Of a stretch of 64,000 bases of DNA, positions 1-64,000 are shown one piece after another; position 1 is the first letter of the stretch, and every line of letters begins with the position of its first letter. A model generated the notes under the pieces. The model worked only from the letters and a program-made list of their open reading frames with translations. It did not search any database and was not told where the DNA came from. The stretch covers positions 62,001 to 126,000 of the forward strand of contig JABSQP010000004.1 of assembly GCA_013215815.1 (NCBI GenBank). The letters run 5' to 3'. This stretch comes from Alphaproteobacteria bacterium. GTDB taxonomy: Bacteria > Pseudomonadota > Alphaproteobacteria > Micavibrionales > Micavibrionaceae. The translations under genes were made by a program, and so were the position numbers.

Positions 1-174
1 TGGGATGATACACCGAGAGAAGTTGTGGGTGCAGGCGTAAAACAGTTTGGCGATTTCGGTTACCGTGCGTTAGCATTCGTATTAACGAATGTAGATATTA
101 AGCGCCACTCTAAATACGGTTATGGCGACGCTGTATATTACTACAGTCGTTACAAACAGTATTATAGTAACTAA
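1..174 (+). CDS. C-terminal end of a polysaccharide-type tyrosine autokinase (BY-kinase), partial
   Basis: An open frame enters the window at base 1 and ends with TAA at 172-174, giving the last 57 residues of a protein. The tail is rich in tyrosine, with runs such as YGYGDAVYYY and YKQYY after a hydrophobic strand ending in TNVD. This pattern, a final Rossmann strand followed by a cluster of tyrosines, is typical of Wzc/ExoP-like bacterial tyrosine kinases, which control polymerisation and export of exopolysaccharide by autophosphorylating that cluster. The catalytic Walker motifs lie outside the window, so the identification rests only on the tail. The two membrane genes that follow on the same strand fit a polysaccharide locus. 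Confidence 0.72.
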   Translation, partial: WDDTPREVVGAGVKQFGDFGYRALAFVLTNVDIKRHSKYGYGDAVYYYSRYKQYYSN

Positions 175-201
175 TTTTACACAGTTTTAGAGATATACAC
201 G

Positions 202-609
202 ATGCGCTTAAGAGATGAGCGTCAGAGCACATTGTTGCTCTGTACTACGGTTTTATTCATGTTAACGATGTTTGTTGGTGTTTTATGTGTTTTCACACAA
301 TCACCGCAGCAGGGGGCGTCTTACCACTCTGATCAGGCACGTTTTTATCAAAAACATTATAACCAGCTCTCTGCTATAGAGTATGAGCCTATAAAGATCC
401 TGAAGTTAGCAGAAGCCTCTATCATTCAAGCGCTCGCTTATTACCCTTATGAAGCAAAAAACTGGGAGTTTCTGGCTTTAATTGCGCAGCGTAATCGACA
501 TTACGATATTGCTCATAAGGCGCGCAGATTTTCACATTTTTTGTCTACTGAACCTCGTACAGAGAGTGTGATAACTGTTGCCTCATATACTGAGCGTATA
601 AAGCATTAA
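202..609 (+). CDS. Small membrane-anchored protein of unknown function, possibly TPR-like
   Basis: This 135-residue protein begins 27 bases after the kinase tail and ends one base before the next start, so the three genes are probably one transcript. Residues about 10-32 form a single hydrophobic segment; the rest would be periplasmic. Residues about 63-110 read as two amphipathic helices (AEASIIQALAYYPYEAKNW, then IAQRNRHYDIAHKARRF), resembling one tetratricopeptide-like helix pair. I do not recognise the family. From position it is likely an accessory factor for exopolysaccharide assembly or export, but that is inference from context only. Confidence 0.6.
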   Translation: MRLRDERQSTLLLCTTVLFMLTMFVGVLCVFTQSPQQGASYHSDQARFYQKHYNQLSAIEYEPIKILKLAEASIIQALAYYPYEAKNWEFLALIAQRNRHYDIAHKARRFSHFLSTEPRTESVITVASYTERIKH

Positions 610-610
610 G

Positions 611-1597
611 ATGTCTTTCTTTACCGTTGAAAAGATATTCTCGTTTTTTGGATATACATTATCTCTATCATTTTTGTTATTAATCGTAAGTGATCTGAAT
701 TCACTCTCGCTTTGGGGCGTGTTTTTAATAGTACTTAGTTTTATAGGATTTTCTCGCTTTCTTTGGCTTATTACAGCGAAGTCTAGAGCATCAAAGACGC
801 GTTTACCTGATCAAATTCTTTCCTCATTAGATACCGAAGCCGACAAGAACAAGACGAATATTTTCAAAAGAAGTATGTCCTTAGATTATGGGCTGTTTGC
901 CCTACTAATAATTGTTGGTGCTTTGTGGGGAGTCTATTGTAGTTTTTACCCTAATGAGATTGCTTCTGTAAAAACCGTGCATGTTGAGTTCAGTGAATTC
1001 TTTAATAATATTTACAATGATCATAACTTTAATATAGCTATCAGGAATAATAATTTACTGAGTTATTTTGCCGTGTTGTTTAGTGTTCTCATTCTTTCAT
1101 GGCTTCAGTTTTCTCTATCAGTGAGCAAAAAATTTATTCGCAACAATCTGGTTATTTTTCTCCCAGCATTTTTAGTTGGTGTTGTTATTCTGAACTTTGT
1201 ATTTGGGCGTGTTTTGTTGTTTCAGTGGCCTGACACACTATTTCTTTCTGGTGCTGGCTTAGGTATAGCAAAACCAATCATGCTGCTGCATCCTGATTTG
1301 GCACAAGACTCGATTTCATTTTTTATGGTCCGTTTTTTTGAGCTCGGTTTTTTAGGGGCTTATGGTGCGTACGTATTTCTGCTCATTCCATTATCGGTTT
1401 TCTTTCATATCATCACAATCAGACAGCGTCGCAAAACGCTTGCTTATATTGGCATGATAACCGTATCCATAATCATTATGGTGGATATGTTTTGGTTATA
1501 TCATCCGCATGGACTAGGGGTCATAGCCATGGGTTGGTTTGTGACGGTTGTTTGTTGGGGGCAATCCGGTTTTAAAACACCATATATTCTGCGTTAG
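611..1597 (+). CDS. Polytopic membrane protein, possibly a short O-antigen polymerase/ligase-like protein
   Basis: A 328-residue integral membrane protein with about eight hydrophobic segments, separated by one base from the preceding stop. The C-terminal third carries a loop with GAGLGIAKP, followed by a HPDLAQDS stretch and a membrane segment with FFELGFLGAYGAYVFLL. This recalls the G-x-G-L-G, histidine and E-x-G-x-x-G pattern of Wzy/WaaL-type polymerases and ligases. It is shorter than the usual 400 or more residues, and I could not identify the full catalytic arginine pattern. Its place after the tyrosine kinase supports an exopolysaccharide role; the precise activity is uncertain. Confidence 0.6.
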   Translation: MSFFTVEKIFSFFGYTLSLSFLLLIVSDLNSLSLWGVFLIVLSFIGFSRFLWLITAKSRASKTRLPDQILSSLDTEADKNKTNIFKRSMSLDYGLFALLIIVGALWGVYCSFYPNEIASVKTVHVEFSEFFNNIYNDHNFNIAIRNNNLLSYFAVLFSVLILSWLQFSLSVSKKFIRNNLVIFLPAFLVGVVILNFVFGRVLLFQWPDTLFLSGAGLGIAKPIMLLHPDLAQDSISFFMVRFFELGFLGAYGAYVFLLIPLSVFFHIITIRQRRKTLAYIGMITVSIIIMVDMFWLYHPHGLGVIAMGWFVTVVCWGQSGFKTPYILR

Positions 1598-1606
1598 AAT
1601 TCAAAC

Positions 1607-1635
1607 TTGACATTATAAAAAATATAGGATATTTT
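1607..1635 (+). promoter_or_regulatory. Candidate sigma-70-type promoter upstream of the 1716 gene
   Basis: A perfect TTGACA hexamer at 1607-1612 is followed after 17 bases by TATTTT at 1630-1635, which matches four of six -10 consensus bases. A 7-bp perfect inverted repeat, TATAGGA at 1623-1629 and TCCTATA at 1636-1642, brackets the -10 hexamer exactly, as an operator would. Base composition here is very AT-rich, so chance similarity is possible. Confidence 0.45.
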
Positions 1636-1667
1636 TCCTATAAATGCGCAACAAATGCGCCCAAATG

Positions 1668-1701
1668 ACCCGTCTTTTTTATGAAGGCGGGTTTTTTATT
1701 T
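1668..1701 (+). terminator. Hairpin with T-tract upstream of the 1716 gene (terminator or attenuator)
   Basis: The arms ACCCGTC (1668-1674) and GGCGGGT (1686-1692) pair over seven positions, one of them a G-T wobble, and are followed by TTTTTTATTTT. This is a standard rho-independent terminator shape. It lies between the candidate promoter at 1607 and the gene starting at 1716. It could end transcription of the upstream membrane-protein operon, or act as an attenuator for the downstream gene. Confidence 0.6.
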
Positions 1702-1715
1702 TGAAAGGAACAACA

Positions 1716-2060
1716 ATGACAACACTTCTTCCTAAAGATGCGGATAATAATATTATTCCAGCTTTACGTTTTCGTAATGGTGGAGCGCATACAATTGCGA
1801 CATCAGCAGTTTCATCAACACAAAATGCGATTGCTTTCAATTCTGAAACAAAGGTCGTTAGCGTGTATGCAACGGAGCCTGTTTTTATTGCTTTTGGTGA
1901 CAATACAGTTTCAGCAACGTCTTCAGACCATTATTTTCCAGCAGGTGTTTATTACGATGTGGCCATTAGTGGCGGATCTGGTAAATCATCACAGGATTTG
2001 TACCTAGCAGTATTAGCTGAAAGCGTTGATGGCGTTCTTTACATTTCTGAAAAAGAGTAA
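1716..2060 (+). CDS. Small protein of unknown function, phage-structural-like composition
   Basis: A 114-residue protein. I place the start at ATG 1716 because GAAAGGAA lies about six bases upstream, whereas the longer reading from 1644 would translate through the terminator hairpin. There is no signal peptide or membrane segment. The sequence is rich in Ala, Ser, Thr and beta-branched residues and alternates hydrophobic strands (TKVVSVYA, PVFIAFG, LYLAVLAE), suggesting a small beta-sandwich like those of some phage accessory or decoration proteins. I do not recognise a family. It stands alone behind its own promoter and hairpin, and converges on recR with one base between them. A phage relic is possible but unproven. 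Confidence 0.6.
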   Translation: MTTLLPKDADNNIIPALRFRNGGAHTIATSAVSSTQNAIAFNSETKVVSVYATEPVFIAFGDNTVSATSSDHYFPAGVYYDVAISGGSGKSSQDLYLAVLAESVDGVLYISEKE

Positions 2061-2061
2061 C

Positions 2062-2658
2062 TTATGCTCTTTTACGTGCCTTTAGAGCGGTGGAGATTGT
2101 GTTATCATCCAGGTAGTCTAATTCTCCACCGACAGGCACGCCGTGCGCAAGGCGTGTTACATTGACGTTACTGCTATTGAGTTGATCGGCGATATAATGT
2201 GCCGTTGATTGTCCATCGACTGTGGCACTTAATGCCAAGATCATCTCTGTAATTTCGCCGTTTTGTACGTTTTCGATTAAGGGCTGAATTTTTAAATCAT
2301 CTGGTCCGATTCCATCAAGTGCGGACAACGTACCACCAAGAATATGATAAACACCGCGATAAGATCCTGTGCGCTCAATTGCCCAGAGATCAGCGACAGT
2401 GGCGACAACGCAAATCACATTACGGTCGCGTTTTGGATCACGACAAATACGGCATATTTCTCCCTCATCCAGATTGCCGCATGATTTACATTCTTGAATG
2501 GTATCCGAAACGTATTCTAGGCTTTGAGCAAGGGGGCCCATCACTTTCTCTTTATTTGTTAGAAGGTGGAGAGCAATTCTTTTCGCAGAACGGCTTCCAA
2601 GACCAGGCAAAGAAGAGAGTTGTCTTATTAGTAAGTCTAGAGGGCCATCGTTAAACAT
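2062..2658 (-). CDS. recR: Recombination mediator protein RecR
   Basis: A 198-residue protein of normal RecR length. It works with RecF and RecO to load RecA at single-strand gaps during repair. The N-terminus has the helix-hairpin-helix region (LSSLPGLGSRSAKRIALHLL), then a four-cysteine zinc motif (CKSCGNLDEGEICRIC) at about residues 57-72. A TOPRIM domain beginning ICVVATVADLWAIE follows at about residue 81, and the chain ends in the usual VPVGGELDYLDDNT region. It lies 58 bases downstream of lolA on the same strand, and the two may be cotranscribed. The common neighbours dnaX and ybaB are absent here. Confidence 0.97.
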   Translation of the reverse strand: MFNDGPLDLLIRQLSSLPGLGSRSAKRIALHLLTNKEKVMGPLAQSLEYVSDTIQECKSCGNLDEGEICRICRDPKRDRNVICVVATVADLWAIERTGSYRGVYHILGGTLSALDGIGPDDLKIQPLIENVQNGEITEMILALSATVDGQSTAHYIADQLNSSNVNVTRLAHGVPVGGELDYLDDNTISTALKARKRA

Positions 2659-2716
2659 AGTAAGAGAATCCTTTAATATTCAAGAATTCTAACGATGCGA
2701 AGAGGATAGATAAAGC

Positions 2717-3322
2717 CTATTCGTTATATCGAACTTTTTTCTTATCAGGATGTATGAACCCAAAGAGAAAGTTTGCAAGCTTTAGGTCTTTTTCCATGTT
2801 CTTGAGTTCGATTTCAGTCGTTAAACCTGCAGCATCTGTGACTTGCCATTTTTTTAGCTCAAAAGGAACTTTGCTAAAAAATAGTTTTACGCGCCCTGCG
2901 GCAGGGTCATCTGTTTGAATTAGCTCTAATGTTTTTAGACCATCTTCATAGCCGATCGCCTCGACGTTGATATCGCCTGACAGCTTTAGATCTTCTCTAA
3001 GGAGGAAGTCTGCAAGTGTCTGACCGATTGGCGCATTTGTTTGCTCGTTGAGTTCAGAGTCGAAGAAATAGATAAAGAAGCCATCTGCAACAATGAAGTC
3101 ATCCACTTCGTTATATTCGAAGCGAAGGCGTCCTGGACGATCGAGGTAGAACGTACCGCTTAGACGTGCTCCATTATGGGCACGTTGAATGAAATCTGCT
3201 TTGGCTGTTGTTAGGCCGCGTAAGTATTCTTCGGCCTTTTGAACATCGTCTCCTGCCGCCTGTGTGAGGGCCGGGAGGGTTAGGGCTAACAACATAGTTA
3301 AAGCGATAAAAAATTGTCTCAT
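2717..3322 (-). CDS. lolA: Outer membrane lipoprotein carrier protein LolA
   Basis: A 201-residue periplasmic protein with a signal peptide of about 22 residues ending near TQAAGDD. LolA accepts lipoproteins released by LolCDE at the inner membrane and hands them to the outer membrane. The mature part shows family features: an early FIQRAHNGARLSGTFYLDRPGRLRFEY stretch in two parts, a FIVADGFFIYFFD strand and a hydrophobic beta-barrel pattern. In many alphaproteobacteria lolA follows ftsK directly. Here the order is kept, but a frameshifted gene in the opposite orientation sits between them. Confidence 0.93.
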   Translation of the reverse strand: MRQFFIALTMLLALTLPALTQAAGDDVQKAEEYLRGLTTAKADFIQRAHNGARLSGTFYLDRPGRLRFEYNEVDDFIVADGFFIYFFDSELNEQTNAPIGQTLADFLLREDLKLSGDINVEAIGYEDGLKTLELIQTDDPAAGRVKLFFSKVPFELKKWQVTDAAGLTTEIELKNMEKDLKLANFLFGFIHPDKKKVRYNE

Positions 3323-3460
3323 TCTTCTTTGATAGGCAAAAAAGCAGGCGAAAGAAAGGCGGTTTTAGGGTTTATTGGCGGAAATTACGCGCGTTTTCAC
3401 ATTTTTCTTGCGTTCTTTAGTTATGTAATTACAAATATAGAGGAACAAGGAGTAATGACT

Positions 3461-3905
3461 ATGGCGAAACAAGGTTTAATTAATACCATGCAATCAAAAC
3501 AAATGGTCTACGCCTTTTATGTGACCGCATCTGAGGATGCTATTTTAACATTAGGTGGGCCTAAAAGGGGGGGAGAAGTTTCTTCTTGAGCTTCCTGATG
3601 AGGAGGCTGATTCTAACGTTGCGCGTGTACCTCTATCAGGCGAATACTTAAATGATGATAAACTTCGAGTAATTGCTCAAGCTGCTTTTAATAAAGCTTA
3701 TATGGAGGGATACTTCGATAGAAATGGCCAGCCAAGAGGGACAACAGATCAAGGTGATGGCATTGTAGAAAGATTGCGTGCTACTAAACCTTCTTTAGTT
3801 TTTTCAATTGCGGCGGATATCGGGCCAGTTCAGTCTAACCCTAAAAGAACACATCATGTTTGGGCGCGGAGAATTACGAACACCCCTCAAGCGTCAGCGG
3901 CTTAA
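3461..3905 (+). pseudogene. Small conserved-looking gene split by a +1 frameshift in a G7 tract
   Basis: Two overlapping frames encode what looks like one protein. The first runs from ATG 3461 (AAGGAG ends eight bases upstream) to a stop at 3587-3589. The second carries on to TAA 3903-3905. Removing one G from the seven at 3567-3573 joins them into a 147-residue protein, passing from ILTLGGPKRG into EKFLLELPDEE. Codon use and composition look coding on both sides. I do not recognise the family; it has no signal peptide or membrane segment. The stop overlaps the ftsK stop by four bases, tail to tail. Explanations are a genuine disruption, phase variation, programmed frameshifting or a homopolymer sequencing error. 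The other possible ATG, 3455, is only two bases from the Shine-Dalgarno sequence. Confidence 0.6.
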
Positions 3906-6346
3906 CCGGCTTCAGATAAATCCTGAACCAGAATTTCACGTTTTCCAACATGGTTGGCGGGACCGATAACACCTTGTTTTTCCATTTCTTCGACAATACG
4001 GGCAGCGCGGTTATAACCGATCTGTAAGTGACGTTGAATAAAGCTGGTTGATGCTTTGCGCTCACGTGCAACAACGGCAACGGCCTGATCATATAGCTCA
4101 TCAACTTTCTCGCCTGCGTCGCCATACATGCCGCCAAGGCCTTCACCTGTAAAGTCACCGCCACCTTCTGTAATGTCTTCAAGATAAGCAGGCTCTGCTT
4201 GTGCTTTAAGATAATTAACGACGTTTTCAACTTCCTCATCGGATGAGAATGGGCCGTGTACGCGTTTAATTTGACCACCAGCGGCCATATACAGCATATC
4301 ACCCATACCAAGGAGCTGCTCAGCGCCACCGTCTCCTAAAATCGTACGCGAATCGATTTTGGATGTAACTTGGAACGAGATACGCGTTGGGAAGTTGGCT
4401 TTAATCACACCTGTGATCACGTCAACGGATGGACGCTGCGTGGCCATAATGAGGTGAATACCCGCTGCACGTGCCATTTGGGCCAGACGCTGAATAGTAT
4501 TTTCAACTTCTTTACCAGCCACCAGCATCAGATCGGCAAATTCGTCGACGATAATAACGATGTAAGGTAGGTCGGTCAGGTCGAGAGGTTGTTCTTCGTA
4601 AATAGGTTTCCCCGTTTCAGGATCAAAGCCTGTTTGAACTTTGCGCATTAGCGCTTCGCCTTTTTTGCGGGCTTCGGCAAGACGGGCGTTGTACCCATCA
4701 ATATTACGTACACCGAGTTTGGACATTGCGCGATAACGCTCTTCCATTTCGGCCACAGCCCATTTAAGAGCAACAACGGCTTTACCTGGCTCTGTCACCA
4801 CAGGAGAAAGAAGGTGCGGAATATCATCATAAACAGAGAGTTCGAGCATTTTCGGATCGATCATGATGAAGCGGCATTTCTCTGGCGGTAGGCGGTAGAG
4901 AAGGGAGAGAATCATAGTGTTAACAGCAACCGACTTACCCGACCCTGTTGTACCCGCAACAAGGAGGTGAGGCATACGGGCAAGATCGGCAATAACCGGT
5001 TTACCACCAATGTCTTTCCCAAGAATGAGAGGCAGTTTGGCTTGTGTTTTATCGTAATCACGTGTTTCTAACATCTGGCGGAAGTACACGGTCTGGCGTA
5101 GCTTATTTGGCATTTCAATACCAATCACATTACGTCCAGGGACAACAGCGGCACGTACAGACACGGCAGACATAGAGCGGGCAATGTCATCAGATAGGCC
5201 AATGACACGGGATGTCTTTGTGCCCGGGGCTGGTTCAAGCTCATAGAGGGTGACAACAGGACCTGGGTGAATGCTGACGATGTCACCTTTAACGTTAAAA
5301 TCTTGGAGTACGTTTTGGAGAAGTTCCGCATTCATACGCAGGGCATTCTCATCCATGCTATCTTGTTTTACTTCTTCTGGAATTTCATTCAAAAGCTCGA
5401 CAGATGGTAAATCCCAATCACCTTCAAAAAGCTGGAAGCGTTGTTGGTTCACACCGCCGCTTGCTGTTTTGTCTGCTTGTGCAGGTTGAACAACTTTGAT
5501 GTTAGTGGCAGGCACAGGCGCAGCTGGCACTGGTACTTGTGGTTCTGTGGGCGCTGCTTCTAAGACATCTGTCTCTGGTTTTTCTGCTGGCTTGGAAATC
5601 TTTGGTTTCTTCGCAGCTGCCTTACGTTCTTTCGGAATATACGATTCGTCACTGTAATGACGTACCCAATCATACGCGCCTAAAACACTATTATAGGTGA
5701 AAAGAGCGGCTGTTTTTAAACCGTATAAACCAAGCGATAAGGCATATAGCGCTTCTTCTTTACGAACGCCTGCGGCAAATAGGAAGATACCCAAGCCGAT
5801 AATGCCTGCAATAGCGCTTGCGATAATTGATGGATAGGGAAACGTTAAGAAATGGAAGGCGTCCGTTACATTTTGGAATATGAGACCACCAATACTACCT
5901 CCTAAATATGATTGCGGTAGCCAATCGCCACTTGGAATTCGTGCGCACGCAATAGCGACGATAAAAACGGATGCAATTAAGGCAGCAACACGCAACGGAA
6001 ATGGGTTAATGCTGCGGCGTTTAATGAGGCTTGCTCCCCAAACGCAAAAGCATACGGCAAAGAGAGTTGAGGCTAATCCTAGTGTCTGTAAAAATAAATC
6101 AGCCATCGCCGCGCCAGATGATCCCATCCAATTATCGATGTTGTTACCTGTATTGGCGGTGTTGAATGATGGGTCGGCGGCGCTGTAGCTCAAAATAGAG
6201 AGAAGTAAGAATACACCTACAATCAAACTGATCGAACCAACCGAATCAACAATGCGGCGGGCGATAAATGCTTTAATGCTGTCCGGTATAAGTCGAGCAA
6301 TGAAGCCCTGTTTTTTCGTTTTGATTTTGTATTTTTTACGCGCCAT
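3902..6346 (-). CDS. ftsK: DNA translocase FtsK
   Basis: An 814-residue septal DNA pump that moves chromosome ends toward dif and helps XerCD resolve dimers during division. The N-terminal about 200 residues hold four or more membrane segments. A basic, Ala/Pro-rich linker follows (about 235-300), shorter than in E. coli. The motor carries Walker A GTTGSGKS at about 465-472 and Walker B YIVIIVDEFADLM near 595. The C-terminal winged-helix gamma domain, which reads KOPS sites, is present (FIQRHLQIGYNRAARIVEEM in part, then VGKREILV). The upstream 240 bases hold palindromes described separately. The length is normal for alphaproteobacterial FtsK. Confidence 0.97.
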   Translation of the reverse strand: MARKKYKIKTKKQGFIARLIPDSIKAFIARRIVDSVGSISLIVGVFLLLSILSYSAADPSFNTANTGNNIDNWMGSSGAAMADLFLQTLGLASTLFAVCFCVWGASLIKRRSINPFPLRVAALIASVFIVAIACARIPSGDWLPQSYLGGSIGGLIFQNVTDAFHFLTFPYPSIIASAIAGIIGLGIFLFAAGVRKEEALYALSLGLYGLKTAALFTYNSVLGAYDWVRHYSDESYIPKERKAAAKKPKISKPAEKPETDVLEAAPTEPQVPVPAAPVPATNIKVVQPAQADKTASGGVNQQRFQLFEGDWDLPSVELLNEIPEEVKQDSMDENALRMNAELLQNVLQDFNVKGDIVSIHPGPVVTLYELEPAPGTKTSRVIGLSDDIARSMSAVSVRAAVVPGRNVIGIEMPNKLRQTVYFRQMLETRDYDKTQAKLPLILGKDIGGKPVIADLARMPHLLVAGTTGSGKSVAVNTMILSLLYRLPPEKCRFIMIDPKMLELSVYDDIPHLLSPVVTEPGKAVVALKWAVAEMEERYRAMSKLGVRNIDGYNARLAEARKKGEALMRKVQTGFDPETGKPIYEEQPLDLTDLPYIVIIVDEFADLMLVAGKEVENTIQRLAQMARAAGIHLIMATQRPSVDVITGVIKANFPTRISFQVTSKIDSRTILGDGGAEQLLGMGDMLYMAAGGQIKRVHGPFSSDEEVENVVNYLKAQAEPAYLEDITEGGGDFTGEGLGGMYGDAGEKVDELYDQAVAVVARERKASTSFIQRHLQIGYNRAARIVEEMEKQGVIGPANHVGKREILVQDLSEAG

Positions 6347-6405
6347 GAGAATAAAGATTACTTAGAGTTAAAATGACTAATAATGCGGCAGAATGCCTAA
6401 TAGAA

Positions 6406-6512
6406 TCACATGATATGTGAAATTAAATTCTATCGTTTTTATTGCCTAAAGACAAGAAATCCTGCGCCTTTGATTACCTTTTTACGTAAAAATTAACTTT
6501 TTGTTAACTTTT
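6406..6512. promoter_or_regulatory. Cluster of palindromes and direct repeats between ftsK and the 6587 gene
   Basis: Three short ordered motifs sit in this divergent intergenic region. TCACAT-GAT-ATGTGA at 6406-6420 has perfect 6-bp arms. TTTTTACGTAAAAA at 6479-6492 is a perfect 14-bp palindrome. TTAACTTTT occurs twice, at 6493-6501 and 6504-6512, one helical turn apart. Such motifs may be operators for either flanking gene. No consensus factor is identified, and the region is AT-rich, so some of this could be chance. Confidence 0.35.
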
Positions 6513-6586
6513 CTGAGGCACCTTGGTTGGAAGAGTTCTTACTTCACCTGAAAAAATCAAAATACAGCTTTAAATAAAGGGAATTG

Positions 6587-6928
6587 ATGCCTCAAACAAG
6601 CTTGCAAACAGCCAAAAAGCCAAATGAGTATATTATCTATACGTACAAGGTTTTTGACGATGAGCGCTTTGGCGTGAACAGATGGCAAAAACTGAATAGT
6701 TTTTGTGGGCTGGATATCGCCCTGCAGGAAGCTGAAAACCTGTTTCGTGGGCAAGACTTTCAGAAGATAGAGGTTGTGAAACGTTCTTTTGATGAAGTGA
6801 AGCAGAAATATATTTCAGAAACGACGAAAGTTTTTCAGAGAAAGTCTAGAGCCCAAGCAATAACGGCGCTCGGAAGCGCCGCTGCAGGAATAGCAACATT
6901 AACGATGTTGCTTACTGTTCTTCAATAA
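6587..6928 (+). CDS. Small protein of unknown function with a C-terminal membrane segment
   Basis: A 113-residue protein starting at ATG 6587; AAAGGGAA lies just upstream, and the TTG three bases earlier is an unlikely start. Residues about 15-70 form a mixed domain (EYIIYTYKVF, then LQEAENLFRGQDFQKIEVVKRSF). A charged helix follows, and the C-terminus is a hydrophobic segment (AAAGIATLTMLLTVL) that would make it a tail-anchored membrane protein. I do not recognise the family. Its 3' end overlaps the 58-residue gene on the other strand by 17 bases. Confidence 0.65.
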   Translation: MPQTSLQTAKKPNEYIIYTYKVFDDERFGVNRWQKLNSFCGLDIALQEAENLFRGQDFQKIEVVKRSFDEVKQKYISETTKVFQRKSRAQAITALGSAAAGIATLTMLLTVLQ

Positions 6929-7088
6929 TGCCGTTCGGATCTTTTTCTACTAAGTCAGCAACTTGCTGAAACACATCTGCATTTTCATCCATTTGATCTT
7001 TTAATGGAGGGTTCTGTTCTGCGATGGTTGTGAAAAAAGCGGCTGCGTCGCGAAGTAATTTTGCAGCTAGTTCAGCATGTGAAGGCAT
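6912..7088 (-). CDS. Small acidic protein of 58 residues, unknown function
   Basis: An open frame from ATG 7086-7088 to TAA 6912-6914 on the minus strand encodes 58 residues. It begins MPSHAELAAKLLRDAAAFF, continues with a segment DQMDENADVFQQVADLV and ends in GIIEEQ. AAGGA lies six bases before the start. The composition is helical and acidic, with no membrane segment. It fills the space between pheA and the 6587 gene, about 70 bases downstream of the pheA stop on the same strand, so it may be cotranscribed with pheA. I do not know a function. The clean ribosome binding site and the lack of any competing frame support it as real. Confidence 0.6.
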   Translation of the reverse strand: MPSHAELAAKLLRDAAAFFTTIAEQNPPLKDQMDENADVFQQVADLVEKDPNGIIEEQ

Positions 7089-7158
7089 TGTGTTTCCTTA
7101 TTTTCTATCAAAATTCTGAGAGTGAGCGTAACACTCCGTTGACTAAAATGCAAAAAAA

Positions 7159-7995
7159 CTAGTTTTGGCGAAACGCGTGCGCTTCATAAGTTCCCATTAA
7201 AATCACGTCTTTTGCAAAAAATCCAAGCTCTTCCATAGCCAGTTGCAGTGCTTTTTGCTCTGGATGTCCCATAACATCTGCATAAAACTGGGCTGCTTGG
7301 AATTTTTCATCAACGTATGATTCAAGCTTTACCATGTTCACGCCATTTGTCGCAAAGCCTCCAAGGGATTTAAAAAGTGAAGCGGGAATGTTACGTACTT
7401 CAAAAATGAAGCTTGTGACGTATTCTTTTGTTTCATCATATGCAGGGACAACCGCTTCAGGCGATAGAATGAGAAAACGTGTTGTATTGTGATCTGCGTC
7501 TTGTACGTCGGGCACAAGAATATCGAGATCATAAATCTCAGCAGCAAGTTTAGAAGCAATCGCACCCTGCGTTTTATCGCCACGTGCGGCTATCTCTTGC
7601 GCGGCGCCGGCTGTATCTGCATGAACCTCAGCTTTCAATCCCATGTCTTTAATGATTTTCTGACATTGTGGTAGGGCGTGAATATGACTGTGCACGACCT
7701 TCAAATCGTCCTTTGTACTCCCTTTTACGCTAAGAAGAGCATGTTCGATTGGCTGAAAATGTTCACCGATGATATGCAGGTCACTCCCTGGCATCAAGCG
7801 GTGTACGTCTGCAACACGTCCTGCCAGTGTATTATCGACCGGGATCATGGCTAGATCAGCTTTACCATTTTTGACGGCGCTAAAAGCTTGATCAAAAGTC
7901 TCGCATGGCAGTGTATCAACGCCTGGAAAAACTGCGCGGCAAGACAAATCTGAATAAGCGCCAGCGAAACCTTGAAATGCTATTTTTTGAACCAT
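7159..7995 (-). CDS. pheA: Prephenate dehydratase
   Basis: A 278-residue monofunctional enzyme converting prephenate to phenylpyruvate for phenylalanine synthesis in the cytoplasm. I chose ATG 7995 (MVQKIAFQG) because AGGAAA sits just upstream; an in-frame start eight codons earlier at 8019 lacks support. The periplasmic-binding-fold catalytic domain begins with FQGFAGAYSD and includes IPVDNTLAGRV and the substrate motif NTTRFLI at about 190-196. A C-terminal ACT domain (FEVRNIPASLF, then MVKLESYVD) is the expected phenylalanine sensor. The neighbouring membrane-bound cytochrome c gene on the other strand is a common pheA partner in alphaproteobacteria. Confidence 0.95.
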   Translation of the reverse strand: MVQKIAFQGFAGAYSDLSCRAVFPGVDTLPCETFDQAFSAVKNGKADLAMIPVDNTLAGRVADVHRLMPGSDLHIIGEHFQPIEHALLSVKGSTKDDLKVVHSHIHALPQCQKIIKDMGLKAEVHADTAGAAQEIAARGDKTQGAIASKLAAEIYDLDILVPDVQDADHNTTRFLILSPEAVVPAYDETKEYVTSFIFEVRNIPASLFKSLGGFATNGVNMVKLESYVDEKFQAAQFYADVMGHPEQKALQLAMEELGFFAKDVILMGTYEAHAFRQN

Positions 7996-8072
7996 AATTT
8001 TTCCTATAAAACCAAACAATTAACCTTGAAATTTTTACCTCAAAGGACTACATCCTAATATACAGAGCACTC

Positions 8073-8108
8073 TTGACAATAGTTAAGGTCTGTAAGGTAA
8101 GACTATTG
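8073..8108 (+). promoter_or_regulatory. Candidate -35 element and inverted repeat upstream of the cytochrome c gene
   Basis: TTGACA at 8073-8078 overlaps one arm of a 7-bp inverted repeat (CAATAGT at 8077-8083 and ACTATTG at 8102-8108). TAAGGT occurs twice between the arms. No good -10 hexamer stands at the ideal distance, so this is a weak promoter or operator candidate in the 190-base gap between pheA and the cytochrome gene. Confidence 0.25.
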
Positions 8109-8188
8109 ATATAGTGTGAAACGGTGGAGTAACGCAAGATTATTCCTCATTTAAGTGGTTTAACCTATTAGAGATAAGGTAGTTCCCG

Positions 8189-8803
8189 ATGGATGGTATG
8201 GAGTTTAATAAGATTTTTGCAGCTATTCTTGTGGCTGGAATTGTAGCAATGTTCGCGGGTTTTATCGCTGACAAGGTTGTTCATCCTGAAAAATTAAAAG
8301 AAAATACTTTTGCTGTTGAGGTCGCTGAAACAGCTGGTGCAGCCGGTGTTAAGGTAGAAAAGAAAGCAGAACCTATTTTAGCATTGATTGCTGAAGCTGA
8401 TATTGCACGCGGTCAAAAGCTTTCAAAGGCTTGTGCAGCTTGTCACACGTTTGATAACGGCGGCGCAAATGGTGTAGGCCCTAATCTGTGGGGTATTATT
8501 GGCCGTAAAAAACAAACTGTATCGGGCTTTTCCTATTCAGGAACATTGGCTGCGAGCGGTGAGGCTAATTGGACATATGCGGCGATGAATGAGTTTCTTT
8601 GGAAACCTAAAAAATATGCACCAGGTACAAAGATGAATTATGCGGGCCTTAAAAAACCGTCAGATCGTGCAGCGCTTGTTGCATGGTTACGAACAATGAG
8701 TGGTTCTCCTAAGGCACTGCCAAACGCAGCAGCGATTGCTGCAGAAGAAGCGAAGTTAGCGCCGCCTCAAGTGGAAGAAGTTAAAGAAGAAGCTGCTCAT
8801 TAG
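8189..8803 (+). CDS. cycM: Membrane-anchored c-type cytochrome (CycM/cytochrome c552 type)
   Basis: A 204-residue protein whose N-terminal uncleaved hydrophobic helix (residues about 8-26) anchors a class I cytochrome c domain in the periplasm. The heme motif CAACHT is near residues 80-85, and the axial methionine is in GTKMNYAGL near 150. The domain ends with the typical LVAWLRTMS helix. An Ala/Glu-rich tail follows. Its relatives carry electrons from the bc1 complex to the aa3 oxidase, whose genes are elsewhere in this window. ATG 8189 has a weak purine stretch (GATAAGGTAG) upstream. The hairpin terminator overlaps the end of the gene. Confidence 0.9.
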   Translation: MDGMEFNKIFAAILVAGIVAMFAGFIADKVVHPEKLKENTFAVEVAETAGAAGVKVEKKAEPILALIAEADIARGQKLSKACAACHTFDNGGANGVGPNLWGIIGRKKQTVSGFSYSGTLAASGEANWTYAAMNEFLWKPKKYAPGTKMNYAGLKKPSDRAALVAWLRTMSGSPKALPNAAAIAAEEAKLAPPQVEEVKEEAAH

Positions 8804-8816
8804 AGCAGCTTTTTTA
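8790..8816 (+). terminator. Rho-independent terminator overlapping the cytochrome c stop codon
   Basis: The arms AAGCTGCTC (8790-8798) and GAGCAGCTT (8803-8811) pair perfectly around an ATTA loop and are followed by a T run. The stem includes the last codons and stop of the cytochrome gene. The converging holC gene ends at 8814, inside the terminator's T tract. Confidence 0.85.
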
Positions 8817-9263
8817 TGCTTTGTTTTCCCAGCCACCACTATCACTTTGCATCCAATAAGTGACTTCTAGCCCTTTATCTTTGTAATCTTTCCATTTTGC
8901 GCGTGCAGTAGTGACTTGATCATTACTGTGTCCGTCTAGCATTTCACAACATAGATCCCAATCTTCAATGGATTCAGTTGATGTACCCTGAGTCAGGATA
9001 ATGATTTTTGCATCATTTGGGTTTTCGTCTTTCTCTGTCAGCCAGATAGGTTGATGTTCTGCATTCCCTTCTTTAGCGCAGCCGTGCGGCAGAAACGCAT
9101 CGGGACGGTATGTCCAAAGGTGAGTATTGAGACGTTCAGCTTCTTTTTTATCTTGAACGCGCAAAACAATATTTTTGCCTGTTTGGTACGCTTTTTCCAA
9201 AATGAGAGGTAACGCTTGATCAAGCGTTTGTTTTTGCAAATGATAAAAGCGTGCCTCAGTCAT
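8814..9263 (-). CDS. holC: DNA polymerase III subunit chi
   Basis: A 149-residue protein of normal length for alphaproteobacterial HolC. Chi belongs to the clamp-loader complex and links it to single-stranded DNA-binding protein at the replication fork. The N-terminal RFYHLQKQTLDQALPLIL, the following KNIVLRVQDKKEAERLN and LWTYRPDAFLPHG are family hallmarks. In this group chi is fused to nothing else and has the mixed alpha/beta fold of the family. It begins three bases after the pepA stop, the same pepA-holC order as in many proteobacteria, so the two are almost certainly cotranscribed. Confidence 0.93.
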   Translation of the reverse strand: MTEARFYHLQKQTLDQALPLILEKAYQTGKNIVLRVQDKKEAERLNTHLWTYRPDAFLPHGCAKEGNAEHQPIWLTEKDENPNDAKIIILTQGTSTESIEDWDLCCEMLDGHSNDQVTTARAKWKDYKDKGLEVTYWMQSDSGGWENKA

Positions 9264-9266
9264 ATT

Positions 9267-10778
9267 TTACTTTTCGTAGTTGTTGGCAACAAGGCGATCG
9301 AGTACGCGTACACCAAATCCGATACCACCAGCAGGGGCTGTTGCAGAATCAGATTTGTGTATCATTTTTCCGGCGATATCCAAGTGCGCCCACGCTGTCT
9401 TATCATCTTCGACGAAGTGTTGAAGGAAGCCTGCAGCTGAACAAGCGCCACCAAAACGGCCGCCTAGGTTTTTAAGGTCGGCAATCTTGCTTTCCATTTC
9501 TTTTCTGTACGCTTTATCGAGAGGCATACGCCATAACTTTTCACCGGTCTGTATACTCGCTTCATTGAGTTGATCCCAAAGCTTGTCCTGATTAACGAAT
9601 GCGCCGCAATATTCAGTTCCTAAAGCAACCATCATCGCGCCTGTAAGCGTTGCTAAATCAATCATCATTTTAGGCTTTACAGTTTTTTGTACGTATGTGA
9701 TTGCATCAACAAGTACAAGGCGACCTTCGGCATCTGTGTTAAGGACTTCGATTGTTTTTCCTGCCATAGAGTTGATAATGTCGCCTGGTCTGTACGCATT
9801 TGATGACGGCATGTTTTCCGCAAGGCCCACAATACCAACAGCGTTTACTTTTGCTTTTCTGGCGGCCAAAGAGTTCATTAGACCAACAACTGCGGCTGAT
9901 CCTCCCATGTCCATTTTCATGTCTTCCATGCCTGGCCCGGGCTTGAGTGAGATACCACCAGTATCAAACGTCACACCTTTACCAATGAAAGCGATAGGAT
10001 CTGCTTTTTTGCCTTTTGGCAGGCCGTTCCAACGCATAATAAGAACACGTGGCTTTCTTGCTGAGCCCATACCCACTGCAAGGTGTGAGTGGAAGCCAAG
10101 CTTTTCCATCTTCTTTTCATCAAACACTTCAATGTCTACGCCAAGAGGTTTTAAATCTTTACGTACTTTTGATGCAAAACTTGCAGGATATAGATTATTC
10201 GGTGGCTCGTTCATTAAATCACGTGCTAAGAAAACGCCGTCAGACACGGCTTTCGCATCTTTATAAAGCGCGCTTGCAAGGCTTTGAGCATTTGTCGCGA
10301 CAACCACTTTCGATAGACCTTTGGTTTTCTTCTTACCTGTCTTGTACGTGTCAAAATTGTAAGAACGAAGTTTAAGTCCTAGCGCAATATGCGTGGCGAT
10401 ATCGGCTTCATCACTTTTTGAGCTAATACCAAGAGCAGCAAGAGAAACTGTTGCCTTTTCACTTTTATGTTGTTTCAAAACGGGTAATAGCTTTCCGCCG
10501 ATATTTTCGGCCATTAATGCCTCAAACTCTTTTTTATCGCCAAAACCAACAAGTACGATGTGTTCGATAGAATCGTGCGCCGGTGTTGGCATCACATAAA
10601 AGCTCTCAGCTTTACCTGAGAAAGCTTTTTGTTTCTTGAGAACAGTATTCACAGATTTTTTCGTCACATTATCAAGTAAATCAAAGTTCCCGAGAGATTT
10701 CTTGCCTGCAAATACAGGGATAATAAGTGTATCTGTTATATTTTTCGGTTGTTTGGAAAACGTGATGTTGAGTGTCAT
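9267..10778 (-). CDS. pepA: Leucyl aminopeptidase (M17 family)
   Basis: A 503-residue cytosolic metallopeptidase that removes N-terminal residues, with leucine preferred, using two metal ions. The C-terminal catalytic domain has FIGKGVTFDTGGISLKPG in its metal-binding region and the M17 signature NTDAEGRL at about residues 344-351. The lysine, aspartates and glutamate of the active site lie within these two motifs. The variable N-terminal domain spans about 1-180. E. coli PepA also binds DNA at cer; that is not inferable here. It heads a two-gene operon with holC. Confidence 0.95.
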   Translation of the reverse strand: MTLNITFSKQPKNITDTLIIPVFAGKKSLGNFDLLDNVTKKSVNTVLKKQKAFSGKAESFYVMPTPAHDSIEHIVLVGFGDKKEFEALMAENIGGKLLPVLKQHKSEKATVSLAALGISSKSDEADIATHIALGLKLRSYNFDTYKTGKKKTKGLSKVVVATNAQSLASALYKDAKAVSDGVFLARDLMNEPPNNLYPASFASKVRKDLKPLGVDIEVFDEKKMEKLGFHSHLAVGMGSARKPRVLIMRWNGLPKGKKADPIAFIGKGVTFDTGGISLKPGPGMEDMKMDMGGSAAVVGLMNSLAARKAKVNAVGIVGLAENMPSSNAYRPGDIINSMAGKTIEVLNTDAEGRLVLVDAITYVQKTVKPKMMIDLATLTGAMMVALGTEYCGAFVNQDKLWDQLNEASIQTGEKLWRMPLDKAYRKEMESKIADLKNLGGRFGGACSAAGFLQHFVEDDKTAWAHLDIAGKMIHKSDSATAPAGGIGFGVRVLDRLVANNYEK

Positions 10779-10908
10779 TTGTTGCTCTTCTTAATATCTA
10801 ATGTTGAGAGTGCGGAAACGCTTGATACCTTTGCGCTTCAATTCATTACATGCTAAAAGCCATCATAATAAAATTTTTTAAAACAGCCAGAGTAAAAACA
10901 ACCCTTTT

Positions 10909-12087
10909 ATGCTTTCATCCTTCCTAAATGGTAGAAAAATTTATGAACGCTATGTTTTTAGAAATCTGGCTATGGCGACATTGCTCACTTCTGTCGTATT
11001 AGCGGCTATAATTCTTCTCACTCAATCTTTAAAATTTTTAGAACTTATTATTGAATCTGGAGCATCAAGCACAGCATTTTGGTTGTTAACGCTAATGGCA
11101 TTGCCACGATTTTTCGAGGTGATTTTGCCCATTGCAACAATGATTGGTTGCTTGTTTGTTTATAACCGTCTGGCTTCCGATAGTGAAGTTGTGGTAATGC
11201 GCGCCGCCGGATTTTCTCCTATATTGCTTGCAAAACCAGCGCTGCGCGTTGCTATTTTGGTTTCAGCGTTAATGCTATTCATTACAATGTGGCTCGCGCC
11301 TGTAACCCTTTCAAATATGCAGCATATGAGACAAGTAATTAAAGCTCAATATTCTGCTCTGCTTTTGAGGGAAGGTGTGTTTAATCAGTTGGGTGATGAT
11401 CTAACTGTCTACGTTCACAATAAGAATAAGGAAGGCGCACTTGAAGGCATTATCGTTCACGATAGTCGTGATAACTTACCTGAGCCTGTGACGATCCTTG
11501 CGAAGAAAGGAATGATTGTTCTCTCTGATGAAGGGCAACAAGTGCTTGTTTATGATGGATCGCGTCAAGATGTGTCGGGTGAAACAGGCACGCTCAATAG
11601 GCTTGATTTTGATCGTTACTCGATTGACTTACCTGAAGGAAAAGACGTGCGTTTGCGCTGGAAAGAGCCAGATGAAAGGACGTTTTTAGAACTTCTTAAT
11701 CCAGATGAAAATTTAAAGCGTGATCGTGATAATAAAGACGCATTTATTGTCGAGGCGCATCGACGTATCGTGACGCCATTCTTATCAATAACATTTACAG
11801 TTGTCGTTTTAGCGACGTTGCTTCTTGGCCCCGTCAATAGGCGCGGACAAGCGTGGCGTGTTACATTGGCGGCGGCATCAGTTGTTGTTTTACAAGGGTT
11901 ATTTCTTGGAAGTGTTAACCAATCTTCTCAATCAGTATTTGGTTTGATTGGTATGTATTTAATTACATTTGCACCTCTCATCGGCGGGGTACTGTTATTA
12001 AGTCCTTATTCGGAGAAGGTCAGACAAAAATGGTTGTATAGACGCCGCAGCCACTCCGATCAAAAAACGGAGGTTAGCTATGATTAA
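10909..12087 (+). CDS. lptF: LPS export ABC transporter permease LptF
   Basis: A 392-residue inner-membrane permease of the YjgP/YjgQ family. With LptG and the ATPase LptB it extracts lipopolysaccharide from the inner membrane into the Lpt bridge. Hydrophobic segments near 20-40, 60-80 and 105-125 are followed by a periplasmic beta-jellyroll region (about 140-270) and three more segments at the C-terminus. The early YERYVFRNLAMATLLTSVVL stretch is characteristic. It overlaps lptG by eight bases, the usual tight coupling. pepA-holC is divergently transcribed from the same region. Confidence 0.94.
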   Translation: MLSSFLNGRKIYERYVFRNLAMATLLTSVVLAAIILLTQSLKFLELIIESGASSTAFWLLTLMALPRFFEVILPIATMIGCLFVYNRLASDSEVVVMRAAGFSPILLAKPALRVAILVSALMLFITMWLAPVTLSNMQHMRQVIKAQYSALLLREGVFNQLGDDLTVYVHNKNKEGALEGIIVHDSRDNLPEPVTILAKKGMIVLSDEGQQVLVYDGSRQDVSGETGTLNRLDFDRYSIDLPEGKDVRLRWKEPDERTFLELLNPDENLKRDRDNKDAFIVEAHRRIVTPFLSITFTVVVLATLLLGPVNRRGQAWRVTLAAASVVVLQGLFLGSVNQSSQSVFGLIGMYLITFAPLIGGVLLLSPYSEKVRQKWLYRRRSHSDQKTEVSYD

Positions 12088-13183
12088 ACAGTTTATGGCT
12101 TTCACTCTTAATTTTTATTTGATGCGTGTGTACATCATTAATTTCCTTATTTTGTTATTTTGTTTACTTGGCATTGTGTATCTATTTGATGTTGTTGAGT
12201 TGTTACGCCGCGCTGCCAAGTTTGATGATGTGCCTCTTACTTCGGTGTTACAAATGGGATTGTTAAAGTTACCTGAGGTCGGTCAGCAGGTTTTTCCGTT
12301 TGTTATACTTTTTAGCGCAATGTTTACATTTTGGCAGCTTTCAAGGCGTTACGAGCTTATTGTAATGCGCTCCTCAGGCCTTTCTGTCTGGCAATTTATG
12401 ATGCCTGTTATTTTATCTGCAATATTAATCGGTATTGTACAAATTGCAGTGATCAATCCGTTTAGCGCCTATTTAATTAAGCGATTTGAATCTCTTGAGT
12501 CTGTTTATTTAAATACACAAACAAATATTATATCTATTTCAAAGCAAGGATTGTGGCTTCGCCAAGAACATGACGATGGTCTCGCTATTCTTCATGCTGA
12601 AGAAGTCAAAATGCCGGAGTGGGAATTACAAAACGTCATCGTTTTGTTCTTTGATGAAGATTTTCATTTTCTACGCCGTGTCGATTCTAAGAGTGCGGTC
12701 CTTGAAAGAGGGCAGTGGCAATTTAAAAACGCATTTACAAATCAGAATGGTGAAAAGCAGGAACAAGCAGACTATATTTCTATGGCGACAGATTTAACGA
12801 TTGATGAAATTGAAGAGAGTTTCTCTGACCCTCTCACAATTTCTTTTTGGGCACTGCCTTCATTTGCTAAAACTGTTGAAGCTGCTGGTTTTAACGCTAT
12901 TCCTCTTAAAGTTCATTTTCAAAAACTTTTATCAACGCCCATCCTATTCTTAGCGATAATATTTTTAGCAGCATCTGTCTCTTTAAGGCCGCCGAGAGAG
13001 CAGGGGACATTTATGTTAATTGTTTTAGGGATTGCCATTGGTTTTGGCGTGTTTTTCTTATCTAACTTTTTACAAGCTTTAGGTGCTTCCGGGCAGATTC
13101 CGATCTTTATTGCAGCGTGGTTCCCGTCGATTATAGCCTTTATTTTAGGTCTTAGTGTCATATTGAGCGTGGAAGATGGTTAA
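12080..13183 (+). CDS. lptG: LPS export ABC transporter permease LptG
   Basis: A 367-residue partner of LptF with the same arrangement: three N-terminal membrane segments, a periplasmic domain and three C-terminal segments. The motif LPEVGQQVFPFVILFSAMF near residues 57-75, and the cytoplasmic coupling region SRRYELIVMRSSGLSVW, which contacts LptB, are typical of the family. Its ATG overlaps the end of lptF. The gene is followed by 180 bases with no clear gene before mlaA; a weak CTGAAAATA/TATTTTTCAG inverted repeat near 13237-13258 may act as a terminator. Confidence 0.94.
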   Translation: MIKQFMAFTLNFYLMRVYIINFLILLFCLLGIVYLFDVVELLRRAAKFDDVPLTSVLQMGLLKLPEVGQQVFPFVILFSAMFTFWQLSRRYELIVMRSSGLSVWQFMMPVILSAILIGIVQIAVINPFSAYLIKRFESLESVYLNTQTNIISISKQGLWLRQEHDDGLAILHAEEVKMPEWELQNVIVLFFDEDFHFLRRVDSKSAVLERGQWQFKNAFTNQNGEKQEQADYISMATDLTIDEIEESFSDPLTISFWALPSFAKTVEAAGFNAIPLKVHFQKLLSTPILFLAIIFLAASVSLRPPREQGTFMLIVLGIAIGFGVFFLSNFLQALGASGQIPIFIAAWFPSIIAFILGLSVILSVEDG

Positions 13184-13363
13184 TTTCGGTTGATTTTACT
13201 ACTTGGCATAGGTAAATCTTAATGAAGTTTAAGATACTGAAAATATTTTATTTTTCAGAATACGGAAAAGGTCTTGTTAACCATTCCACTATAGAATAAG
13301 TGATAGTTTTAAACGGCAGAACGGCTGTATCTAATCAAATATAATAAATTGGTAGAAAAGAAG

Positions 13364-14128
13364 ATGAAACAACTGGGGTATAAAACATTAGCGCTAACTT
13401 TGGCAGCATGTGTGTCTTTGGCGGCATGTTCAGGTACTATGAGCGGGGCCGATGGTTATTCGGAAATTCCTGATCCTTTTGAAGATGTTAACAGAGTAAC
13501 GTTTCAATTTAACGAAGCAGTTGATAAGGCTGTCTTAGAACCTGTGGCACGCGGCTATCGCGCTGTAACACCAGGTGGTATTCGTACAGTTGTCAGTAAC
13601 TTCATTACAAATTTAAAAAGTCCAATCGTTATTGGTAACCAGCTTTTACAAGGTGATCTTGAAGGTGCTGGTAATGCGACAGCACGTATGGTGATTAATA
13701 CGTTAGCTGGTTTCGGTGGTATCCTTGATCTTGCTGATGAAGGTGGTATTGAGCATGAGCCGGAAGATTTTGGTCAGACACTTGCGACATGGGGTGTTGG
13801 CGATGGAGCATATGTTGTTCTTCCACTGCTTGGCCCATCAAGCATTCGTGATGCATCAGGGATGCTTGTTGATAGCTATGCTGATCCTCTTCGTATTTAC
13901 CTTTTCAATGTTGAAGAAGAGGGCTGGCATTATGCACGCGTTGGCGCAACAGTCTTAAGTGAGCGCGAGCGTTTGCTTGATGTTGTTGATGATCTACGTC
14001 GTAACTCATTTGATTACTACGCGGCTCTTAGAAGTGCTTACTATCAGAACAGACAGTCTATTATTCGTGATGAGAAAGCTGTCGGATCTGCGGGAGGCCC
14101 TGAAATCCCAGATTACGATGATTTCTAA
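13364..14128 (+). CDS. mlaA: MlaA (VacJ) family outer membrane lipoprotein
   Basis: A 254-residue lipoprotein that removes misplaced phospholipid from the outer leaflet of the outer membrane and passes it to MlaC. I start at ATG 13364 (MKQLGYKTL); an in-frame TTG 15 bases upstream is less likely. The signal peptide contains a lipobox, SLAAC, near residues 18-22. The mature protein begins with the family motif IPDPFEDVNRVTFQFN, and contains the ring-forming segment with GFGGILDLADE and the DFGQTLATWGVGDGAYVVLP region. mlaC follows 83 bases downstream, so lipid transport genes are grouped here. Confidence 0.95.
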   Translation: MKQLGYKTLALTLAACVSLAACSGTMSGADGYSEIPDPFEDVNRVTFQFNEAVDKAVLEPVARGYRAVTPGGIRTVVSNFITNLKSPIVIGNQLLQGDLEGAGNATARMVINTLAGFGGILDLADEGGIEHEPEDFGQTLATWGVGDGAYVVLPLLGPSSIRDASGMLVDSYADPLRIYLFNVEEEGWHYARVGATVLSERERLLDVVDDLRRNSFDYYAALRSAYYQNRQSIIRDEKAVGSAGGPEIPDYDDF

Positions 14129-14162
14129 GATTTTATAATTAAGACAAATAAAAACTTTATCT

Positions 14163-14214
14163 CATAAGCGTCTTATGCCAATAATGCTCTCGTAATAACG
14201 AGGAGACGCTTATG
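14163..14214 (+). promoter_or_regulatory. Nested inverted repeat sequestering the mlaC ribosome binding site and start codon
   Basis: CATAAGCGTCT at 14163-14173 is the exact reverse complement of AGACGCTTATG at 14204-14214, an 11-bp perfect stem whose 3' arm contains the mlaC ATG (14212-14214). Inside its loop a second hairpin pairs CTCGT (14189-14193) with ACGAG (14198-14202), which overlaps the GAGGAG Shine-Dalgarno sequence. In RNA both the ribosome site and the start codon would be base-paired. This suggests translational control such as a thermosensor, a protein site or ribosome-driven opening. Alternatively it is a DNA operator. Confidence 0.6.
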
Positions 14215-14883
14215 ACAAAACTTGGTTTTTTATCTTTAGCAATTATAGCATCTACAAGCACGTCGGCTTTGGCTTTTGATTTTGGCAAAGTCACAGCTCA
14301 TTATGCAGCGCTATCATCGCATAATAGTGTTTATGTCGAAGTTTCTGATGAGGTCGAGGTAAAAGAACTCACACCGAGTGAGGCGTTCATTGATACGATG
14401 GGAAAGACCGCCGTTTCCTTTCTTGCTAATGAAACTTTGTCACAAGATCAAAAAAGAGCTGAGTTCGAAAAGCTTCTCAAGAAAAATTACGACATGAAAA
14501 CTATTGGTCGTTTCGCTTTAGGTAAAAACTGGAATCTGGCAAATGACGCTCAGCAGAAAGAATATCTGAAGCTTTTTGAGCAAATGGTTGTTGATGTTTA
14601 TTCACAGCGCTTTGATGATTACGAAGGACAGCGCTTCGAAGTGCGTGCGTCACGCGATGTAGGTAAGAGTGATCAATTGATAAATACAGTAATTATTCCA
14701 GATTCAGGCCCGGAGATTGATGTTGATTGGCGTGTTCGTACAAAGGACGGAAAACGTAAAATCATTGACGTTATCATTGAGGGTGTGAGTATGTCTTTGA
14801 CACAGCGCTCTGACTTTTCAAGCGTTATACAGCGTGGTGGTGGTACTATTGAACCATTACTTGAGCATTTGAGAAGCCGGTAA
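14212..14883 (+). CDS. mlaC: MlaC/Ttg2D family periplasmic phospholipid-binding protein
   Basis: A 223-residue protein with a signal peptide of about 22 residues ending near ALAFDF. MlaC ferries phospholipids across the periplasm between the MlaA complex and the MlaFEDB transporter. Family features include the helical LSQDQKRAEFEKLLKKNYDM stretch, FALGKNW, and the strand region INTVIIPDSGPEIDVDWRV followed by KIIDVIIEGVSM. GAGGAG precedes the ATG at a good distance, but both lie in a strong inverted repeat. The mlaBDEF genes are not in the window. The gene converges on the DotA-like operon with eight bases between stops. Confidence 0.9.
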   Translation: MTKLGFLSLAIIASTSTSALAFDFGKVTAHYAALSSHNSVYVEVSDEVEVKELTPSEAFIDTMGKTAVSFLANETLSQDQKRAEFEKLLKKNYDMKTIGRFALGKNWNLANDAQQKEYLKLFEQMVVDVYSQRFDDYEGQRFEVRASRDVGKSDQLINTVIIPDSGPEIDVDWRVRTKDGKRKIIDVIIEGVSMSLTQRSDFSSVIQRGGGTIEPLLEHLRSR

Positions 14884-14891
14884 GTTGTTTT

Positions 14892-17660
14892 TTATAGGTT
14901 AGGCTCTGGTATTGGGCTTTGTGCAGGTTGGTGTCCTTGAAGTGATCTACCGATATTGCCGACACCTCCACTAATTTGCCCGCCAAAGACGCTTCCTGCC
15001 ATTGTGACGTAAGTCATCAAACCTTTTGCAGAATCGTCGTTACTGTCGTTGAAACTTGGTGTTTCAGCGCCCATCCATCTGGTTAGAATGGTGTTTGGAA
15101 TCATATCTATTAATTTAAAGCTGGCCATACCAATCATATAGACCAAAATTGCATAAATGATTGTAAAGAAGAAGTCGTCAACAGGTCCGCGCATCCAATC
15201 CGTGGTACCCGTAGGAGCTGATCCTCCAGCGCCACGCGCACCAGCACAGAAGCTAGATGTATTGGCGTCGAACCCAGCTAGGTTTGCAATAGCGAGTTCA
15301 AAAATATCGTTAAGAACCCTCACCATGGCAGCAAAAACAGAAATAGCGGCAATAAGACCAAATATGATGAGTATTGGGCGTATAAATATCTCGAAAATCA
15401 GGAAGTATCCTTGAATTCCGGCCTCTCCAGGGATCCCATCGCCATCGATGCGTAAATGTGCCAATGCCCATAAAGGAATGGCGACCATCGCTTCAAATAT
15501 GCTTTTTACCCATCCACCGACAGCAAAGAAGAAATATAGAAATGGCATAAATGGAACGACATAGAATAATAAGAAGCCTATCAATAATCCTATGCTGGTG
15601 ACTGTTCCGAAAAATTGTGCAAACGCGAATGTTGTGGAACTAACTGCACTTGAGGTAACGCCCAAGATGGTTGTTAAAACCGTTAGTCCTGCTGCAGAGA
15701 TAGAACTCTCAATCATTGCGCGCCCAACACCAGAGAGTTGAGCCAAAGGATGTATATCAGCATTTTTACACATATCAAATAGGCCCTCGGTGCCGAGGAC
15801 AGTATTGATTGTATCCACTATGATATTACCTGTGCGTCTTTGCTCTGGTTGATAATTAACCCAGTTCAAATATGGTTGGTTAAGAGCAATCGCTATTTGT
15901 CTATCAATAGGAAAATCTTCAAAAGGATCAACTGTTCCCGCAGAGAAAGAAGGTGTGAACTGATCTTCAGGCGTAGGGTTGTCATCACTCTCTAGCTTTG
16001 TTTGATGAACAGTTTCCATGACAAGGGGGTAGGATTTGGCTCTAGGAATTCCCATGAGCGCTGATACCAGGGCACCATTTTTTTGAGCTATTTTATTATA
16101 CCATATACCGGCGCCAGCCCAGCCCAGCTGCCTGCTTTCATCTGTCATGTCGTAAACGGAATTACCATCATCGTCGGTCGCAATTTGCGCCTGCACAGCA
16201 TCATAGACAACTCCATCTGTTCCGCTACCATCTCCTTCGAAGAGCGTTTGCATTTCCGATACGATATAGTCGGCCATTTCTTGACCCGGGATCAGGTAGT
16301 TTGCATCCCCTTCAGTTGAATATTTAAGAAAGTTGGCCACGTAGTTATGGGCGTTAACATCTATAGTCGTATATAAATCTGTAACCCGCCCGCCAGAAGC
16401 ATTAAAGTCTGCGAACCATATATTTTTTATTAAATCAAAATAGGCTGTTTGAAAGACAGCAGATCCTGGTTCGGATACATCAGAAACTGGCAGTGTTATA
16501 GATCCACAATATGGTTCTATACCTCCTGCGACATTTGGATAACGATCGCTATTTTTTTCTCCGAAAATAATTGTTAAATCATCTCCACCAGAACGGATAG
16601 CGAAATCTTGGAATGTAATATCAGCTGTCGCTGGATCATCAGTAGCATCAATGGTTCCATCACCATTTGTATCTGTTTGATCTTCAGAGAGTGAAGTATT
16701 GTCTGAATCGCCATTACCCCACGAAACATGGGCCTGTATATCATAGTCAGAGCGTCCTGCGTACGCCCATTCACAAGTTTTCACAATGAGCATGAATGCA
16801 GGAACTTCTGATATTTTGTTGATGTCTGCTTCAGGCAAAGAAATAAGATTGTTCCTATTTCCTGCAGGAGTTTCGCCGCCATGCTCGATATGATCAACAA
16901 AGTAAATCCATCCGCTTGTCGCGAGACCCGATCCATACTTTGCGGCGTGCATGAGGATTATTTGCCCGCCGTTTAAGCCTGATGAGATAGGGATAATAAG
17001 GCCAAAGAAGATAATAAGCCTAGGTGCAACCCAAGTGTGCGTAAAACGTTGCCCAAAAGGAACCCCAGACTGCACCGTCTCGGATACTATCGTAATGACA
17101 AAATATAGGATGATAATAACGCTGACGATTAAGATACCTATGCTGTAAAACTCAAGCATTGCTTGTAAGCCGGCATGAAATGCGTTGGCATTGGCTATTT
17201 CATTAGAGTCAAATACGCCAGGAACACCAAATACGAGGTCTAGCAGCCTGAATGCTATGTCAGTTTCATTGTGAACGGTTGTAAAAAAGCCACCATAGTT
17301 AGTGGGCATTGCCGGTTGCGCACTAGCCGCTTTAATAAATAAGGAGATAGCTAGCACGACAAATTGAAGTACAAAAAGCACAAGGCCAACAATAACGGAT
17401 CCAAAGATAATAATCTGATCAATATTTTTTTTAGAAAAAGTGATGTTATGTGCTGCTGCGCCTAAAACTTTTCTAATCGTGTATTTGTTATTTGGATCGT
17501 TTGATAGAGCAGGATGGTTGTTTGGTAAAATACGCGCGGCATTAAAGATATAAGCTATTAGAAAACTTAAGTATGAAAAAAATCTTGTCCCAAATAATGC
17601 CTTAAAGCGCGGAAATATTTGCGGCAGAAGTAAATATTTTAAAGTACCTGCTTTTGTCAT
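14892..17660 (-). CDS. DotA/TraY-like type IV secretion membrane protein, paralogue 3
   Basis: A 922-residue polytopic protein, last of three tandem paralogues; it starts nine bases after its neighbour's stop. The N-terminus carries the shared motif ILPNNHP (44-50). A hydrophobic segment follows at about 83-108, then ASAQ at 112-115, which looks like a signal peptidase site. Next come a membrane segment near 173-193 and PFGQRFTHTWVAPRL with IPISSGLNGGQ and KYGSGLATSGW. A large soluble central region (about 255-610) has Asp-rich stretches. The C-terminal membrane domain contains the DotA/TraY hallmark IPLWALAHLRIDGDG. DotA is an inner-membrane channel-like component of Dot/Icm (IVB) secretion and TraY its conjugative relative. 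No other dot/icm gene is in view, so the function is unproven. Confidence 0.82.
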   Translation of the reverse strand: MTKAGTLKYLLLPQIFPRFKALFGTRFFSYLSFLIAYIFNAARILPNNHPALSNDPNNKYTIRKVLGAAAHNITFSKKNIDQIIIFGSVIVGLVLFVLQFVVLAISLFIKAASAQPAMPTNYGGFFTTVHNETDIAFRLLDLVFGVPGVFDSNEIANANAFHAGLQAMLEFYSIGILIVSVIIILYFVITIVSETVQSGVPFGQRFTHTWVAPRLIIFFGLIIPISSGLNGGQIILMHAAKYGSGLATSGWIYFVDHIEHGGETPAGNRNNLISLPEADINKISEVPAFMLIVKTCEWAYAGRSDYDIQAHVSWGNGDSDNTSLSEDQTDTNGDGTIDATDDPATADITFQDFAIRSGGDDLTIIFGEKNSDRYPNVAGGIEPYCGSITLPVSDVSEPGSAVFQTAYFDLIKNIWFADFNASGGRVTDLYTTIDVNAHNYVANFLKYSTEGDANYLIPGQEMADYIVSEMQTLFEGDGSGTDGVVYDAVQAQIATDDDGNSVYDMTDESRQLGWAGAGIWYNKIAQKNGALVSALMGIPRAKSYPLVMETVHQTKLESDDNPTPEDQFTPSFSAGTVDPFEDFPIDRQIAIALNQPYLNWVNYQPEQRRTGNIIVDTINTVLGTEGLFDMCKNADIHPLAQLSGVGRAMIESSISAAGLTVLTTILGVTSSAVSSTTFAFAQFFGTVTSIGLLIGFLLFYVVPFMPFLYFFFAVGGWVKSIFEAMVAIPLWALAHLRIDGDGIPGEAGIQGYFLIFEIFIRPILIIFGLIAAISVFAAMVRVLNDIFELAIANLAGFDANTSSFCAGARGAGGSAPTGTTDWMRGPVDDFFFTIIYAILVYMIGMASFKLIDMIPNTILTRWMGAETPSFNDSNDDSAKGLMTYVTMAGSVFGGQISGGVGNIGRSLQGHQPAQSPIPEPNL

Positions 17661-17669
17661 TTAATAACC

Positions 17670-20339
17670 TTATGGTGGCGTGCTTCCAGCTGGGGGAGGT
17701 TGTACAGGTACAATTCTCTCTCTAACGCCCTGTGTCGCACTACTAAATGCGCTTCCTGCTTGACCGAGAGCACCTTGGATCTGTCCGCTGATCATTGTAC
17801 CACCAACAGCCACTTTCTGCATGAGACCTTCCGCAGGTTCGCCAGCCTGATCATTGTAGGTGTTCACGCCTGTACCCATCCAACGCATGATATTGTTTGG
17901 TATCATATCAATAAGTTTAAAAGTCGACATACCGATCATGTACACCAAAATGGCATAGACAACTGTGAAGAAAAATTCATCGATAGGTCCGCGAATCCAC
18001 TCAGCGCTACCGACTGGATTTGAACCACTACTTGTAGTACATCCTGTTGGAGCTGCTGCACCGCCGCCGCCAGCACCTGCTGATGTTGCGGATTCAAAGC
18101 CTGCTAAGTTGGATGTTGCGAGATAGAAAATATCGTTCAGCACTTTGACCATGGCACCAAAGACTGTAATGGCAGCTAGCAAGCCAAATACGATAAGGAT
18201 AGGTCGGATAAAAATTTCAAATATGAGATAATACCCATTAATCGCCGCATCGCCTGGTAGACCTTGTCCGTCTATTCGTAAATGCGCAAGTGCCCAAAGA
18301 GGTAGCCCAACCATTGCTTCGAACAATCCTTTAACCCAACCACCAACTGCGAAAAAGAAATATAAAAATGGTAAAAACGGAACCAAATAAAACAATATAA
18401 AGCCGATTAATATTGTGATGCCTGCAATAGTAAATAAGAAACTAGAAGCTGCGCCTGCTGCAGCTGCGCCAACAGGCAGAGTTGCACTTAATACATATCC
18501 ACCAAGTGCCAATCCTACGTTTCGTATTGAGCTTTCGATTAATCCTTTACCTAGAGCGGATAATTGAGCCATAGGGTGAATGTCTGCGTTCGCACACATA
18601 TCAAATAGGCCTTCTGTTCCAAAAATCAAATTGATTACATCAATAAAGACGTTATCTGTGCTTCCCTCTTCATTATCTGCCCAGTATTCGTGAATATCTT
18701 TTAAGCCTTCATGGATCTTAGAGTCCATATATACAGCCGGAGGCACTCCGCGCCCGTTCCTAAGGCTTGCTTCAAATTCATCACGCGATGAACTTTCGTT
18801 GCCTTGTAAATTTTTGTAACGGTAATATTCCATGACCTCTGGATAGCGGCGTGTATAAGGAACATTCGTTGCTGATGAAATGAGATTACCATTTTGCTGC
18901 GCGATTTCGTTATACCAGATACCTGCACCGGCCCAGCCTTGCTCACTATAGACGGTGACTGCATCAGCTGTGTATTCGCTTTGTTGCTGTATTACTCCAG
19001 CACGAATTGCCGACTCAATTCTCGATTCTGCGGCTTCAATAATATCATCTCTGTTTTGGGCTGTAGGAAGAAAGTAAGTGCCAGATGGTTCTACTACTCT
19101 GTCTATGTATTGTTCTGCAAAGATTCGCATGCCATTAAAATTAGTTAGCCACATCGATCTGACGAGATCAAAGTAGGCTGTATTGATGAGGCGACCGCCA
19201 TCATCGGTTATATGCGTTACATCTAACGTTAGTTCACCACAATATGGGTAAACATTACCTGGGTGATCTGTGTAGGCTGTATTTTGTTCGCCGAAGACAA
19301 TACTAATATTGCCGTTGTTGTAAAAAGTTAGGGCGCTATCATAATCACTAATAACTTCGGCGGCGCCGCCGTCATAAGATTTAACAAGATACGCATCAAT
19401 CGTAATAGGAAACGAAAGACCGCTTGTTTCATTTTCATAGGCGTATTTACAACCCTTAGCGATCATCATAAAGCTCGCAAGTTCGCGTAGGCGCGGTACA
19501 TTTGGCGTTGCGATGAGTTCGTCACTTTCGGCAAGGCCGCCTAGATAATCCGCATTTGCATTGATTCGCACACGGTTAAATTCAACCCATCCATTTGTTG
19601 CAAATCCAGAGCCAAACTTTGCGGCATACAGTGTTATCCATTGCGCGGAATTTAATCCATAACTAATCGGAACTAGCAAACCTATGGCCACAACAAGGCG
19701 AATAGGTGCCCATACGTGGTTAAATCTTTTACCAAAAGGTGTTCCGGTTTGTGCGGTCTCTGCCAAAACCGCAAAGACGAAGTAAGCAAGAATGATGGCG
19801 GCAATAACTAAAATTCCAAGACTATAATATTGGAACAAAGAGTGCATAGCAGCATGGAAAGTTGTCGGTGTAGTTAATGAAGGCGCAAACATTCCAGGAA
19901 TTCCGAAGACTTGAGAAAGTAACTGGAAAGCAATATCGGTGTCCGGGTTTGGTGTTGTGATAAATCCACTATAGCTTGCCGGGATCTGAGCAGATGCCGA
20001 TCCCATCATGATTGATCCGAGGAGTAAGATAAATTGGAACGATAATAAAACAATGCCTATGAGTAATAAGAAAAATATAAGAACTTTATCAATATTCTTC
20101 TTATCAAAAACCAAGTGAGAAGAGGCTTCAGTTAAGACCTGGAAAACACCATATTTTCCCACATTTCCGGACTGTGTATACGGATGATTATTGGGTAAAA
20201 TATTAACAGCACGATATACGAGTGCCATGTTGTAGGCCAATGTATCAAACCCATTGCCGATTAATGTACGAAACCTGTCACCCAAACCAGGGAGAAGGGC
20301 GTAACGGAAGATTTTACCTGTTGTGAGGGCTAATATCAT
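17670..20339 (-). CDS. DotA/TraY-like type IV secretion membrane protein, paralogue 2
   Basis: An 889-residue protein with the same layout as its two neighbours: ILPNNHP at 47-53, a hydrophobic segment at about 86-112, and ASAQ at 115-118 as a signal-peptidase-like site. FGKRFNHVWAPIRLVV then begins the first membrane block, with VPISYGLN and KFGSGFATNGW. The central soluble region (about 255-590) is variable. The C-terminal block has FFFAVGGWVKGLFEAM, LPLWALAHLRIDGQG and EIFIRPILIVFGLLAA, the strongest similarity to DotA/TraY. Its ATG overlaps the TGA of the upstream paralogue by four bases, so the pair is translationally coupled. A Gly/Ala-rich patch (about 755-770) precedes the last membrane segment. 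Confidence 0.82.
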   Translation of the reverse strand: MILALTTGKIFRYALLPGLGDRFRTLIGNGFDTLAYNMALVYRAVNILPNNHPYTQSGNVGKYGVFQVLTEASSHLVFDKKNIDKVLIFFLLLIGIVLLSFQFILLLGSIMMGSASAQIPASYSGFITTPNPDTDIAFQLLSQVFGIPGMFAPSLTTPTTFHAAMHSLFQYYSLGILVIAAIILAYFVFAVLAETAQTGTPFGKRFNHVWAPIRLVVAIGLLVPISYGLNSAQWITLYAAKFGSGFATNGWVEFNRVRINANADYLGGLAESDELIATPNVPRLRELASFMMIAKGCKYAYENETSGLSFPITIDAYLVKSYDGGAAEVISDYDSALTFYNNGNISIVFGEQNTAYTDHPGNVYPYCGELTLDVTHITDDGGRLINTAYFDLVRSMWLTNFNGMRIFAEQYIDRVVEPSGTYFLPTAQNRDDIIEAAESRIESAIRAGVIQQQSEYTADAVTVYSEQGWAGAGIWYNEIAQQNGNLISSATNVPYTRRYPEVMEYYRYKNLQGNESSSRDEFEASLRNGRGVPPAVYMDSKIHEGLKDIHEYWADNEEGSTDNVFIDVINLIFGTEGLFDMCANADIHPMAQLSALGKGLIESSIRNVGLALGGYVLSATLPVGAAAAGAASSFLFTIAGITILIGFILFYLVPFLPFLYFFFAVGGWVKGLFEAMVGLPLWALAHLRIDGQGLPGDAAINGYYLIFEIFIRPILIVFGLLAAITVFGAMVKVLNDIFYLATSNLAGFESATSAGAGGGGAAAPTGCTTSSGSNPVGSAEWIRGPIDEFFFTVVYAILVYMIGMSTFKLIDMIPNNIMRWMGTGVNTYNDQAGEPAEGLMQKVAVGGTMISGQIQGALGQAGSAFSSATQGVRERIVPVQPPPAGSTPP

Positions 20340-23059
20340 CCGGCACCTCCTGGTGGTCGTGTAGGCTGGGCTGCTGCGTTAGAGAGGCCACCTATACCTT
20401 GTCCTAGTTGTGTAAAGCCACCTGCAAGTTGACCACCAATACGCATACCACCAATAGCGGCGTATTGTGAAAGTCCTTGGGTTGGATCTTGCGTGTTATC
20501 ACTGAAGGCTGAAGCAGAAGAACCAATCCAACGTAAAATGTTATTTGGAACTAAGTTGATCATTTTAAATGATGCGATACCCATCATATACAAAATGACG
20601 GCATAAACGATTGTGAAAAAGAATTGATCAATTAAGTGTCGTCCAAATTCATCTGTTTCAGCCCCTGGTACGCTCAAATCATTACCTGTGACATTAATAA
20701 CAACAAGGTCGAAAATAGAATTAAGTGTCGTGGCTAACGCAACGAAGGTCGCCATACCTGCAACAAGACCGAATACGGATAAGATAGGCCTTAAGAAAAT
20801 TTCTAATATTAGGTAATATCCGTTAATGGCATTCTTTCCAGGAAGACCTTCACCATCAATTCTTAAGTGTGCAATTGCCCAAAGAGGAGCAGCGCACATT
20901 GCTTCGAAAATACTCTTCACCCATGCACCGACGGCGAAGAAGAAGTAGATAAATGGCAACATCGGTAGAATATAAAAGAGGATGAAGCCCATTGATAAAC
21001 CAACTGTTGCGATCGATACAAAAAATCCACTGGCAGCTTGGGCTGTTTGTGCAAAAGGCCCAAGAATAGCTGTGGCGCCACCAAAGAAAGAGGCACCCAT
21101 AGCAAGCGCCATGTTACGTACTGCGCTTTCAACTAAGCTTTTTCCGATAAGCGTGAGTTGAGCGAGCGGATGAATAGAGACGGTTACAGGCCCGCCTCCT
21201 CCCGCAGGAGTATATGTCACGTTTTGTCTTATATTAAATAAACCATTCAGGCCAAATATGGCAGCTATTGCATCTTTAAAAACGTTATATGTGAGTCCGG
21301 TTTCGCCGCAGCGCCAATATTGGTATGTTTCATTCATTACACGAGCGTAATAAGATTCTGTAGCATTTAGATCAATGCGATCTTGTTCTGCAGATTCGGG
21401 CAAGTTTGGTTCAAACATTTTACAGGAAGAAGTCTCAGCTGAATGCTGTCGTCTTTCTTCTAAAACTTTTTTTAGGACTTCTGGGTATTCTTTTTCATGC
21501 GGGAAATCCATTACCGCAACTGTATAAGCACCGTTTACTTCTGAAATTTTGCTATACCAAATACCAGCGCCGCCCCAGCCACGATTAAGAATTTCATCCG
21601 TCATTTCAAACTGAACATTCGTGCGTGCATCATCAATAAAACTGCGAATATCAGTATCAATTATAGATTGTATTGATGAGACGATAGAATCTTTGTAAGA
21701 CGATGGTGGTTTTATGCTAAGTTGGCAATTGTCCCCTGAGGGGCCACCTCCACCGCCGCTTCCAGGGTCTGTAATTGTACATACAGAGCGGCTTCTTGCG
21801 GGGTGTTGAGACCATGAAATCCGTTGACCAATAAAATCAAGGTAAGTGCTTACCCATAAGAAGTTAACAATGCGAAAATAATTTTCTTGTAGATTTGATG
21901 TTGACGTAGGTGCTCCGCCACCGCCGCCTGACGATACAGTGGTCGCCTCATCACTTAAACCTGCCGGAACAATAACGGATCCACAGTAAGGTCTGACAGC
22001 AGAGTTCCCTCCTGCACTGATATCTTCACCAAAGATGATTTCAATATCGCCATTTTCACTTGCTGCTTTTGCTACTGAATATGTAGATGCGGTGGATATA
22101 ATGTAGTTAGAGCCGTTATGTACATATGCGTTTATAACTATAGGGGGATCCTCATTAATTGCATATGCTTCACGGCAAGCATGTACGACCGACATAAATG
22201 AAACTAAAGAATGTGGATTAGGTGAGTCAGGATATCCAATTAAAGCGGCATCAGGAGCGCCTGTTGGATTGCTTAAACCGCTATTAAACAAAATCCAACC
22301 ATTCGTTGCAAAGCTAGACCCTAGTTTCGCAGCATGCAGAACAATATATTGCGATCCGTTAATACCGTTTGCGAGAGGAACTAAAAGGCCAATGGCAACA
22401 ACGAGCCTTATTGGCGCATAAATATGAGCAAAACGCTTACCAAAAGGTGTTCCTGTTTGCGCTGTTTCTGCAACAACGACAACGACGTAGTACAAGAACA
22501 CAACGACGGCGACAATTAAGATCGCCATGTTGTAGAAATAAAAGAGTTGGTGCAAAGCCAAGTGAAATGGTGTGCCTGTTGGAGCGCTGGATCCAAAAAA
22601 ACCAGGAATGCCGAAAGTGTGATCTAGCATCTGAAAGGCAACATCTGTTGGTACTTGGGCTGCTGGTGTTTCAAACATACCTTGCGCGAAGGCCTCACGG
22701 CTAAAAATCATAAAGACAAGAGCAAGGAACTGTAAAATTAAGAGAAGTATTCCGGCAAGCACAGCGCCAAAGATCAGGACTTGGTCCCAATTTCTTTTAT
22801 TGACGGTAATGTTATTTGCCGCTGCTGCTAGTACATCTCTTAGCCCATATTTGCCAATATTTGATGGATTAAGGTATGGGTGGTTGTTTGGCAGAATGCG
22901 CACTGCGTTATAGACGCTTGCTATCAAAAACGCGAAATAGCCAAAACCTGAACCAACGAGTTCTCTAATTTGGGGAATAAAACCAGGCAAAAGCACGTAT
23001 CGCAGGACATTTTTAGCCCGCAACTTCTCTTTCAATAATTCATGCGCTTGTGCCGTCAT
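20336..23059 (-). CDS. DotA/TraY-like type IV secretion membrane protein, paralogue 1
   Basis: A 907-residue protein, first of the tandem trio and so closest to the promoter. AAGAGAAA precedes ATG 23059. It has an extra N-terminal basic helix, then ILPNNHP (55-61), a hydrophobic segment at about 94-119, and AFAQ (123-126), a likely signal peptidase site. FGKRFAHIYAPIRLVV and KLGSSFATNGW follow. Two glycine-rich linkers (SSGGGGGAP and GSGGGGGPS) break the central region, together with cysteines absent from the other two. The C-terminal part carries APLWAIAHLRIDGEG and EIFLRPILSVFGLVAG. Family assignment rests on this block; a divergent role among the three is likely because the middles differ greatly. 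Confidence 0.82.
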   Translation of the reverse strand: MTAQAHELLKEKLRAKNVLRYVLLPGFIPQIRELVGSGFGYFAFLIASVYNAVRILPNNHPYLNPSNIGKYGLRDVLAAAANNITVNKRNWDQVLIFGAVLAGILLLILQFLALVFMIFSREAFAQGMFETPAAQVPTDVAFQMLDHTFGIPGFFGSSAPTGTPFHLALHQLFYFYNMAILIVAVVVFLYYVVVVVAETAQTGTPFGKRFAHIYAPIRLVVAIGLLVPLANGINGSQYIVLHAAKLGSSFATNGWILFNSGLSNPTGAPDAALIGYPDSPNPHSLVSFMSVVHACREAYAINEDPPIVINAYVHNGSNYIISTASTYSVAKAASENGDIEIIFGEDISAGGNSAVRPYCGSVIVPAGLSDEATTVSSGGGGGAPTSTSNLQENYFRIVNFLWVSTYLDFIGQRISWSQHPARSRSVCTITDPGSGGGGGPSGDNCQLSIKPPSSYKDSIVSSIQSIIDTDIRSFIDDARTNVQFEMTDEILNRGWGGAGIWYSKISEVNGAYTVAVMDFPHEKEYPEVLKKVLEERRQHSAETSSCKMFEPNLPESAEQDRIDLNATESYYARVMNETYQYWRCGETGLTYNVFKDAIAAIFGLNGLFNIRQNVTYTPAGGGGPVTVSIHPLAQLTLIGKSLVESAVRNMALAMGASFFGGATAILGPFAQTAQAASGFFVSIATVGLSMGFILFYILPMLPFIYFFFAVGAWVKSIFEAMCAAPLWAIAHLRIDGEGLPGKNAINGYYLILEIFLRPILSVFGLVAGMATFVALATTLNSIFDLVVINVTGNDLSVPGAETDEFGRHLIDQFFFTIVYAVILYMMGIASFKMINLVPNNILRWIGSSASAFSDNTQDPTQGLSQYAAIGGMRIGGQLAGGFTQLGQGIGGLSNAAAQPTRPPGGAG

Positions 23060-23191
23060 ATTTCTCTTTTTAAGGCTAATGCCTTGAATTTATTGGGCTA
23101 AAAGCCCTAATTTGATCGTTTCACTACTAATAATTGATTGTATCACAAGGAGATGGCGCGATACCAATTTGAAGGAAGGATGCCTTTTAGA

Positions 23192-23220
23192 TAATAAAAA
23201 AGGCGTTAATAACGCCTTGA
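23192..23220 (-). terminator. Rho-independent terminator after ettA
   Basis: AAGGCGTT (23200-23207) and AACGCCTT (23211-23218) form an 8-bp perfect stem with a three-base loop. Read on the minus strand the stem is followed by TTTTTTATTAT. It lies 46 bases beyond the ettA stop and before the DotA-like operon on the same strand. It therefore separates the two transcripts, and the DotA-like operon must have its own promoter in 23060-23190. Confidence 0.85.
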
Positions 23221-23265
23221 TTATAAATAAAAAAATGAATTTCGAATAGAGTTAAATTTAGATTT

Positions 23266-24945
23266 CTATCCCGCTTTACGTAAAGGCTTATATTTAATTG
23301 TATGCGGTGTTTCCGAATCTTTGCCTAAACGGCGTTTTCTGTCCTCTTCATAATCGGCGTAGTTCCCTTCAAACCAGACAACCTGAGAATCACCTTCATA
23401 AGCCAAAATATGGGTGGCAATACGGTCCAAGAAAGCACGATCGTGAGAAATAACGACGGCACAGCCTGCAAAGCGTTCTAATGCTTCTTCTAGAGCTGAG
23501 AGTGTTTCGGTATCTAAATCGTTTGTCGGTTCGTCGAGAAGCAGGACGTTGGCACCACTTTTGAGCATTTTTGCCAAATGGACACGGTTTCTTTGACCGC
23601 CTGATAAATTCCCAACTTTTTGTTGTTGGTTAGGCCCGCGGAAATTGAAAGCGGACACGTACGCACGGGATTGCATTTCAATCTTCCCGAGTTTTAAAAT
23701 GTCATTCCCTTCAGAAATCTCTTCCCAAACGGTTTTGTTTGGATCCAAGGCATCACGGCTTTGGTCGACATAACCGAGTTTCACAGTATCACCAACAGTA
23801 AAACTACCGCTGTCTGGCGTTTCCTGCTCTGTGATCATACGAAATAGCGTCGATTTACCGGCGCCGTTTGGCCCGATGATTCCAACGATACCGCCAGGCG
23901 GAAGTTTAAAGGATAGGTCTTCAATAAGAAGGCGATCATCATACCCTTTAGAAATGTTCTTTGCTTCAATCACAAGGTCACCAAGGCGTGGTGGTGTTGG
24001 AATGACAATCTGCGCATTACGTTGTGTTTGATTTTCTGATTCGGCCAAGAGCTGCTCGTATGAAGAAATACGGGCTTTTGATTTGGCCTGACGAGCCTTT
24101 TGACCTTGCCTGATCCACTCAAGTTCACGTGCCAATGTTTTCTGGCGCGCAGCTTCTTGTTTTTCTTCCTGTTGAAGGCGCTTTGCTTTTGTTTCGAGGT
24201 AAGCCGAGTAGTTTCCTTCGTAAGGAATACCGTTTCCGCGGTCAATTTCAAGGATCCAGCCTGTTACATTATCGAGGAAGTAACGATCGTGCGTCACCAT
24301 GACGACTGTACCTGTATACTCTAACAGGAAGCGTTGGAGCCAAGCAACGCTCTCTGCATCCAAGTGGTTTGTTGGTTCGTCGAGTAGCAGCATATCTGGT
24401 TTTTCAAGAAGAAGACGACATAGCGCGACGCGGCGTTTTTCACCGCCTGAAAGTTTTGATACATCGGAATCCTTTGGTGGACAGCGAAGAGCTTCCATTG
24501 CCATCTCAATTGTACGGTCAATTTCCCAACCATCAACTGCATCAATTTTTTCCTGTAATTCACCCATTTCGACCATCAGGGCGTCCATATCGCAATCCGG
24601 GTCTGCCATTTCGGCGCCAATGGCGTTGTAACGATCAACAAGCGTTTTTACATCACCCATCCCGTCCATGATGTTTTCAAAAACATTTTTTGCTGAATCT
24701 AGCTCGGGTTCTTGTTCTAAATATCCGACGCGTACACCCTCTGCAGCCCATGCTTCGCCACTATATTCCTTATCAATACCGGCCATAATCTTAAGAAGCG
24801 TTGATTTACCAGCGCCGTTTGGCCCTAAAACACCAATTTTTGCACCAGGTAAGAATGAAAGCGTGACTTCATTTAGGACAGGTTTACCACCTGGAAAAAC
24901 CTTGCTCAGGGCTTTCATGACATAGACGTATTGATAAGAACTCAT
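23266..24945 (-). CDS. ettA: Energy-dependent translational throttle protein EttA (ABC-F)
   Basis: A 559-residue soluble protein with two ABC ATPase domains and no membrane part. EttA binds the ribosomal E site and gates the first steps of elongation according to ATP level. Walker A GPNGAGKST occurs in both halves (near 39-47 and 355-363). Signatures LSGGEKRRVALCRLLLE and LSGGQRNRVHLAKMLK are each followed by LLLDEPTNHLD or LLLDEPTNDLD. The charged linker between domains (about 250-300) is the P-site tRNA interaction motif. The short arm insertion in domain 1 (around 95-140) is as expected for EttA rather than Uup. Length matches E. coli EttA (555). Confidence 0.96.
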   Translation of the reverse strand: MSSYQYVYVMKALSKVFPGGKPVLNEVTLSFLPGAKIGVLGPNGAGKSTLLKIMAGIDKEYSGEAWAAEGVRVGYLEQEPELDSAKNVFENIMDGMGDVKTLVDRYNAIGAEMADPDCDMDALMVEMGELQEKIDAVDGWEIDRTIEMAMEALRCPPKDSDVSKLSGGEKRRVALCRLLLEKPDMLLLDEPTNHLDAESVAWLQRFLLEYTGTVVMVTHDRYFLDNVTGWILEIDRGNGIPYEGNYSAYLETKAKRLQQEEKQEAARQKTLARELEWIRQGQKARQAKSKARISSYEQLLAESENQTQRNAQIVIPTPPRLGDLVIEAKNISKGYDDRLLIEDLSFKLPPGGIVGIIGPNGAGKSTLFRMITEQETPDSGSFTVGDTVKLGYVDQSRDALDPNKTVWEEISEGNDILKLGKIEMQSRAYVSAFNFRGPNQQQKVGNLSGGQRNRVHLAKMLKSGANVLLLDEPTNDLDTETLSALEEALERFAGCAVVISHDRAFLDRIATHILAYEGDSQVVWFEGNYADYEEDRKRRLGKDSETPHTIKYKPLRKAG

Positions 24946-25038
24946 AAAGTGTTTCCTTGAATATTAAGTTGCTCTTCTTTTGTTTCATGATCATTTAGCA
25001 TATAGTGTGCAGAAGAAAAAGCAGAAGGTGAGGCTATA

Positions 25039-25791
25039 ATGAGTAATAGTGGCTCCAAACATTCAATAGAAGAAGCAACAAGAGGGCGCGCAGAATTCTC
25101 ACGTCATGGTGGCTCTTTAGGCGCCGCTGGTTTTTTAAGTCCTTACGATGATGCGCAGAGCGCAGATTTTCTTTCTAAACCAGGAGAAACCGCCATTGTA
25201 AATCCGCCAAAAGACGGGATGAACACATTTGAAATTGGTGTGGCCTGGGATAATATTGTCCCGAAAGCAGAGAAAAAGGGCTTTTTACAAAAATTAATGG
25301 GCGCTAAAGGCGATAAAGCGCCTGCTGCTGGTGTAGATTTGGATGTTGGCTGCCTTTATGAATTAGAAGATGGCTCACGCGGTGCTATTCAGGCATTTGG
25401 CGATCGATATGGAGATTTTGATAACTCTCCATATATTCACCTTTCTGGAGATGAACGTACAGGTGATGCAGAAGGCGATGATGAAATTATTCGGGTTAAT
25501 GGAGCTCACTGGGATAAAGTAAAGCGCATTGTGATTTATCTTTATATTTATGGCGGTGCAAAAAATTGGGAAACTGTACGTCCACAGATACAAGTCCGTG
25601 TTCCGGGTGAAAGACCAATGGTTGTAACGCTTCAGGCGCGACGAGAAGAACTTGCTTTGTGTGCGGTTGCTGGTCTTGAAAACGTACGGGGCGGAATCCG
25701 AATGACAAATTATCTAGAATATTTCCCGGGGCATGATGAATTAGATCGTGCTTTTGGCTTTGGTTTGGATTGGACTGACGGGCGAAAATAA
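25039..25791 (+). CDS. TerA-like protein with a C-terminal TerD-family domain
   Basis: A 250-residue soluble protein. Residues about 62-215 match the TerD-type calcium-binding beta-sandwich, closest to the C-terminal part of TerA. It reads FEIGVAWD at 64-71, DLDVGCLYELEDG at 100-112, an acidic motif SGDERTGDAEGDDE at 136-149, then RIVIYLYIYGG. The acidic loop would bind Ca2+ as in TerD. An insert of Lys/Gly-rich residues (75-97) lies within the domain. Ter proteins belong to tellurite-resistance and stress modules whose biochemistry is unsettled. Two downstream genes, an ion exchanger and a TerD-like protein, share its orientation and probably its transcript. A weak -10-like TATAGT lies at 25001. 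Confidence 0.85.
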   Translation: MSNSGSKHSIEEATRGRAEFSRHGGSLGAAGFLSPYDDAQSADFLSKPGETAIVNPPKDGMNTFEIGVAWDNIVPKAEKKGFLQKLMGAKGDKAPAAGVDLDVGCLYELEDGSRGAIQAFGDRYGDFDNSPYIHLSGDERTGDAEGDDEIIRVNGAHWDKVKRIVIYLYIYGGAKNWETVRPQIQVRVPGERPMVVTLQARREELALCAVAGLENVRGGIRMTNYLEYFPGHDELDRAFGFGLDWTDGRK

Positions 25792-25856
25792 AACTATCTA
25801 TATCCGCCTTAATTCTCTAGGTTACGGCAAAATTTAACAGAAAAAGAGCTATATTT

Positions 25857-26849
25857 ATGGACACGCAACTTCTTATTTTTGCCATCGGTGCCCTTGGGTT
25901 TGGAATGTACCTTCTCTTCAAGGGAGGTGATTGGACTATCGATGCAGCGGTTTTTATAGCAAGGAAGCTTGGTGTTTCTCCTCTCGTTATTGGTTTTACG
26001 ATTGTAGCGTTCGGAACATCATTGCCTGAGCTCTTGGTTTCCATCAATGCTAACCTCACGGGTTCTCCCGGTATAGCGATCGGTAATGTTATTGGGTCAA
26101 ATATAGCTAATATTTTGTTTGTTATTGGGGCTACCGGTTTTTTTGCAACGCTCGCCGCAAGTCGAAGAGATATACTGCGCGATGTTGTTGTGATGATGCT
26201 TGCGACGGTTTGGATGATGTATCTTATGGCTTCGGGTAATATCACACAAGTTGCCGGTTATGGCATGATTGCAGTCTTGTTGAGCTATGTTATCTGGCAA
26301 TATTGGATGGCATCAAAGGGAAAAATTGACGTCGAAGAGCCGGACGTTCCTGAGTATAAAAACATCGCGATGGCGCTCTTGTTTCTCGGCTTGGGATTGG
26401 TTTCAATTGCCCTTGGCGCAGAGTTTCTTGTTCGGGGTGCTAAGACTGCTGCGAGTATTATCGGTGTCCCTGAAGACGTCATTGGTTTAAGTGTGATTGC
26501 GATCGGTACGTCTTTGCCTGAGCTTTCAACGTGCGTTATTGCGGCCATGAAGAAACAAACAGACATTATCATTGGTAACATCCTTGGATCGAATGTTTTC
26601 AATATTTTGATGATTATTGGTGCAACAGCGATGATAAAACCGATTGAAAAATCTGTTATTGCGCCTCAGGTTGTTCAGCTTGATATGTGGGTAATGTTTG
26701 GCGTGTCTGCGCTGTTTTCGTTCCTGTTGTTAACCTATGGTCGTATCAATAAATTTATAGGGGCCGTCTTTTTAATTGGATATGTATTTTATATTGGACT
26801 GATTTATGCGCTATACTTAAGTAACGATGTCCATCTTTTGGCGAGTTAG
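25857..26849 (+). CDS. Calcium/sodium antiporter (CaCA family, YrbG-like)
   Basis: A 330-residue inner-membrane exchanger with about ten membrane segments in two inverted halves. The alpha-1 repeat reads FGTSLPELLVS at 52-62 then IGNVIGSNIANILFVIG at 75-91. The alpha-2 repeat reads IGTSLPELSTC at 215-225 then IGNILGSNVFNILMIIG near 238-254. The two GTSLPE and GN-x-x-GSN motifs form the ion site. The family exchanges Na+ or H+ against Ca2+. It sits between two TerD-domain genes, 65 bases after the first and 16 bases before the second, which suggests a shared role in calcium handling. Confidence 0.93.
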   Translation: MDTQLLIFAIGALGFGMYLLFKGGDWTIDAAVFIARKLGVSPLVIGFTIVAFGTSLPELLVSINANLTGSPGIAIGNVIGSNIANILFVIGATGFFATLAASRRDILRDVVVMMLATVWMMYLMASGNITQVAGYGMIAVLLSYVIWQYWMASKGKIDVEEPDVPEYKNIAMALLFLGLGLVSIALGAEFLVRGAKTAASIIGVPEDVIGLSVIAIGTSLPELSTCVIAAMKKQTDIIIGNILGSNVFNILMIIGATAMIKPIEKSVIAPQVVQLDMWVMFGVSALFSFLLLTYGRINKFIGAVFLIGYVFYIGLIYALYLSNDVHLLAS

Positions 26850-26865
26850 AGAAACGTAAAGGCAA

Positions 26866-27630
26866 ATGAATATGCAAGATGATCTCGATCCAACACAAAG
26901 CGGTTCTATAAATATCTCTTCTGAGGTGAAGTTTGAAAGTGAAGAAAAGGCATCACCCGCTGAGGATTTGGCGCCGTCATCACAACCAAGCGAGGAGCTA
27001 GATGATGAGGCATTGTTTGCGACTGCTGAAGAACCAATCAATAGGGTTAAACGCGGTGACGAAATTAACATTACGGCTAAAGATCCAACAATTCGCAATA
27101 TCGATATTGGTGTCGGGTGGGATTTAAAAGCTTTTGATACGAATCCATTAGATTTGGATACGAGTGTTTTCTTACTTGATAAAAACGATCAGACCCGTGT
27201 GGACGAAGATTTCATATTTTACAATTGTATGATGGGAGCAGAAGGGGCCGTAAAGCATCACGGTGACAATAGGACAGGCGCAGGCAATGGTGATGATGAA
27301 AAAGTATCCATCGAATTAAATACGCTACCTTATGATGTAACGAAGATTGTCTTTGTTCTTTCTATCTATGATGTTGATTATCAGGAGCATAATTTCTCAA
27401 TGGTGAAGAATGTGTTTTTTCGTATTACAAACCAAGAAACACACCATGAGATTTTTCGTTATGAACTGGATGAAGAGCTTTCGGCCGGACATGAAGGCCT
27501 CATTATCGGGCATTTAGAGCGTATTGGTATGGAATGGGTTTTCCGTGCTATCGGTGAAACGGTAGAGGGTGGTCTTCAGACAATTGCGAAGAATTACGGA
27601 ATAGTTATCGCGGAAGATGCTCAAGCCTAA
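26866..27630 (+). CDS. TerD family protein
   Basis: A 254-residue soluble protein. An acidic, Ser/Glu-rich N-terminal extension (1-60) probably unstructured precedes a full TerD domain (about 63-250). That domain contains INITAKDPTIRNIDIGVGWD, DLDTSVFLLD at 96-105 and the calcium-site loop HGDNRTGAGNGDDE at 132-145. The end reads FRAIGETVEGGLQTIAKNYG, as in TerD/TerE. Typical TerD is about 190 residues, so the extension is unusual. AAAGG precedes ATG 26866. It ends a three-gene set with a TerA-like protein and a Ca2+ exchanger. Confidence 0.9.
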   Translation: MNMQDDLDPTQSGSINISSEVKFESEEKASPAEDLAPSSQPSEELDDEALFATAEEPINRVKRGDEINITAKDPTIRNIDIGVGWDLKAFDTNPLDLDTSVFLLDKNDQTRVDEDFIFYNCMMGAEGAVKHHGDNRTGAGNGDDEKVSIELNTLPYDVTKIVFVLSIYDVDYQEHNFSMVKNVFFRITNQETHHEIFRYELDEELSAGHEGLIIGHLERIGMEWVFRAIGETVEGGLQTIAKNYGIVIAEDAQA

Positions 27631-27646
27631 TAGGCACTAAGGGCGA

Positions 27647-28153
27647 TTATCTGCCCATTCCACCCTTCATATCGTACATGTTTTGCGGCTTTATTTTTGG
27701 CGCTTTTTTCGACCCACCAGTAGCGCCACCACCGTATTTTTCATTACTTTTCATCTCTCGCTCTAAAATAGCGTCAATGTCAGGAATGACATTCATCTTT
27801 AACTCTTGTACGCAGGCGTTAAAAAAGCCGCAGCCTTTTTCTTCAGCGTTATACGTCGTACCTTTAATACTCTCGCCTTTAATTTTTACTTCGGCTACAT
27901 CCCATTTATCTTGTGTTGAAGGGCGTGCGAGCATCCAAAAAACCTGTTCAAAAGGTTTTTCATCACCTTGTGGGTTACCGCGCACGAATTGCATTTCGGC
28001 TTCTATTTCGTCGCCGTCATTATTCATACGAACTTCTGCACTACAGGTTAAATCACGTTCTTCTTCATATGCGGACCACGGACAGGTCTCGTATGCTGAC
28101 AAAATGTAGCCAACACCCAGTTTATCCATCAATTCTTTTAATGGGACGCGCAT
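27647..28153 (-). CDS. Soluble protein of unknown function, acidic with four cysteines
   Basis: A protein of 168 residues from ATG 28153 (MRVPLKELMDKLG); a TTG six codons upstream at 28171 is possible, and neither start has a well-placed ribosome site. No signal or membrane segment is seen. Four cysteines occur in TCPWS, LTCSA, GCGFF and NACVQ contexts, spaced in two pairs. The middle reads as beta strands (AEVRMNNDGDEIEAEMQF) and the C-terminus is Gly/Lys/Met-rich and probably disordered. I do not recognise it. It converges on the TerD gene with 16 bases between stops and lies about 55 bases downstream of xseA on the same strand. Confidence 0.6.
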   Translation of the reverse strand: MRVPLKELMDKLGVGYILSAYETCPWSAYEEERDLTCSAEVRMNNDGDEIEAEMQFVRGNPQGDEKPFEQVFWMLARPSTQDKWDVAEVKIKGESIKGTTYNAEEKGCGFFNACVQELKMNVIPDIDAILEREMKSNEKYGGGATGGSKKAPKIKPQNMYDMKGGMGR

Positions 28154-28207
28154 AATTTCATTATACGGCAAAATTGCCGCTTTACTCCTGTTTTTACGTA
28201 TTTAGCG

Positions 28208-29596
28208 TTATTTTTCAGCTTTTACAGCTATTTTTTCATCATTTGCAAAGATAATTGATAAATTATCGCCGCTTTGTACGTTTTTCGCATTACTGATGAT
28301 CTCTCCAGCTTCATTTTGAACTGCGGCATAACCGCGCTCTAAGACACGTTTAAATGATAAGCTTTCAAGCATACGTGAAAGGGATGATAGCTGTGTATGT
28401 TTATCCTTGAGGAGCTGAGGGGCAGTTTTTTCTAAGCGTTCGCTTTGATATTGAAGGCTTCGCGTTGAATTGTTTATAAGATCTTTCGGGCTTCGTATAC
28501 GGCCTGATATTTTGCTGTACGTGTTCTCTTTTACAGATAGGTTTTGTTTTAATGCATGGGTCAGTTTGTCTCCTAAATGATCAACGCTCTGCATTCTATT
28601 TTCTAGTAACTGTGAAGGGTTTCCTAATTTTGCTGACCAAGTGTCCAGTACATTTTTTTTGCTATCTATTAATCTAGACAAAGCACCGTAAAGCCTTAGG
28701 TTATCGTCCTGTACTTGCGCCATAAGTTGGGAACGCATAGGTACAGCCATTTCTGCGGCGCCCGTTGGAGTTGGTGCTCTTAAGTCTGCAGCGTAGTCCA
28801 CAATTGTAGTATCTGTTTCGTGTCCCACAGCCGAGATAATCGGAATGTTTGAATCTGCGACGGCACGTACAACGATTTCCTCATTGAATGGCATAAGATC
28901 TTCTAAAGATCCTCCACCACGGGCAACGATTAACAGGTCCGGTCTTGCTAAAGTGCTACCGTCAAAATTATTGAAACCATTGATGGCGCCGGCAATTTGT
29001 TCTGCTGCGCCTTCTCCTTGTACGCTTACTGGCCATAGAAGTACGTGCCTTGGAAAACGATCTTTCAGGCGATGCATGATGTCACGGATAACAGCGCCTG
29101 TTGGTGAGGTGATAACACCAATAGTTTTGGGCAAAAATGGGAGTTGTTTTTTTCTGCTTGGATCAAAAAGGCCTTCGGCGGCCAGTTTTTTACGTCGCTC
29201 TTCAAGCATTTTAAGAAGTGCGCCTTCGCCAGCCAGTTCCATTGAATCGATAATAATTTGATAGCGTGAGCTTTTAGGGTAGCTGGAGACTTTACCAGTA
29301 ACGACAACATCCATACCATCTTCCGGCTTTATGGAGAGGCGTCCAAGCGTGCCGCGCCAACATATAATATTAACGTTGGCATTTTCATCTTTGATGTCAC
29401 CATAAAGGTGCCCAGAAGCAGCAACTTTTACGCCGAATAACTCTCCGCGAATACGAATACGCCCGTAAGTTTCTTCAAGAGTGCGTTTCAAAGAATTCGC
29501 TAACTCAGATACGCTCATCTCGGGAACGTTACTAACGGTTTTATTAGCGGCTGTTGATGCTTTAGCGCTATGGCTGAATAAATCTTCTGTGCTCAT
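28208..29596 (-). CDS. xseA: Exodeoxyribonuclease VII large subunit
   Basis: A 462-residue nuclease subunit that, with several XseB chains, degrades single-stranded DNA from both ends. I begin at ATG 29596 (MSTEDLFSH) rather than an in-frame start 12 codons upstream that reads unlike the family. The N-terminal OB fold (about 25-125) includes RIRGELFGVKVAASGHLY. The catalytic domain begins with LPFLPKTIGVITSPTGAVI in two parts and has the motif ARGGGSLEDLMPFNEE and ISAVGHETDTTIVDYAADLRAPTP in two parts. The C-terminal third is coiled-coil and builds the long stalk. Divergent from putA with 57 bases between starts. Confidence 0.95.
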   Translation of the reverse strand: MSTEDLFSHSAKASTAANKTVSNVPEMSVSELANSLKRTLEETYGRIRIRGELFGVKVAASGHLYGDIKDENANVNIICWRGTLGRLSIKPEDGMDVVVTGKVSSYPKSSRYQIIIDSMELAGEGALLKMLEERRKKLAAEGLFDPSRKKQLPFLPKTIGVITSPTGAVIRDIMHRLKDRFPRHVLLWPVSVQGEGAAEQIAGAINGFNNFDGSTLARPDLLIVARGGGSLEDLMPFNEEIVVRAVADSNIPIISAVGHETDTTIVDYAADLRAPTPTGAAEMAVPMRSQLMAQVQDDNLRLYGALSRLIDSKKNVLDTWSAKLGNPSQLLENRMQSVDHLGDKLTHALKQNLSVKENTYSKISGRIRSPKDLINNSTRSLQYQSERLEKTAPQLLKDKHTQLSSLSRMLESLSFKRVLERGYAAVQNEAGEIISNAKNVQSGDNLSIIFANDEKIAVKAEK

Positions 29597-29653
29597 GTGG
29601 AGGATGGTATAATTTTGACAGACCAATAACAACCACCATCTTTAGCTCTCGAC

Positions 29654-32600
29654 ATGTCCAAAGCCTATCTTGACCATATTTATAAAAACGAGGACGATGC
29701 AGTTGCCGAGATTTTAAATCAACTTGATTGGCCAGAAGAAAAAGCATCTAAAATTTCTGAGATGGGCGCCGATTATGTACGCCGTATTCGTAAAACGCGT
29801 CGTAAGCAGGGAAGCCTAGAATCGTTCTTTCAGCAATATGGGTTAAGTACAGAAGAGGGGCTTGCCCTTATGGCGCTTGCAGAGGCTCTTTTACGTGTAC
29901 CTGATAGCGCGACGGCAAATGCTCTCATTCGCGATAAGGTGTCAGGTACAAACTGGCTTAAGAATATGAGCGATGATAAGGATTGGCTGACGCGCGCAGC
30001 TGGCCTTGGTTTGACGGTGACAAGCGGTACAATGAACAGCCTGTTTTCTAAGGTTGGTGAACCCCTCATTCGTGAAGCAATGGTGCGTGCGATGAAGGTG
30101 ATGGGTAAACAATTCGTTATCGGTGAAACACTTGTCGGGGCAACGAAATCAGCGAAAAAATTAGAAGAAAAAGGCTATCGCATGTCTTATGACATGCTAG
30201 GTGAAGGTGCGCGAACAGCAAAAGATGCGCAGCATTATTTTGAAGGATATTTAGGTGCGCTTCACGACATCATTGAACATACTGAAAAGACAAAAAAAGA
30301 CGATAAGAAAAGACCCGGTATATCTGTTAAGCTATCTGCGCTTCATCCACGTTTCGAATATACGCAAAAAGAAAAATGCGTATCCGAATTAATTGAAAAA
30401 CTTGTTCAGCTCTGCGAGGTAGCAGCGCAGCATGATATTACTTTAACCGTTGACGCTGAAGAAGTAGCGCGATTGGAAATAACGCTCGATATTATTGAGG
30501 GTGTTTGTCGCGCGCTATCAAATGATAAAGCATTTAAGAAGTGGAATGGTTTCGGTATTGCCATTCAAGCTTATCAAACGGCAGCTCCATTTATTATTGA
30601 CCATATGCATGATTTGGCCGTGCGCTATAGTCGTAAATTTCAAGTTCGCCTTGTGAAAGGTGCGTATTGGGATGGAGAGATAAAACACGCGCAAGATAAT
30701 GGTTTTAAAGGCTATCCCGTCTATACACGTAAATCAAACACAGACGTTTCCTACCTTTATTGTGCGCAGAAATTACTGGCGAGTAGAGATGCGCTTTATC
30801 CAATGTTTGGAACGCATAATGCGCATACGGTTGCGAGTGTTATATCTATGGCGGGTGATGCAAATGGATATGAATTTCAAAAGCTATATGGCATGGGTGA
30901 TGCGCTTTATAACCAAGTAATTGATGATCATGATATTGTGATTAGTGTTTATGCACCAGTTGGAAATTATAGTGACCTATTGCCATATTTAGTGCGCCGT
31001 ATGCTAGAAAATGGTGCAAATTCATCTTTTGTAAATCAGATATATAATAAGAAGTATAAGCCTGAAGAAGTCGTTGTTGATCCTGTTCAAAAATGCGCTT
31101 CAAATGAACAAAAACGCCATCCTAAAATCGCGCTTCCCGATGATATGTTTGGCGTTACAAGGTCGAATTCTAAAGGGATAGATCTATCATATTCTTCTGA
31201 TGTGCAGGTTGTGATGGATGACTTAAAATTTTATAGCTCTAAAATTTATGAAGCGGCCCCACTTATAAGCGGGAAGTTCAAAAAACAACATGGTGCCGAA
31301 GAAGTGTTTTCTCCCGCGAACAATAATGATCATGTTGGAAGTGTTGTATTTACTGACCTTTCGCAAACCTCTCTTGCATTCGATGCGGCACAAGACGGTC
31401 ATCAAATATGGTCGCAAACGTCAGTATCTCACCGCGCGGCAGTATTGAAAAAAATGGCTAACCTTCTGGAAGATAACATGCATGAGCTCATCTCTTTATG
31501 TGTTCGCGAGGGTGGAAAAACAATTGACGATGCAGTTGCTGAAGTGCGCGAGGCTGTTGATTTCTGTCGCTACTATGCGCTACGCGGTTTACATGATTTT
31601 AATGAAAATGGAATGGCTCTTCTTGGTCCTACAGGTGAGAAAAATATATATACACTTGAATCTCGTGGTGTTTTTATTTGTATTAGCCCATGGAACTTTC
31701 CACTTGCCATCTATTTAGGGCAAATAGGCGCTGCCCTTATGGCTGGTAATAGTGTGATTGCCAAACCTGCGGAACAAACATCTCTTATTGGTGTTTTTGC
31801 GGCGCAATTATTTATCAAGGCCGGTTTACCTCCACAGGCGCTGACAATTTTACCAGGTGCCGGAGATGTTGGCGGAGCGATCGTTGAACATCCCAAAACA
31901 GCTGGCGTTGCATTTACCGGCTCGAATGAGGTTGCAAAAATTATTCAAAGATCCCTTTCTGATAAAGAGGGGCCAATTGTACCATTAATCGCAGAAACTG
32001 GCGGCCAAAACGCTATGATTGTTGATAGTTCGGCCTTAACGGAGCAGGTCGTTGATGATGTTATTTTAAGCGCGTTTAAATCGGCGGGACAGCGTTGTTC
32101 GGCTTGCCGCATTTTATTTATTCAGGATGATGTTGCTGATCGTACGCTGGAGATTTTAAAAGGCGCTATGCATGAACTTGTGCTTGAGCACCCTACAAAT
32201 TTATCAACTGATATTGGTCCAATTATTGATATGGAGGCGCTTGCTGTTCTCCAAAAATACAAATCTCGTCTGCAAGGATTTGGGAAAGAAATAGCAGAAG
32301 CACCACTTGATAGTGATCTTCATAAGCAAGGAACGTATTTTGCGCCAATTGCATATGAAATTCCTGATTTATCTTATCTGGATAAGGAAGTATTTGGTCC
32401 TGTTCTACATGTCATTCGATATAAGTCTGATGAAGTCGATGCACTGATTGATCAGATTAATGAGCTTGGTTACGGCCTCACTTTTGGTGTTCACAGCCGT
32501 ATTCAACGCTTTGTAGAAAAACTCTCTCAGCGCATTAAAGTCGGTAATGTTTACGTCAATCGTGGCACGACGGGCGCTGTTGTTGGTGTGCAACCCTTTG

Positions 32601-32737
32601 GTGGTAGAGGGCTTTCAGGAACGGGGCCTAAAGCAGGCGGACCCCATTATTTACACGCTTTTGCAACCGAAAAGGTCGTGAGCACCGATACAACAGCTGC
32701 GGGCGGCAATGCTTCTCTTGTCATGATCGGTGATTAG
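29654..32737 (+). CDS. putA: Bifunctional proline dehydrogenase / glutamate-semialdehyde dehydrogenase
   Basis: A 1027-residue two-domain enzyme that oxidises proline to glutamate, using FAD then NAD+. The N-terminal half has the proline dehydrogenase barrel, with SVKLSALHPRFEY, TLTVDAEEVARLE and RLVKGAYWDGEIKHAQ in two parts. The C-terminal half is an aldehyde dehydrogenase with catalytic Cys815 in GQRCSACR, the glutamate in IAETGGQNAM and NFPLAIYLGQ. It lacks the N-terminal ribbon-helix-helix repressor of E. coli PutA, as most alphaproteobacterial short PutA proteins do. No clear ribosome binding site precedes the ATG. Its product glutamate feeds the glutamate dehydrogenase at the end of the window. 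Confidence 0.96.
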   Translation: MSKAYLDHIYKNEDDAVAEILNQLDWPEEKASKISEMGADYVRRIRKTRRKQGSLESFFQQYGLSTEEGLALMALAEALLRVPDSATANALIRDKVSGTNWLKNMSDDKDWLTRAAGLGLTVTSGTMNSLFSKVGEPLIREAMVRAMKVMGKQFVIGETLVGATKSAKKLEEKGYRMSYDMLGEGARTAKDAQHYFEGYLGALHDIIEHTEKTKKDDKKRPGISVKLSALHPRFEYTQKEKCVSELIEKLVQLCEVAAQHDITLTVDAEEVARLEITLDIIEGVCRALSNDKAFKKWNGFGIAIQAYQTAAPFIIDHMHDLAVRYSRKFQVRLVKGAYWDGEIKHAQDNGFKGYPVYTRKSNTDVSYLYCAQKLLASRDALYPMFGTHNAHTVASVISMAGDANGYEFQKLYGMGDALYNQVIDDHDIVISVYAPVGNYSDLLPYLVRRMLENGANSSFVNQIYNKKYKPEEVVVDPVQKCASNEQKRHPKIALPDDMFGVTRSNSKGIDLSYSSDVQVVMDDLKFYSSKIYEAAPLISGKFKKQHGAEEVFSPANNNDHVGSVVFTDLSQTSLAFDAAQDGHQIWSQTSVSHRAAVLKKMANLLEDNMHELISLCVREGGKTIDDAVAEVREAVDFCRYYALRGLHDFNENGMALLGPTGEKNIYTLESRGVFICISPWNFPLAIYLGQIGAALMAGNSVIAKPAEQTSLIGVFAAQLFIKAGLPPQALTILPGAGDVGGAIVEHPKTAGVAFTGSNEVAKIIQRSLSDKEGPIVPLIAETGGQNAMIVDSSALTEQVVDDVILSAFKSAGQRCSACRILFIQDDVADRTLEILKGAMHELVLEHPTNLSTDIGPIIDMEALAVLQKYKSRLQGFGKEIAEAPLDSDLHKQGTYFAPIAYEIPDLSYLDKEVFGPVLHVIRYKSDEVDALIDQINELGYGLTFGVHSRIQRFVEKLSQRIKVGNVYVNRGTTGAVVGVQPFGGRGLSGTGPKAGGPHYLHAFATEKVVSTDTTAAGGNASLVMIGD

Positions 32738-32778
32738 GCTATAGTACAGCCGATGTTAACCAAAAATATGGATAAACA

Positions 32779-34074
32779 ATGAAGATTTTATTAGTTGGAT
32801 CTGGTGGTCGTGAGCACGCTTTGGCTTGGGCTATCGCAAAATCACCGAACTGTACGAAGCTCTATTGCGCCCCTGGTAATGCTGGTATAGCGAATGATGC
32901 GGAGCTTGTTGATATTGGCGCAGAAGATGTTGAAGCGCTCGTGGGTTTTGCAAAAGAGAATAAAATTGATTTTGTTGTTGTTGGTCCAGAAGCACCGCTA
33001 GTCGCTGGACTTGTTGATGCGCTTGAAAAAGAAAATATCCCAGCCTTTGGCCCAAAAGCGAATGCTGCGATCTTGGAAGGTTCAAAAGGCTTCATGAAAG
33101 ACCTGTGTGCGAAGTGCGATATTCCAACGGCGCGTTACAAACGATTTAATAATTTAGAAAAAGCGACCGAGTTTATTCATGAACTTGGCGCGCCAATCGT
33201 TATTAAGGCTGATGGTCTTGCGGCTGGTAAAGGTGTTATTATTGCTGAAACAGTTGATGAAGCAATCGAAGCGACAAAAGAAATGCTCTCGGGTAGTGCT
33301 TTTGGCCTCGCTGGTAGTGAGATTGTCATCGAAGAGTTTATGGATGGTGAGGAGTTAAGTTACTTCGCGATTTCTGATGGAGAAAATTTTATCCCGTTTA
33401 CTTCTGCTCAAGACCATAAGCGCGCGTTTGATGGTGATGAGGGGCCAAACACAGGTGGTATGGGTGCTTACTCTCCGGCGCATTTCATGAGCGATGATCT
33501 AGAACAAAAAATCATAGAAACAATTATCAAGCCGACTGTTAAAGGTATGGAAGCGGAAGGGTGTCCTTTTGCTGGCGTTCTTTATGCGGGTCTTATGATT
33601 GTTGATGGTGTGCCAAAGCTAATCGAATATAATGTTCGTTTTGGTGATCCGGAATGTCAGCCAATGTTAATGCGTTTAAAAAGCGATATTGTTGAGTTGT
33701 TATATGCATCTGCGACGAAATCTTTTAATGAGCTTGCACCATTAGAGTGGGATCAGGACGCGACACTTTGTGTTGTGATGGCTGCTAACGGTTACCCAGG
33801 ATCATACGAAAAAGGAACGCCGATTAAAGGCACGGATGAGCTTAACTCTCTAGCGGATGTGAAGCTTTTCCACGCGGGTACGCTAACGGATAATAGCGGC
33901 GCATTGATTAACACTGGCGGCCGTGTTCTGAATATCGTCGGTAAAGCATCAACGATTGAAGGTGCGCAGGCAAAAGCATACGAGGGCGTCTCTAAAATTG
34001 ATTGGCCAGATGGCTTCTGCCGTAGTGATATAGGATGGCGCGCAGTCAAAGCGGATAAAGAAAAAGCGGCTTAG
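32779..34074 (+). CDS. purD: Phosphoribosylamine-glycine ligase
   Basis: A 431-residue ATP-grasp enzyme joining glycine to phosphoribosylamine, the second step of purine synthesis. The N-terminus has LLVGSGGREHALAWAI, the ATP-grasp core has IVIKADGLAAGKGVIIAE in two parts, and the signature GPNTGGMGAYSPA follows near residues 228-240. The metal-binding EYNVRFGDPECQ motif is near 280. It starts 41 bases after putA, so cotranscription is possible, and ends tail to tail with tadA, overlapping by four bases. A standalone PurD of normal length. Confidence 0.97.
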   Translation: MKILLVGSGGREHALAWAIAKSPNCTKLYCAPGNAGIANDAELVDIGAEDVEALVGFAKENKIDFVVVGPEAPLVAGLVDALEKENIPAFGPKANAAILEGSKGFMKDLCAKCDIPTARYKRFNNLEKATEFIHELGAPIVIKADGLAAGKGVIIAETVDEAIEATKEMLSGSAFGLAGSEIVIEEFMDGEELSYFAISDGENFIPFTSAQDHKRAFDGDEGPNTGGMGAYSPAHFMSDDLEQKIIETIIKPTVKGMEAEGCPFAGVLYAGLMIVDGVPKLIEYNVRFGDPECQPMLMRLKSDIVELLYASATKSFNELAPLEWDQDATLCVVMAANGYPGSYEKGTPIKGTDELNSLADVKLFHAGTLTDNSGALINTGGRVLNIVGKASTIEGAQAKAYEGVSKIDWPDGFCRSDIGWRAVKADKEKAA

Positions 34075-34541
34075 CCTTTTTTGCGTTTCGCTTGAAAGAA
34101 TTCCTTTAAAATTAAACTACATTCGTCGGCCATGACTCCATGGTCGATGTTTATTTTGTGATGGCATGTTTCTTGTTCAAAGAATTTTACGCCGTGCAAT
34201 ACACCTCCGCCTTTGGGATCGATTGCGCCAATCACAAGGCGATCAATACGCGCAAAAGCAATTGCTGCTGCACACATCGTGCAAGGTTCTAACGTGACAT
34301 AGAGTGTTGTTCCCGGAACACGCTGTTTTTCTATTTTTTTACATGACTCACGAATACATAAGATTTCTGCGTGCGCGGTTGGATCAAATTTTTCAATCGT
34401 ACGATTACCATTCTGCGCCAAGATTTCGTTCGTTTCATTACAGACGAGTACGGCGCCAATAGGCACCTCATCACGTTTTTCGGCCTCTTTTGCCTCTTCT
34501 AACGCGATTTCCATGTAGCGATGATCGATGTTTTCTGTCAT
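34071..34541 (-). CDS. tadA: tRNA-specific adenosine deaminase
   Basis: A 156-residue zinc deaminase that converts adenosine 34 of tRNA-Arg(ACG) to inosine. The active site is PTAHAEI, where His binds zinc and Glu is the proton shuttle, and EPCTMCAAAI, whose two Cys complete the zinc site. I start at ATG 34541 (MTENIDHRYM). The longer frame from 34646 would overlap the start of the divergent rluB gene and adds residues unlike the family. Only 11 bases separate the tadA and rluB start codons, so their promoters must overlap the opposite coding regions. Confidence 0.95.
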   Translation of the reverse strand: MTENIDHRYMEIALEEAKEAEKRDEVPIGAVLVCNETNEILAQNGNRTIEKFDPTAHAEILCIRESCKKIEKQRVPGTTLYVTLEPCTMCAAAIAFARIDRLVIGAIDPKGGGVLHGVKFFEQETCHHKINIDHGVMADECSLILKEFFQAKRKKG

Positions 34542-34552
34542 AAGATGACTTA

Positions 34553-35338
34553 ATGGAAAAGAAGACACAAAGTAAAGAGACAAAACAAACTGGTAAAAGC
34601 GGAGACCGTATTGCCAAGGTAATGGCGCGCGCGGGGCTTTGTTCACGACGCGATGCAGAAAAATGGATAGCAGAGGGACGTGTAAGCGTTAATGGCGATA
34701 TTTTAACCACACCAGCGTTCATTGTTGATGGATCAGAAGAAATTATTGTTGATGGTAAGCGTCTGCCAGGCCAAGAGCGTACGCGTATGTTTTTGTATCA
34801 CAAACCAGCTGGCCTGGTTACAACGCACCGTGATGAAAAAGGCCGGGCAACTATTTTTGATAAGTTTCCGGGTGAAATGCCCCGCGTTGTTAGTGTTGGG
34901 CGCCTTGATATGAATACGGAAGGGCTTTTGCTTCTGACGAATGATGGTGAGTTATCACGTTATTTAGAGCTGCCCCAAACTGGTATTCGCCGTACGTATC
35001 GTGTGCGTGTGCATGGTAAAATTATTCAGGAACGCCTTGATAACCTGAAAAAAGGTATCCGTATTGACGGTATTCGTTATAGTTCTATTGACGCCGTTAT
35101 TGATAAAGATGCGGCCAAGAAAGATGGTGCTAATCAGTGGTTAGAAGTTTCCTTAAAAGAGGGGAAAAATCGCGAAGTGCGTAAAGTCATGGAAGCGATT
35201 GGTTTGACGGTAAACCGCCTTATCCGTACATCTTACGGACCCTTCCATCTTGGCAACCTTGATCGTGGCGCGATTTTAGAAGTGAAGTACGGACAGCTTC
35301 AAACAATGGTGCCTGAGTATTTTAAAAAGAAAGCTTAA
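34553..35338 (+). CDS. rluB: Ribosomal large subunit pseudouridine synthase, RluB type
   Basis: A 261-residue enzyme of the RsuA/RluB/E/F class. A Lys-rich N-terminal tail precedes an S4 RNA-binding domain (IAKVMARAGLCSRRDAEKWI, about 20-70). The catalytic domain has VGRLDMNTEGLLLLTND, whose Asp is the nucleophile, at about 121-137, and ends with KEGKNREVRKVMEAIG. RluB makes pseudouridine 2605 in 23S rRNA; distinguishing it from RluE/F or RsuA rests on the S4 domain and the genomic pairing with rsmD and tadA, a common alphaproteobacterial arrangement. rsmD starts three bases after its stop. Confidence 0.9.
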   Translation: MEKKTQSKETKQTGKSGDRIAKVMARAGLCSRRDAEKWIAEGRVSVNGDILTTPAFIVDGSEEIIVDGKRLPGQERTRMFLYHKPAGLVTTHRDEKGRATIFDKFPGEMPRVVSVGRLDMNTEGLLLLTNDGELSRYLELPQTGIRRTYRVRVHGKIIQERLDNLKKGIRIDGIRYSSIDAVIDKDAAKKDGANQWLEVSLKEGKNREVRKVMEAIGLTVNRLIRTSYGPFHLGNLDRGAILEVKYGQLQTMVPEYFKKKA

Positions 35339-35341
35339 ACA

Positions 35342-35905
35342 ATGCGAATTGTCGGCGGTATTCATCGATCCAGAAAATTAGAAACACCGAAAAATGATGC
35401 TGTTCGTCCGACGAGTGACAAGGTTCGTCAGGCGCTTTTTAATATGCTGAATAGTCGCGGTCTTGTGCAGGACGCTGTTGTTCTTGATGCGTTTTGTGGA
35501 ACTGGCGCGTTGGGTTTAGAGGCCTTGTCACAGGGGGCAAAAGAAGCGGTGTTTATCGATAAGGCACGTTCTTCACTTGATTTATGCCGTGCAAACATTT
35601 CTAACCTAGGTGTTGGTGAAGACGCTCATGTTCTTTGTCAGGATAGTGCAAAGCTAAAAGAGAAGCCTGATAATTTCCTTCAAGCCGACCTTGTCTTTTT
35701 GGATCCTCCTTATCGCAAAGGACTGGTTGAGAAAGCTGTGGGCTCTTTGATTGTATGTGGCTGGTTGGCAGATGATTGCGCTCTTGTTATTGAAACAGCA
35801 AGCGATGAAGAGCTCAATTTGCCGAATATCGAGATCTTGCAGGAAAAAACATACGGCGAACCGAAAATCATGCTTGCGAAATTACATTCCAGTAAAATAA
35901 AGTAG
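35342..35905 (+). CDS. rsmD: 16S rRNA (guanine(966)-N(2))-methyltransferase RsmD
   Basis: A 187-residue SAM-dependent methyltransferase acting on the small ribosomal subunit. It starts with the family pattern MRIVGGIHRSRKLETP and RPTSDKVRQALFNML, which bind RNA. The SAM motif I is VLDAFCGTGALGLEALSQGA at about 48-67, and the catalytic tetrad DPPY is near residue 122. It is coupled to rluB (three bases between) and its 3' end overlaps the uppP stop region by 24 bases tail to tail. Confidence 0.96.
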   Translation: MRIVGGIHRSRKLETPKNDAVRPTSDKVRQALFNMLNSRGLVQDAVVLDAFCGTGALGLEALSQGAKEAVFIDKARSSLDLCRANISNLGVGEDAHVLCQDSAKLKEKPDNFLQADLVFLDPPYRKGLVEKAVGSLIVCGWLADDCALVIETASDEELNLPNIEILQEKTYGEPKIMLAKLHSSKIK

Positions 35906-36694
35906 ATAAAGCAGGCCTGCCCCTAAGATAATGCGGTAAATTGCAAACGGCGTAAGTGTATGCCTGTTCAGCCATTTCATCATTACTGCAATTGATATCC
36001 ATCCTGTGATGAAAGACAGCAAAACACCAAGTAGTGATGAGAGGCCTAAGTCAATAGATCCGCTTTGGTAGAGATCATATCCGCTTAATGTTCCTGCGCC
36101 TGCAATGGCGACGATCCCAAGGAGTAGTGAAAAACGCGCTGCATCCGTACGCGTGTATCCAAGAAAGCGAGCTGATGTCATTGTAATGCCCGAGCGGCTA
36201 GTGCCAGGAACAAGTGCTAGAGCCTGGCTTAACCCGATGAGAAGGGCATGTTTTCCTCCCATTTGTTCTATCTTTTTGTCTGTTTTTCCGTACTTATCTG
36301 CAATCCAGAGCACGATACCGAATATTAGTGTCATCCATGCCATGACTTTTAGAAGGCAAAGGAATGATGGTTCCAGTTTTTGTAATAAAAACCCGCAAAC
36401 AATAACGGGGATGGAAGCTATAATAACGTTTCTGAGAAGATGAAATCCGTCGCTATCTTTTTGGTGTACGTTTGATGCCATCGCCCATATATCTTTATAA
36501 AAATACACAAGTACAGCGAGTAGTGTTCCGATATGAACGGCGACATCAAGCATTCTGTTCTCACTCCAGCAGAGATCAACCGATGAATCGCCCATAAGGT
36601 AGTGTGTTAAAACCAAATGACCGCTGGAACTAACAGGTAAAAACTCTGTTAGACCTTGAACAATTGCTAAAATAAGAAGGTAGTGCAGCGCCAT
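35882..36694 (-). CDS. uppP: Undecaprenyl-diphosphatase (BacA/UppP)
   Basis: A 270-residue integral membrane phosphatase that recycles undecaprenyl pyrophosphate, the lipid carrier for peptidoglycan and polysaccharide export, and confers bacitracin tolerance. The two signature motifs are present: GLTEFLPVSSSGHL at about 14-27 and VPGTSRSGITM at about 163-173. About eight hydrophobic segments are seen. It overlaps rsmD tail to tail by 24 bases. The upstream 59 bases to the divergent 36754 gene must hold both promoters. Confidence 0.96.
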   Translation of the reverse strand: MALHYLLILAIVQGLTEFLPVSSSGHLVLTHYLMGDSSVDLCWSENRMLDVAVHIGTLLAVLVYFYKDIWAMASNVHQKDSDGFHLLRNVIIASIPVIVCGFLLQKLEPSFLCLLKVMAWMTLIFGIVLWIADKYGKTDKKIEQMGGKHALLIGLSQALALVPGTSRSGITMTSARFLGYTRTDAARFSLLLGIVAIAGAGTLSGYDLYQSGSIDLGLSSLLGVLLSFITGWISIAVMMKWLNRHTLTPFAIYRIILGAGLLYLLYFTGM

Positions 36695-36753
36695 GCTTTG
36701 GTTTAAACTCCGCTATAGAAAAACGTCATCTTAACGTAAGGGATATTCGTTCG

Positions 36754-36954
36754 ATGGTCTATCTTTTTGGTGTGATTGGTTTGATTTTGGGGTTTGGCCT
36801 TGGGCTTGGTGTCATTGGTGTTTTTTTACGCAGTGTTGCAACGCAAGATCTTAAAGAGAATAAATCAATATGGTGGACATACGGTCTAGCTGTTTGGATT
36901 TTTGCAGGTTTGGGATGCTACGCGGGTGTTTTTCTGTATGGGCGATATTTTTAG
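36754..36954 (+). CDS. Small membrane protein of 66 residues, unknown function
   Basis: This short protein has two hydrophobic segments (about 3-27, glycine-rich, and 42-62) joined by a charged loop DLKENKSIWW. The pattern fits a small two-helix inner-membrane protein with both ends on the same side. I do not recognise the family. AAGGGATA lies about ten bases before the ATG. It precedes the GST gene by 56 bases on the same strand and may share its transcript. Small, but the composition is strongly membrane-protein-like and no other frame is plausible here. Confidence 0.6.
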   Translation: MVYLFGVIGLILGFGLGLGVIGVFLRSVATQDLKENKSIWWTYGLAVWIFAGLGCYAGVFLYGRYF

Positions 36955-37010
36955 GACAAATGATGCGTCATTTTCTTGCTAAAACATTATAAACGGGTAG
37001 AGTAGGCACT

Positions 37011-37679
37011 ATGAGAACACTTTATCATCTATGGCTTCATCCTTTTTCGAGAAAAGTTCGCATTGTCTTGGCGGAAAAGGGCCTTCCGTTTGAAGATAAG
37101 ATTGAAAAAGTCTGGGAGCGTCGCACAGAGTTTTTGGCGATGAACCCTGCTGGAGATGTACCTGTACTTGTTGAGCCGGATGGTACAACGCTTTCTAATT
37201 CTCAAGTAATCTGCGAATATTTAGCAGAAGTTTACCCGGAAAATAACTTGCTTGGACCTGATCCAATACAACGTGCGGAAACGCGTCGCTTGGTTGGGTG
37301 GTTTGATGTTAAGTTTAACCGTGAAGTTTCTGACAATCTTCTTGGCGAAAAGCTAATGAAACCTCTATTAAAACTTGGCGAACCACACGGACCGTCTATT
37401 CGTGCTGGGCATGCAAATATTCACTACCACCTTGATTATATTGGATTTTTGACTGAGAAACGTACCTGGCTAGCGGGTGATAATTTCTCATTAGCTGATA
37501 TTGCAGCGGCGTCGCATTTATCAGCTATTGACTATATTGGCGATGTTCCGTGGGAAGAACATCAATCGGCTCATGAATGGTATGCACGAGTGAAATCTCG
37601 CCCAAGCTTTAAGCCATTACTGGAAGAGAGAATTCCAGGTTTTCAGCCAGCTGATCATTACGAAGACGTCGATTTTTAA
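37011..37679 (+). CDS. Glutathione S-transferase family protein
   Basis: A 222-residue cytosolic protein. The N-terminal thioredoxin-like domain (about 1-78) begins LYHLWLHPFSRKVRIVLAEKG and has the cis-proline region GDVPVLVEPDG with SNSQVICEYLAE, which binds the glutathione gamma-glutamyl group. The all-helical C-terminal domain has FSLADIAAASHLSAIDYIG, the usual GST signature. The specific substrate cannot be told. The downstream epimerase-like gene starts 15 bases later on the same strand, so the two are probably cotranscribed. Confidence 0.9.
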   Translation: MRTLYHLWLHPFSRKVRIVLAEKGLPFEDKIEKVWERRTEFLAMNPAGDVPVLVEPDGTTLSNSQVICEYLAEVYPENNLLGPDPIQRAETRRLVGWFDVKFNREVSDNLLGEKLMKPLLKLGEPHGPSIRAGHANIHYHLDYIGFLTEKRTWLAGDNFSLADIAAASHLSAIDYIGDVPWEEHQSAHEWYARVKSRPSFKPLLEERIPGFQPADHYEDVDF

Positions 37680-37694
37680 GAGGTATAAAAACGA

Positions 37695-38606
37695 ATGTCT
37701 GGGAAAAGCAAAAGGCTATTTTGTTTCGGTTACGGCTATGTCTGTGATTATCTTGGATATGATTTGCAACAACAGGGCGGTTGGACGCTTTCTGGTACAA
37801 CGCGTGATGAAGAACGTCGTAACGAGCTTTTAGCCCGACGTATTCGTACGCATATTTTTGATAATGACCATCCTTTGACGGATCCTGTTTCTGCTTTACG
37901 GGATGTGACCCATGTCTTGGTTGCTGCTCCACCTGATAGAAATGGGGCGCCTGCATTCAATATGCATGCTGATGATATTTTAAAGATGCCAAATTTGGAA
38001 TGGTTTGGTTATTTGTCAACAACAGGTGTCTACGGTGATCGTAATGGACATGCGGTTGATGAAAGCTCTGAGCTCAATCCCACGAATGCCCGCGGTGAGA
38101 AACGAGCGCGCGCTGAACAGCAATGGCTGTCTCTTTTCAAATCTCATGGATTACCTGTCCATATATTTAGATTGTCAGGGATTTATGGTCCAGGGCGTAG
38201 TGCTTTGGATTCTGTCCGTGTTGGCGTAGCGCGCCGTATTGACAAACCTGGTCATAAATTTAACCGCATCCACGTAGATGATATTGTTCAAGCGATTTTG
38301 GCATCATTTGAAAAACCCAACCCAGGATCTGCTTACAACTTAGCTGATGATCTGCCAGCTCCTAGCCATGAAGTGATAGGATATGCGTGTGATCTACTGG
38401 GTTTAGAGACGCCGCCACTTATTCCTTTTAATGAAGCAGATTTAGCGCCAATGGCATTAAGTTTTTATAAGGATAATAAAGTGGTATTAAACAACAAAAT
38501 AAAGGAAGAACTTGGTGTAGCACTAAAGTATCCTGATTTTAAATCTGGGTTACAAGGTTGTTTAGAGGCTGAAAAATATGCCGAAGAGCAGGAAAAATCT
38601 GCTTAA
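37695..38606 (+). CDS. NAD(P)-dependent epimerase-like protein (extended SDR, YeeZ-like)
   Basis: A 303-residue Rossmann-fold protein. The N-terminal dinucleotide motif is degenerate (FGYGYVCDYLGYDL rather than the classic GxxGxxG). The fold is clear from VLVAAPPDRNG, GYLSTTGVYGDRNGHAVDE, which holds the serine and threonine of the active site, and IFRLSGIYGPGRSALD. The Tyr-x-x-x-Lys pair is not in its usual place (NARGEKRARAEQQW), as in YeeZ-like atypical SDRs that act as sugar or unknown reductases. It ends four bases into the histidine kinase gene tail to tail. Substrate unknown. Confidence 0.8.
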   Translation: MSGKSKRLFCFGYGYVCDYLGYDLQQQGGWTLSGTTRDEERRNELLARRIRTHIFDNDHPLTDPVSALRDVTHVLVAAPPDRNGAPAFNMHADDILKMPNLEWFGYLSTTGVYGDRNGHAVDESSELNPTNARGEKRARAEQQWLSLFKSHGLPVHIFRLSGIYGPGRSALDSVRVGVARRIDKPGHKFNRIHVDDIVQAILASFEKPNPGSAYNLADDLPAPSHEVIGYACDLLGLETPPLIPFNEADLAPMALSFYKDNKVVLNNKIKEELGVALKYPDFKSGLQGCLEAEKYAEEQEKSA

Positions 38607-40492
38607 TTCTCTTGTTTTTGTGTAACAGCTTGATAGGGCAAACGTATAGTTACAGTGGTTCCTACATCTAATTCTGATTCAATGTAAAGATTTCCACCAT
38701 GAGCTTCCGCAAGTTCTTTTGTGATCGATAAACCTAGCCCAGAACCTTCATATTCTCTTGTATACGAGCATTCAACTTGCTCGAAAGGTTTCGTAATGTT
38801 CATCAGTTTGTTCGCGGGAATTCCAATGCCATTATCAATGATGGCTATATCAATATAATCACTTTCTTCACTACATTTTAAAGTGACTTTACCGTCTTCT
38901 TTTGTAAATTTAACAGAGTTAGAAAGGAGGTTTAAAATCATCTGCATAACAGCGCGTCTGTCTGCAATAATTTCTAAATCTTCTCCTTTTACATCAGCGA
39001 ACAGTTTTACATTTTCATCAAGTGCACGGCTTTCCATCATATGAAGAGCAAGTTTAATCGTTTTAATGAGATTAAACTTCTCTAAATTGAGTTCATATTT
39101 GCCTGCTTCAATTTTGGACATATCTAAAATGTCACTGATGAGGTCGAGAAGATGTTCACCACTTTCACGTATGCCTGAGATGTATTCGATGTATTTGTCA
39201 TTTCCAATAGGGCCTAACAATTGATGTTGCATCATCTCAGAAAAACCAATGATGGCGTTAAGGGGAGTTCTCAGCTCGTGGCTCATATTCGCAAGGAACT
39301 GGCTTTTGGCAGCATACGCGCGCTCTGCAGAATCTTTGGCCTTACGAAGATCATTCTCTTTTAAGATGGTGTCTGTAACATCTTGCATGATTCCATAAAG
39401 CGCAATCACGTCGTACTCATCATCAACTTCACAACGTCCTTCACAACGAATATAACGTGTTTCTCCATCAGAGCGTGTTAAGCGGAAATCAATTTCGTAA
39501 TCATTTTGTTCAATCATTGCGCGCTGGAAAACTTGTGTCATGCGTCCAGCATCTTCGCGGTAAATCATTGATGTTATATTATCGAGTGTTGGATCAAAAT
39601 CTTCTTTGTTTTCAAATCCGAACATGCGGTAAATTTCGTGAGAAAGACGGAGTGTTTCATTTCCTACGCGCCAGCGCCAATGACCCATATGAGCAATCGC
39701 CTCGGCTTCGGAAAGTTCTCTTTGTTGCCGTTCTAAGCGTTCTTTTTGTTTTTTTATTGCCGTGATATCACGACCTAAAGAAAATATATTGTCTTGGTTA
39801 GATTGAAACTGCCAGTGGATCCAATGTAAGCTTCCATCGTTAGAAATCATGCGGGCATCAAAGTCGAAAGAGGCGTCATCTATATCCTCCGCGTTTTGAC
39901 GAAAGTCTTGTAGAGCGCGGTGAACAAAAGGTCTGTCTTCCTCGTGCACGATATCTAGAAAATTAAAAGATGTTATATTATCGCCGTTCAGTCCAAATAA
40001 TTTCGAAGATGCAGAGTTTTTGTAAATAAACTGTCCTTCAAAGTCACTTACAAGACAAATATCTTGTGACATCTCCATAAAGGGATATGGGTTAACATCG
40101 TTTTGAGCAGAAGCATTTTTCTTTTCTTCGACTTTTTTGGCAACGTACTGTTTTAATTTTTCGCGCGCAGTGATTTCCTCGGCAGAAGCTATTAAATAGC
40201 GTTCGCCTTTTTTAATTTCTACCCAATCGAATTGCAGCGCAATTTTTTTACCAGATGGCTTAATTGTTGTAATTTGAAGATCATTATTTGCTATCGGATC
40301 TTCTTCAAACACAAAAGCTATATTATCGTTGTGAACAGGATCTGAAATCTCGCAGATAGATAAAAATGATTCTGTTGCGAATAAAATATCACCTTTTTCA
40401 TCAGCAATAAGACGTGCACCATCATGCAATTCCGACAAATCGGAAATAGGTTGTTTTGAATGACTCTGTGTCTTTGCTGCTTTAGCTGGCAT
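38603..40492 (-). CDS. PAS-domain sensor histidine kinase (orphan)
   Basis: A 629-residue kinase with no membrane segment, so probably cytosolic. About three PAS-like regions precede the kinase: a divergent one (20-110), PAS 2 from about 138 (EMSQDICLVSDFEGQFIY in part), and PAS 3 from about 268 (MGHWRWRVGNETLRLS). The dimerisation helix has phosphoacceptor His405 in FLANMSHELRTPLNAI. The N box is ILNLLSNSVKFT, and G boxes are DNGIGIP and GSGLGLSI. No receiver domain or response regulator is adjacent, so its partner must be elsewhere. The signal is unknown; no heme or flavin site was recognised. Confidence 0.92.
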   Translation of the reverse strand: MPAKAAKTQSHSKQPISDLSELHDGARLIADEKGDILFATESFLSICEISDPVHNDNIAFVFEEDPIANNDLQITTIKPSGKKIALQFDWVEIKKGERYLIASAEEITAREKLKQYVAKKVEEKKNASAQNDVNPYPFMEMSQDICLVSDFEGQFIYKNSASSKLFGLNGDNITSFNFLDIVHEEDRPFVHRALQDFRQNAEDIDDASFDFDARMISNDGSLHWIHWQFQSNQDNIFSLGRDITAIKKQKERLERQQRELSEAEAIAHMGHWRWRVGNETLRLSHEIYRMFGFENKEDFDPTLDNITSMIYREDAGRMTQVFQRAMIEQNDYEIDFRLTRSDGETRYIRCEGRCEVDDEYDVIALYGIMQDVTDTILKENDLRKAKDSAERAYAAKSQFLANMSHELRTPLNAIIGFSEMMQHQLLGPIGNDKYIEYISGIRESGEHLLDLISDILDMSKIEAGKYELNLEKFNLIKTIKLALHMMESRALDENVKLFADVKGEDLEIIADRRAVMQMILNLLSNSVKFTKEDGKVTLKCSEESDYIDIAIIDNGIGIPANKLMNITKPFEQVECSYTREYEGSGLGLSITKELAEAHGGNLYIESELDVGTTVTIRLPYQAVTQKQEN

Positions 40493-40591
40493 GGCTTGGC
40501 ATTTCGCTTGGTATAAAAAGAATCAGGAGAAGTCCTGATAAATACCATAATGCCTAAATTCGCATGTTATTACAACTATTGGCTCACTTAA

Positions 40592-40623
40592 GAAAAAAGC
40601 GCCCGAAGGGAGGGCGCTTTTTA
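40592..40623 (-). terminator. Rho-independent terminator after the redoxin gene
   Basis: AAAAAAGCGCCC and GGGCGCTTTTT form a long perfect GC-rich stem around a GAAGGGA loop. It is 25 bases beyond the redoxin stop and reads well on the minus strand, ending that transcript before the histidine kinase gene. Confidence 0.85.
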
Positions 40624-40647
40624 ACGTGGTTGATAAAATGGTAACTT

Positions 40648-41253
40648 TTAGTATTTCACGCTGCAGCCATATGGCTTTGTGCTTGAAACTTCAATTTCTG
40701 TACCCGCGGCAAGAGAGTCAATTGCTGCCATAACATAGTTTGTCGCACCTTCGATCGCTTCAGGCTTGAAGCTTGAGTCGCTGTCTATTGCCCCTGCATA
40801 CGCAAGATTACCATCAGCATCTACAACAAACATATGAGGTGTTGTTTTTGCGTTATATAGGCGACCAATATCACCGGAAGCGTCAAGAAGCTGCGCTGTT
40901 GCATTTGCACCTTGTTCTTCGGCTACTGCATTTGCTTGTTCACCGTTAACATGGCCTTGCTTACCTTCTGCTGAAGAGTGAATGCTAAGCCATACAACGT
41001 CTTTATCTGTCGCTTCTTTTTGGAGTTTTTGCATGTTACCTGAGCCGTAATGTTTCACGACAAAAGGACATTCATTGTTTGTCCATTCTAAGACAACAGT
41101 TTTGCCACGAAAATCGCTTAAATTATGTGAGTTTCCATTAGAATCTACAGCCGTAAATTCTGGTGCCATTTCACCCACAGTAGGCGCTGCCTGTGCGTTT
41201 GCTGAGAAAATCATGGCTACAGCCGCTAGAGCTGAAAGGAAAGTTAGTTTCAT
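40648..41253 (-). CDS. Secreted thioredoxin-fold (AhpC/TSA-redoxin) family protein
   Basis: A 201-residue protein with a signal peptide of about 22 residues ending ANAQAAP. The thioredoxin fold starts VGEMAPEFTAVDSNGNSHNL. The usual redox centre is replaced by WTNNECPFVVKHYG, with one cysteine near residue 60 where peroxiredoxins have their peroxidatic Cys; another cysteine is near the C-terminus in YGCSVKY. RLYNAKTTPHMFVVDADG contains the cis-proline. The best description is a periplasmic redoxin of unknown substrate. It ends in a strong terminator and lies 37 bases downstream of the DsbD-type gene on the same strand, so the two may act together in periplasmic thiol chemistry. Confidence 0.88.
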   Translation of the reverse strand: MKLTFLSALAAVAMIFSANAQAAPTVGEMAPEFTAVDSNGNSHNLSDFRGKTVVLEWTNNECPFVVKHYGSGNMQKLQKEATDKDVVWLSIHSSAEGKQGHVNGEQANAVAEEQGANATAQLLDASGDIGRLYNAKTTPHMFVVDADGNLAYAGAIDSDSSFKPEAIEGATNYVMAAIDSLAAGTEIEVSSTKPYGCSVKY

Positions 41254-41290
41254 TGTTAATGTTCCTTAATTAAAGGGGTTAAATACGTAT

Positions 41291-43375
41291 CTATTCCTTA
41301 TTCGTATCAAAGTCTGAAATAGTTTCAAAAATAATATTTTTTGTTAAAAGCTGTGGCAATAGGACAGGATCAGGTCTTTCACCAGTTTTTTCATCAGGCG
41401 CTGGATAAAAGACATAAAGCGGGACTCCGTGGCGATCAAACTGGTTTAAAAACTTAGTAATTTCAGGGTCTTTATTTGTCCAATTTCCCTTCAGATAAGT
41501 AATGTTTTGATCAGAAAAAAGCTGTCTCGTTTTATCTGTATCAAGGGCAATACGTTCATTGACTTTACATGTAATGCACCAGGCGGCTGTCATATTCACG
41601 AAAATAGGATTTTTACTTTCAAGTGCTGTACTCAACGTTTCAGGAGAATAACTAGACCAATTTGATTCTTCAGAAACGCTAATACTCTGTGTTGCAGGTT
41701 CGGCGCTTACAATCGGATTGATAACACCAACGATAGCGACGATTAGAAAGATTGTTCGCAGTGTCTTCGCTAAAGAATTATTCGGTGTGCGCTTGAGAAG
41801 CCACAGGCCAAATACAATAGCGATCATACCAACCAGTGTGGCAAGCAGTGTCGTGTCTGCTGCTTGTTGTGAGAGTACCCATATAAGCCACGCCGCTGTG
41901 ATAAACATTGGAAAAGACAAGAACTGACGGAATGTTTCCATCCACGCACCTGGTTTAGGTAGTTTTTGACGAAGAGCAGGAACATAACAAAGTATCAAGT
42001 ATGGAAGCGCTAAACCAAAACCCAAACCTAAGAATACGAGTAGGGATAGGAATGCATTTTGTGTTAGTGCAAATCCGATTGCTGCGCCCATAAATGGCGC
42101 TGTACAAGGTGTCGCGACAAGTGTTGCAAGAACACCAGTCCAGAAAGCACCGCCATGCCCAGATTTGGTGGCCAGATTTTGTCCCCAATAACTAAAGCGT
42201 CCAGAGAATTCAAACAAACCGCTCAAATTTAGACCAATCACAAAAACCAAATATGAGAGTACGATAATCACGATCGGATTTTGAAGTTGGAAGCCCCATC
42301 CGATTTGTGCGCCACCTGCCTTAAGAGCGATGAGCAATCCCGCGATAAGACCGAAGCTAATAAGAATGCCTGCAGTGTAACTAAGGCCGTAGGCGCGCGC
42401 TTTCTTTTCCTCTTTATCGTTTAGGCTCACAAGGCTAAGTGCTTTCATAGATAGAACAGGGAAGACACATGGCATAAGATTTAAAATTAAACCACCAACG
42501 ATGGCGAGCAAGAGCGCCTGAATAAAAGTAATGTCAGAGCCTGCTGCCATAGCGCTTGTTGATATTGAAAGCTCGATGGCTTGTTCATTTCCTGCTGGAT
42601 CGGTATAGGCAATAGCAAATGGAAATTCACTGATTTCTGATAAAGCGCGATCACCTTTTTTATGGCTGAGTACTACGCCATCGCTTGTAACCTTGGCGCT
42701 TGTTTTTGTTGTGTTATCGATGATGCCCCATTCGATCGGGAGTAAACGAATCGTATCTGCATTCGAAAATGCAGCTGTGTCCTCAGTTGCAATAGTGACG
42801 GTAATGTTTTCTCCCTCTTCACGAATAACGCCTTGGTAAGCCACTTTTTGTGGCAATTTCATTTGCGCCTTTTGTATAGCGGCAGTTTCAGCTTTCTGAT
42901 TTCCATTAAGCGTGAGAGAAGCTGTATGACTTTCCGGGATACATATATCGTGACAAACAAGTAGATCTATTTTTGCATCTAATGTGATCGGGCCTGACGG
43001 AATAGTGTCTGGAAGCTTGAGTGTTTGAAGGAGAACAGGTTTTCCTTCATGCCCGTAATTTGTTAGGGGGCCATAATCAATTGTCTTTGGAATAGGGTGC
43101 TGTATTGCTCCAAATTCAAATCCTACGGGCGTAGTCCATGCCGCCTCTAAAGGGGTGCCAGAATCGCCCGGATTGATCCAATAAATATGCCATTTCGGAT
43201 AAATTGTGTTTTCAATGCCGATTGTAATGGTGTCGCCGCCCTTTACATCGGTTTTATCGGCTAATAGGCGTACGCTTACATATTGGTCAGGCTCATTATT
43301 ACCTGTAACGGCATGAGCATTGGTGCTAAACAGCGCTATAATGAGCGTTAAAAAAAGAACCTTGAAAAACTTCAT
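41291..43375 (-). CDS. dsbD: DsbD-type thiol:disulfide interchange protein
   Basis: A 694-residue inner-membrane protein that moves electrons from cytoplasmic thioredoxin to periplasmic partners. I start at ATG 43375 (MKFFKVLF); GGGAG lies seven bases upstream, and the longer frame to 43501 overlaps the divergent ligase gene. After a signal peptide (to about 22) comes the DsbC-like alpha domain with a CHDIC motif. Next is a CcdA-like membrane domain with LMPCVFPVLSMKAL and ATPCTAPFMGAAIG, each holding one redox cysteine. The C-terminal thioredoxin domain has AAWCITCKVNE. The extra alpha-domain and Cys-x-x-x-Cys spacing resemble ScsB-like DsbD variants. The downstream redoxin may be a substrate. 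Confidence 0.9.
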   Translation of the reverse strand: MKFFKVLFLTLIIALFSTNAHAVTGNNEPDQYVSVRLLADKTDVKGGDTITIGIENTIYPKWHIYWINPGDSGTPLEAAWTTPVGFEFGAIQHPIPKTIDYGPLTNYGHEGKPVLLQTLKLPDTIPSGPITLDAKIDLLVCHDICIPESHTASLTLNGNQKAETAAIQKAQMKLPQKVAYQGVIREEGENITVTIATEDTAAFSNADTIRLLPIEWGIIDNTTKTSAKVTSDGVVLSHKKGDRALSEISEFPFAIAYTDPAGNEQAIELSISTSAMAAGSDITFIQALLLAIVGGLILNLMPCVFPVLSMKALSLVSLNDKEEKKARAYGLSYTAGILISFGLIAGLLIALKAGGAQIGWGFQLQNPIVIIVLSYLVFVIGLNLSGLFEFSGRFSYWGQNLATKSGHGGAFWTGVLATLVATPCTAPFMGAAIGFALTQNAFLSLLVFLGLGFGLALPYLILCYVPALRQKLPKPGAWMETFRQFLSFPMFITAAWLIWVLSQQAADTTLLATLVGMIAIVFGLWLLKRTPNNSLAKTLRTIFLIVAIVGVINPIVSAEPATQSISVSEESNWSSYSPETLSTALESKNPIFVNMTAAWCITCKVNERIALDTDKTRQLFSDQNITYLKGNWTNKDPEITKFLNQFDRHGVPLYVFYPAPDEKTGERPDPVLLPQLLTKNIIFETISDFDTNKE

Positions 43376-43455
43376 CAAAATCTCCCAATATGAAGTGCTA
43401 GTGCCTATAATTTCGTTTTTATTAAGCAGATCGTTACAAGAGATACAGTAAAGCC

Positions 43456-45417
43456 ATGACAGAAAAACCACAATGGATTCCATCAAATGCTGAAAAAACA
43501 CAGCTTTATTCTTTTATGAATGAAGCAGCGGAGAAACTTCATGCGCCAAAAGCTGAAGAGGGTTATCAGCCGTTCTGGCAGTGGTCTATCGATAAAATGG
43601 AAGATTTTTGGTCATTTTTCTGGGATTGGGCGGGAATCGAAGGTGAAAAAGGCAATATCACGCTGGAAAACCCAGGTGAAATGAGGGGATCGCAGTTCTT
43701 TGTCAATGGACGTATCAATTATGCGCAAAATCTCCTTAAAAAACGGGATGATGATAAAGCGATTATCTTTCGTAATGAAAAAGGCGAAGAGCGCACACTT
43801 ACTTATAAAAAGCTTTATGATGAGGTTAGTAAATGGCAACAACTCCTAAAAGCAGAAGGTGTTGGTTTTGGTGATCGTGTAGCGGGCTACTTACCAAACT
43901 TACCAGAGACAATTATTGCGCATTTAGCAGTATCCAGCTTAGGCGCGATTTGGTCATCAGCGTCTCCAGATTTTGGTGTGCAGGGTGTTTTAGACCGCTT
44001 TGGACAGATTGAACCAAAGGTTTTGATTGCGGCAGATGCTTATTATTATAGCGGTAAACGTGTTGATTGCTTACAAAAAGTAAAAGACGTACAGGAGCAG
44101 ATACCATCACTGCAGAAAACATTCATTGTCCCGTTTGTTGATGGTAACCCGTCTTTACAGGATTTGAAAGATACTGCGCTCGTAACGCAGGCTTTGGGAG
44201 AGTTTCAAGCAGAAGATATAGAATTCGAACAGGTTCCATTCAATCACCCGCTAGTTATTATGTTTTCATCCGGCACAACAGGCGCACCTAAATGTATTGT
44301 TCATGGGCACGGCGGTACGTTACTTCAACATGTCAAAGAGCACAGGTTGCAATGTAATATCGGAAAAGGTGATCCAATATTCTATTTCACGACGTGTGGC
44401 TGGATGATGTGGAACTGGCTTGTGACGGGTTTGGCGAGCGGTGCAACGCTCTTACTCTTTGATGGTAATCCGTTCTACCCGAACCGTATGGCGCTATGGG
44501 ATTTTGTTAGCGCGCATGATGGTGTTCTTTTTGGTACTTCAGCTAAATATATTGATGCGCTGAAGAGCAGAAATGTACGACCAAAAGATAAAGCAGATTT
44601 AAGCGCGCTTAAGATTATTACATCAACGGGATCGCCGCTTGTTCATGAAAGCTTTGATTATATTTATGATGCGATTAAAGAAGACGTACATATCGCTTCT
44701 ATTTCTGGTGGAACAGATATCATTTCTTGTTTCGTGATTGGTAACCCAATTTCACCTGTGAGCCGTGGTGAAATCCAATGCGCTGGATTAGGGTATGCGA
44801 TCGACGTGTGCGATTCTGAAGGTAAGCCTATAGGTGCTGGCGCGGGTTCAGGAGAACTTGTTTGTACGCGTCCTTTTCCGTGTATGCCCGTGTCATTTTG
44901 GGGGGATGAAGATGGCTCACGATATAAGAAAGCGTACTTCTCTAAGTTTGACAATATTTGGTGTCATGGAGATTGGATAGAACGCACGTATAATAACGGT
45001 TTTGTGATACATGGGCGTTCTGATGCTACGCTTAATCCAGGTGGCGTACGTATAGGTACGGCAGAGATTTATCGCCAGGTTGAGCAGATCCCGCAGGTGC
45101 TGGAAAGCATTGCTGTAGGGCAGGATTGGAATGGGGATGTACGCGTACTTCTTTTTGTTGTTTTAGAAGAAAATACGACACTGGCAGATGAACTGTCACG
45201 CGAAATTAAGTCTCGTATTCGTAAAGGAGCATCACCGCGCCATGTTCCGGCAAAAATTATGCAGGTCAGTGATATTCCGCGTACAAAATCAGGAAAAATG
45301 ACTGAACTGGCTGTTAAAGATGTTCTGCATGGTCGCCCCATTCAAAATAAAGAGGCTCTCGCTAACCCTGAAGCGCTGGATCTATATAAAGATATTGATA
45401 AGCTCATTTCCGCTTAA
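43456..45417 (+). CDS. aacS: Acetoacetyl-CoA synthetase (acetoacetate-CoA ligase)
   Basis: A 653-residue member of the acyl-adenylate superfamily, length as expected for AacS (about 650). It activates acetoacetate with ATP and CoA, allowing use of ketone bodies and polyhydroxybutyrate breakdown products. The P-loop-like motif is MFSSGTTGAPKCIVHGHGG, with TTCGWMMWNWLV next to it, a hallmark of this branch. Adenylate motif RSDATLNPGGVRIGTAEIYR and the C-terminal catalytic lysine in RTKSGKMTELAVK follow. Substrate preference over acetyl-CoA synthetase rests on the W-W-rich early region (FWSFFWDWAGI). Divergent from dsbD with 80 bases between starts. Confidence 0.92.
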   Translation: MTEKPQWIPSNAEKTQLYSFMNEAAEKLHAPKAEEGYQPFWQWSIDKMEDFWSFFWDWAGIEGEKGNITLENPGEMRGSQFFVNGRINYAQNLLKKRDDDKAIIFRNEKGEERTLTYKKLYDEVSKWQQLLKAEGVGFGDRVAGYLPNLPETIIAHLAVSSLGAIWSSASPDFGVQGVLDRFGQIEPKVLIAADAYYYSGKRVDCLQKVKDVQEQIPSLQKTFIVPFVDGNPSLQDLKDTALVTQALGEFQAEDIEFEQVPFNHPLVIMFSSGTTGAPKCIVHGHGGTLLQHVKEHRLQCNIGKGDPIFYFTTCGWMMWNWLVTGLASGATLLLFDGNPFYPNRMALWDFVSAHDGVLFGTSAKYIDALKSRNVRPKDKADLSALKIITSTGSPLVHESFDYIYDAIKEDVHIASISGGTDIISCFVIGNPISPVSRGEIQCAGLGYAIDVCDSEGKPIGAGAGSGELVCTRPFPCMPVSFWGDEDGSRYKKAYFSKFDNIWCHGDWIERTYNNGFVIHGRSDATLNPGGVRIGTAEIYRQVEQIPQVLESIAVGQDWNGDVRVLLFVVLEENTTLADELSREIKSRIRKGASPRHVPAKIMQVSDIPRTKSGKMTELAVKDVLHGRPIQNKEALANPEALDLYKDIDKLISA

Positions 45418-45497
45418 CGCTTGACGGTAAAGGACAAAGTTGGTTTAACAAACGCTATGGTAAGAAACACAAACTTATTGATGGCTTGTTTTGTTTG

Positions 45498-45513
45498 TTG
45501 CGCGCGCGCGCAA
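45498..45513. repeat. Perfect 16-bp alternating GC palindrome
   Basis: TTGCGCGCGCGCGCAA reads the same on both strands and contains twelve alternating G and C, a sequence able to form Z-DNA or a cruciform. It lies in the 178-base gap between aacS and the aminotransferase gene, in otherwise AT-rich sequence. No T run follows it, so it is not a standard terminator. Confidence 0.5.
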
Positions 45514-45595
45514 GGGTAGTTTGTGGCGACATCACGCGATTTTATTTCCAAGAATTTTAATTTTAAAAATGAGCGCTTAGACGCTGGTAAAAGAT

Positions 45596-46774
45596 ATGCA
45601 AACAGATAATAAAAACGCCGAAAAATTCAGGCCGGTTCTTCAAAATTTAACACGCAATCCTGGCGCGGAAATGTTGCGTTATGGATGGAAACGCGATGAT
45701 GTCATTTCTCTTGGTCAGGGTGAGGGGTGTGCGCCAACGCCTGATTTTGTCAATGATGCAACGTATGAAGCGCTTAAAGGTGGAAAAACGCACTACGGCC
45801 CAGTCCTTGGTCAGCCTGCTTTACGAGAAGAAATAAGCGCGTATTACAAAAAGATTTTTAATCTTACTATTCCACAAAACCGTATCTTTATTACAGGATC
45901 CGGTACGACGGCGATGCATTTGGCATTAACATCAATTCTAGATGCTGGTGATGATGTTGTTGCGGTTACACCAATTTGGAAGAACTTACTCGGGGCTGTC
46001 GAAATTGCGCAGGCAACATCTCATTCAGTGCCTCTTCGCTATACTGAAGGGGATGGTTGGTCTTTAGATATTGATGAGCTTCTTGAAGCTGTAACCGAAA
46101 AAACAAAAGCCATCCTTATTGTTTCGCCGTCTAATCCGACGGGTTGGGTGATGAGCAAAGAAGAAATGACCCGTGTATTAGATTTTACAAGAGAGCGCGG
46201 TATCTGGATTGTTTCTGATGAAGTTTATAATCGCTCCCTTTATGGAGAAGTGCACGCGCCGAGTTTCCTAGAAGTGGCGCGTGATGACGATTTGGTGATG
46301 ACAGTGAATAGCTTTTCAAAAAGTTGGGCGATGACCGGGTGGCGCTTGGGCTGGCTTGTTGGTCCTTCTTTTTCAGAAGGTATTATACGAGATTTGGCGC
46401 TGTACGATAACATGGGGCCACCAACATTTACGCAGTTTGGCGGTATTGAAGCACTTAGAAATGGTGAAGAGTTCATTGCTGAGCAAATGGATCTCTGGAA
46501 ATCAAATCTCGATTATTTATACGAGCGCTTTTCGAAAAATCCAAAGATTCATATGGAGAAACCGTCCTCAACTTTTTATGCGTTTTTCAAAGTTGATGGC
46601 GAGGATGACTGTCTTGATCTGGCTAAACGCCTTATTGATGAGGGTGGCGTCAGTCTTGCGCCAGGGTGTGCTTTTGGTAAAAATAGTCGTGGGTGGATTA
46701 GGCTTTGCTTTGCCGTTTCAAAAGAAAAACTGGCGAAGGCTCTCGATCGTATCGAAGAGGTTATAGGAGAATAA
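45596..46774 (+). CDS. Pyridoxal-phosphate-dependent aminotransferase (class I/II)
   Basis: A 392-residue fold-type I aminotransferase. The cofactor lysine is in VNSFSKSWAMTGWRLGWLVG at about residues 237-257, and the phosphate-binding region GSGTTAMHLALTSIL and VSPSNPTGWVMSKEEM are present. The C-terminal SRGWIRLCFAVS holds the substrate carboxylate arginine. It resembles aspartate or aromatic aminotransferases of the AAT-I class; the specific amino acid cannot be fixed. A downstream SpoU methyltransferase starts two bases after its stop, with the Shine-Dalgarno inside the last codons, so they are coupled. Confidence 0.9.
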   Translation: MQTDNKNAEKFRPVLQNLTRNPGAEMLRYGWKRDDVISLGQGEGCAPTPDFVNDATYEALKGGKTHYGPVLGQPALREEISAYYKKIFNLTIPQNRIFITGSGTTAMHLALTSILDAGDDVVAVTPIWKNLLGAVEIAQATSHSVPLRYTEGDGWSLDIDELLEAVTEKTKAILIVSPSNPTGWVMSKEEMTRVLDFTRERGIWIVSDEVYNRSLYGEVHAPSFLEVARDDDLVMTVNSFSKSWAMTGWRLGWLVGPSFSEGIIRDLALYDNMGPPTFTQFGGIEALRNGEEFIAEQMDLWKSNLDYLYERFSKNPKIHMEKPSSTFYAFFKVDGEDDCLDLAKRLIDEGGVSLAPGCAFGKNSRGWIRLCFAVSKEKLAKALDRIEEVIGE

Positions 46775-46776
46775 CT

Positions 46777-47355
46777 ATGCGCGGATATTTTGGCGTTGGC
46801 GTAGAAGGCATTACGAAAGAGCAAAATCTAGGTAATCTTGTTCGTTCTGCCCATGCTTTTGGTGCTAGTTTCTTTTTTGTTATACGCCCAGAAATAGACG
46901 TACACGCGGTTCGTGTTTCCGACACATCAGGAGCCTTTGACCATATGCCTTTTTATGTGTGGGAAAGTGTTGATGATATGGTCTTGCCTAAAGGATGTCA
47001 GCTTGTCGGTGTTGAATTTATGGAGGATTCAGTTGAGCTGCCAAGCTTTCGTCATCCGACACGCGCTGCCTATATATTAGGACCAGAAATGGGCGATCTT
47101 TCTCCTGAAATCATGGAAAAAGTCGATCATATCATCAAAATTCCGATGAAATTTTGCATTAATGTTGGGGTTGCGGGAGCCCTTACGATGTATGATCGTG
47201 TAATTTCAATGGGGCGGTTCCCTGATCGCCCGGTGCGCCCTGGCGGCCCAGAATTAGAACCAATGACTGATGTTATGCCAGAGCGCCATCATCGTCGTCG
47301 CAGTCGTTCTGCAGAAAAGAGAAAAGCAAATAAGGCGTTGCAAGAAGGAACGTAG
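46777..47355 (+). CDS. SpoU-family RNA 2'-O-methyltransferase
   Basis: A 192-residue SPOUT protein. I start at ATG 46777 (MRGYFGVGVEG) with TAGGAGA just upstream; a longer frame from 46705 runs through the aminotransferase gene. Knot motifs are present in order: NLGNLVRSAHAFGA (motif 1), YILGPEMGDLSPEIM (motif 2) and IPMKFCINVGVAGALTMYD (motif 3). Motif 3 has NVGVAGA where most family members have NVSVA. A highly basic tail (RHHRRRSRSAEKRKANKA) likely aids RNA binding. It lacks the N-terminal domain of RlmB; target tRNA or rRNA unknown. Confidence 0.88.
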   Translation: MRGYFGVGVEGITKEQNLGNLVRSAHAFGASFFFVIRPEIDVHAVRVSDTSGAFDHMPFYVWESVDDMVLPKGCQLVGVEFMEDSVELPSFRHPTRAAYILGPEMGDLSPEIMEKVDHIIKIPMKFCINVGVAGALTMYDRVISMGRFPDRPVRPGGPELEPMTDVMPERHHRRRSRSAEKRKANKALQEGT

Positions 47356-47448
47356 GAAAATATCTGTTTCTTAAATCACGCTTTTTGCAATTTACCCTTG
47401 TTTTGAGCTAAAAAGACCTTAAATTTGCCTTATTAAATTTGGATAAGA

Positions 47449-47991
47449 ATGAATTCGAAAACAGAAAAATTAGAGATGAATATGCACGCATTATTTTTAA
47501 GTTTCACAGTTGTATTATTTAGTGTTCTAGCAACGTCTGCTAGTGCAGCTGAACCACGCTTACTTGGCACTCACGGAGATTGGTCAGCTTACAGCTTTTT
47601 AGAAAACGGTAACAAAGTATGTTACATGGCTTCTGAACCTCAGAAGGCAGAAGGTAACTACACCCGCCGCGATAAAATTTATGCGCTTGTGACACATCGT
47701 CCAGCTGAAAAAACAAAAGATGTGTTCAGTTACATTACTGGCTACCCTTACAAGCCAGGTAGTGAAGTAACAATTAAGGCAAATGGTCGCTCATTCAAAC
47801 TATTTACTCAGGATGACACAGCTTGGACACCAGATTCAAAGACTGACTCGTCCTTGTCTGTTGCTATTCGCAAAGGAAGTTCAATGGTCGTAAAAGGCAC
47901 GTCAAAGCGCGGTACGCTTACAACTGATACATTTAGCCTCAAGGGATCTGGTAAAGCGTATGACGCTATCACTAGAGAATGCGGTCTATAA
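47449..47991 (+). CDS. Invasion-associated locus B (IalB) family protein
   Basis: A 180-residue exported protein, signal peptide ending near SASAAEP. The start could also be ATG 47476 or 47482, which give a more typical signal peptide. The mature protein has GDWSAYSF, KVCYMASEP and a late REC residue, which would make the conserved disulfide of the IalB fold, and DKIYALVTHRP. IalB family proteins are widespread in alphaproteobacteria and mostly of unknown role, named for a Bartonella invasion locus. A second reading as a generic periplasmic protein cannot be excluded. The next gene is an M23 peptidase on the same strand. Confidence 0.75.
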   Translation: MNSKTEKLEMNMHALFLSFTVVLFSVLATSASAAEPRLLGTHGDWSAYSFLENGNKVCYMASEPQKAEGNYTRRDKIYALVTHRPAEKTKDVFSYITGYPYKPGSEVTIKANGRSFKLFTQDDTAWTPDSKTDSSLSVAIRKGSSMVVKGTSKRGTLTTDTFSLKGSGKAYDAITRECGL

Positions 47992-48115
47992 GAAAAGGGA
48001 AAATCAGATAAAATTATACATAAGATAAACTTTCTGTTCATTTTCTTATGAAATAGTTGGAAAGAAGAGCCTCTTATGATATCCACCCTACAAAAATGGC
48101 TCTGATCAGCCTATA

Positions 48116-49612
48116 ATGTATATGGATTATTGCTTTCCACGATTTTCGCGGTTCAACATGCAAGTAAAAAAACTAAACAATCAATTGAGAAAAATGGCTT
48201 CGAACATAGGGCTTTTATGTCGTATGCGTCATCGTCATTTTTTTACAAAAGATAACAATATACGATTACGTTATCTGTCATCTTTTTCTATCTTCGTTGT
48301 TGCGGCGTTTACGACCTTTGGTGCACTTATTCCGCATTCTCAAGCGTATTATACAAAAACGGCGGCGATTGAGCCTTCTGCGGGATATGTGCAGAGTGCT
48401 GAGCCGGGTGCCGTTATTCAAGAAGAGCGTACAGCTTCTTTATCTCTTTCGTCATTAATGACTGCGCCATCTATTCCTCATCCCTCAAGTCGTATTGTGA
48501 CGATTGAGCCTGGAGATGCGCTTAGCGTTGTTTTAGAGCGTGAGGGTGTCGGAGATGAAACGTCGGAGACTATTAAAGCCTTGTCTGAGTATTTGGATCC
48601 ACGTGATCTTCGTGCTGGCCAAAAAATTCATTTAACATATGAGCCGAATTCACAGGGGATGCAACAATTTCAAGCTCTGAAAATTAGTTTAGACCCATTG
48701 CGTACCGTTGTTGTTGAACGTGAGAAAGAAGGCTTCAGTTCCAATATTGATGAAAAAGAAGTGAAGCGTATTGTACATGCTAAAAAGGCTATTATTCAAA
48801 ATTCTTTATATGGATCAGCGGCTAAAGCAGGTATCCCAGAGGCTATAGTTGCAGATGCGATGAGAATTTACGCATGGAGCATCGACTTTCAACGCGATAT
48901 TCGTAAAGGGGATGCGATTGAAGTCATGTACGAGACATTCGAAACTAAAAAAGGTTACGTGGCAAAAACAGGGAATGTTTTGTATGCGAACCTGACGCTT
49001 AGCGGTAAGTCTATTCCGCTTTATCGCTTTGAAATGGCGGATGGTCGCATTGATTATTTTCAACCGACGGGCCGTAGTATTAAACGTACACTAATGAAAA
49101 CACCAATTGATGGTGCGCGTATGTCATCTGGTTACGGTATGCGCCGCCACCCGGTTCTTGGCTATAATAAGATGCACAAAGGTGTTGATTTCGCAGCGCC
49201 GACTGGTACGCCGATCTATGCAGCGGGAGATGGCATCATCGAGAAAGCAGGTTGGTTTAGTTCATACGGTAAATATGTTCGTATCCGCCATAACTCTGAG
49301 CTTAAAACTGCTTATGCTCATATGAGCCGTATCAAGGTGAAGAATGGTGCGCGTGTTAAGCAAGGTGAAGTAATTGGGTATGTTGGTACAACAGGCCGTT
49401 CTACGGGCGCTCACTTGCACTACGAAGTCTTATTGCGTGGTAAACATACAAACCCACGATCTATTAATTTACCAACAGGTGAGAAGCTCACAGGTGCGCA
49501 ACTGACGAAATTCAAAAGTTCTATGAATGAAATGAGCCGTCAGTTTGTGTCATTGCTTGATGATACAAAAGTAGCGCAGCGTTTTAGAAGAGATAGTAAA
49601 GCGCTTAACTAA
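48116..49612 (+). CDS. M23 family peptidoglycan endopeptidase
   Basis: A 498-residue envelope enzyme. A hydrophobic segment at about 58-80 anchors it or is cleaved after HSQA. A LysM/OapA-like region (IVTIEPGDALSVVLEREGV, about 125-185) comes next, then a spacer domain. The metallopeptidase domain (about 330-430) has zinc ligands in HKGVDFAAPTGTPIYAAGDG, with His and Asp, and GAHLHYEVL, with HxH. Such proteins cut peptide crosslinks in peptidoglycan or, as EnvC/NlpD types, activate amidases. Both key motifs are intact, so activity is likely. Start choice is uncertain (48116, 48122 or 48158) and no strong ribosome binding site is visible. Confidence 0.9.
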   Translation: MYMDYCFPRFSRFNMQVKKLNNQLRKMASNIGLLCRMRHRHFFTKDNNIRLRYLSSFSIFVVAAFTTFGALIPHSQAYYTKTAAIEPSAGYVQSAEPGAVIQEERTASLSLSSLMTAPSIPHPSSRIVTIEPGDALSVVLEREGVGDETSETIKALSEYLDPRDLRAGQKIHLTYEPNSQGMQQFQALKISLDPLRTVVVEREKEGFSSNIDEKEVKRIVHAKKAIIQNSLYGSAAKAGIPEAIVADAMRIYAWSIDFQRDIRKGDAIEVMYETFETKKGYVAKTGNVLYANLTLSGKSIPLYRFEMADGRIDYFQPTGRSIKRTLMKTPIDGARMSSGYGMRRHPVLGYNKMHKGVDFAAPTGTPIYAAGDGIIEKAGWFSSYGKYVRIRHNSELKTAYAHMSRIKVKNGARVKQGEVIGYVGTTGRSTGAHLHYEVLLRGKHTNPRSINLPTGEKLTGAQLTKFKSSMNEMSRQFVSLLDDTKVAQRFRRDSKALN

Positions 49613-50297
49613 GCGATCTTCTTGAGCGCGATATATAAAATCCAAAAAAGCCTAAAAATATAAACGCTATCGAAAACCAGAAGATTGCGTATTGTTTGTG
49701 TTTATTACGTGGATACCAGTTTGAATGAATAGTGATTACTGGGTCGTTTTTATAAGCGCTTTCTGTTGCATATAATATTTTTGGGAAAACGTTATCAATA
49801 TTTTTTACTTGTGCTATTTGGCTTATATCAAGCTTTGTCCAAACATCTGTCGATGGATTGTTATTCGGCGTAAAGCGATTCCAATCGGGTGCTCTTATGA
49901 TGCCTGTCACTAAAGTGTATTTAGTTTTACTAGGCGCCGTGTAAGTATCGTCTACCCAGCCCCTGCTAACAAGCACAGTGCCAGCTTTGGTTTTAAGAGG
50001 TGTAATAATGTGATAACCGATTTCGCCATCATGTGACTTTGGGCCGTATTTGATTTCTTTGTCAAAAAGTAATGTGCCCTTTAGCGTTATATAAGAGATG
50101 CCTTTATCGGCATTTCGAAGCTCGGTGAGCGTGCTTTGTCGTTCTTCTGTTGATTTATTATATTCTCTTTCTAAAGCCTCTATAACGTCTGATTTCCACT
50201 CTAAGCGTTGTACTTGCCAATATCCAAGAGTGCATAGAATTACGGCTCCGCTTAAGAGGAGCAGAGCCGCAATAAAATTCTTAAAAGTAAAAGTCAT
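49605..50297 (-). CDS. SURF1 family cytochrome oxidase assembly protein
   Basis: A 230-residue membrane protein with one hydrophobic helix at each end (about 8-27 and 205-225) and a periplasmic domain between, the standard SURF1 layout. It helps heme insertion into subunit I of the aa3 oxidase. Motifs LGYWQVQRLEWK near the start, TLLFDKEI, VLVSRGWVD and IHSNWYPRNKHKQYAIFWFSI in two parts are characteristic. It lies six bases after ctaE on the same strand and overlaps the M23 gene by eight bases tail to tail, ending the oxidase operon. Confidence 0.93.
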   Translation of the reverse strand: MTFTFKNFIAALLLLSGAVILCTLGYWQVQRLEWKSDVIEALEREYNKSTEERQSTLTELRNADKGISYITLKGTLLFDKEIKYGPKSHDGEIGYHIITPLKTKAGTVLVSRGWVDDTYTAPSKTKYTLVTGIIRAPDWNRFTPNNNPSTDVWTKLDISQIAQVKNIDNVFPKILYATESAYKNDPVITIHSNWYPRNKHKQYAIFWFSIAFIFLGFFGFYISRSRRSLS

Positions 50298-50303
50298 AGA
50301 TAA

Positions 50304-51176
50304 TTAGTGTGCTGTTGCGCCTAGGCTGCCCCACCAGTAAACAGCAACAAAAAGGAAGAGCCATACAACATCAACGAAGTGCCAGTACCAGGCGGCAGCT
50401 TCAAAACCGAAATGCTTCTCCTTTGTGAAGTGGCCCTTTTTAGCACGGATCCAACAAACGGCGAGGAATACGGTACCAACAAAAACGTGGAAGCCGTGAA
50501 AGCCTGTCGCCATATAGAAAGTTGATGGGTAGATACCTTCAGTGAAGCCAAAATGTGCATGCATGTATTCATATACTTGAAAGCAAAGGAAGATAACACC
50601 AAGACCAACGGTAATACCGAGTGCTTTTACCATCTCATCATAATGGCCTTCTAAAACAGCGTGGTGTGCCCATGTGACAGCACATCCCGATAGAAGCAGA
50701 ATCATTGTCATCATAAGCGGTAAATCGAAAGCAGGAATTGTTTCAATTCCTGTTGGAGGCCAGTGACCGCCAGTATGCTCAACGCGGGAGAACATATTTT
50801 CTTGTCCTGCAAAAAGACTAGCGTCAAAGAAAGCCCAGAAAAATGCAACAAAGAACATGACTTCTGAAGCAATAAAGAGAGCCATACCATAACGCATGCC
50901 GATTTCCACGATTGGCGTGTGTACTTTTTCAACTGTTGTTTCGTGAATAACATCTTTCCACCAGAAGAACATACAAGCGAGCACAGCCGCTATACCCAAA
51001 AATACGCCTTTCAAACCGATTTCAAATTCACCGATTTTTGCTTCGTGCATGTACAAAACAGCGCCGACTGCTAGTAGCATACCTGCGAACGCAGAAATTA
51101 AAGGCCATGGGCTTGGGTTCACCAAGTGGTATGGATGCGGCTTTCCGGTTGTACCGTATTCGATTTGATCAGCCAT
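50304..51176 (-). CDS. ctaE: Cytochrome c oxidase subunit III
   Basis: A 290-residue integral membrane subunit of the aa3-type terminal oxidase, with seven hydrophobic segments. Family motifs are HPYHLVNPSPWPLISAFAG at the start, ASEVMFFVAFFWAFF, FHGFHVFVGTVFL and the C-terminal AAAWYWHFVDVVWLFLFVAVYWWGS in two parts. It has no cofactor but stabilises proton uptake in subunit I. It stands 46 bases downstream of ctaG and just before surf1, the usual alphaproteobacterial order. Confidence 0.96.
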   Translation of the reverse strand: MADQIEYGTTGKPHPYHLVNPSPWPLISAFAGMLLAVGAVLYMHEAKIGEFEIGLKGVFLGIAAVLACMFFWWKDVIHETTVEKVHTPIVEIGMRYGMALFIASEVMFFVAFFWAFFDASLFAGQENMFSRVEHTGGHWPPTGIETIPAFDLPLMMTMILLLSGCAVTWAHHAVLEGHYDEMVKALGITVGLGVIFLCFQVYEYMHAHFGFTEGIYPSTFYMATGFHGFHVFVGTVFLAVCWIRAKKGHFTKEKHFGFEAAAWYWHFVDVVWLFLFVAVYWWGSLGATAH

Positions 51177-51222
51177 TATAGATAGTCCCTCTTAAGAATT
51201 AATAGCTCTCGCTTATAGCAAA

Positions 51223-51786
51223 TTATTCGGCATTGTAAAATGCTTCGAGAGCTGCATCAAGCTCCTTTGTTTCTGCTTTAAAGAAACTATAGGAAAGTGT
51301 GATTGAGCTTACATCGCTCATGCTCTCATCATCCATGATTGATGGATCGATGTAAAAGGCAACAGGCATATTCATTTTCTGCTTTGGAACGAGGGTTTGC
51401 TCGTCAAAGCAAAAACACTGCGTTTTCTGGAAATACTTGCCTGCTTTCAACGGAGTCACGTTATAAACAGCAGTTCCTGTTACAGGCTTGGAAGATTTAT
51501 TTTGAGCGATAAAGTTGATTAATTTTTGCTGACCGACATTCACTATCATTTTATTTGTCTCTGGTTTAAATGACCAAGGAAGCTGCTTTGATGTATCCGT
51601 ATTGAAGCGTACGGTGATTTCACGATCAAACACTTGATCGGGTACAGTATCACTGATTTGTGTAGTGCCGCCAAAGCCGGTTACGCGGCAAAATAGATTA
51701 TACAAAGGCACGGATGCGAATGCCAACGCGCCCATCGCAAAGACTATCCCGAAAACAAGTAATAATACGCGTGTATTTTTATCCAT
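51223..51786 (-). CDS. ctaG: Cytochrome c oxidase assembly protein CtaG (Cox11)
   Basis: A 187-residue copper chaperone that builds the CuB centre of subunit I. I start at ATG 51786 (MDKNTRVLLLVFG), which gives the normal length. The longer frame to 52173 adds 129 residues unlike any Cox11 and lies over a gene on the other strand. One membrane helix (about 8-28) is followed by the periplasmic copper domain; the copper-binding CFCFDEQTLVPKQKMNMPV is in two parts near residues 120-138. PLYNLFCRVTGFGGTTQ is a signature. ctaE follows directly. Confidence 0.95.
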   Translation of the reverse strand: MDKNTRVLLLVFGIVFAMGALAFASVPLYNLFCRVTGFGGTTQISDTVPDQVFDREITVRFNTDTSKQLPWSFKPETNKMIVNVGQQKLINFIAQNKSSKPVTGTAVYNVTPLKAGKYFQKTQCFCFDEQTLVPKQKMNMPVAFYIDPSIMDDESMSDVSSITLSYSFFKAETKELDAALEAFYNAE

Positions 51787-51827
51787 TTTTAATTGACATA
51801 ATTTTCTAGCTTGTATAAAACGCCCCG

Positions 51828-52412
51828 ATGCGCGGTAATATATTAGTAAGAGCCTTTTTAAAAGAGGCTGAAGGCCTTGTCGACTCTTTAAACATGAATG
51901 GAGCTCCAAACAAAGCAATGTTTTGGGGGCACACCAGTTTTTCTTATGGCTCTTTTTCGATAGAGCGAAATAGCCATCTCTGTGAGTTGTACAGAGGTGC
52001 GGTAGATAGACATTCTTATCGCATGGATACCTTGTCTTCGTTCTCGGGCATTGCCTCATTTTTTGACCGATATACAGGTGACTATCCTCCAGAAATTTTG
52101 GATGTGGCGTGGGATGTTTTCTCAAAGGCTTTTGCAGAATCTGCTGTTGGCGATCATATTTTTGTAGCCGCAAATCACATGAAAAAAGATGATTACTTTG
52201 AACGTGTGGAATTGCCAGAAATTAGAGGTCGTTTTACACGCGTGACAGCAATTGAACCTGCTTTAGATCAAACTGGTACACTTGGCTTTCAAACATCAGA
52301 ATGGAGTTTTTGTGACTGGGAAGAGGCTCAGCGCTCACAATGGGAGAACCCAGATTACTATCTGGATGGCTCGGCTTATCCTAACGCTCTTAGAACTATA
52401 GGTAACCCTTAA
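51828..52412 (+). CDS. Protein of unknown function beside ctaG
   Basis: A 194-residue soluble protein divergent from ctaG, with 41 bases between the start codons. No signal peptide or membrane helix is seen. It is rich in aromatic residues (AMFWGHTSFSYGSF, SFFDRYTGDYPPEI, SEWSFCDWEEA) and has helices in the middle. I do not recognise a fold. It is a single gene of opposite orientation inserted into the oxidase block, ending four bases into the SDR gene tail to tail. Codon use looks like its neighbours. Confidence 0.6.
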   Translation: MRGNILVRAFLKEAEGLVDSLNMNGAPNKAMFWGHTSFSYGSFSIERNSHLCELYRGAVDRHSYRMDTLSSFSGIASFFDRYTGDYPPEILDVAWDVFSKAFAESAVGDHIFVAANHMKKDDYFERVELPEIRGRFTRVTAIEPALDQTGTLGFQTSEWSFCDWEEAQRSQWENPDYYLDGSAYPNALRTIGNP

Positions 52413-53182
52413 TCTCTTTCTACGTGTAGTGGAGAGAATGTTTGCTTTGTTGGCATGACTTCCATTGTGTTCACATTTACGTGCTCTGGAAGTGTCGCGG
52501 CCCAAGTGACCGTTTCTGCAATATCGTCGGCTGTTAAAGGCGTTGTATCCGCATATACAGCAGCAGCTTTTTCTGTATCGCCCTTAAAACGAGCGACGGA
52601 AAATGGTGTTTCGGCAATGCCGGGTTCGATATTTGTCACGCGTACGTTGGTTCCTGTTAAATCTGCTCTGATAGACAGAGAAAACATTTTTACAAAAGCT
52701 TTTACAGCGTTATAAACGTTTCCGCCAGGATACGGCCAGTTTCCGGCAATTGAACCGATATTAATAATATGACCTTTTTTACGTTCTACCTTATTTGGAA
52801 GAAGTGTACGTGTTATGCGTATAAGAGATGTGTTATTCATCTCAATCATATTTTCCCAATCGTCTAAGTTGGCTTCATGGACTTTATCAAGGCCGAGCGC
52901 ACCGCCGGCATTATTGATCAAGACATCAACATCTTTGAAATCATTAGGAATGGCATTTAATGCCTCTAATGTTGCTTGCTTATCACAGATATCGAAGATC
53001 AAAGGGTATGTCGGAACATCTAGTGATACGCAAAGCTTATCGACTTTTTCTTTATTACGACCGTGAACAATGATTTTACACCCTAACGCAGCAAAACGGT
53101 GGCAAAACGCTTCACCGAAGCCACCTGTGGCGCCTGTAATAAGGACAACTTCAGGGATATATTCAGGATAAGATTTAGACAT
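52409..53182 (-). CDS. Short-chain dehydrogenase/reductase (YdfG-like)
   Basis: A 257-residue classical SDR. The cofactor motif TGATGGFGEAF is at about 16-26, NNAG is near 90, the catalytic serine is in INIGSIAG, and the catalytic Tyr and Lys are in YNAVKAF near residues 157-163. The closest known relatives are YdfG-type NADP-dependent 3-hydroxy acid dehydrogenases, which oxidise serine, allothreonine and related acids; the substrate here is inferred only. The start overlaps the CoxF-like gene by eight bases, so it is translationally coupled to the oxidase genes. Confidence 0.88.
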   Translation of the reverse strand: MSKSYPEYIPEVVLITGATGGFGEAFCHRFAALGCKIIVHGRNKEKVDKLCVSLDVPTYPLIFDICDKQATLEALNAIPNDFKDVDVLINNAGGALGLDKVHEANLDDWENMIEMNNTSLIRITRTLLPNKVERKKGHIINIGSIAGNWPYPGGNVYNAVKAFVKMFSLSIRADLTGTNVRVTNIEPGIAETPFSVARFKGDTEKAAAVYADTTPLTADDIAETVTWAATLPEHVNVNTMEVMPTKQTFSPLHVERD

Positions 53183-53294
53183 TGACCATTTTCACCATTG
53201 TTACAATCCAGATAAGGGCTACCCATCCGAAAACAAGTGCGAGAATAGCCAGATTTTTCTTTAATTTTTTCTTGTGAATATCGCTGTGCGGCAT
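53175..53294 (-). CDS. CoxF-like small cytochrome oxidase assembly protein (39 residues)
   Basis: A frame from ATG 53292-53294 to TAA 53175-53177 gives a 39-residue protein. It starts MPHSDIHKKKLKKN and has one helix, NLAILALVFGWVALIWIV, then TMVKMVNV. A basic N-terminus followed by a single helix and a T-x-V-K motif is the pattern of the tiny protein (CoxF/CtaF type) that lies between ctaB and ctaG in most alphaproteobacterial oxidase operons. It starts 12 bases after the ctaB stop and overlaps the SDR start by eight bases. Its size explains why it is easily missed. Confidence 0.75.
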   Translation of the reverse strand: MPHSDIHKKKLKKNLAILALVFGWVALIWIVTMVKMVNV

Positions 53295-53306
53295 AGCTGT
53301 AGACCT

Positions 53307-54203
53307 TTATGCTTTATCAATCATGAGTACGAGGAAGATAGCAAAAAGATAGAACACAGAATAGCCAAACATGAGTTTTGCGCTTTTATATGTTTGATCT
53401 TTGAGCACTTTAAATGATGTAAATAGGAAGAAGGCGCTCATCAATGCTGCCGCTGCCGCGTATGCTATGCCTGCTGTTCCTAAAAAGTAAGGCGTTACAG
53501 AGAGCGGAATAAGCAAAATACAGTAAATAATCATCTGTATCTTTGTATGTTTTTCACCGTGTGTGACAGGGAGCATAGGAATTTTTGCGCTTTTGTAATC
53601 TTCATTGGCGAAAAGAGAAAGCGCCCAAAAATGAGGTGGTGTCCAAAAGAAGATGATTGCAAATAGGGCTATTGAAGCGATGGCTATATCACCTGTAACT
53701 GCTGCCCAACCAATCATTGGCGGGAAAGCGCCAGCCGCGCCACCAATAACAATGTTTTGCGGTGTTGAGCGCTTCAACCACATTGTATAAATCACAACAT
53801 AAAAGAAGTTTGCAAAAGCGAGTAGTCCTGCAGCAACCCAATTCAAAGCAATGCCCATTGTTAAAACTGATAAAACGGAGAGTACAATACCGAAGCTTAA
53901 AGCCTCATTAGGGCATATTTTCCCAAGAGGGAGAGGGCGGTTTTTTGTACGCTTCATAATGGCGTCAATATCGCGGTCATACCACATATTAATCGCCCCG
54001 GCTGCGCCAGCATTAAGAGCCAAACAAAGCATAGCGGTAAAAATGAGTACAGGATGAAGACTAGTTGCTCCTGGTGCAACCCATAGGCCTGCAAACCCGC
54101 TAAAGATAACGAGGCTCATTACCTTTGGTTTCAAAAGAGCGTAATAATCACGTACGCTTGCATCTGATTCTGAGTGTATCGCTATGTTTTCTGCGGTGCT
54201 CAT
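53307..54203 (-). CDS. ctaB: Protoheme IX farnesyltransferase
   Basis: A 298-residue integral membrane prenyltransferase that attaches farnesyl to heme b to make heme O, a precursor of the heme A used by the aa3 oxidase. The two prenyl-diphosphate motifs are NMWYDRDIDAIMKRTKNRPL near residues 72-91 and the second aspartate-rich YKSAKIPMLPVTHG loop. About nine membrane segments are seen. It starts eight bases after the ilvA stop and is followed by the CoxF-like gene. Confidence 0.95.
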   Translation of the reverse strand: MSTAENIAIHSESDASVRDYYALLKPKVMSLVIFSGFAGLWVAPGATSLHPVLIFTAMLCLALNAGAAGAINMWYDRDIDAIMKRTKNRPLPLGKICPNEALSFGIVLSVLSVLTMGIALNWVAAGLLAFANFFYVVIYTMWLKRSTPQNIVIGGAAGAFPPMIGWAAVTGDIAIASIALFAIIFFWTPPHFWALSLFANEDYKSAKIPMLPVTHGEKHTKIQMIIYCILLIPLSVTPYFLGTAGIAYAAAAALMSAFFLFTSFKVLKDQTYKSAKLMFGYSVFYLFAIFLVLMIDKA

Positions 54204-54211
54204 TAAATTTC

Positions 54212-55747
54212 CTAGTGACGTAAAATACGCTTTTGTGCCTCATCACTAACAGGCGTTATATTGACAACAGAGTTGTCTATCATATTAAAGAATTTATCTT
54301 TGTTCTCTGCACTGGAGAACTCAAAACCCATCAGTGCACGACCAATAACTTCTCCAGAGTATGCATAGTTGAAATAGCAAATATTCGCAACCGGTGAAAC
54401 GGCTCGAAGTAGATCTCTTAATGCCCCTTTACGCTCTGGGAATTTAACATTGAGAAAAACCGGATCACGGAAGAGAGCGGGGTTATAGTTGATAATCTTA
54501 TAACGAATATCTTCGTGTAGAGATATATCTTCAAAAGCGATGCCAGCTTTATTAAGGCTGCTTTCTAAAGAAGTGAATTCTTCTGTAGTTGCATCAATTG
54601 CAATTGTTTGCCACGCATCTTTTTCGTCTACTTTACCATACATAAATTCGGAGACGTTCAGATCTTTGAAATGAGCCTCCAGGATATTCAATAAAGATCC
54701 CTCACACTCAGGAAGCTGTAAGCGATAGTAGCGGCGCTTATGTGAACCCACCGCCGATTGTCCTGCAATGAGGGACAGCTTGTTGAAGTCCATATTGGCA
54801 CCACAAATGATGCAAAGAACCTTTTTGCCTTTTAATGCACCTTTGTTTTCTTCATCGTATTTGCATAGTCCAGCCACGCCCATCGCGCCAGATGGCTCAG
54901 GGATAAGACGTTTAGCATTCCATAGCTTCTGGATTGCTGCGGATACTTCTTCGTTTGTAACAGTAACAAACTCATCGATTGAATTCTTACATACTTCGAA
55001 CGTCAAATCGCCCGGGCGTGTAACCGCGGTTCCGTCGCAAAATGTATCGACACTATCGAGTGTGATAGGTTCACCAGTTTCAACGGAAGCTTTCATGGAT
55101 GCTTGATTGGTGCCTTCAACACCAATTGTCTTGATGTGTGGCCAATGTTTCTTGAGCCATGCAGAGACAGCGCCAGCCATACCACCGCCACCGATTTGAA
55201 GGAAGACGTAATCAAAAGGAGCATCAAGGTTTTCATTGATAACTTCATCAGCGATTAGGGCCTGCCCAGCCATAGTATATACATCGTCAAATGGGTGAAT
55301 GTACGTATAACCAGTTTCTTTAACGTACGCTTTTGCAGCATCACCTGCTTCATTGTAAGTATCACCTGTCAGGATGAGCTCAACAAAGTCGCCGCCATGT
55401 TTTTCAACGGCGCGTTGTTTCATCATTGGCGCAGCAAGAGGCATGTAAATTTTGGCTTGGATGCCTAATTTACGTGCGGCTAAAGCAACGCCTTGTGCGT
55501 GATTGCCAGCACTGGCGGCAACAATTGTGTCACAGCCCGTATTTTTATGGTGGTTGAGAACAGCGTTATAGCTGCCGCGCCACTTGTAGGCGTTAATAGG
55601 GCCAAGATCTTCACGTTTAATATAGAGATCGAAATCTGTATCGTGGAGCTCAATATGCTCTAATGGCGTTGGTTCGCCCACGTTATATATTTCTTTCTTC
55701 GCCTTTGGCACTTCGGCGTAAAATTTCTCTAAAAGATCACTAGTCAT
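54212..55747 (-). CDS. ilvA: Threonine ammonia-lyase, biosynthetic
   Basis: A 511-residue PLP enzyme making 2-oxobutanoate from threonine, the first step toward isoleucine. The catalytic lysine is in INAYKWRGSYNAV near residues 50-62, and the phosphate-binding glycine loop is LQIGGGGMAGA. Two regulatory ACT-like repeats fill the C-terminus (from about 345: RRYYRLQLPECEGSLL and PVFLNVKFPERKGALRDLL), as in the long isoleucine-inhibited form (E. coli 514). Its position between the oxidase subunit genes ctaD and ctaB is unusual. AGGA lies eight bases before the ATG. Confidence 0.95.
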   Translation of the reverse strand: MTSDLLEKFYAEVPKAKKEIYNVGEPTPLEHIELHDTDFDLYIKREDLGPINAYKWRGSYNAVLNHHKNTGCDTIVAASAGNHAQGVALAARKLGIQAKIYMPLAAPMMKQRAVEKHGGDFVELILTGDTYNEAGDAAKAYVKETGYTYIHPFDDVYTMAGQALIADEVINENLDAPFDYVFLQIGGGGMAGAVSAWLKKHWPHIKTIGVEGTNQASMKASVETGEPITLDSVDTFCDGTAVTRPGDLTFEVCKNSIDEFVTVTNEEVSAAIQKLWNAKRLIPEPSGAMGVAGLCKYDEENKGALKGKKVLCIICGANMDFNKLSLIAGQSAVGSHKRRYYRLQLPECEGSLLNILEAHFKDLNVSEFMYGKVDEKDAWQTIAIDATTEEFTSLESSLNKAGIAFEDISLHEDIRYKIINYNPALFRDPVFLNVKFPERKGALRDLLRAVSPVANICYFNYAYSGEVIGRALMGFEFSSAENKDKFFNMIDNSVVNITPVSDEAQKRILRH

Positions 55748-55792
55748 GTTTTTATCCTTGGGAGGATAAAAAAGCAGGTTTTAGGGGTATAA

Positions 55793-55826
55793 GCAATAAA
55801 AAAGCCCCTTTCTTAGAGGGGCTTTA
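55793..55826 (-). terminator. Rho-independent terminator after the 55836 gene
   Basis: AAAGCCCC (55801-55808) and GGGGCTTT (55818-55825) pair perfectly, and on the minus strand are followed by TTTTATTGC. It lies ten bases beyond the stop of the 55836 gene, just upstream of ilvA. It shares its stem almost exactly with the hairpin at 56322. Confidence 0.85.
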
Positions 55827-55835
55827 GGGAGATCA

Positions 55836-56231
55836 TTACAAACGATGTCCGTCTATAGTGACGCGTAATAGCGCAGATTCACCATGATCTGGGCATCGTA
55901 GCTGTTCTATATATTGTGAGGCTATATCAAGACCTCTTGTTTTGGCAGCATCCGCAATAGGTTTAATTTTTTGTGCGATGATTTCCGAAATGCCCTGAGC
56001 GCCGTCACCAATGCCGTAATAATGAAAACCTAGATCGATAGCGGTTAGGTTGAATTCGATCGCTTTTTTTCCTTGATGTCCTATAGATCGTCGAAACGAT
56101 TCACGTTCTAGTGCTCCTTCCAGGCGATCTATTGCTAAATCGATGATTCTATTTATAGAGCTATCCTCATTACCATTAGCACCATCAATTACGGCCATTA
56201 CTCTGTTATATGCTCGAAATGCTATTCCCAT
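55836..56231 (-). CDS. Protein of unknown function flanked by twin terminators
   Basis: A 131-residue soluble protein from ATG 56231 (MGIAFRAYNR); GGAG stands about seven bases upstream, and an earlier ATG at 56243 overlaps that site. The sequence alternates helices (INRIIDLAIDRLEGALERES, ISEIIAQKIKPIADAA, IASQYIEQL) with a short conserved-looking HYYGIGDGAQG loop. No signal or membrane segment. I do not recognise the family. Near-identical hairpins stand at both ends (55801 and 56325), so the gene looks like a self-contained transcription unit placed inside the oxidase operon. Confidence 0.62.
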   Translation of the reverse strand: MGIAFRAYNRVMAVIDGANGNEDSSINRIIDLAIDRLEGALERESFRRSIGHQGKKAIEFNLTAIDLGFHYYGIGDGAQGISEIIAQKIKPIADAAKTRGLDIASQYIEQLRCPDHGESALLRVTIDGHRL

Positions 56232-56319
56232 TTTTTTCTCCATCCACCAAACTAACGATGAGGGACTATACTATAAAATAATATTATGTAAAGTAAAATA
56301 TGATTTATTAAAGGAAATA

Positions 56320-56352
56320 TTAAAAAAGCCCCTTTAAAGAGGGGCTTTTTAA
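56320..56352 (-). terminator. Rho-independent terminator after ctaD
   Basis: AAAAAGCCCC and GGGGCTTTTT form a 10-bp perfect stem around a TTTAAAGA loop, 19 bases beyond the ctaD stop. On the minus strand the stem is followed by T-rich sequence. It ends the ctaC-ctaD transcript and separates it from the other oxidase genes. Confidence 0.88.
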
Positions 56353-56370
56353 GAAATCTACGTGGTTTGA

Positions 56371-58862
<2,492 letters not shown>

Positions 58863-59018
58863 GGAAATTTTTCTCTTAATTTTCTTAACCGTCGTTTTAG
58901 GTGCATTGACTTTAGTCAACTTCTAAACACTCTTATTTACAGTTAAAATGCAGACATGAAAAGCCAAAATATATATAAATCAGAGAAGTAGAATGAATAT
59001 CTCAAAAAGGAGAAGAAT

Positions 59019-59404
59019 ATGATTACATCTTTATATGCAGGGCTCTTGGGGTTGATTTATCTCGCGCTGACTTTTTCACGATTAAGGGGCGGTTCAAACA
59101 CCGCGTGAGCTTAGGTCATGGTGATAATAAAGATATGGAAAAGCGTATTCGCATGCATGCAAACTTCGCGGAGTATGTGCCGATTGCTATTCTTCTCATT
59201 TTCTTATCTGAAATGGGAAACATGTCAGCTATGCTTATTCATGCGATGGGCGGCGTACTTATACTAGGAAGAACACTGCACGCTTTGGGACTTTATGGTG
59301 TTTTGAAGGGCAATAGCAGGCCGATAGGCATGGTTTTGACTGTTACTGTGATAGCTGTAGCGTCAGCAACGTCGGTTGCCGCTTATTTTCTAGGCACTCA
59401 ATAA
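59019..59404 (+). pseudogene. MAPEG-family membrane protein, disrupted by a one-base deletion
   Basis: ATG 59019, well preceded by AAAAAGGAGAAG, starts a frame with a membrane segment (LYAGLLGLIYLALTFSRLRG) that stops at 59106. The rest of a MAPEG-family protein continues in another frame: FKHRVSLGHGDN at about 59094, then HANFAEYVPIAILLI. Adding one G to the four at 59086-59089 restores a single 128-residue frame reading SRLRGRFKHRVSLG, the usual MAPEG arrangement. MAPEG proteins are small membrane proteins related to eicosanoid and glutathione metabolism; bacterial ones are uncharacterised. Real loss or a homopolymer sequencing error are both possible. Confidence 0.75.
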
Positions 59405-60127
59405 AATTAAAGCTTTTGCGGCAGCTGTTTCGCACCTCAAGATTGTATTACCTAAGCTAACAGGTGTCGTTTTGCTGGCAATTTTTTGCTTTTCCTCTTC
59501 GGTGAAGCCGCCCTCCGGGCCGATCAGGAAAGCAATATCTTGTTCTTGTTTAGCGTACTCCTGAATAACAGGGGCATCGAAACGCTCTAAGCAAGACAGA
59601 ACAGGAATATTCTCTGGCCATGTGCTTAGAAGCTGTTCTAGTTTTTGTAGAGTATGAAGCTTTGGTATTTCAAAACGCTCGCACTGTTCAGCGGCTTCAA
59701 AAATCTGATGTTCTAAACGTTCTTCTTTAATTTTTCGTACTTCTGTGTTTTGCGTCAGTACGGGATGAAAATCTGTGGCACCAAGTTCGACTGCTTTTTC
59801 TATGAGCCAATCCATACGATTTTTTTTAATAGGCGTGAAGAGGAGGTGGGTGCGTCTTGTCTCGGCTGGCTGCTTTAACAATTGTTCGGCTAGATTGACT
59901 ATAGCCTGTTTTTTATCAGGGTAGGACATTGCGCCAATCCATTCTCCATCGATACCGTTAAATAAACGAACGAAATCGCCCTCTTTACGGCGCAAAACAT
60001 TACGCAAATAATGCGCTTGCCCTGATTCCAGCTCTATGCCACGATTTAGGGACAGCGGCTCTTTCACAAAAAGGCGCGGTAATTTAAACATTTCATTCTT
60101 ATTAAAACTATCACTCATACTCATCAT
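59390..60127 (-). CDS. rsmE: 16S rRNA (uracil(1498)-N(3))-methyltransferase RsmE
   Basis: A 245-residue SPOUT methyltransferase acting on the ribosomal decoding site. The N-terminal PUA-like domain has KLPRLFVKEPLSLN and YLRNVLRRKEGD. The knot has WLIEKAVELGATDFHPVLT, FEAAEQCERFEIPKL, LIGPEGGFTEEEKQKIAS and LGNTILRCETAAAKALIL, all in the family's order. The start is uncertain: ATG 60127 or ATG 60091 (MFKLPRLFV), the latter closer to the usual family beginning. The end overlaps the MAPEG gene by 15 bases tail to tail. Confidence 0.95.
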   Translation of the reverse strand: MMSMSDSFNKNEMFKLPRLFVKEPLSLNRGIELESGQAHYLRNVLRRKEGDFVRLFNGIDGEWIGAMSYPDKKQAIVNLAEQLLKQPAETRRTHLLFTPIKKNRMDWLIEKAVELGATDFHPVLTQNTEVRKIKEERLEHQIFEAAEQCERFEIPKLHTLQKLEQLLSTWPENIPVLSCLERFDAPVIQEYAKQEQDIAFLIGPEGGFTEEEKQKIASKTTPVSLGNTILRCETAAAKALILLSA

Positions 60128-60142
60128 TCATAGAAGATAAAT

Positions 60143-60487
60143 ATGCCCTTTGTAAACGAACAAGAACATAAAAGAACGATAGATCATGATAGAAATATCA
60201 TATTGCGTCCGTTTAGAAACCTACCAGAGGGTTATCAAGTGTTTCAGCTCGATTACAATGGTGATTTGATAGAGTTTTATGCAATTCAAAAAATTACATT
60301 GGACGATCCAAATCCAGCGCATATTGATTGGTCTATAGAGATCCTAAAAATACCAGACAGTTTGATGAATAGACGAAAAGAAGTGAAAGACGTTATCGTT
60401 GAAGCGATGATGGTTTTTGGCCTTAGTTATGGTTGCGGTGACGCAGATGAAACTGTGAACGTGACTTTTGATAAAAGAATAACTTAA
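60143..60487 (+). CDS. Small soluble protein of unknown function
   Basis: A 114-residue protein, divergent from rsmE and 20 bases before ubiA. No signal or membrane segment. Beta strands (IILRPFRNL, YQVFQLDYNGDLIEFYAIQ) are followed by a helix (NRRKEVKDVIVEAMMVFG) and a CGDADETVNV strand, a compact alpha/beta arrangement. I recognise no family. Cotranscription with ubiA is likely from the spacing. Confidence 0.6.
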   Translation: MPFVNEQEHKRTIDHDRNIILRPFRNLPEGYQVFQLDYNGDLIEFYAIQKITLDDPNPAHIDWSIEILKIPDSLMNRRKEVKDVIVEAMMVFGLSYGCGDADETVNVTFDKRIT

Positions 60488-60507
60488 GAGTATTAAGAGT
60501 AATCGTG

Positions 60508-61446
60508 ATGACACACACAGATATCAAGACAGAAGGCTTAATTTCTAATTTACCGCAAAGTTGGCAACCCTACGCGGTTCTTATGCGCCTTGATCGTCCG
60601 ATCGGCTGGTGGCTACTTTTGATACCGGGCCTGTGGGGAATTGTGATGGCCGCTGATGGCGTGCAAGGCATGTACGGCCGAGATTATTATCTTATGATCT
60701 TGTTTTTTATTGGCGCGGTTATCATGCGCGGGGCGGGGTGCGTCGTGAATGATATGTGGGATCGTGACCTTGATAAAGAAGTTGAGCGCACGCGCAGCAG
60801 GCCGCTTGCCTCTGGCGCGATTAGTATGTTTGAAGCCTCGATGCTGCTTTTCTTCTTACTTTTCACAGGCTTTATTATTCTGGTGCAAACATCGGGCACG
60901 GCAATCTGGCTTGGCGTGTTGTCATTAGTATTTATTGCATCTTATCCGTACATGAAACGTGTCACGTGGTGGCCGCAGGCTTTCCTCGGCATTACATTTA
61001 ACTTTAGTGCCTTGATGGGATTTGCGGCAGCGGCAGATCGCATTGGTATAGAGCCGCTTTTGCTTTATGCGTCATGTTTTTTTTGGACTCTGGGGTATGA
61101 CACAATTTATGCGCATCAAGATAAAAAAGATGATGCGCTCATTGGTATTAAATCTACGGCTTTGCTGTTTGGTGAGCGAAGCCTTTTCTGGGTTAGTTTA
61201 TTTTACGTCGTTTCATTTGTTTTGTTGTGCGCCGCTCTTTTGTATGGCGGCGCGGGTTACGTGACATATGGTTTATTGGTTATTCCCGCCCTTTATGCGC
61301 TGAATATGCTGCGTGAATGGGATATTGATGATCCCGAAAATTCGCTGCAAACGTTTAAGAAAAACAAGATCTATGGGCTTTTCGTTCTGGTTGCTATTTC
61401 AGCCCATAGTCTTTGGGATGTTCTTAGCCCCCATATAGGTTTCTGA
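60508..61446 (+). CDS. ubiA: 4-hydroxybenzoate polyprenyltransferase
   Basis: A 312-residue integral membrane enzyme joining the polyprenyl chain to 4-hydroxybenzoate in ubiquinone synthesis. Start is ATG 60508, with AAGAG about eight bases upstream; the GTG just before it is less likely. The first aspartate-rich motif is NDMWDRDLDKEVERTRSRPL near residues 80-99, and the second is LGYDTIYAHQDKKDD near 200. About eight membrane segments. Ubiquinone serves the respiratory chain ending in the oxidase encoded nearby. The 3' end overlaps the glutamate dehydrogenase gene by 23 bases tail to tail. Confidence 0.95.
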   Translation: MTHTDIKTEGLISNLPQSWQPYAVLMRLDRPIGWWLLLIPGLWGIVMAADGVQGMYGRDYYLMILFFIGAVIMRGAGCVVNDMWDRDLDKEVERTRSRPLASGAISMFEASMLLFFLLFTGFIILVQTSGTAIWLGVLSLVFIASYPYMKRVTWWPQAFLGITFNFSALMGFAAAADRIGIEPLLLYASCFFWTLGYDTIYAHQDKKDDALIGIKSTALLFGERSLFWVSLFYVVSFVLLCAALLYGGAGYVTYGLLVIPALYALNMLREWDIDDPENSLQTFKKNKIYGLFVLVAISAHSLWDVLSPHIGF

Positions 61447-64000
61447 GGCGCTGCTCTGCAATAATTATCATCGACATATCAAGCGTTGAAGAGCGTTTTA
61501 GCTCATCAAATAGAGGTTGTAGCAACTTCGCCTGAGAACCACGAGAATCAATCCAGCTTTCAACGATTTTATGGCGTTTGCTCGTCCCGTTCTTTTCGAT
61601 CGATTTAATCTCTTTCGACATATCTTTTAGAATACGGATCGTGAGGTTTGCCTGACATGTATATAGCTGATCGACAAGGCCTTCGAGAGCTTGTGATGAC
61701 CAATGGTTATCTGCTGGCATATAGCGCGCTTTCTGACGCATCCAATCCAGATGGAATTGCTGACCAAGCTCAAAATAAATGCTCGCAGTAAGGCGAATAT
61801 CAAACTTGTTATCAACGGAGATACGAATAATGTCACAGGCAGATCCAAGAATAGGCATCAAGGAAATATCATGTGATAGCGCCTTGGGCAGTCCGTTTTG
61901 AACGCCGTTATTCGTGAGGTCTTTAATCGTCTTTAAAAGGTCGGCAGGAACAACATCGTTCATGTGTTTCTTCACCGCTTCAATACCATCTTCAAAACTT
62001 GCGATGTCACGGTTGATATCAAGCTTACGACCAAAGCGTGTAAGGAACCATGTGACGGCGCGTTCGATCATACGCGCTGTTTCGCGTAGTGCGTTAAGCT
62101 GCACTGCTGCAGGAACTGTCCCATCAAGAGATTCAATGTGATTCCAAAGATCGCGAAGACCAAATGCTTCACGCACAATGATATAGGCTTTTGCAACCTC
62201 TTCCGCACTTGCGCCGCATTTATTCATACGGTCCATCAAGAAGGAGGGCCCCATACGATTTACAATACCATTAGCAAGTGTCGTCGCGATGATTTCATCT
62301 TTTAGTCGGTGGCCAAGAATTTCTTTTGCGTATGATTTAGAAAGCTTTTTCGGGAAGTAACGCAGTAGGCGTTCTTCCATGGCTTTTGAATCAACAATGT
62401 CACTGTTTAACAATGCTTCAGTGTAGGAAATTTTAGCATAAGACTGCAGAACACTAAGCTCTGGTCGCGTTAAGCCTTTACCAGAGGCTAAGCGTCTTTT
62501 GAGCTCCTCATCATCCGGTAAAAATTCGAGTTCTCTGTTTAGGTTTGCATGTTGCTCTAGGTATGAGATTAGAGCAATTTGCTGTCCTAGATTTTCAGGT
62601 GCCTGAAGCTCCATCAAGCTAATACCTTGGGCTTGCTGGTAGTTGTTACGCAAAACGTGCTGTGCAACATCATCAGTCATCGATTCAAGAAGCTTGTTTC
62701 GCTTTTTAATGTCCATGTTGTGTTTCGTTTGCGACATGACATCAACAAGAAGAATTTTGATATTCACCTCGTCATCAGAGGATGCTACGCCACCTGCGTT
62801 GTCGATATAGTCAGCGTTACAGCAACCACCACCTTGTGCGTACTCGATACGTGCTTGTTGTGTGATAGCGAGGTTGGCTCCTTCGCCAATTACTTTTGCG
62901 TGTACATCTTGCGCATTAATTCGCAGAATGTCGTTACCCTTGTCGCCCACACTATCGTGTGTTTCATCTTTACCTTTAATGTAGGTTCCAATACCGCCAA
63001 ACCACATAAGGTCAGTACGCGCTCTAAGCATAAAGCGTATCAGTTGATTGGGTGTGCAGCTATCTTCGGCGATATCAAAGCGTTTCTTGATTTCTGGTGT
63101 GAGTTCAAGTTTTTTATCGCTTCGCGAGTAAATACGCCCACCTTTTGAGAGTAATTTCTTATTGTATGCGTCCCAACCTTTTACGTTATCGAACAAACGC
63201 TTACGTTCTTTGTATGTCACAGCTGCATCTGGATCCGGATCACAGAAGATATGGAGGTGGTTAAACGCACCGATAAGTCGGATATGTTCGGAAAGGAGCA
63301 TACCGTTACCAAACACATCGCCTGCCATATCACCAACACCAATAGCGTCAAATTCTTCACTTTGTGTGTCATGATTAAGTTCGCGGAAATGACGTTTTAC
63401 TGACTCCCATGCGCCACGTGCTGTAATTCCCATTTTTTTATGGTCGTATCCTGCAGATCCGCCTGAAGCAAAGGCATCACCCAGCCAAAACTCATATTCT
63501 TCAGATAAACCGTTTGCAATGTCGGAAAAGGTTGCTGTTCCTTTATCTGCAGCAACAACGAGATAAGGATCCTCTTCGTCATGACGCACGACATCTTTTG
63601 GTGCGATGATCTTTGTTCCTTTTCGGTTATCTGTGATATCTAGTAGACCACGAATAAAAGTTTTATAACATTCTATACCTTCTTCAAGGAATGCCGCGCG
63701 GCCGCCTATTGTTGGTGGGTTTTTAACAACAAATCCACCTTTAGCACCCATCGGAATAATAACGGCATTCTTGACCTGCTGTGCCTTCATAAGGCCAAGA
63801 ACTTCCGTGCGGAAATCTTCGTGCCTGTCAGACCAACGCAAACCACCACGTGCAATTTTATCACCGCGCAGGTGTACACCTTCAACACGTGCCGAATACA
63901 CAAAGATTTCTTTGTAAGGCTTAGGTTCAGGTAGTTCAGGTATATCACGGCTTTCCAGTTTAATAGAAAGGTATGATTTTGGTTCGCCTTGATCATTGTT
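61424..64000 (-). CDS. NAD-specific glutamate dehydrogenase, large type, C-terminal part
   Basis: The open frame crosses the window end at 64000, so only the last 858 residues are present; the full protein is expected near 1600. The family converts glutamate to 2-oxoglutarate with NAD+. The catalytic region includes SARVEGVHLRGDKIARGGLRW in two parts, SDRHEDFRTEVLGLMKAQQ, the lysine-containing IIPMGAKGGFVVK, and IGVGDMAGDVFGNGMLLS from the nucleotide-binding fold. A long helical C-terminal domain follows. The internal GTG at 63901 is not the true start, as the frame is open beyond it. PutA produces the glutamate that this enzyme can oxidise. Confidence 0.95.
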   Translation of the reverse strand, partial: NNDQGEPKSYLSIKLESRDIPELPEPKPYKEIFVYSARVEGVHLRGDKIARGGLRWSDRHEDFRTEVLGLMKAQQVKNAVIIPMGAKGGFVVKNPPTIGGRAAFLEEGIECYKTFIRGLLDITDNRKGTKIIAPKDVVRHDEEDPYLVVAADKGTATFSDIANGLSEEYEFWLGDAFASGGSAGYDHKKMGITARGAWESVKRHFRELNHDTQSEEFDAIGVGDMAGDVFGNGMLLSEHIRLIGAFNHLHIFCDPDPDAAVTYKERKRLFDNVKGWDAYNKKLLSKGGRIYSRSDKKLELTPEIKKRFDIAEDSCTPNQLIRFMLRARTDLMWFGGIGTYIKGKDETHDSVGDKGNDILRINAQDVHAKVIGEGANLAITQQARIEYAQGGGCCNADYIDNAGGVASSDDEVNIKILLVDVMSQTKHNMDIKKRNKLLESMTDDVAQHVLRNNYQQAQGISLMELQAPENLGQQIALISYLEQHANLNRELEFLPDDEELKRRLASGKGLTRPELSVLQSYAKISYTEALLNSDIVDSKAMEERLLRYFPKKLSKSYAKEILGHRLKDEIIATTLANGIVNRMGPSFLMDRMNKCGASAEEVAKAYIIVREAFGLRDLWNHIESLDGTVPAAVQLNALRETARMIERAVTWFLTRFGRKLDINRDIASFEDGIEAVKKHMNDVVPADLLKTIKDLTNNGVQNGLPKALSHDISLMPILGSACDIIRISVDNKFDIRLTASIYFELGQQFHLDWMRQKARYMPADNHWSSQALEGLVDQLYTCQANLTIRILKDMSKEIKSIEKNGTSKRHKIVESWIDSRGSQAKLLQPLFDELKRSSTLDMSMIIIAEQRLRNLYGG

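Follow-up and report, generated by a model that had tools for sequence, protein, structure and literature searches.

The locus analysed here raises the question of what three adjacent genes for DotA/TraY-like membrane proteins do side by side at a site where no other gene of a type IVB (Dot/Icm) system is in view. They lie in a stretch of 64,000 nucleotides, which we call the window, taken from the 1.92 Mb draft genome of a Micavibrio relative (53 contigs, 99.94% complete). A machine of this sort usually has a single DotA or TraY. The original prediction left two answers standing, namely a diversified set of secretion channels or a family of membrane proteins with a new role, and the evidence that bears on this choice concerns the proteins themselves, the rest of the genome, the history of the genes and a second gene family that has likewise been multiplied.

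Three DotA-family genes and the machine elsewhere in the genome

All three genes are encoded on the minus strand. Paralogue 1, the first to be transcribed (20336..23059; an open reading frame of 907 aa), overlaps paralogue 2 (17670..20339; 889 aa) by four bases, and nine bases separate the latter from paralogue 3 (14892..17660; 922 aa). The layout originally described, three adjacent proteins of 889-922 aa, is borne out by these coordinates and junctions, and the junctions make it likely that the three genes are, as was also proposed, transcribed together. A terminator-like hairpin (23200..23218, minus strand) between paralogue 1 and the upstream gene for an ABC-F-type ATP-binding protein (23266..24945, minus strand; Pfam ABC_tran and ABC_tran_Xtn) suggests that the triplet may form a transcription unit of its own; in the weak consensus scan used, such sites are barely more numerous in the region than in its shuffles (10 versus a mean of 7.8, sd 2.9). 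On the other side, an lptF/lptG-type pair, mlaA and mlaC (10909..14883, plus strand; Pfam LptF_LptG twice, MlaA and MlaC) converge on the array.

In a three-way alignment, the predicted ILPNNHP and PFGxRF motifs are common to all three paralogues, and the W-x-P-x-R motif is literal in the middle gene but not in the other two. The C-terminal block reads PLWALAHLRIDG in two paralogues and PLWAIAHLRIDG in one, and identity to the 922-aa paralogue amounts to 45% and 40% for the other two. That the middles of the proteins diverge widely is correct as an observation, residues 266-560 being only 26-36% identical between paralogues; it is not, however, special to the triplet, because the same stretch also evolves fastest between orthologues (40-42% identity with locus L009, as against 65-77% for the two membrane blocks). 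We therefore do not take the divergence of the middles to mean that the paralogues have specialised. The regional identities also give no clear signal of conversion of genes 2 and 3 by one another: when the window is compared with L009, a gene is nearer to its orthologue than to a paralogue from its own genome everywhere but in a short block (781-830), in which genes 2 and 3 of the window are 70% identical as compared with 66% for the orthologous third genes, and in comparisons with L015 and L093, which are more distant, orthologue and paralogue identities are equal or reversed in some blocks. Nor did apparent fusions of neighbouring dotA genes withstand inspection of the DNA, in which the long frames that had suggested them (1812 and 1829 aa, in G012 and G057) resolve into separate genes.

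The profile search proposed with the original prediction places all three proteins in the DotA/TraY family, with scores against NCBIfam TIGR04346 (DotA_TraY) of 257.9, 264.4 and 219.9 bits for paralogues 1, 2 and 3, respectively. With a cut-off of 100, these scores represent a match far beyond chance. The Legionella-type DotA equivalog (NF033886) gave 173.4, 165.3 and 160.7 bits, all under its 500; as judged from these profiles, the triplet is of the DotA family but not of the Legionella-type equivalog. Nothing in Pfam scored over cut-off for the three paralogues, and the Pfam DotA family (PF11388) had no match in the whole genome, this model being silent in every control genome too. PHROGs likewise returned no match for the three paralogues, and PADLOC none for paralogue 3, the sole DotA that was scanned. 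By sequence, PDB DotA was reached at E 1e-16, and at E 1e-22 by a profile of the three paralogues.

This assignment is in keeping with an AlphaFold model of paralogue 2 (mean pLDDT 81.4, pTM 0.72), the one paralogue modelled, which was built on an alignment of 72 related proteins selected from the window and the named loci described below. Its only PDB match with E < 0.001 in Foldseek was Legionella DotA as solved in the DotA-IcmX protochannel (9ngy; E 5e-13), and VIA-align superposed 582 residues of the two with Z 21.2 and an rmsd of 6.4. The runners-up were VirB6 (TrwI) of R388 with Z 9.7 and an entry with 4.1; since VIA-align lists Foldseek's own candidates only, the absence of other folds from it means little.

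As to the apparent lack of other Dot/Icm genes, it holds for the neighbourhood of the triplet but not for the genome, in which the Dot/Icm genes, the triplet included, are spread over three draft contigs (C34, C50 and C4). The dotB, dotC and dotD genes for which a search had been proposed are all present on contig C50, together with icmT, dotI, dotH, dotG (450 aa), a weak dotF, dotN, a gene for a 995-aa ATPase and an IcmD-like gene; dotM and the gene for a coupling protein of the DotL/TrbC type lie on contig C4. Among the core parts, Pfam families PF16932, PF16816 and PF12293 scored 269.8, 120.9 and 280.3, and DotG was recognised by PF03743 (46.3 over 35) and by PDB DotG (E 5e-22), with 158.7 under the 750 of NF033900. 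DotI (204.6 over 175), IcmT (84.2 over 40) and DotN (106.3 over 100) passed their NCBIfam cut-offs; DotM_C scored 157.7 over 27, and TraG-D_C and TrwB_AAD_bind were over cut-off as well. Several models stayed below theirs: DotD NF033882 (99.2, under 140), DotM NF033890 (140.1, under 230), NF038218 (29.2, under 200) and, for DotB, its best family TIGR02524 (394.8, under 463.3). For the protein in the DotL position the closest NCBIfam model is that of plasmid TrbC (401.9, under 800).

The 995-aa ATPase has no NCBIfam, Pfam or PDB match that names it DotO, and we call it DotO-like because a three-member profile from the order matches the TraU-position gene of a plasmid type IVB system at 1e-215. 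The IcmD-like gene, which we presume to deserve that name, resembles a protein matched by the TraQ model in L094; neither the DotO-like protein nor the IcmD-like repeat protein had a sequence match in the PDB. In the entire genome, DotA/TraY matches come from the triplet only, a fourth match being a C-terminal piece of the middle gene, so that the canonical dotA in a Dot/Icm locus elsewhere that would have spoken against the prediction does not turn up. Of the two answers with which we began, the diversified set of secretion channels fits this situation, with the rest of the Dot/Icm machine lying on other contigs, and we are all but certain that the triplet encodes DotA-family parts of such a machine.

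Distribution and history of the dotA copies

DotA/TraY is found in 135 of the 142 genomes of the order; the window's family accounts for 101 of these (out of 104 genomes) and the other families for 34 (out of 38). The order name Micavibrionales is in use in PMC9418006, and NCBI taxonomy places Micavibrio under Bdellovibrionota. DotH gives one match each in 132 of the 142 genomes and DotC one match in 133, three genomes having a second DotC match that is partial or below cut-off. A class-wide sample yielded DotA/TraY in 14 of 289 genomes, three of the 14 from the window's family; among the other 11, one genome (G359) has two adjacent copies and one (G241) has two that are separated by about 106 kb. 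In none of 14 control genomes did the DotA_TraY or the DotH model give a hit, so that trust in the class-sample negatives depends on the positives obtained in the same searches. On plasmids, 574 DotA/TraY places in 570 records indicate that one copy is the rule.

To follow copy number, 72 distinct loci were taken from the best 80 of 89 protein matches in named genome contigs, all of them found through DotA; they are named as Micavibrio sp. or as an Alphaproteobacteria, Proteobacteria or Pseudomonadota bacterium and are nearly all metagenome-assembled. Three tandem dotA genes are present in 50 of the 54 uncut loci in this set and four in the remaining 4, and the 18 further loci, truncated by the end of a contig close to the array, show one to three. 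Sixteen dotA loci from other families of the order, mostly best matches rather than a random choice, present a different picture: ten have a single dotA (L080-L088 and L090), two copies occur in L089, in L096 and, with the second one cut off, in L091, three occur in L092 and in L102, and two dotA-like frames were obtained for L103.

An IQ-TREE tree (LG+F+G4, at most 100 iterations, so that bootstraps are approximate) was computed from 73 of 109 sequences, with 12 loci dropped. It sets a first-gene clade, to which paralogue 1 belongs (bootstrap 84), apart from one that unites second and third genes (91), the joint node being supported at 97. In the lineage of the window, the copies of different loci cluster according to their position in the array, and paralogue 3 falls into the last-gene clade of that lineage with a bootstrap of 100. 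Different sub-lineages each show their own split between second and third genes, and six loci (L042, L050, L054, L071, L073 and L079) have only the last one or two of their dotA genes in the second/third clade, the others branching elsewhere, mostly at weak nodes. This pairing and these stray genes imply that the copies do not form three orthologue groups valid for the whole family, whose deepest internal nodes are weak (17-42). Separate duplications gave rise to the L089 copies, the L096 copies and the L092/L102 copies (bootstrap 100 each), and tandem duplication of dotA has consequently been repeated in this order. A larger FastTree of 216 full-length proteins, from which truncated ones were left out, shows a pattern resembling that of the smaller tree.

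Synteny bears on the origin of the triplet. The single dotA of L080 sits between lptF/lptG-mlaA-mlaC and the ABC-F-type gene, that is, at the very site of the triplet, and the single dotA of L085 lies directly downstream of dotI-dotH-dotG-dotF. From gene order, it is therefore most likely that the triplet arose in place from a single dotA that was a component of the machine. These same two loci make the second of the original answers, membrane proteins with a new role unconnected with Dot/Icm, a poor fit.

A second multiplied family, probably of the stalk

Contig C50 contains a further set of paralogues. The stretch that separates its dotD-icmT side from its dotI-dotG side carries, on the opposite strand, five TraW/IcmX-like genes with one small gene among them; their products are 456-641 aa long, have starts that look by eye like signal peptides and have a C-terminal domain in common at 39-46% identity. 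A review table (in PMC12624023) equates VirB5 with TraW and IcmX, and VirB6 with TraY and DotA, and gives all of them as stalk pentamers. The similarities listed below lead us to regard the five as probable members of the TraW/IcmX (VirB5) class.

A profile of six members of this family matched two genes of a Desulfosarcina plasmid (3-4e-4; none in 20 shuffled sets), which sit after its DotO-like gene and one of which hits the TraW model at 2.8e-4; an eleven-row profile gave no match to them. Martelella and Nitratidesulfovibrio plasmids carry a related gene one to two genes before dotA/traY. When the family was compared by hhalign with proteins near dotA/traY of plasmid type IVB systems, the probability was 81 (E 1.2e-5), two rough controls giving 0.1 and 0.2; one of these controls was a mixed set of four proteins rather than a family, and the comparison leaves out the plasmid protein of L121 as an outlier, with the score unchanged. 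The TraW model itself (NF033888) matches one of 55 members, at 1.9e-6 and with 27.3 bits, under its 100. No profile of the family matched IcmX in the PDB, tblastn of two members against plasmids found nothing, viral contigs contained no relative of the family, and a structure model built from two rows (pLDDT 32) was discarded.

At E 1e-5, the family is detected in 128 of the 142 genomes of the order (100 out of 104 for the window's family, 28 out of 38 for the rest), with the caveat that the profile includes rows from G000, G001, G045 and G121, whose hits are circular. In one other family (f5), in which dotA is single in the four loci fetched, 1 of 8 genomes has a hit; as this sole hit (G121) is circular, members in f5 may be missed by the profile. 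Matches number 1 to 9 per genome, a single protein being able to give two. Five genes were counted in our genome and in 11 of 12 loci fetched for this count, which were chosen and not drawn at random. It was tempting to read the number five as a match to the five-fold symmetry of the stalk, an idea that we dropped since it is not a rule (three genes in L117, two in G045). The tree of the family resembles the history of dotA, in that the last gene diverged from the others early and separate duplications occurred elsewhere; in eight loci of the window's lineage it resolves three clean orthologue groups, and the two others mix within some loci.

What the multiplied stalk may do, and its relation to known systems

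We propose that the three proteins are VirB6-class inner-membrane stalk proteins of one dispersed type IVB machine. An ancestor of the family would have duplicated dotA in place and kept the copies, such that both stalk positions are now multiplied, DotA threefold and the probable TraW/IcmX-like protein fivefold, with DotH and DotC, the two ring or outer-membrane components that were counted, remaining single. The likeliest arrangement would be for the paralogues to share one five-fold stalk, in which the conserved membrane core would be common and the fast-evolving parts would vary. We give about an even chance to this reading as a whole, a single dispersed Dot/Icm machine whose stalk of the DotA-IcmX type is diversified and may be heteromeric, and place the actual co-assembly of the paralogues in one stalk slightly below that. 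Simple pairing of the two stalk families is contradicted by genomes with three dotA and two TraW/IcmX-like genes (G045) or one dotA and six TraW/IcmX-like matches (G002), as well as by the three TraW/IcmX-like genes of L117.

Single DotH and DotC genes next to several stalk genes, and the rapid evolution of the DotA middles, could also be expected if the channels were interchangeable, each DotA forming a homopentamer of its own with one or another TraW/IcmX-like tip, and alternative machines being built on a shared outer complex according to prey, growth phase or cargo. We consider this to be on the unlikely side: the tight array of dotA genes argues for simultaneous production rather than switching, and at least three copies are conserved in all 54 untruncated loci among the best 80 of 89 matches, both of which favour joint use in one stalk. 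It is also conceivable that the tandem duplicates are redundant or serve to raise the amount of DotA, and have no new properties, as the recurrent duplication in several lineages and the pairing of genes 2 and 3 within sub-lineages might be taken to mean; yet paralogues just about 40-45% identical, whose copies group by position across the loci of the window's lineage, render a pure dosage effect improbable. More improbable still is a conjugation machine that moves DNA and in which extra DotA/TraY copies change entry exclusion. Plasmid TraY does take part in entry exclusion (PMC6112013), and the protein in the DotL position is closest to plasmid TrbC among the NCBIfam models. However, the system is nearly universal in the order and adjoins housekeeping genes, and the genome has no match to the relaxase families PF03432, PF03389 and PF08751, each of these searches having given hits in one control genome.

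Returning to the diversified stalk of a single machine, for which we infer hetero-oligomers, a channel function, the cargo and the target cells, the machine would deliver proteins into cells contacted by the bacterium. Delivery into prey bacteria is suggested by the predatory lifestyle of cultured Micavibrio (PMC6145908) together with the bacterium-killing type IV systems of other genera (PMC6759196, PMC6536674). A bolder version, which we deem unlikely, has a nearly order-wide type IVB machine, in an order whose members are for the most part uncultured and include predators feeding while attached to their prey, breach the envelope of bacterial prey by means of a mixed stalk, with DotA/VirB6 paralogues below and IcmX/TraW/VirB5 paralogues above, one of these upper paralogues bearing a wall-cutting domain in some members.

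Earlier work on these bacteria touches the subject at two points. The M. aeruginosavorus genome paper reports no evidence of a type IV system (PMC3189940), and the pT4SSi described in seven Micavibrionales (PMC9418006), defined by virB4/icmB plus accessory proteins without a relaxase, come from the same order, the word DotA being absent from the main text of that paper. Among the papers listed in searches of the open-licence literature on secretion in Micavibrio and on DotA duplication, we found no description of the dotA triplet. If the nearly order-wide Dot/Icm machine functions as proposed, it would be a candidate route of protein delivery by attached predators, and its multiplied stalk makes it testable whether a five-fold VirB5-VirB6 stalk can be a hetero-oligomer.

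Legionella offers the closest structural comparison. The proteins described here resemble its DotA in family and fold and are accompanied by homologues of most of the Dot/Icm core parts for which we searched. In Legionella, the axis of the machine is occupied by a protochannel, reported as a pentamer of DotA and IcmX (PDB 9ngy), which is opened by a large conformational change (both from PMC12857230), whereas three DotA genes and five genes probably of the IcmX position are found here, and DotG has 450 aa as compared with 1048 for PDB DotG. IncI-type plasmids share with our genome the DotA/TraY profile, probable TraW relatives and TraQ-like and TrbC-like proteins; they differ in having mostly one DotA/TraY, and in this genome the three relaxase families were not found. 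By analogy, the nearest precedent of the triplet is the multiple VirB6 genes of Rickettsiales, with five paralogues in Rickettsia and four in Anaplasma (PMC2653234 and PMC7648143). There, too, several divergent VirB6-class paralogues occur in Alphaproteobacteria, in tandem in the case of Anaplasma, but the Rickettsiales system (rvh) is of the VirB/D4 kind, unlike the type IVB genes associated with the triplet, which, being traceable to a single dotA at the same site, would have arisen independently. A hetero-oligomeric stalk, if it exists, might also explain why Rickettsiales have multiple VirB6 genes.

A concatenated IcmD-like membrane protein

Contig C50 of the genome that holds the window encodes on its minus strand a 634-aa membrane protein with IcmD-like repeats (L098:11428-13332), four stretches of which resemble, at 31-43% identity, a 152-aa IcmD-like protein encoded nearby. 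A shorter relative at locus L094 matches the TraQ model and also gives a DUF6750 match above cut-off. The 634-aa protein is a concatenated form of an IcmC/IcmD/TraQ-like protein.

Further genes of the dot/icm cluster

The last of the five TraW/IcmX-like paralogues on C50 (L006:7847-9751, minus strand) carries an N-terminal transglycosylase-like stretch, which Pfam SLT matches at 13.9 bits, under its cut-off. Patterns resembling this stretch were recognized by eye at L108-L111, and none was seen by eye within the first 130 residues at L112, L114, L115, L117 and L119. Adjoining icmT is a gene for a 246-aa protein (L006:3347-4087) with an STN (secretin-N) match under cut-off, a relative of which is present in the dot cluster (L095) of the single-contig relative G045. 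The cluster also encloses, both here (L006:4101-7741) and in three relatives (L094, L095, L097), two genes that we take, from their sequences rather than from a profile, to be of flagellar hook-associated type.

Unusual DotA proteins in other genomes

Family f6, another family of the Micavibrionales, encodes DotA-like proteins of 1383 aa (L102:6411-10562) and 1330 aa (L092:9751-13743), some 400 aa above the usual length. Outside the order, an alphaproteobacterium from the class-wide sample has two adjacent DotA/TraY genes (G359:C14:23383-28817), a pair that possibly represents another independent duplication.
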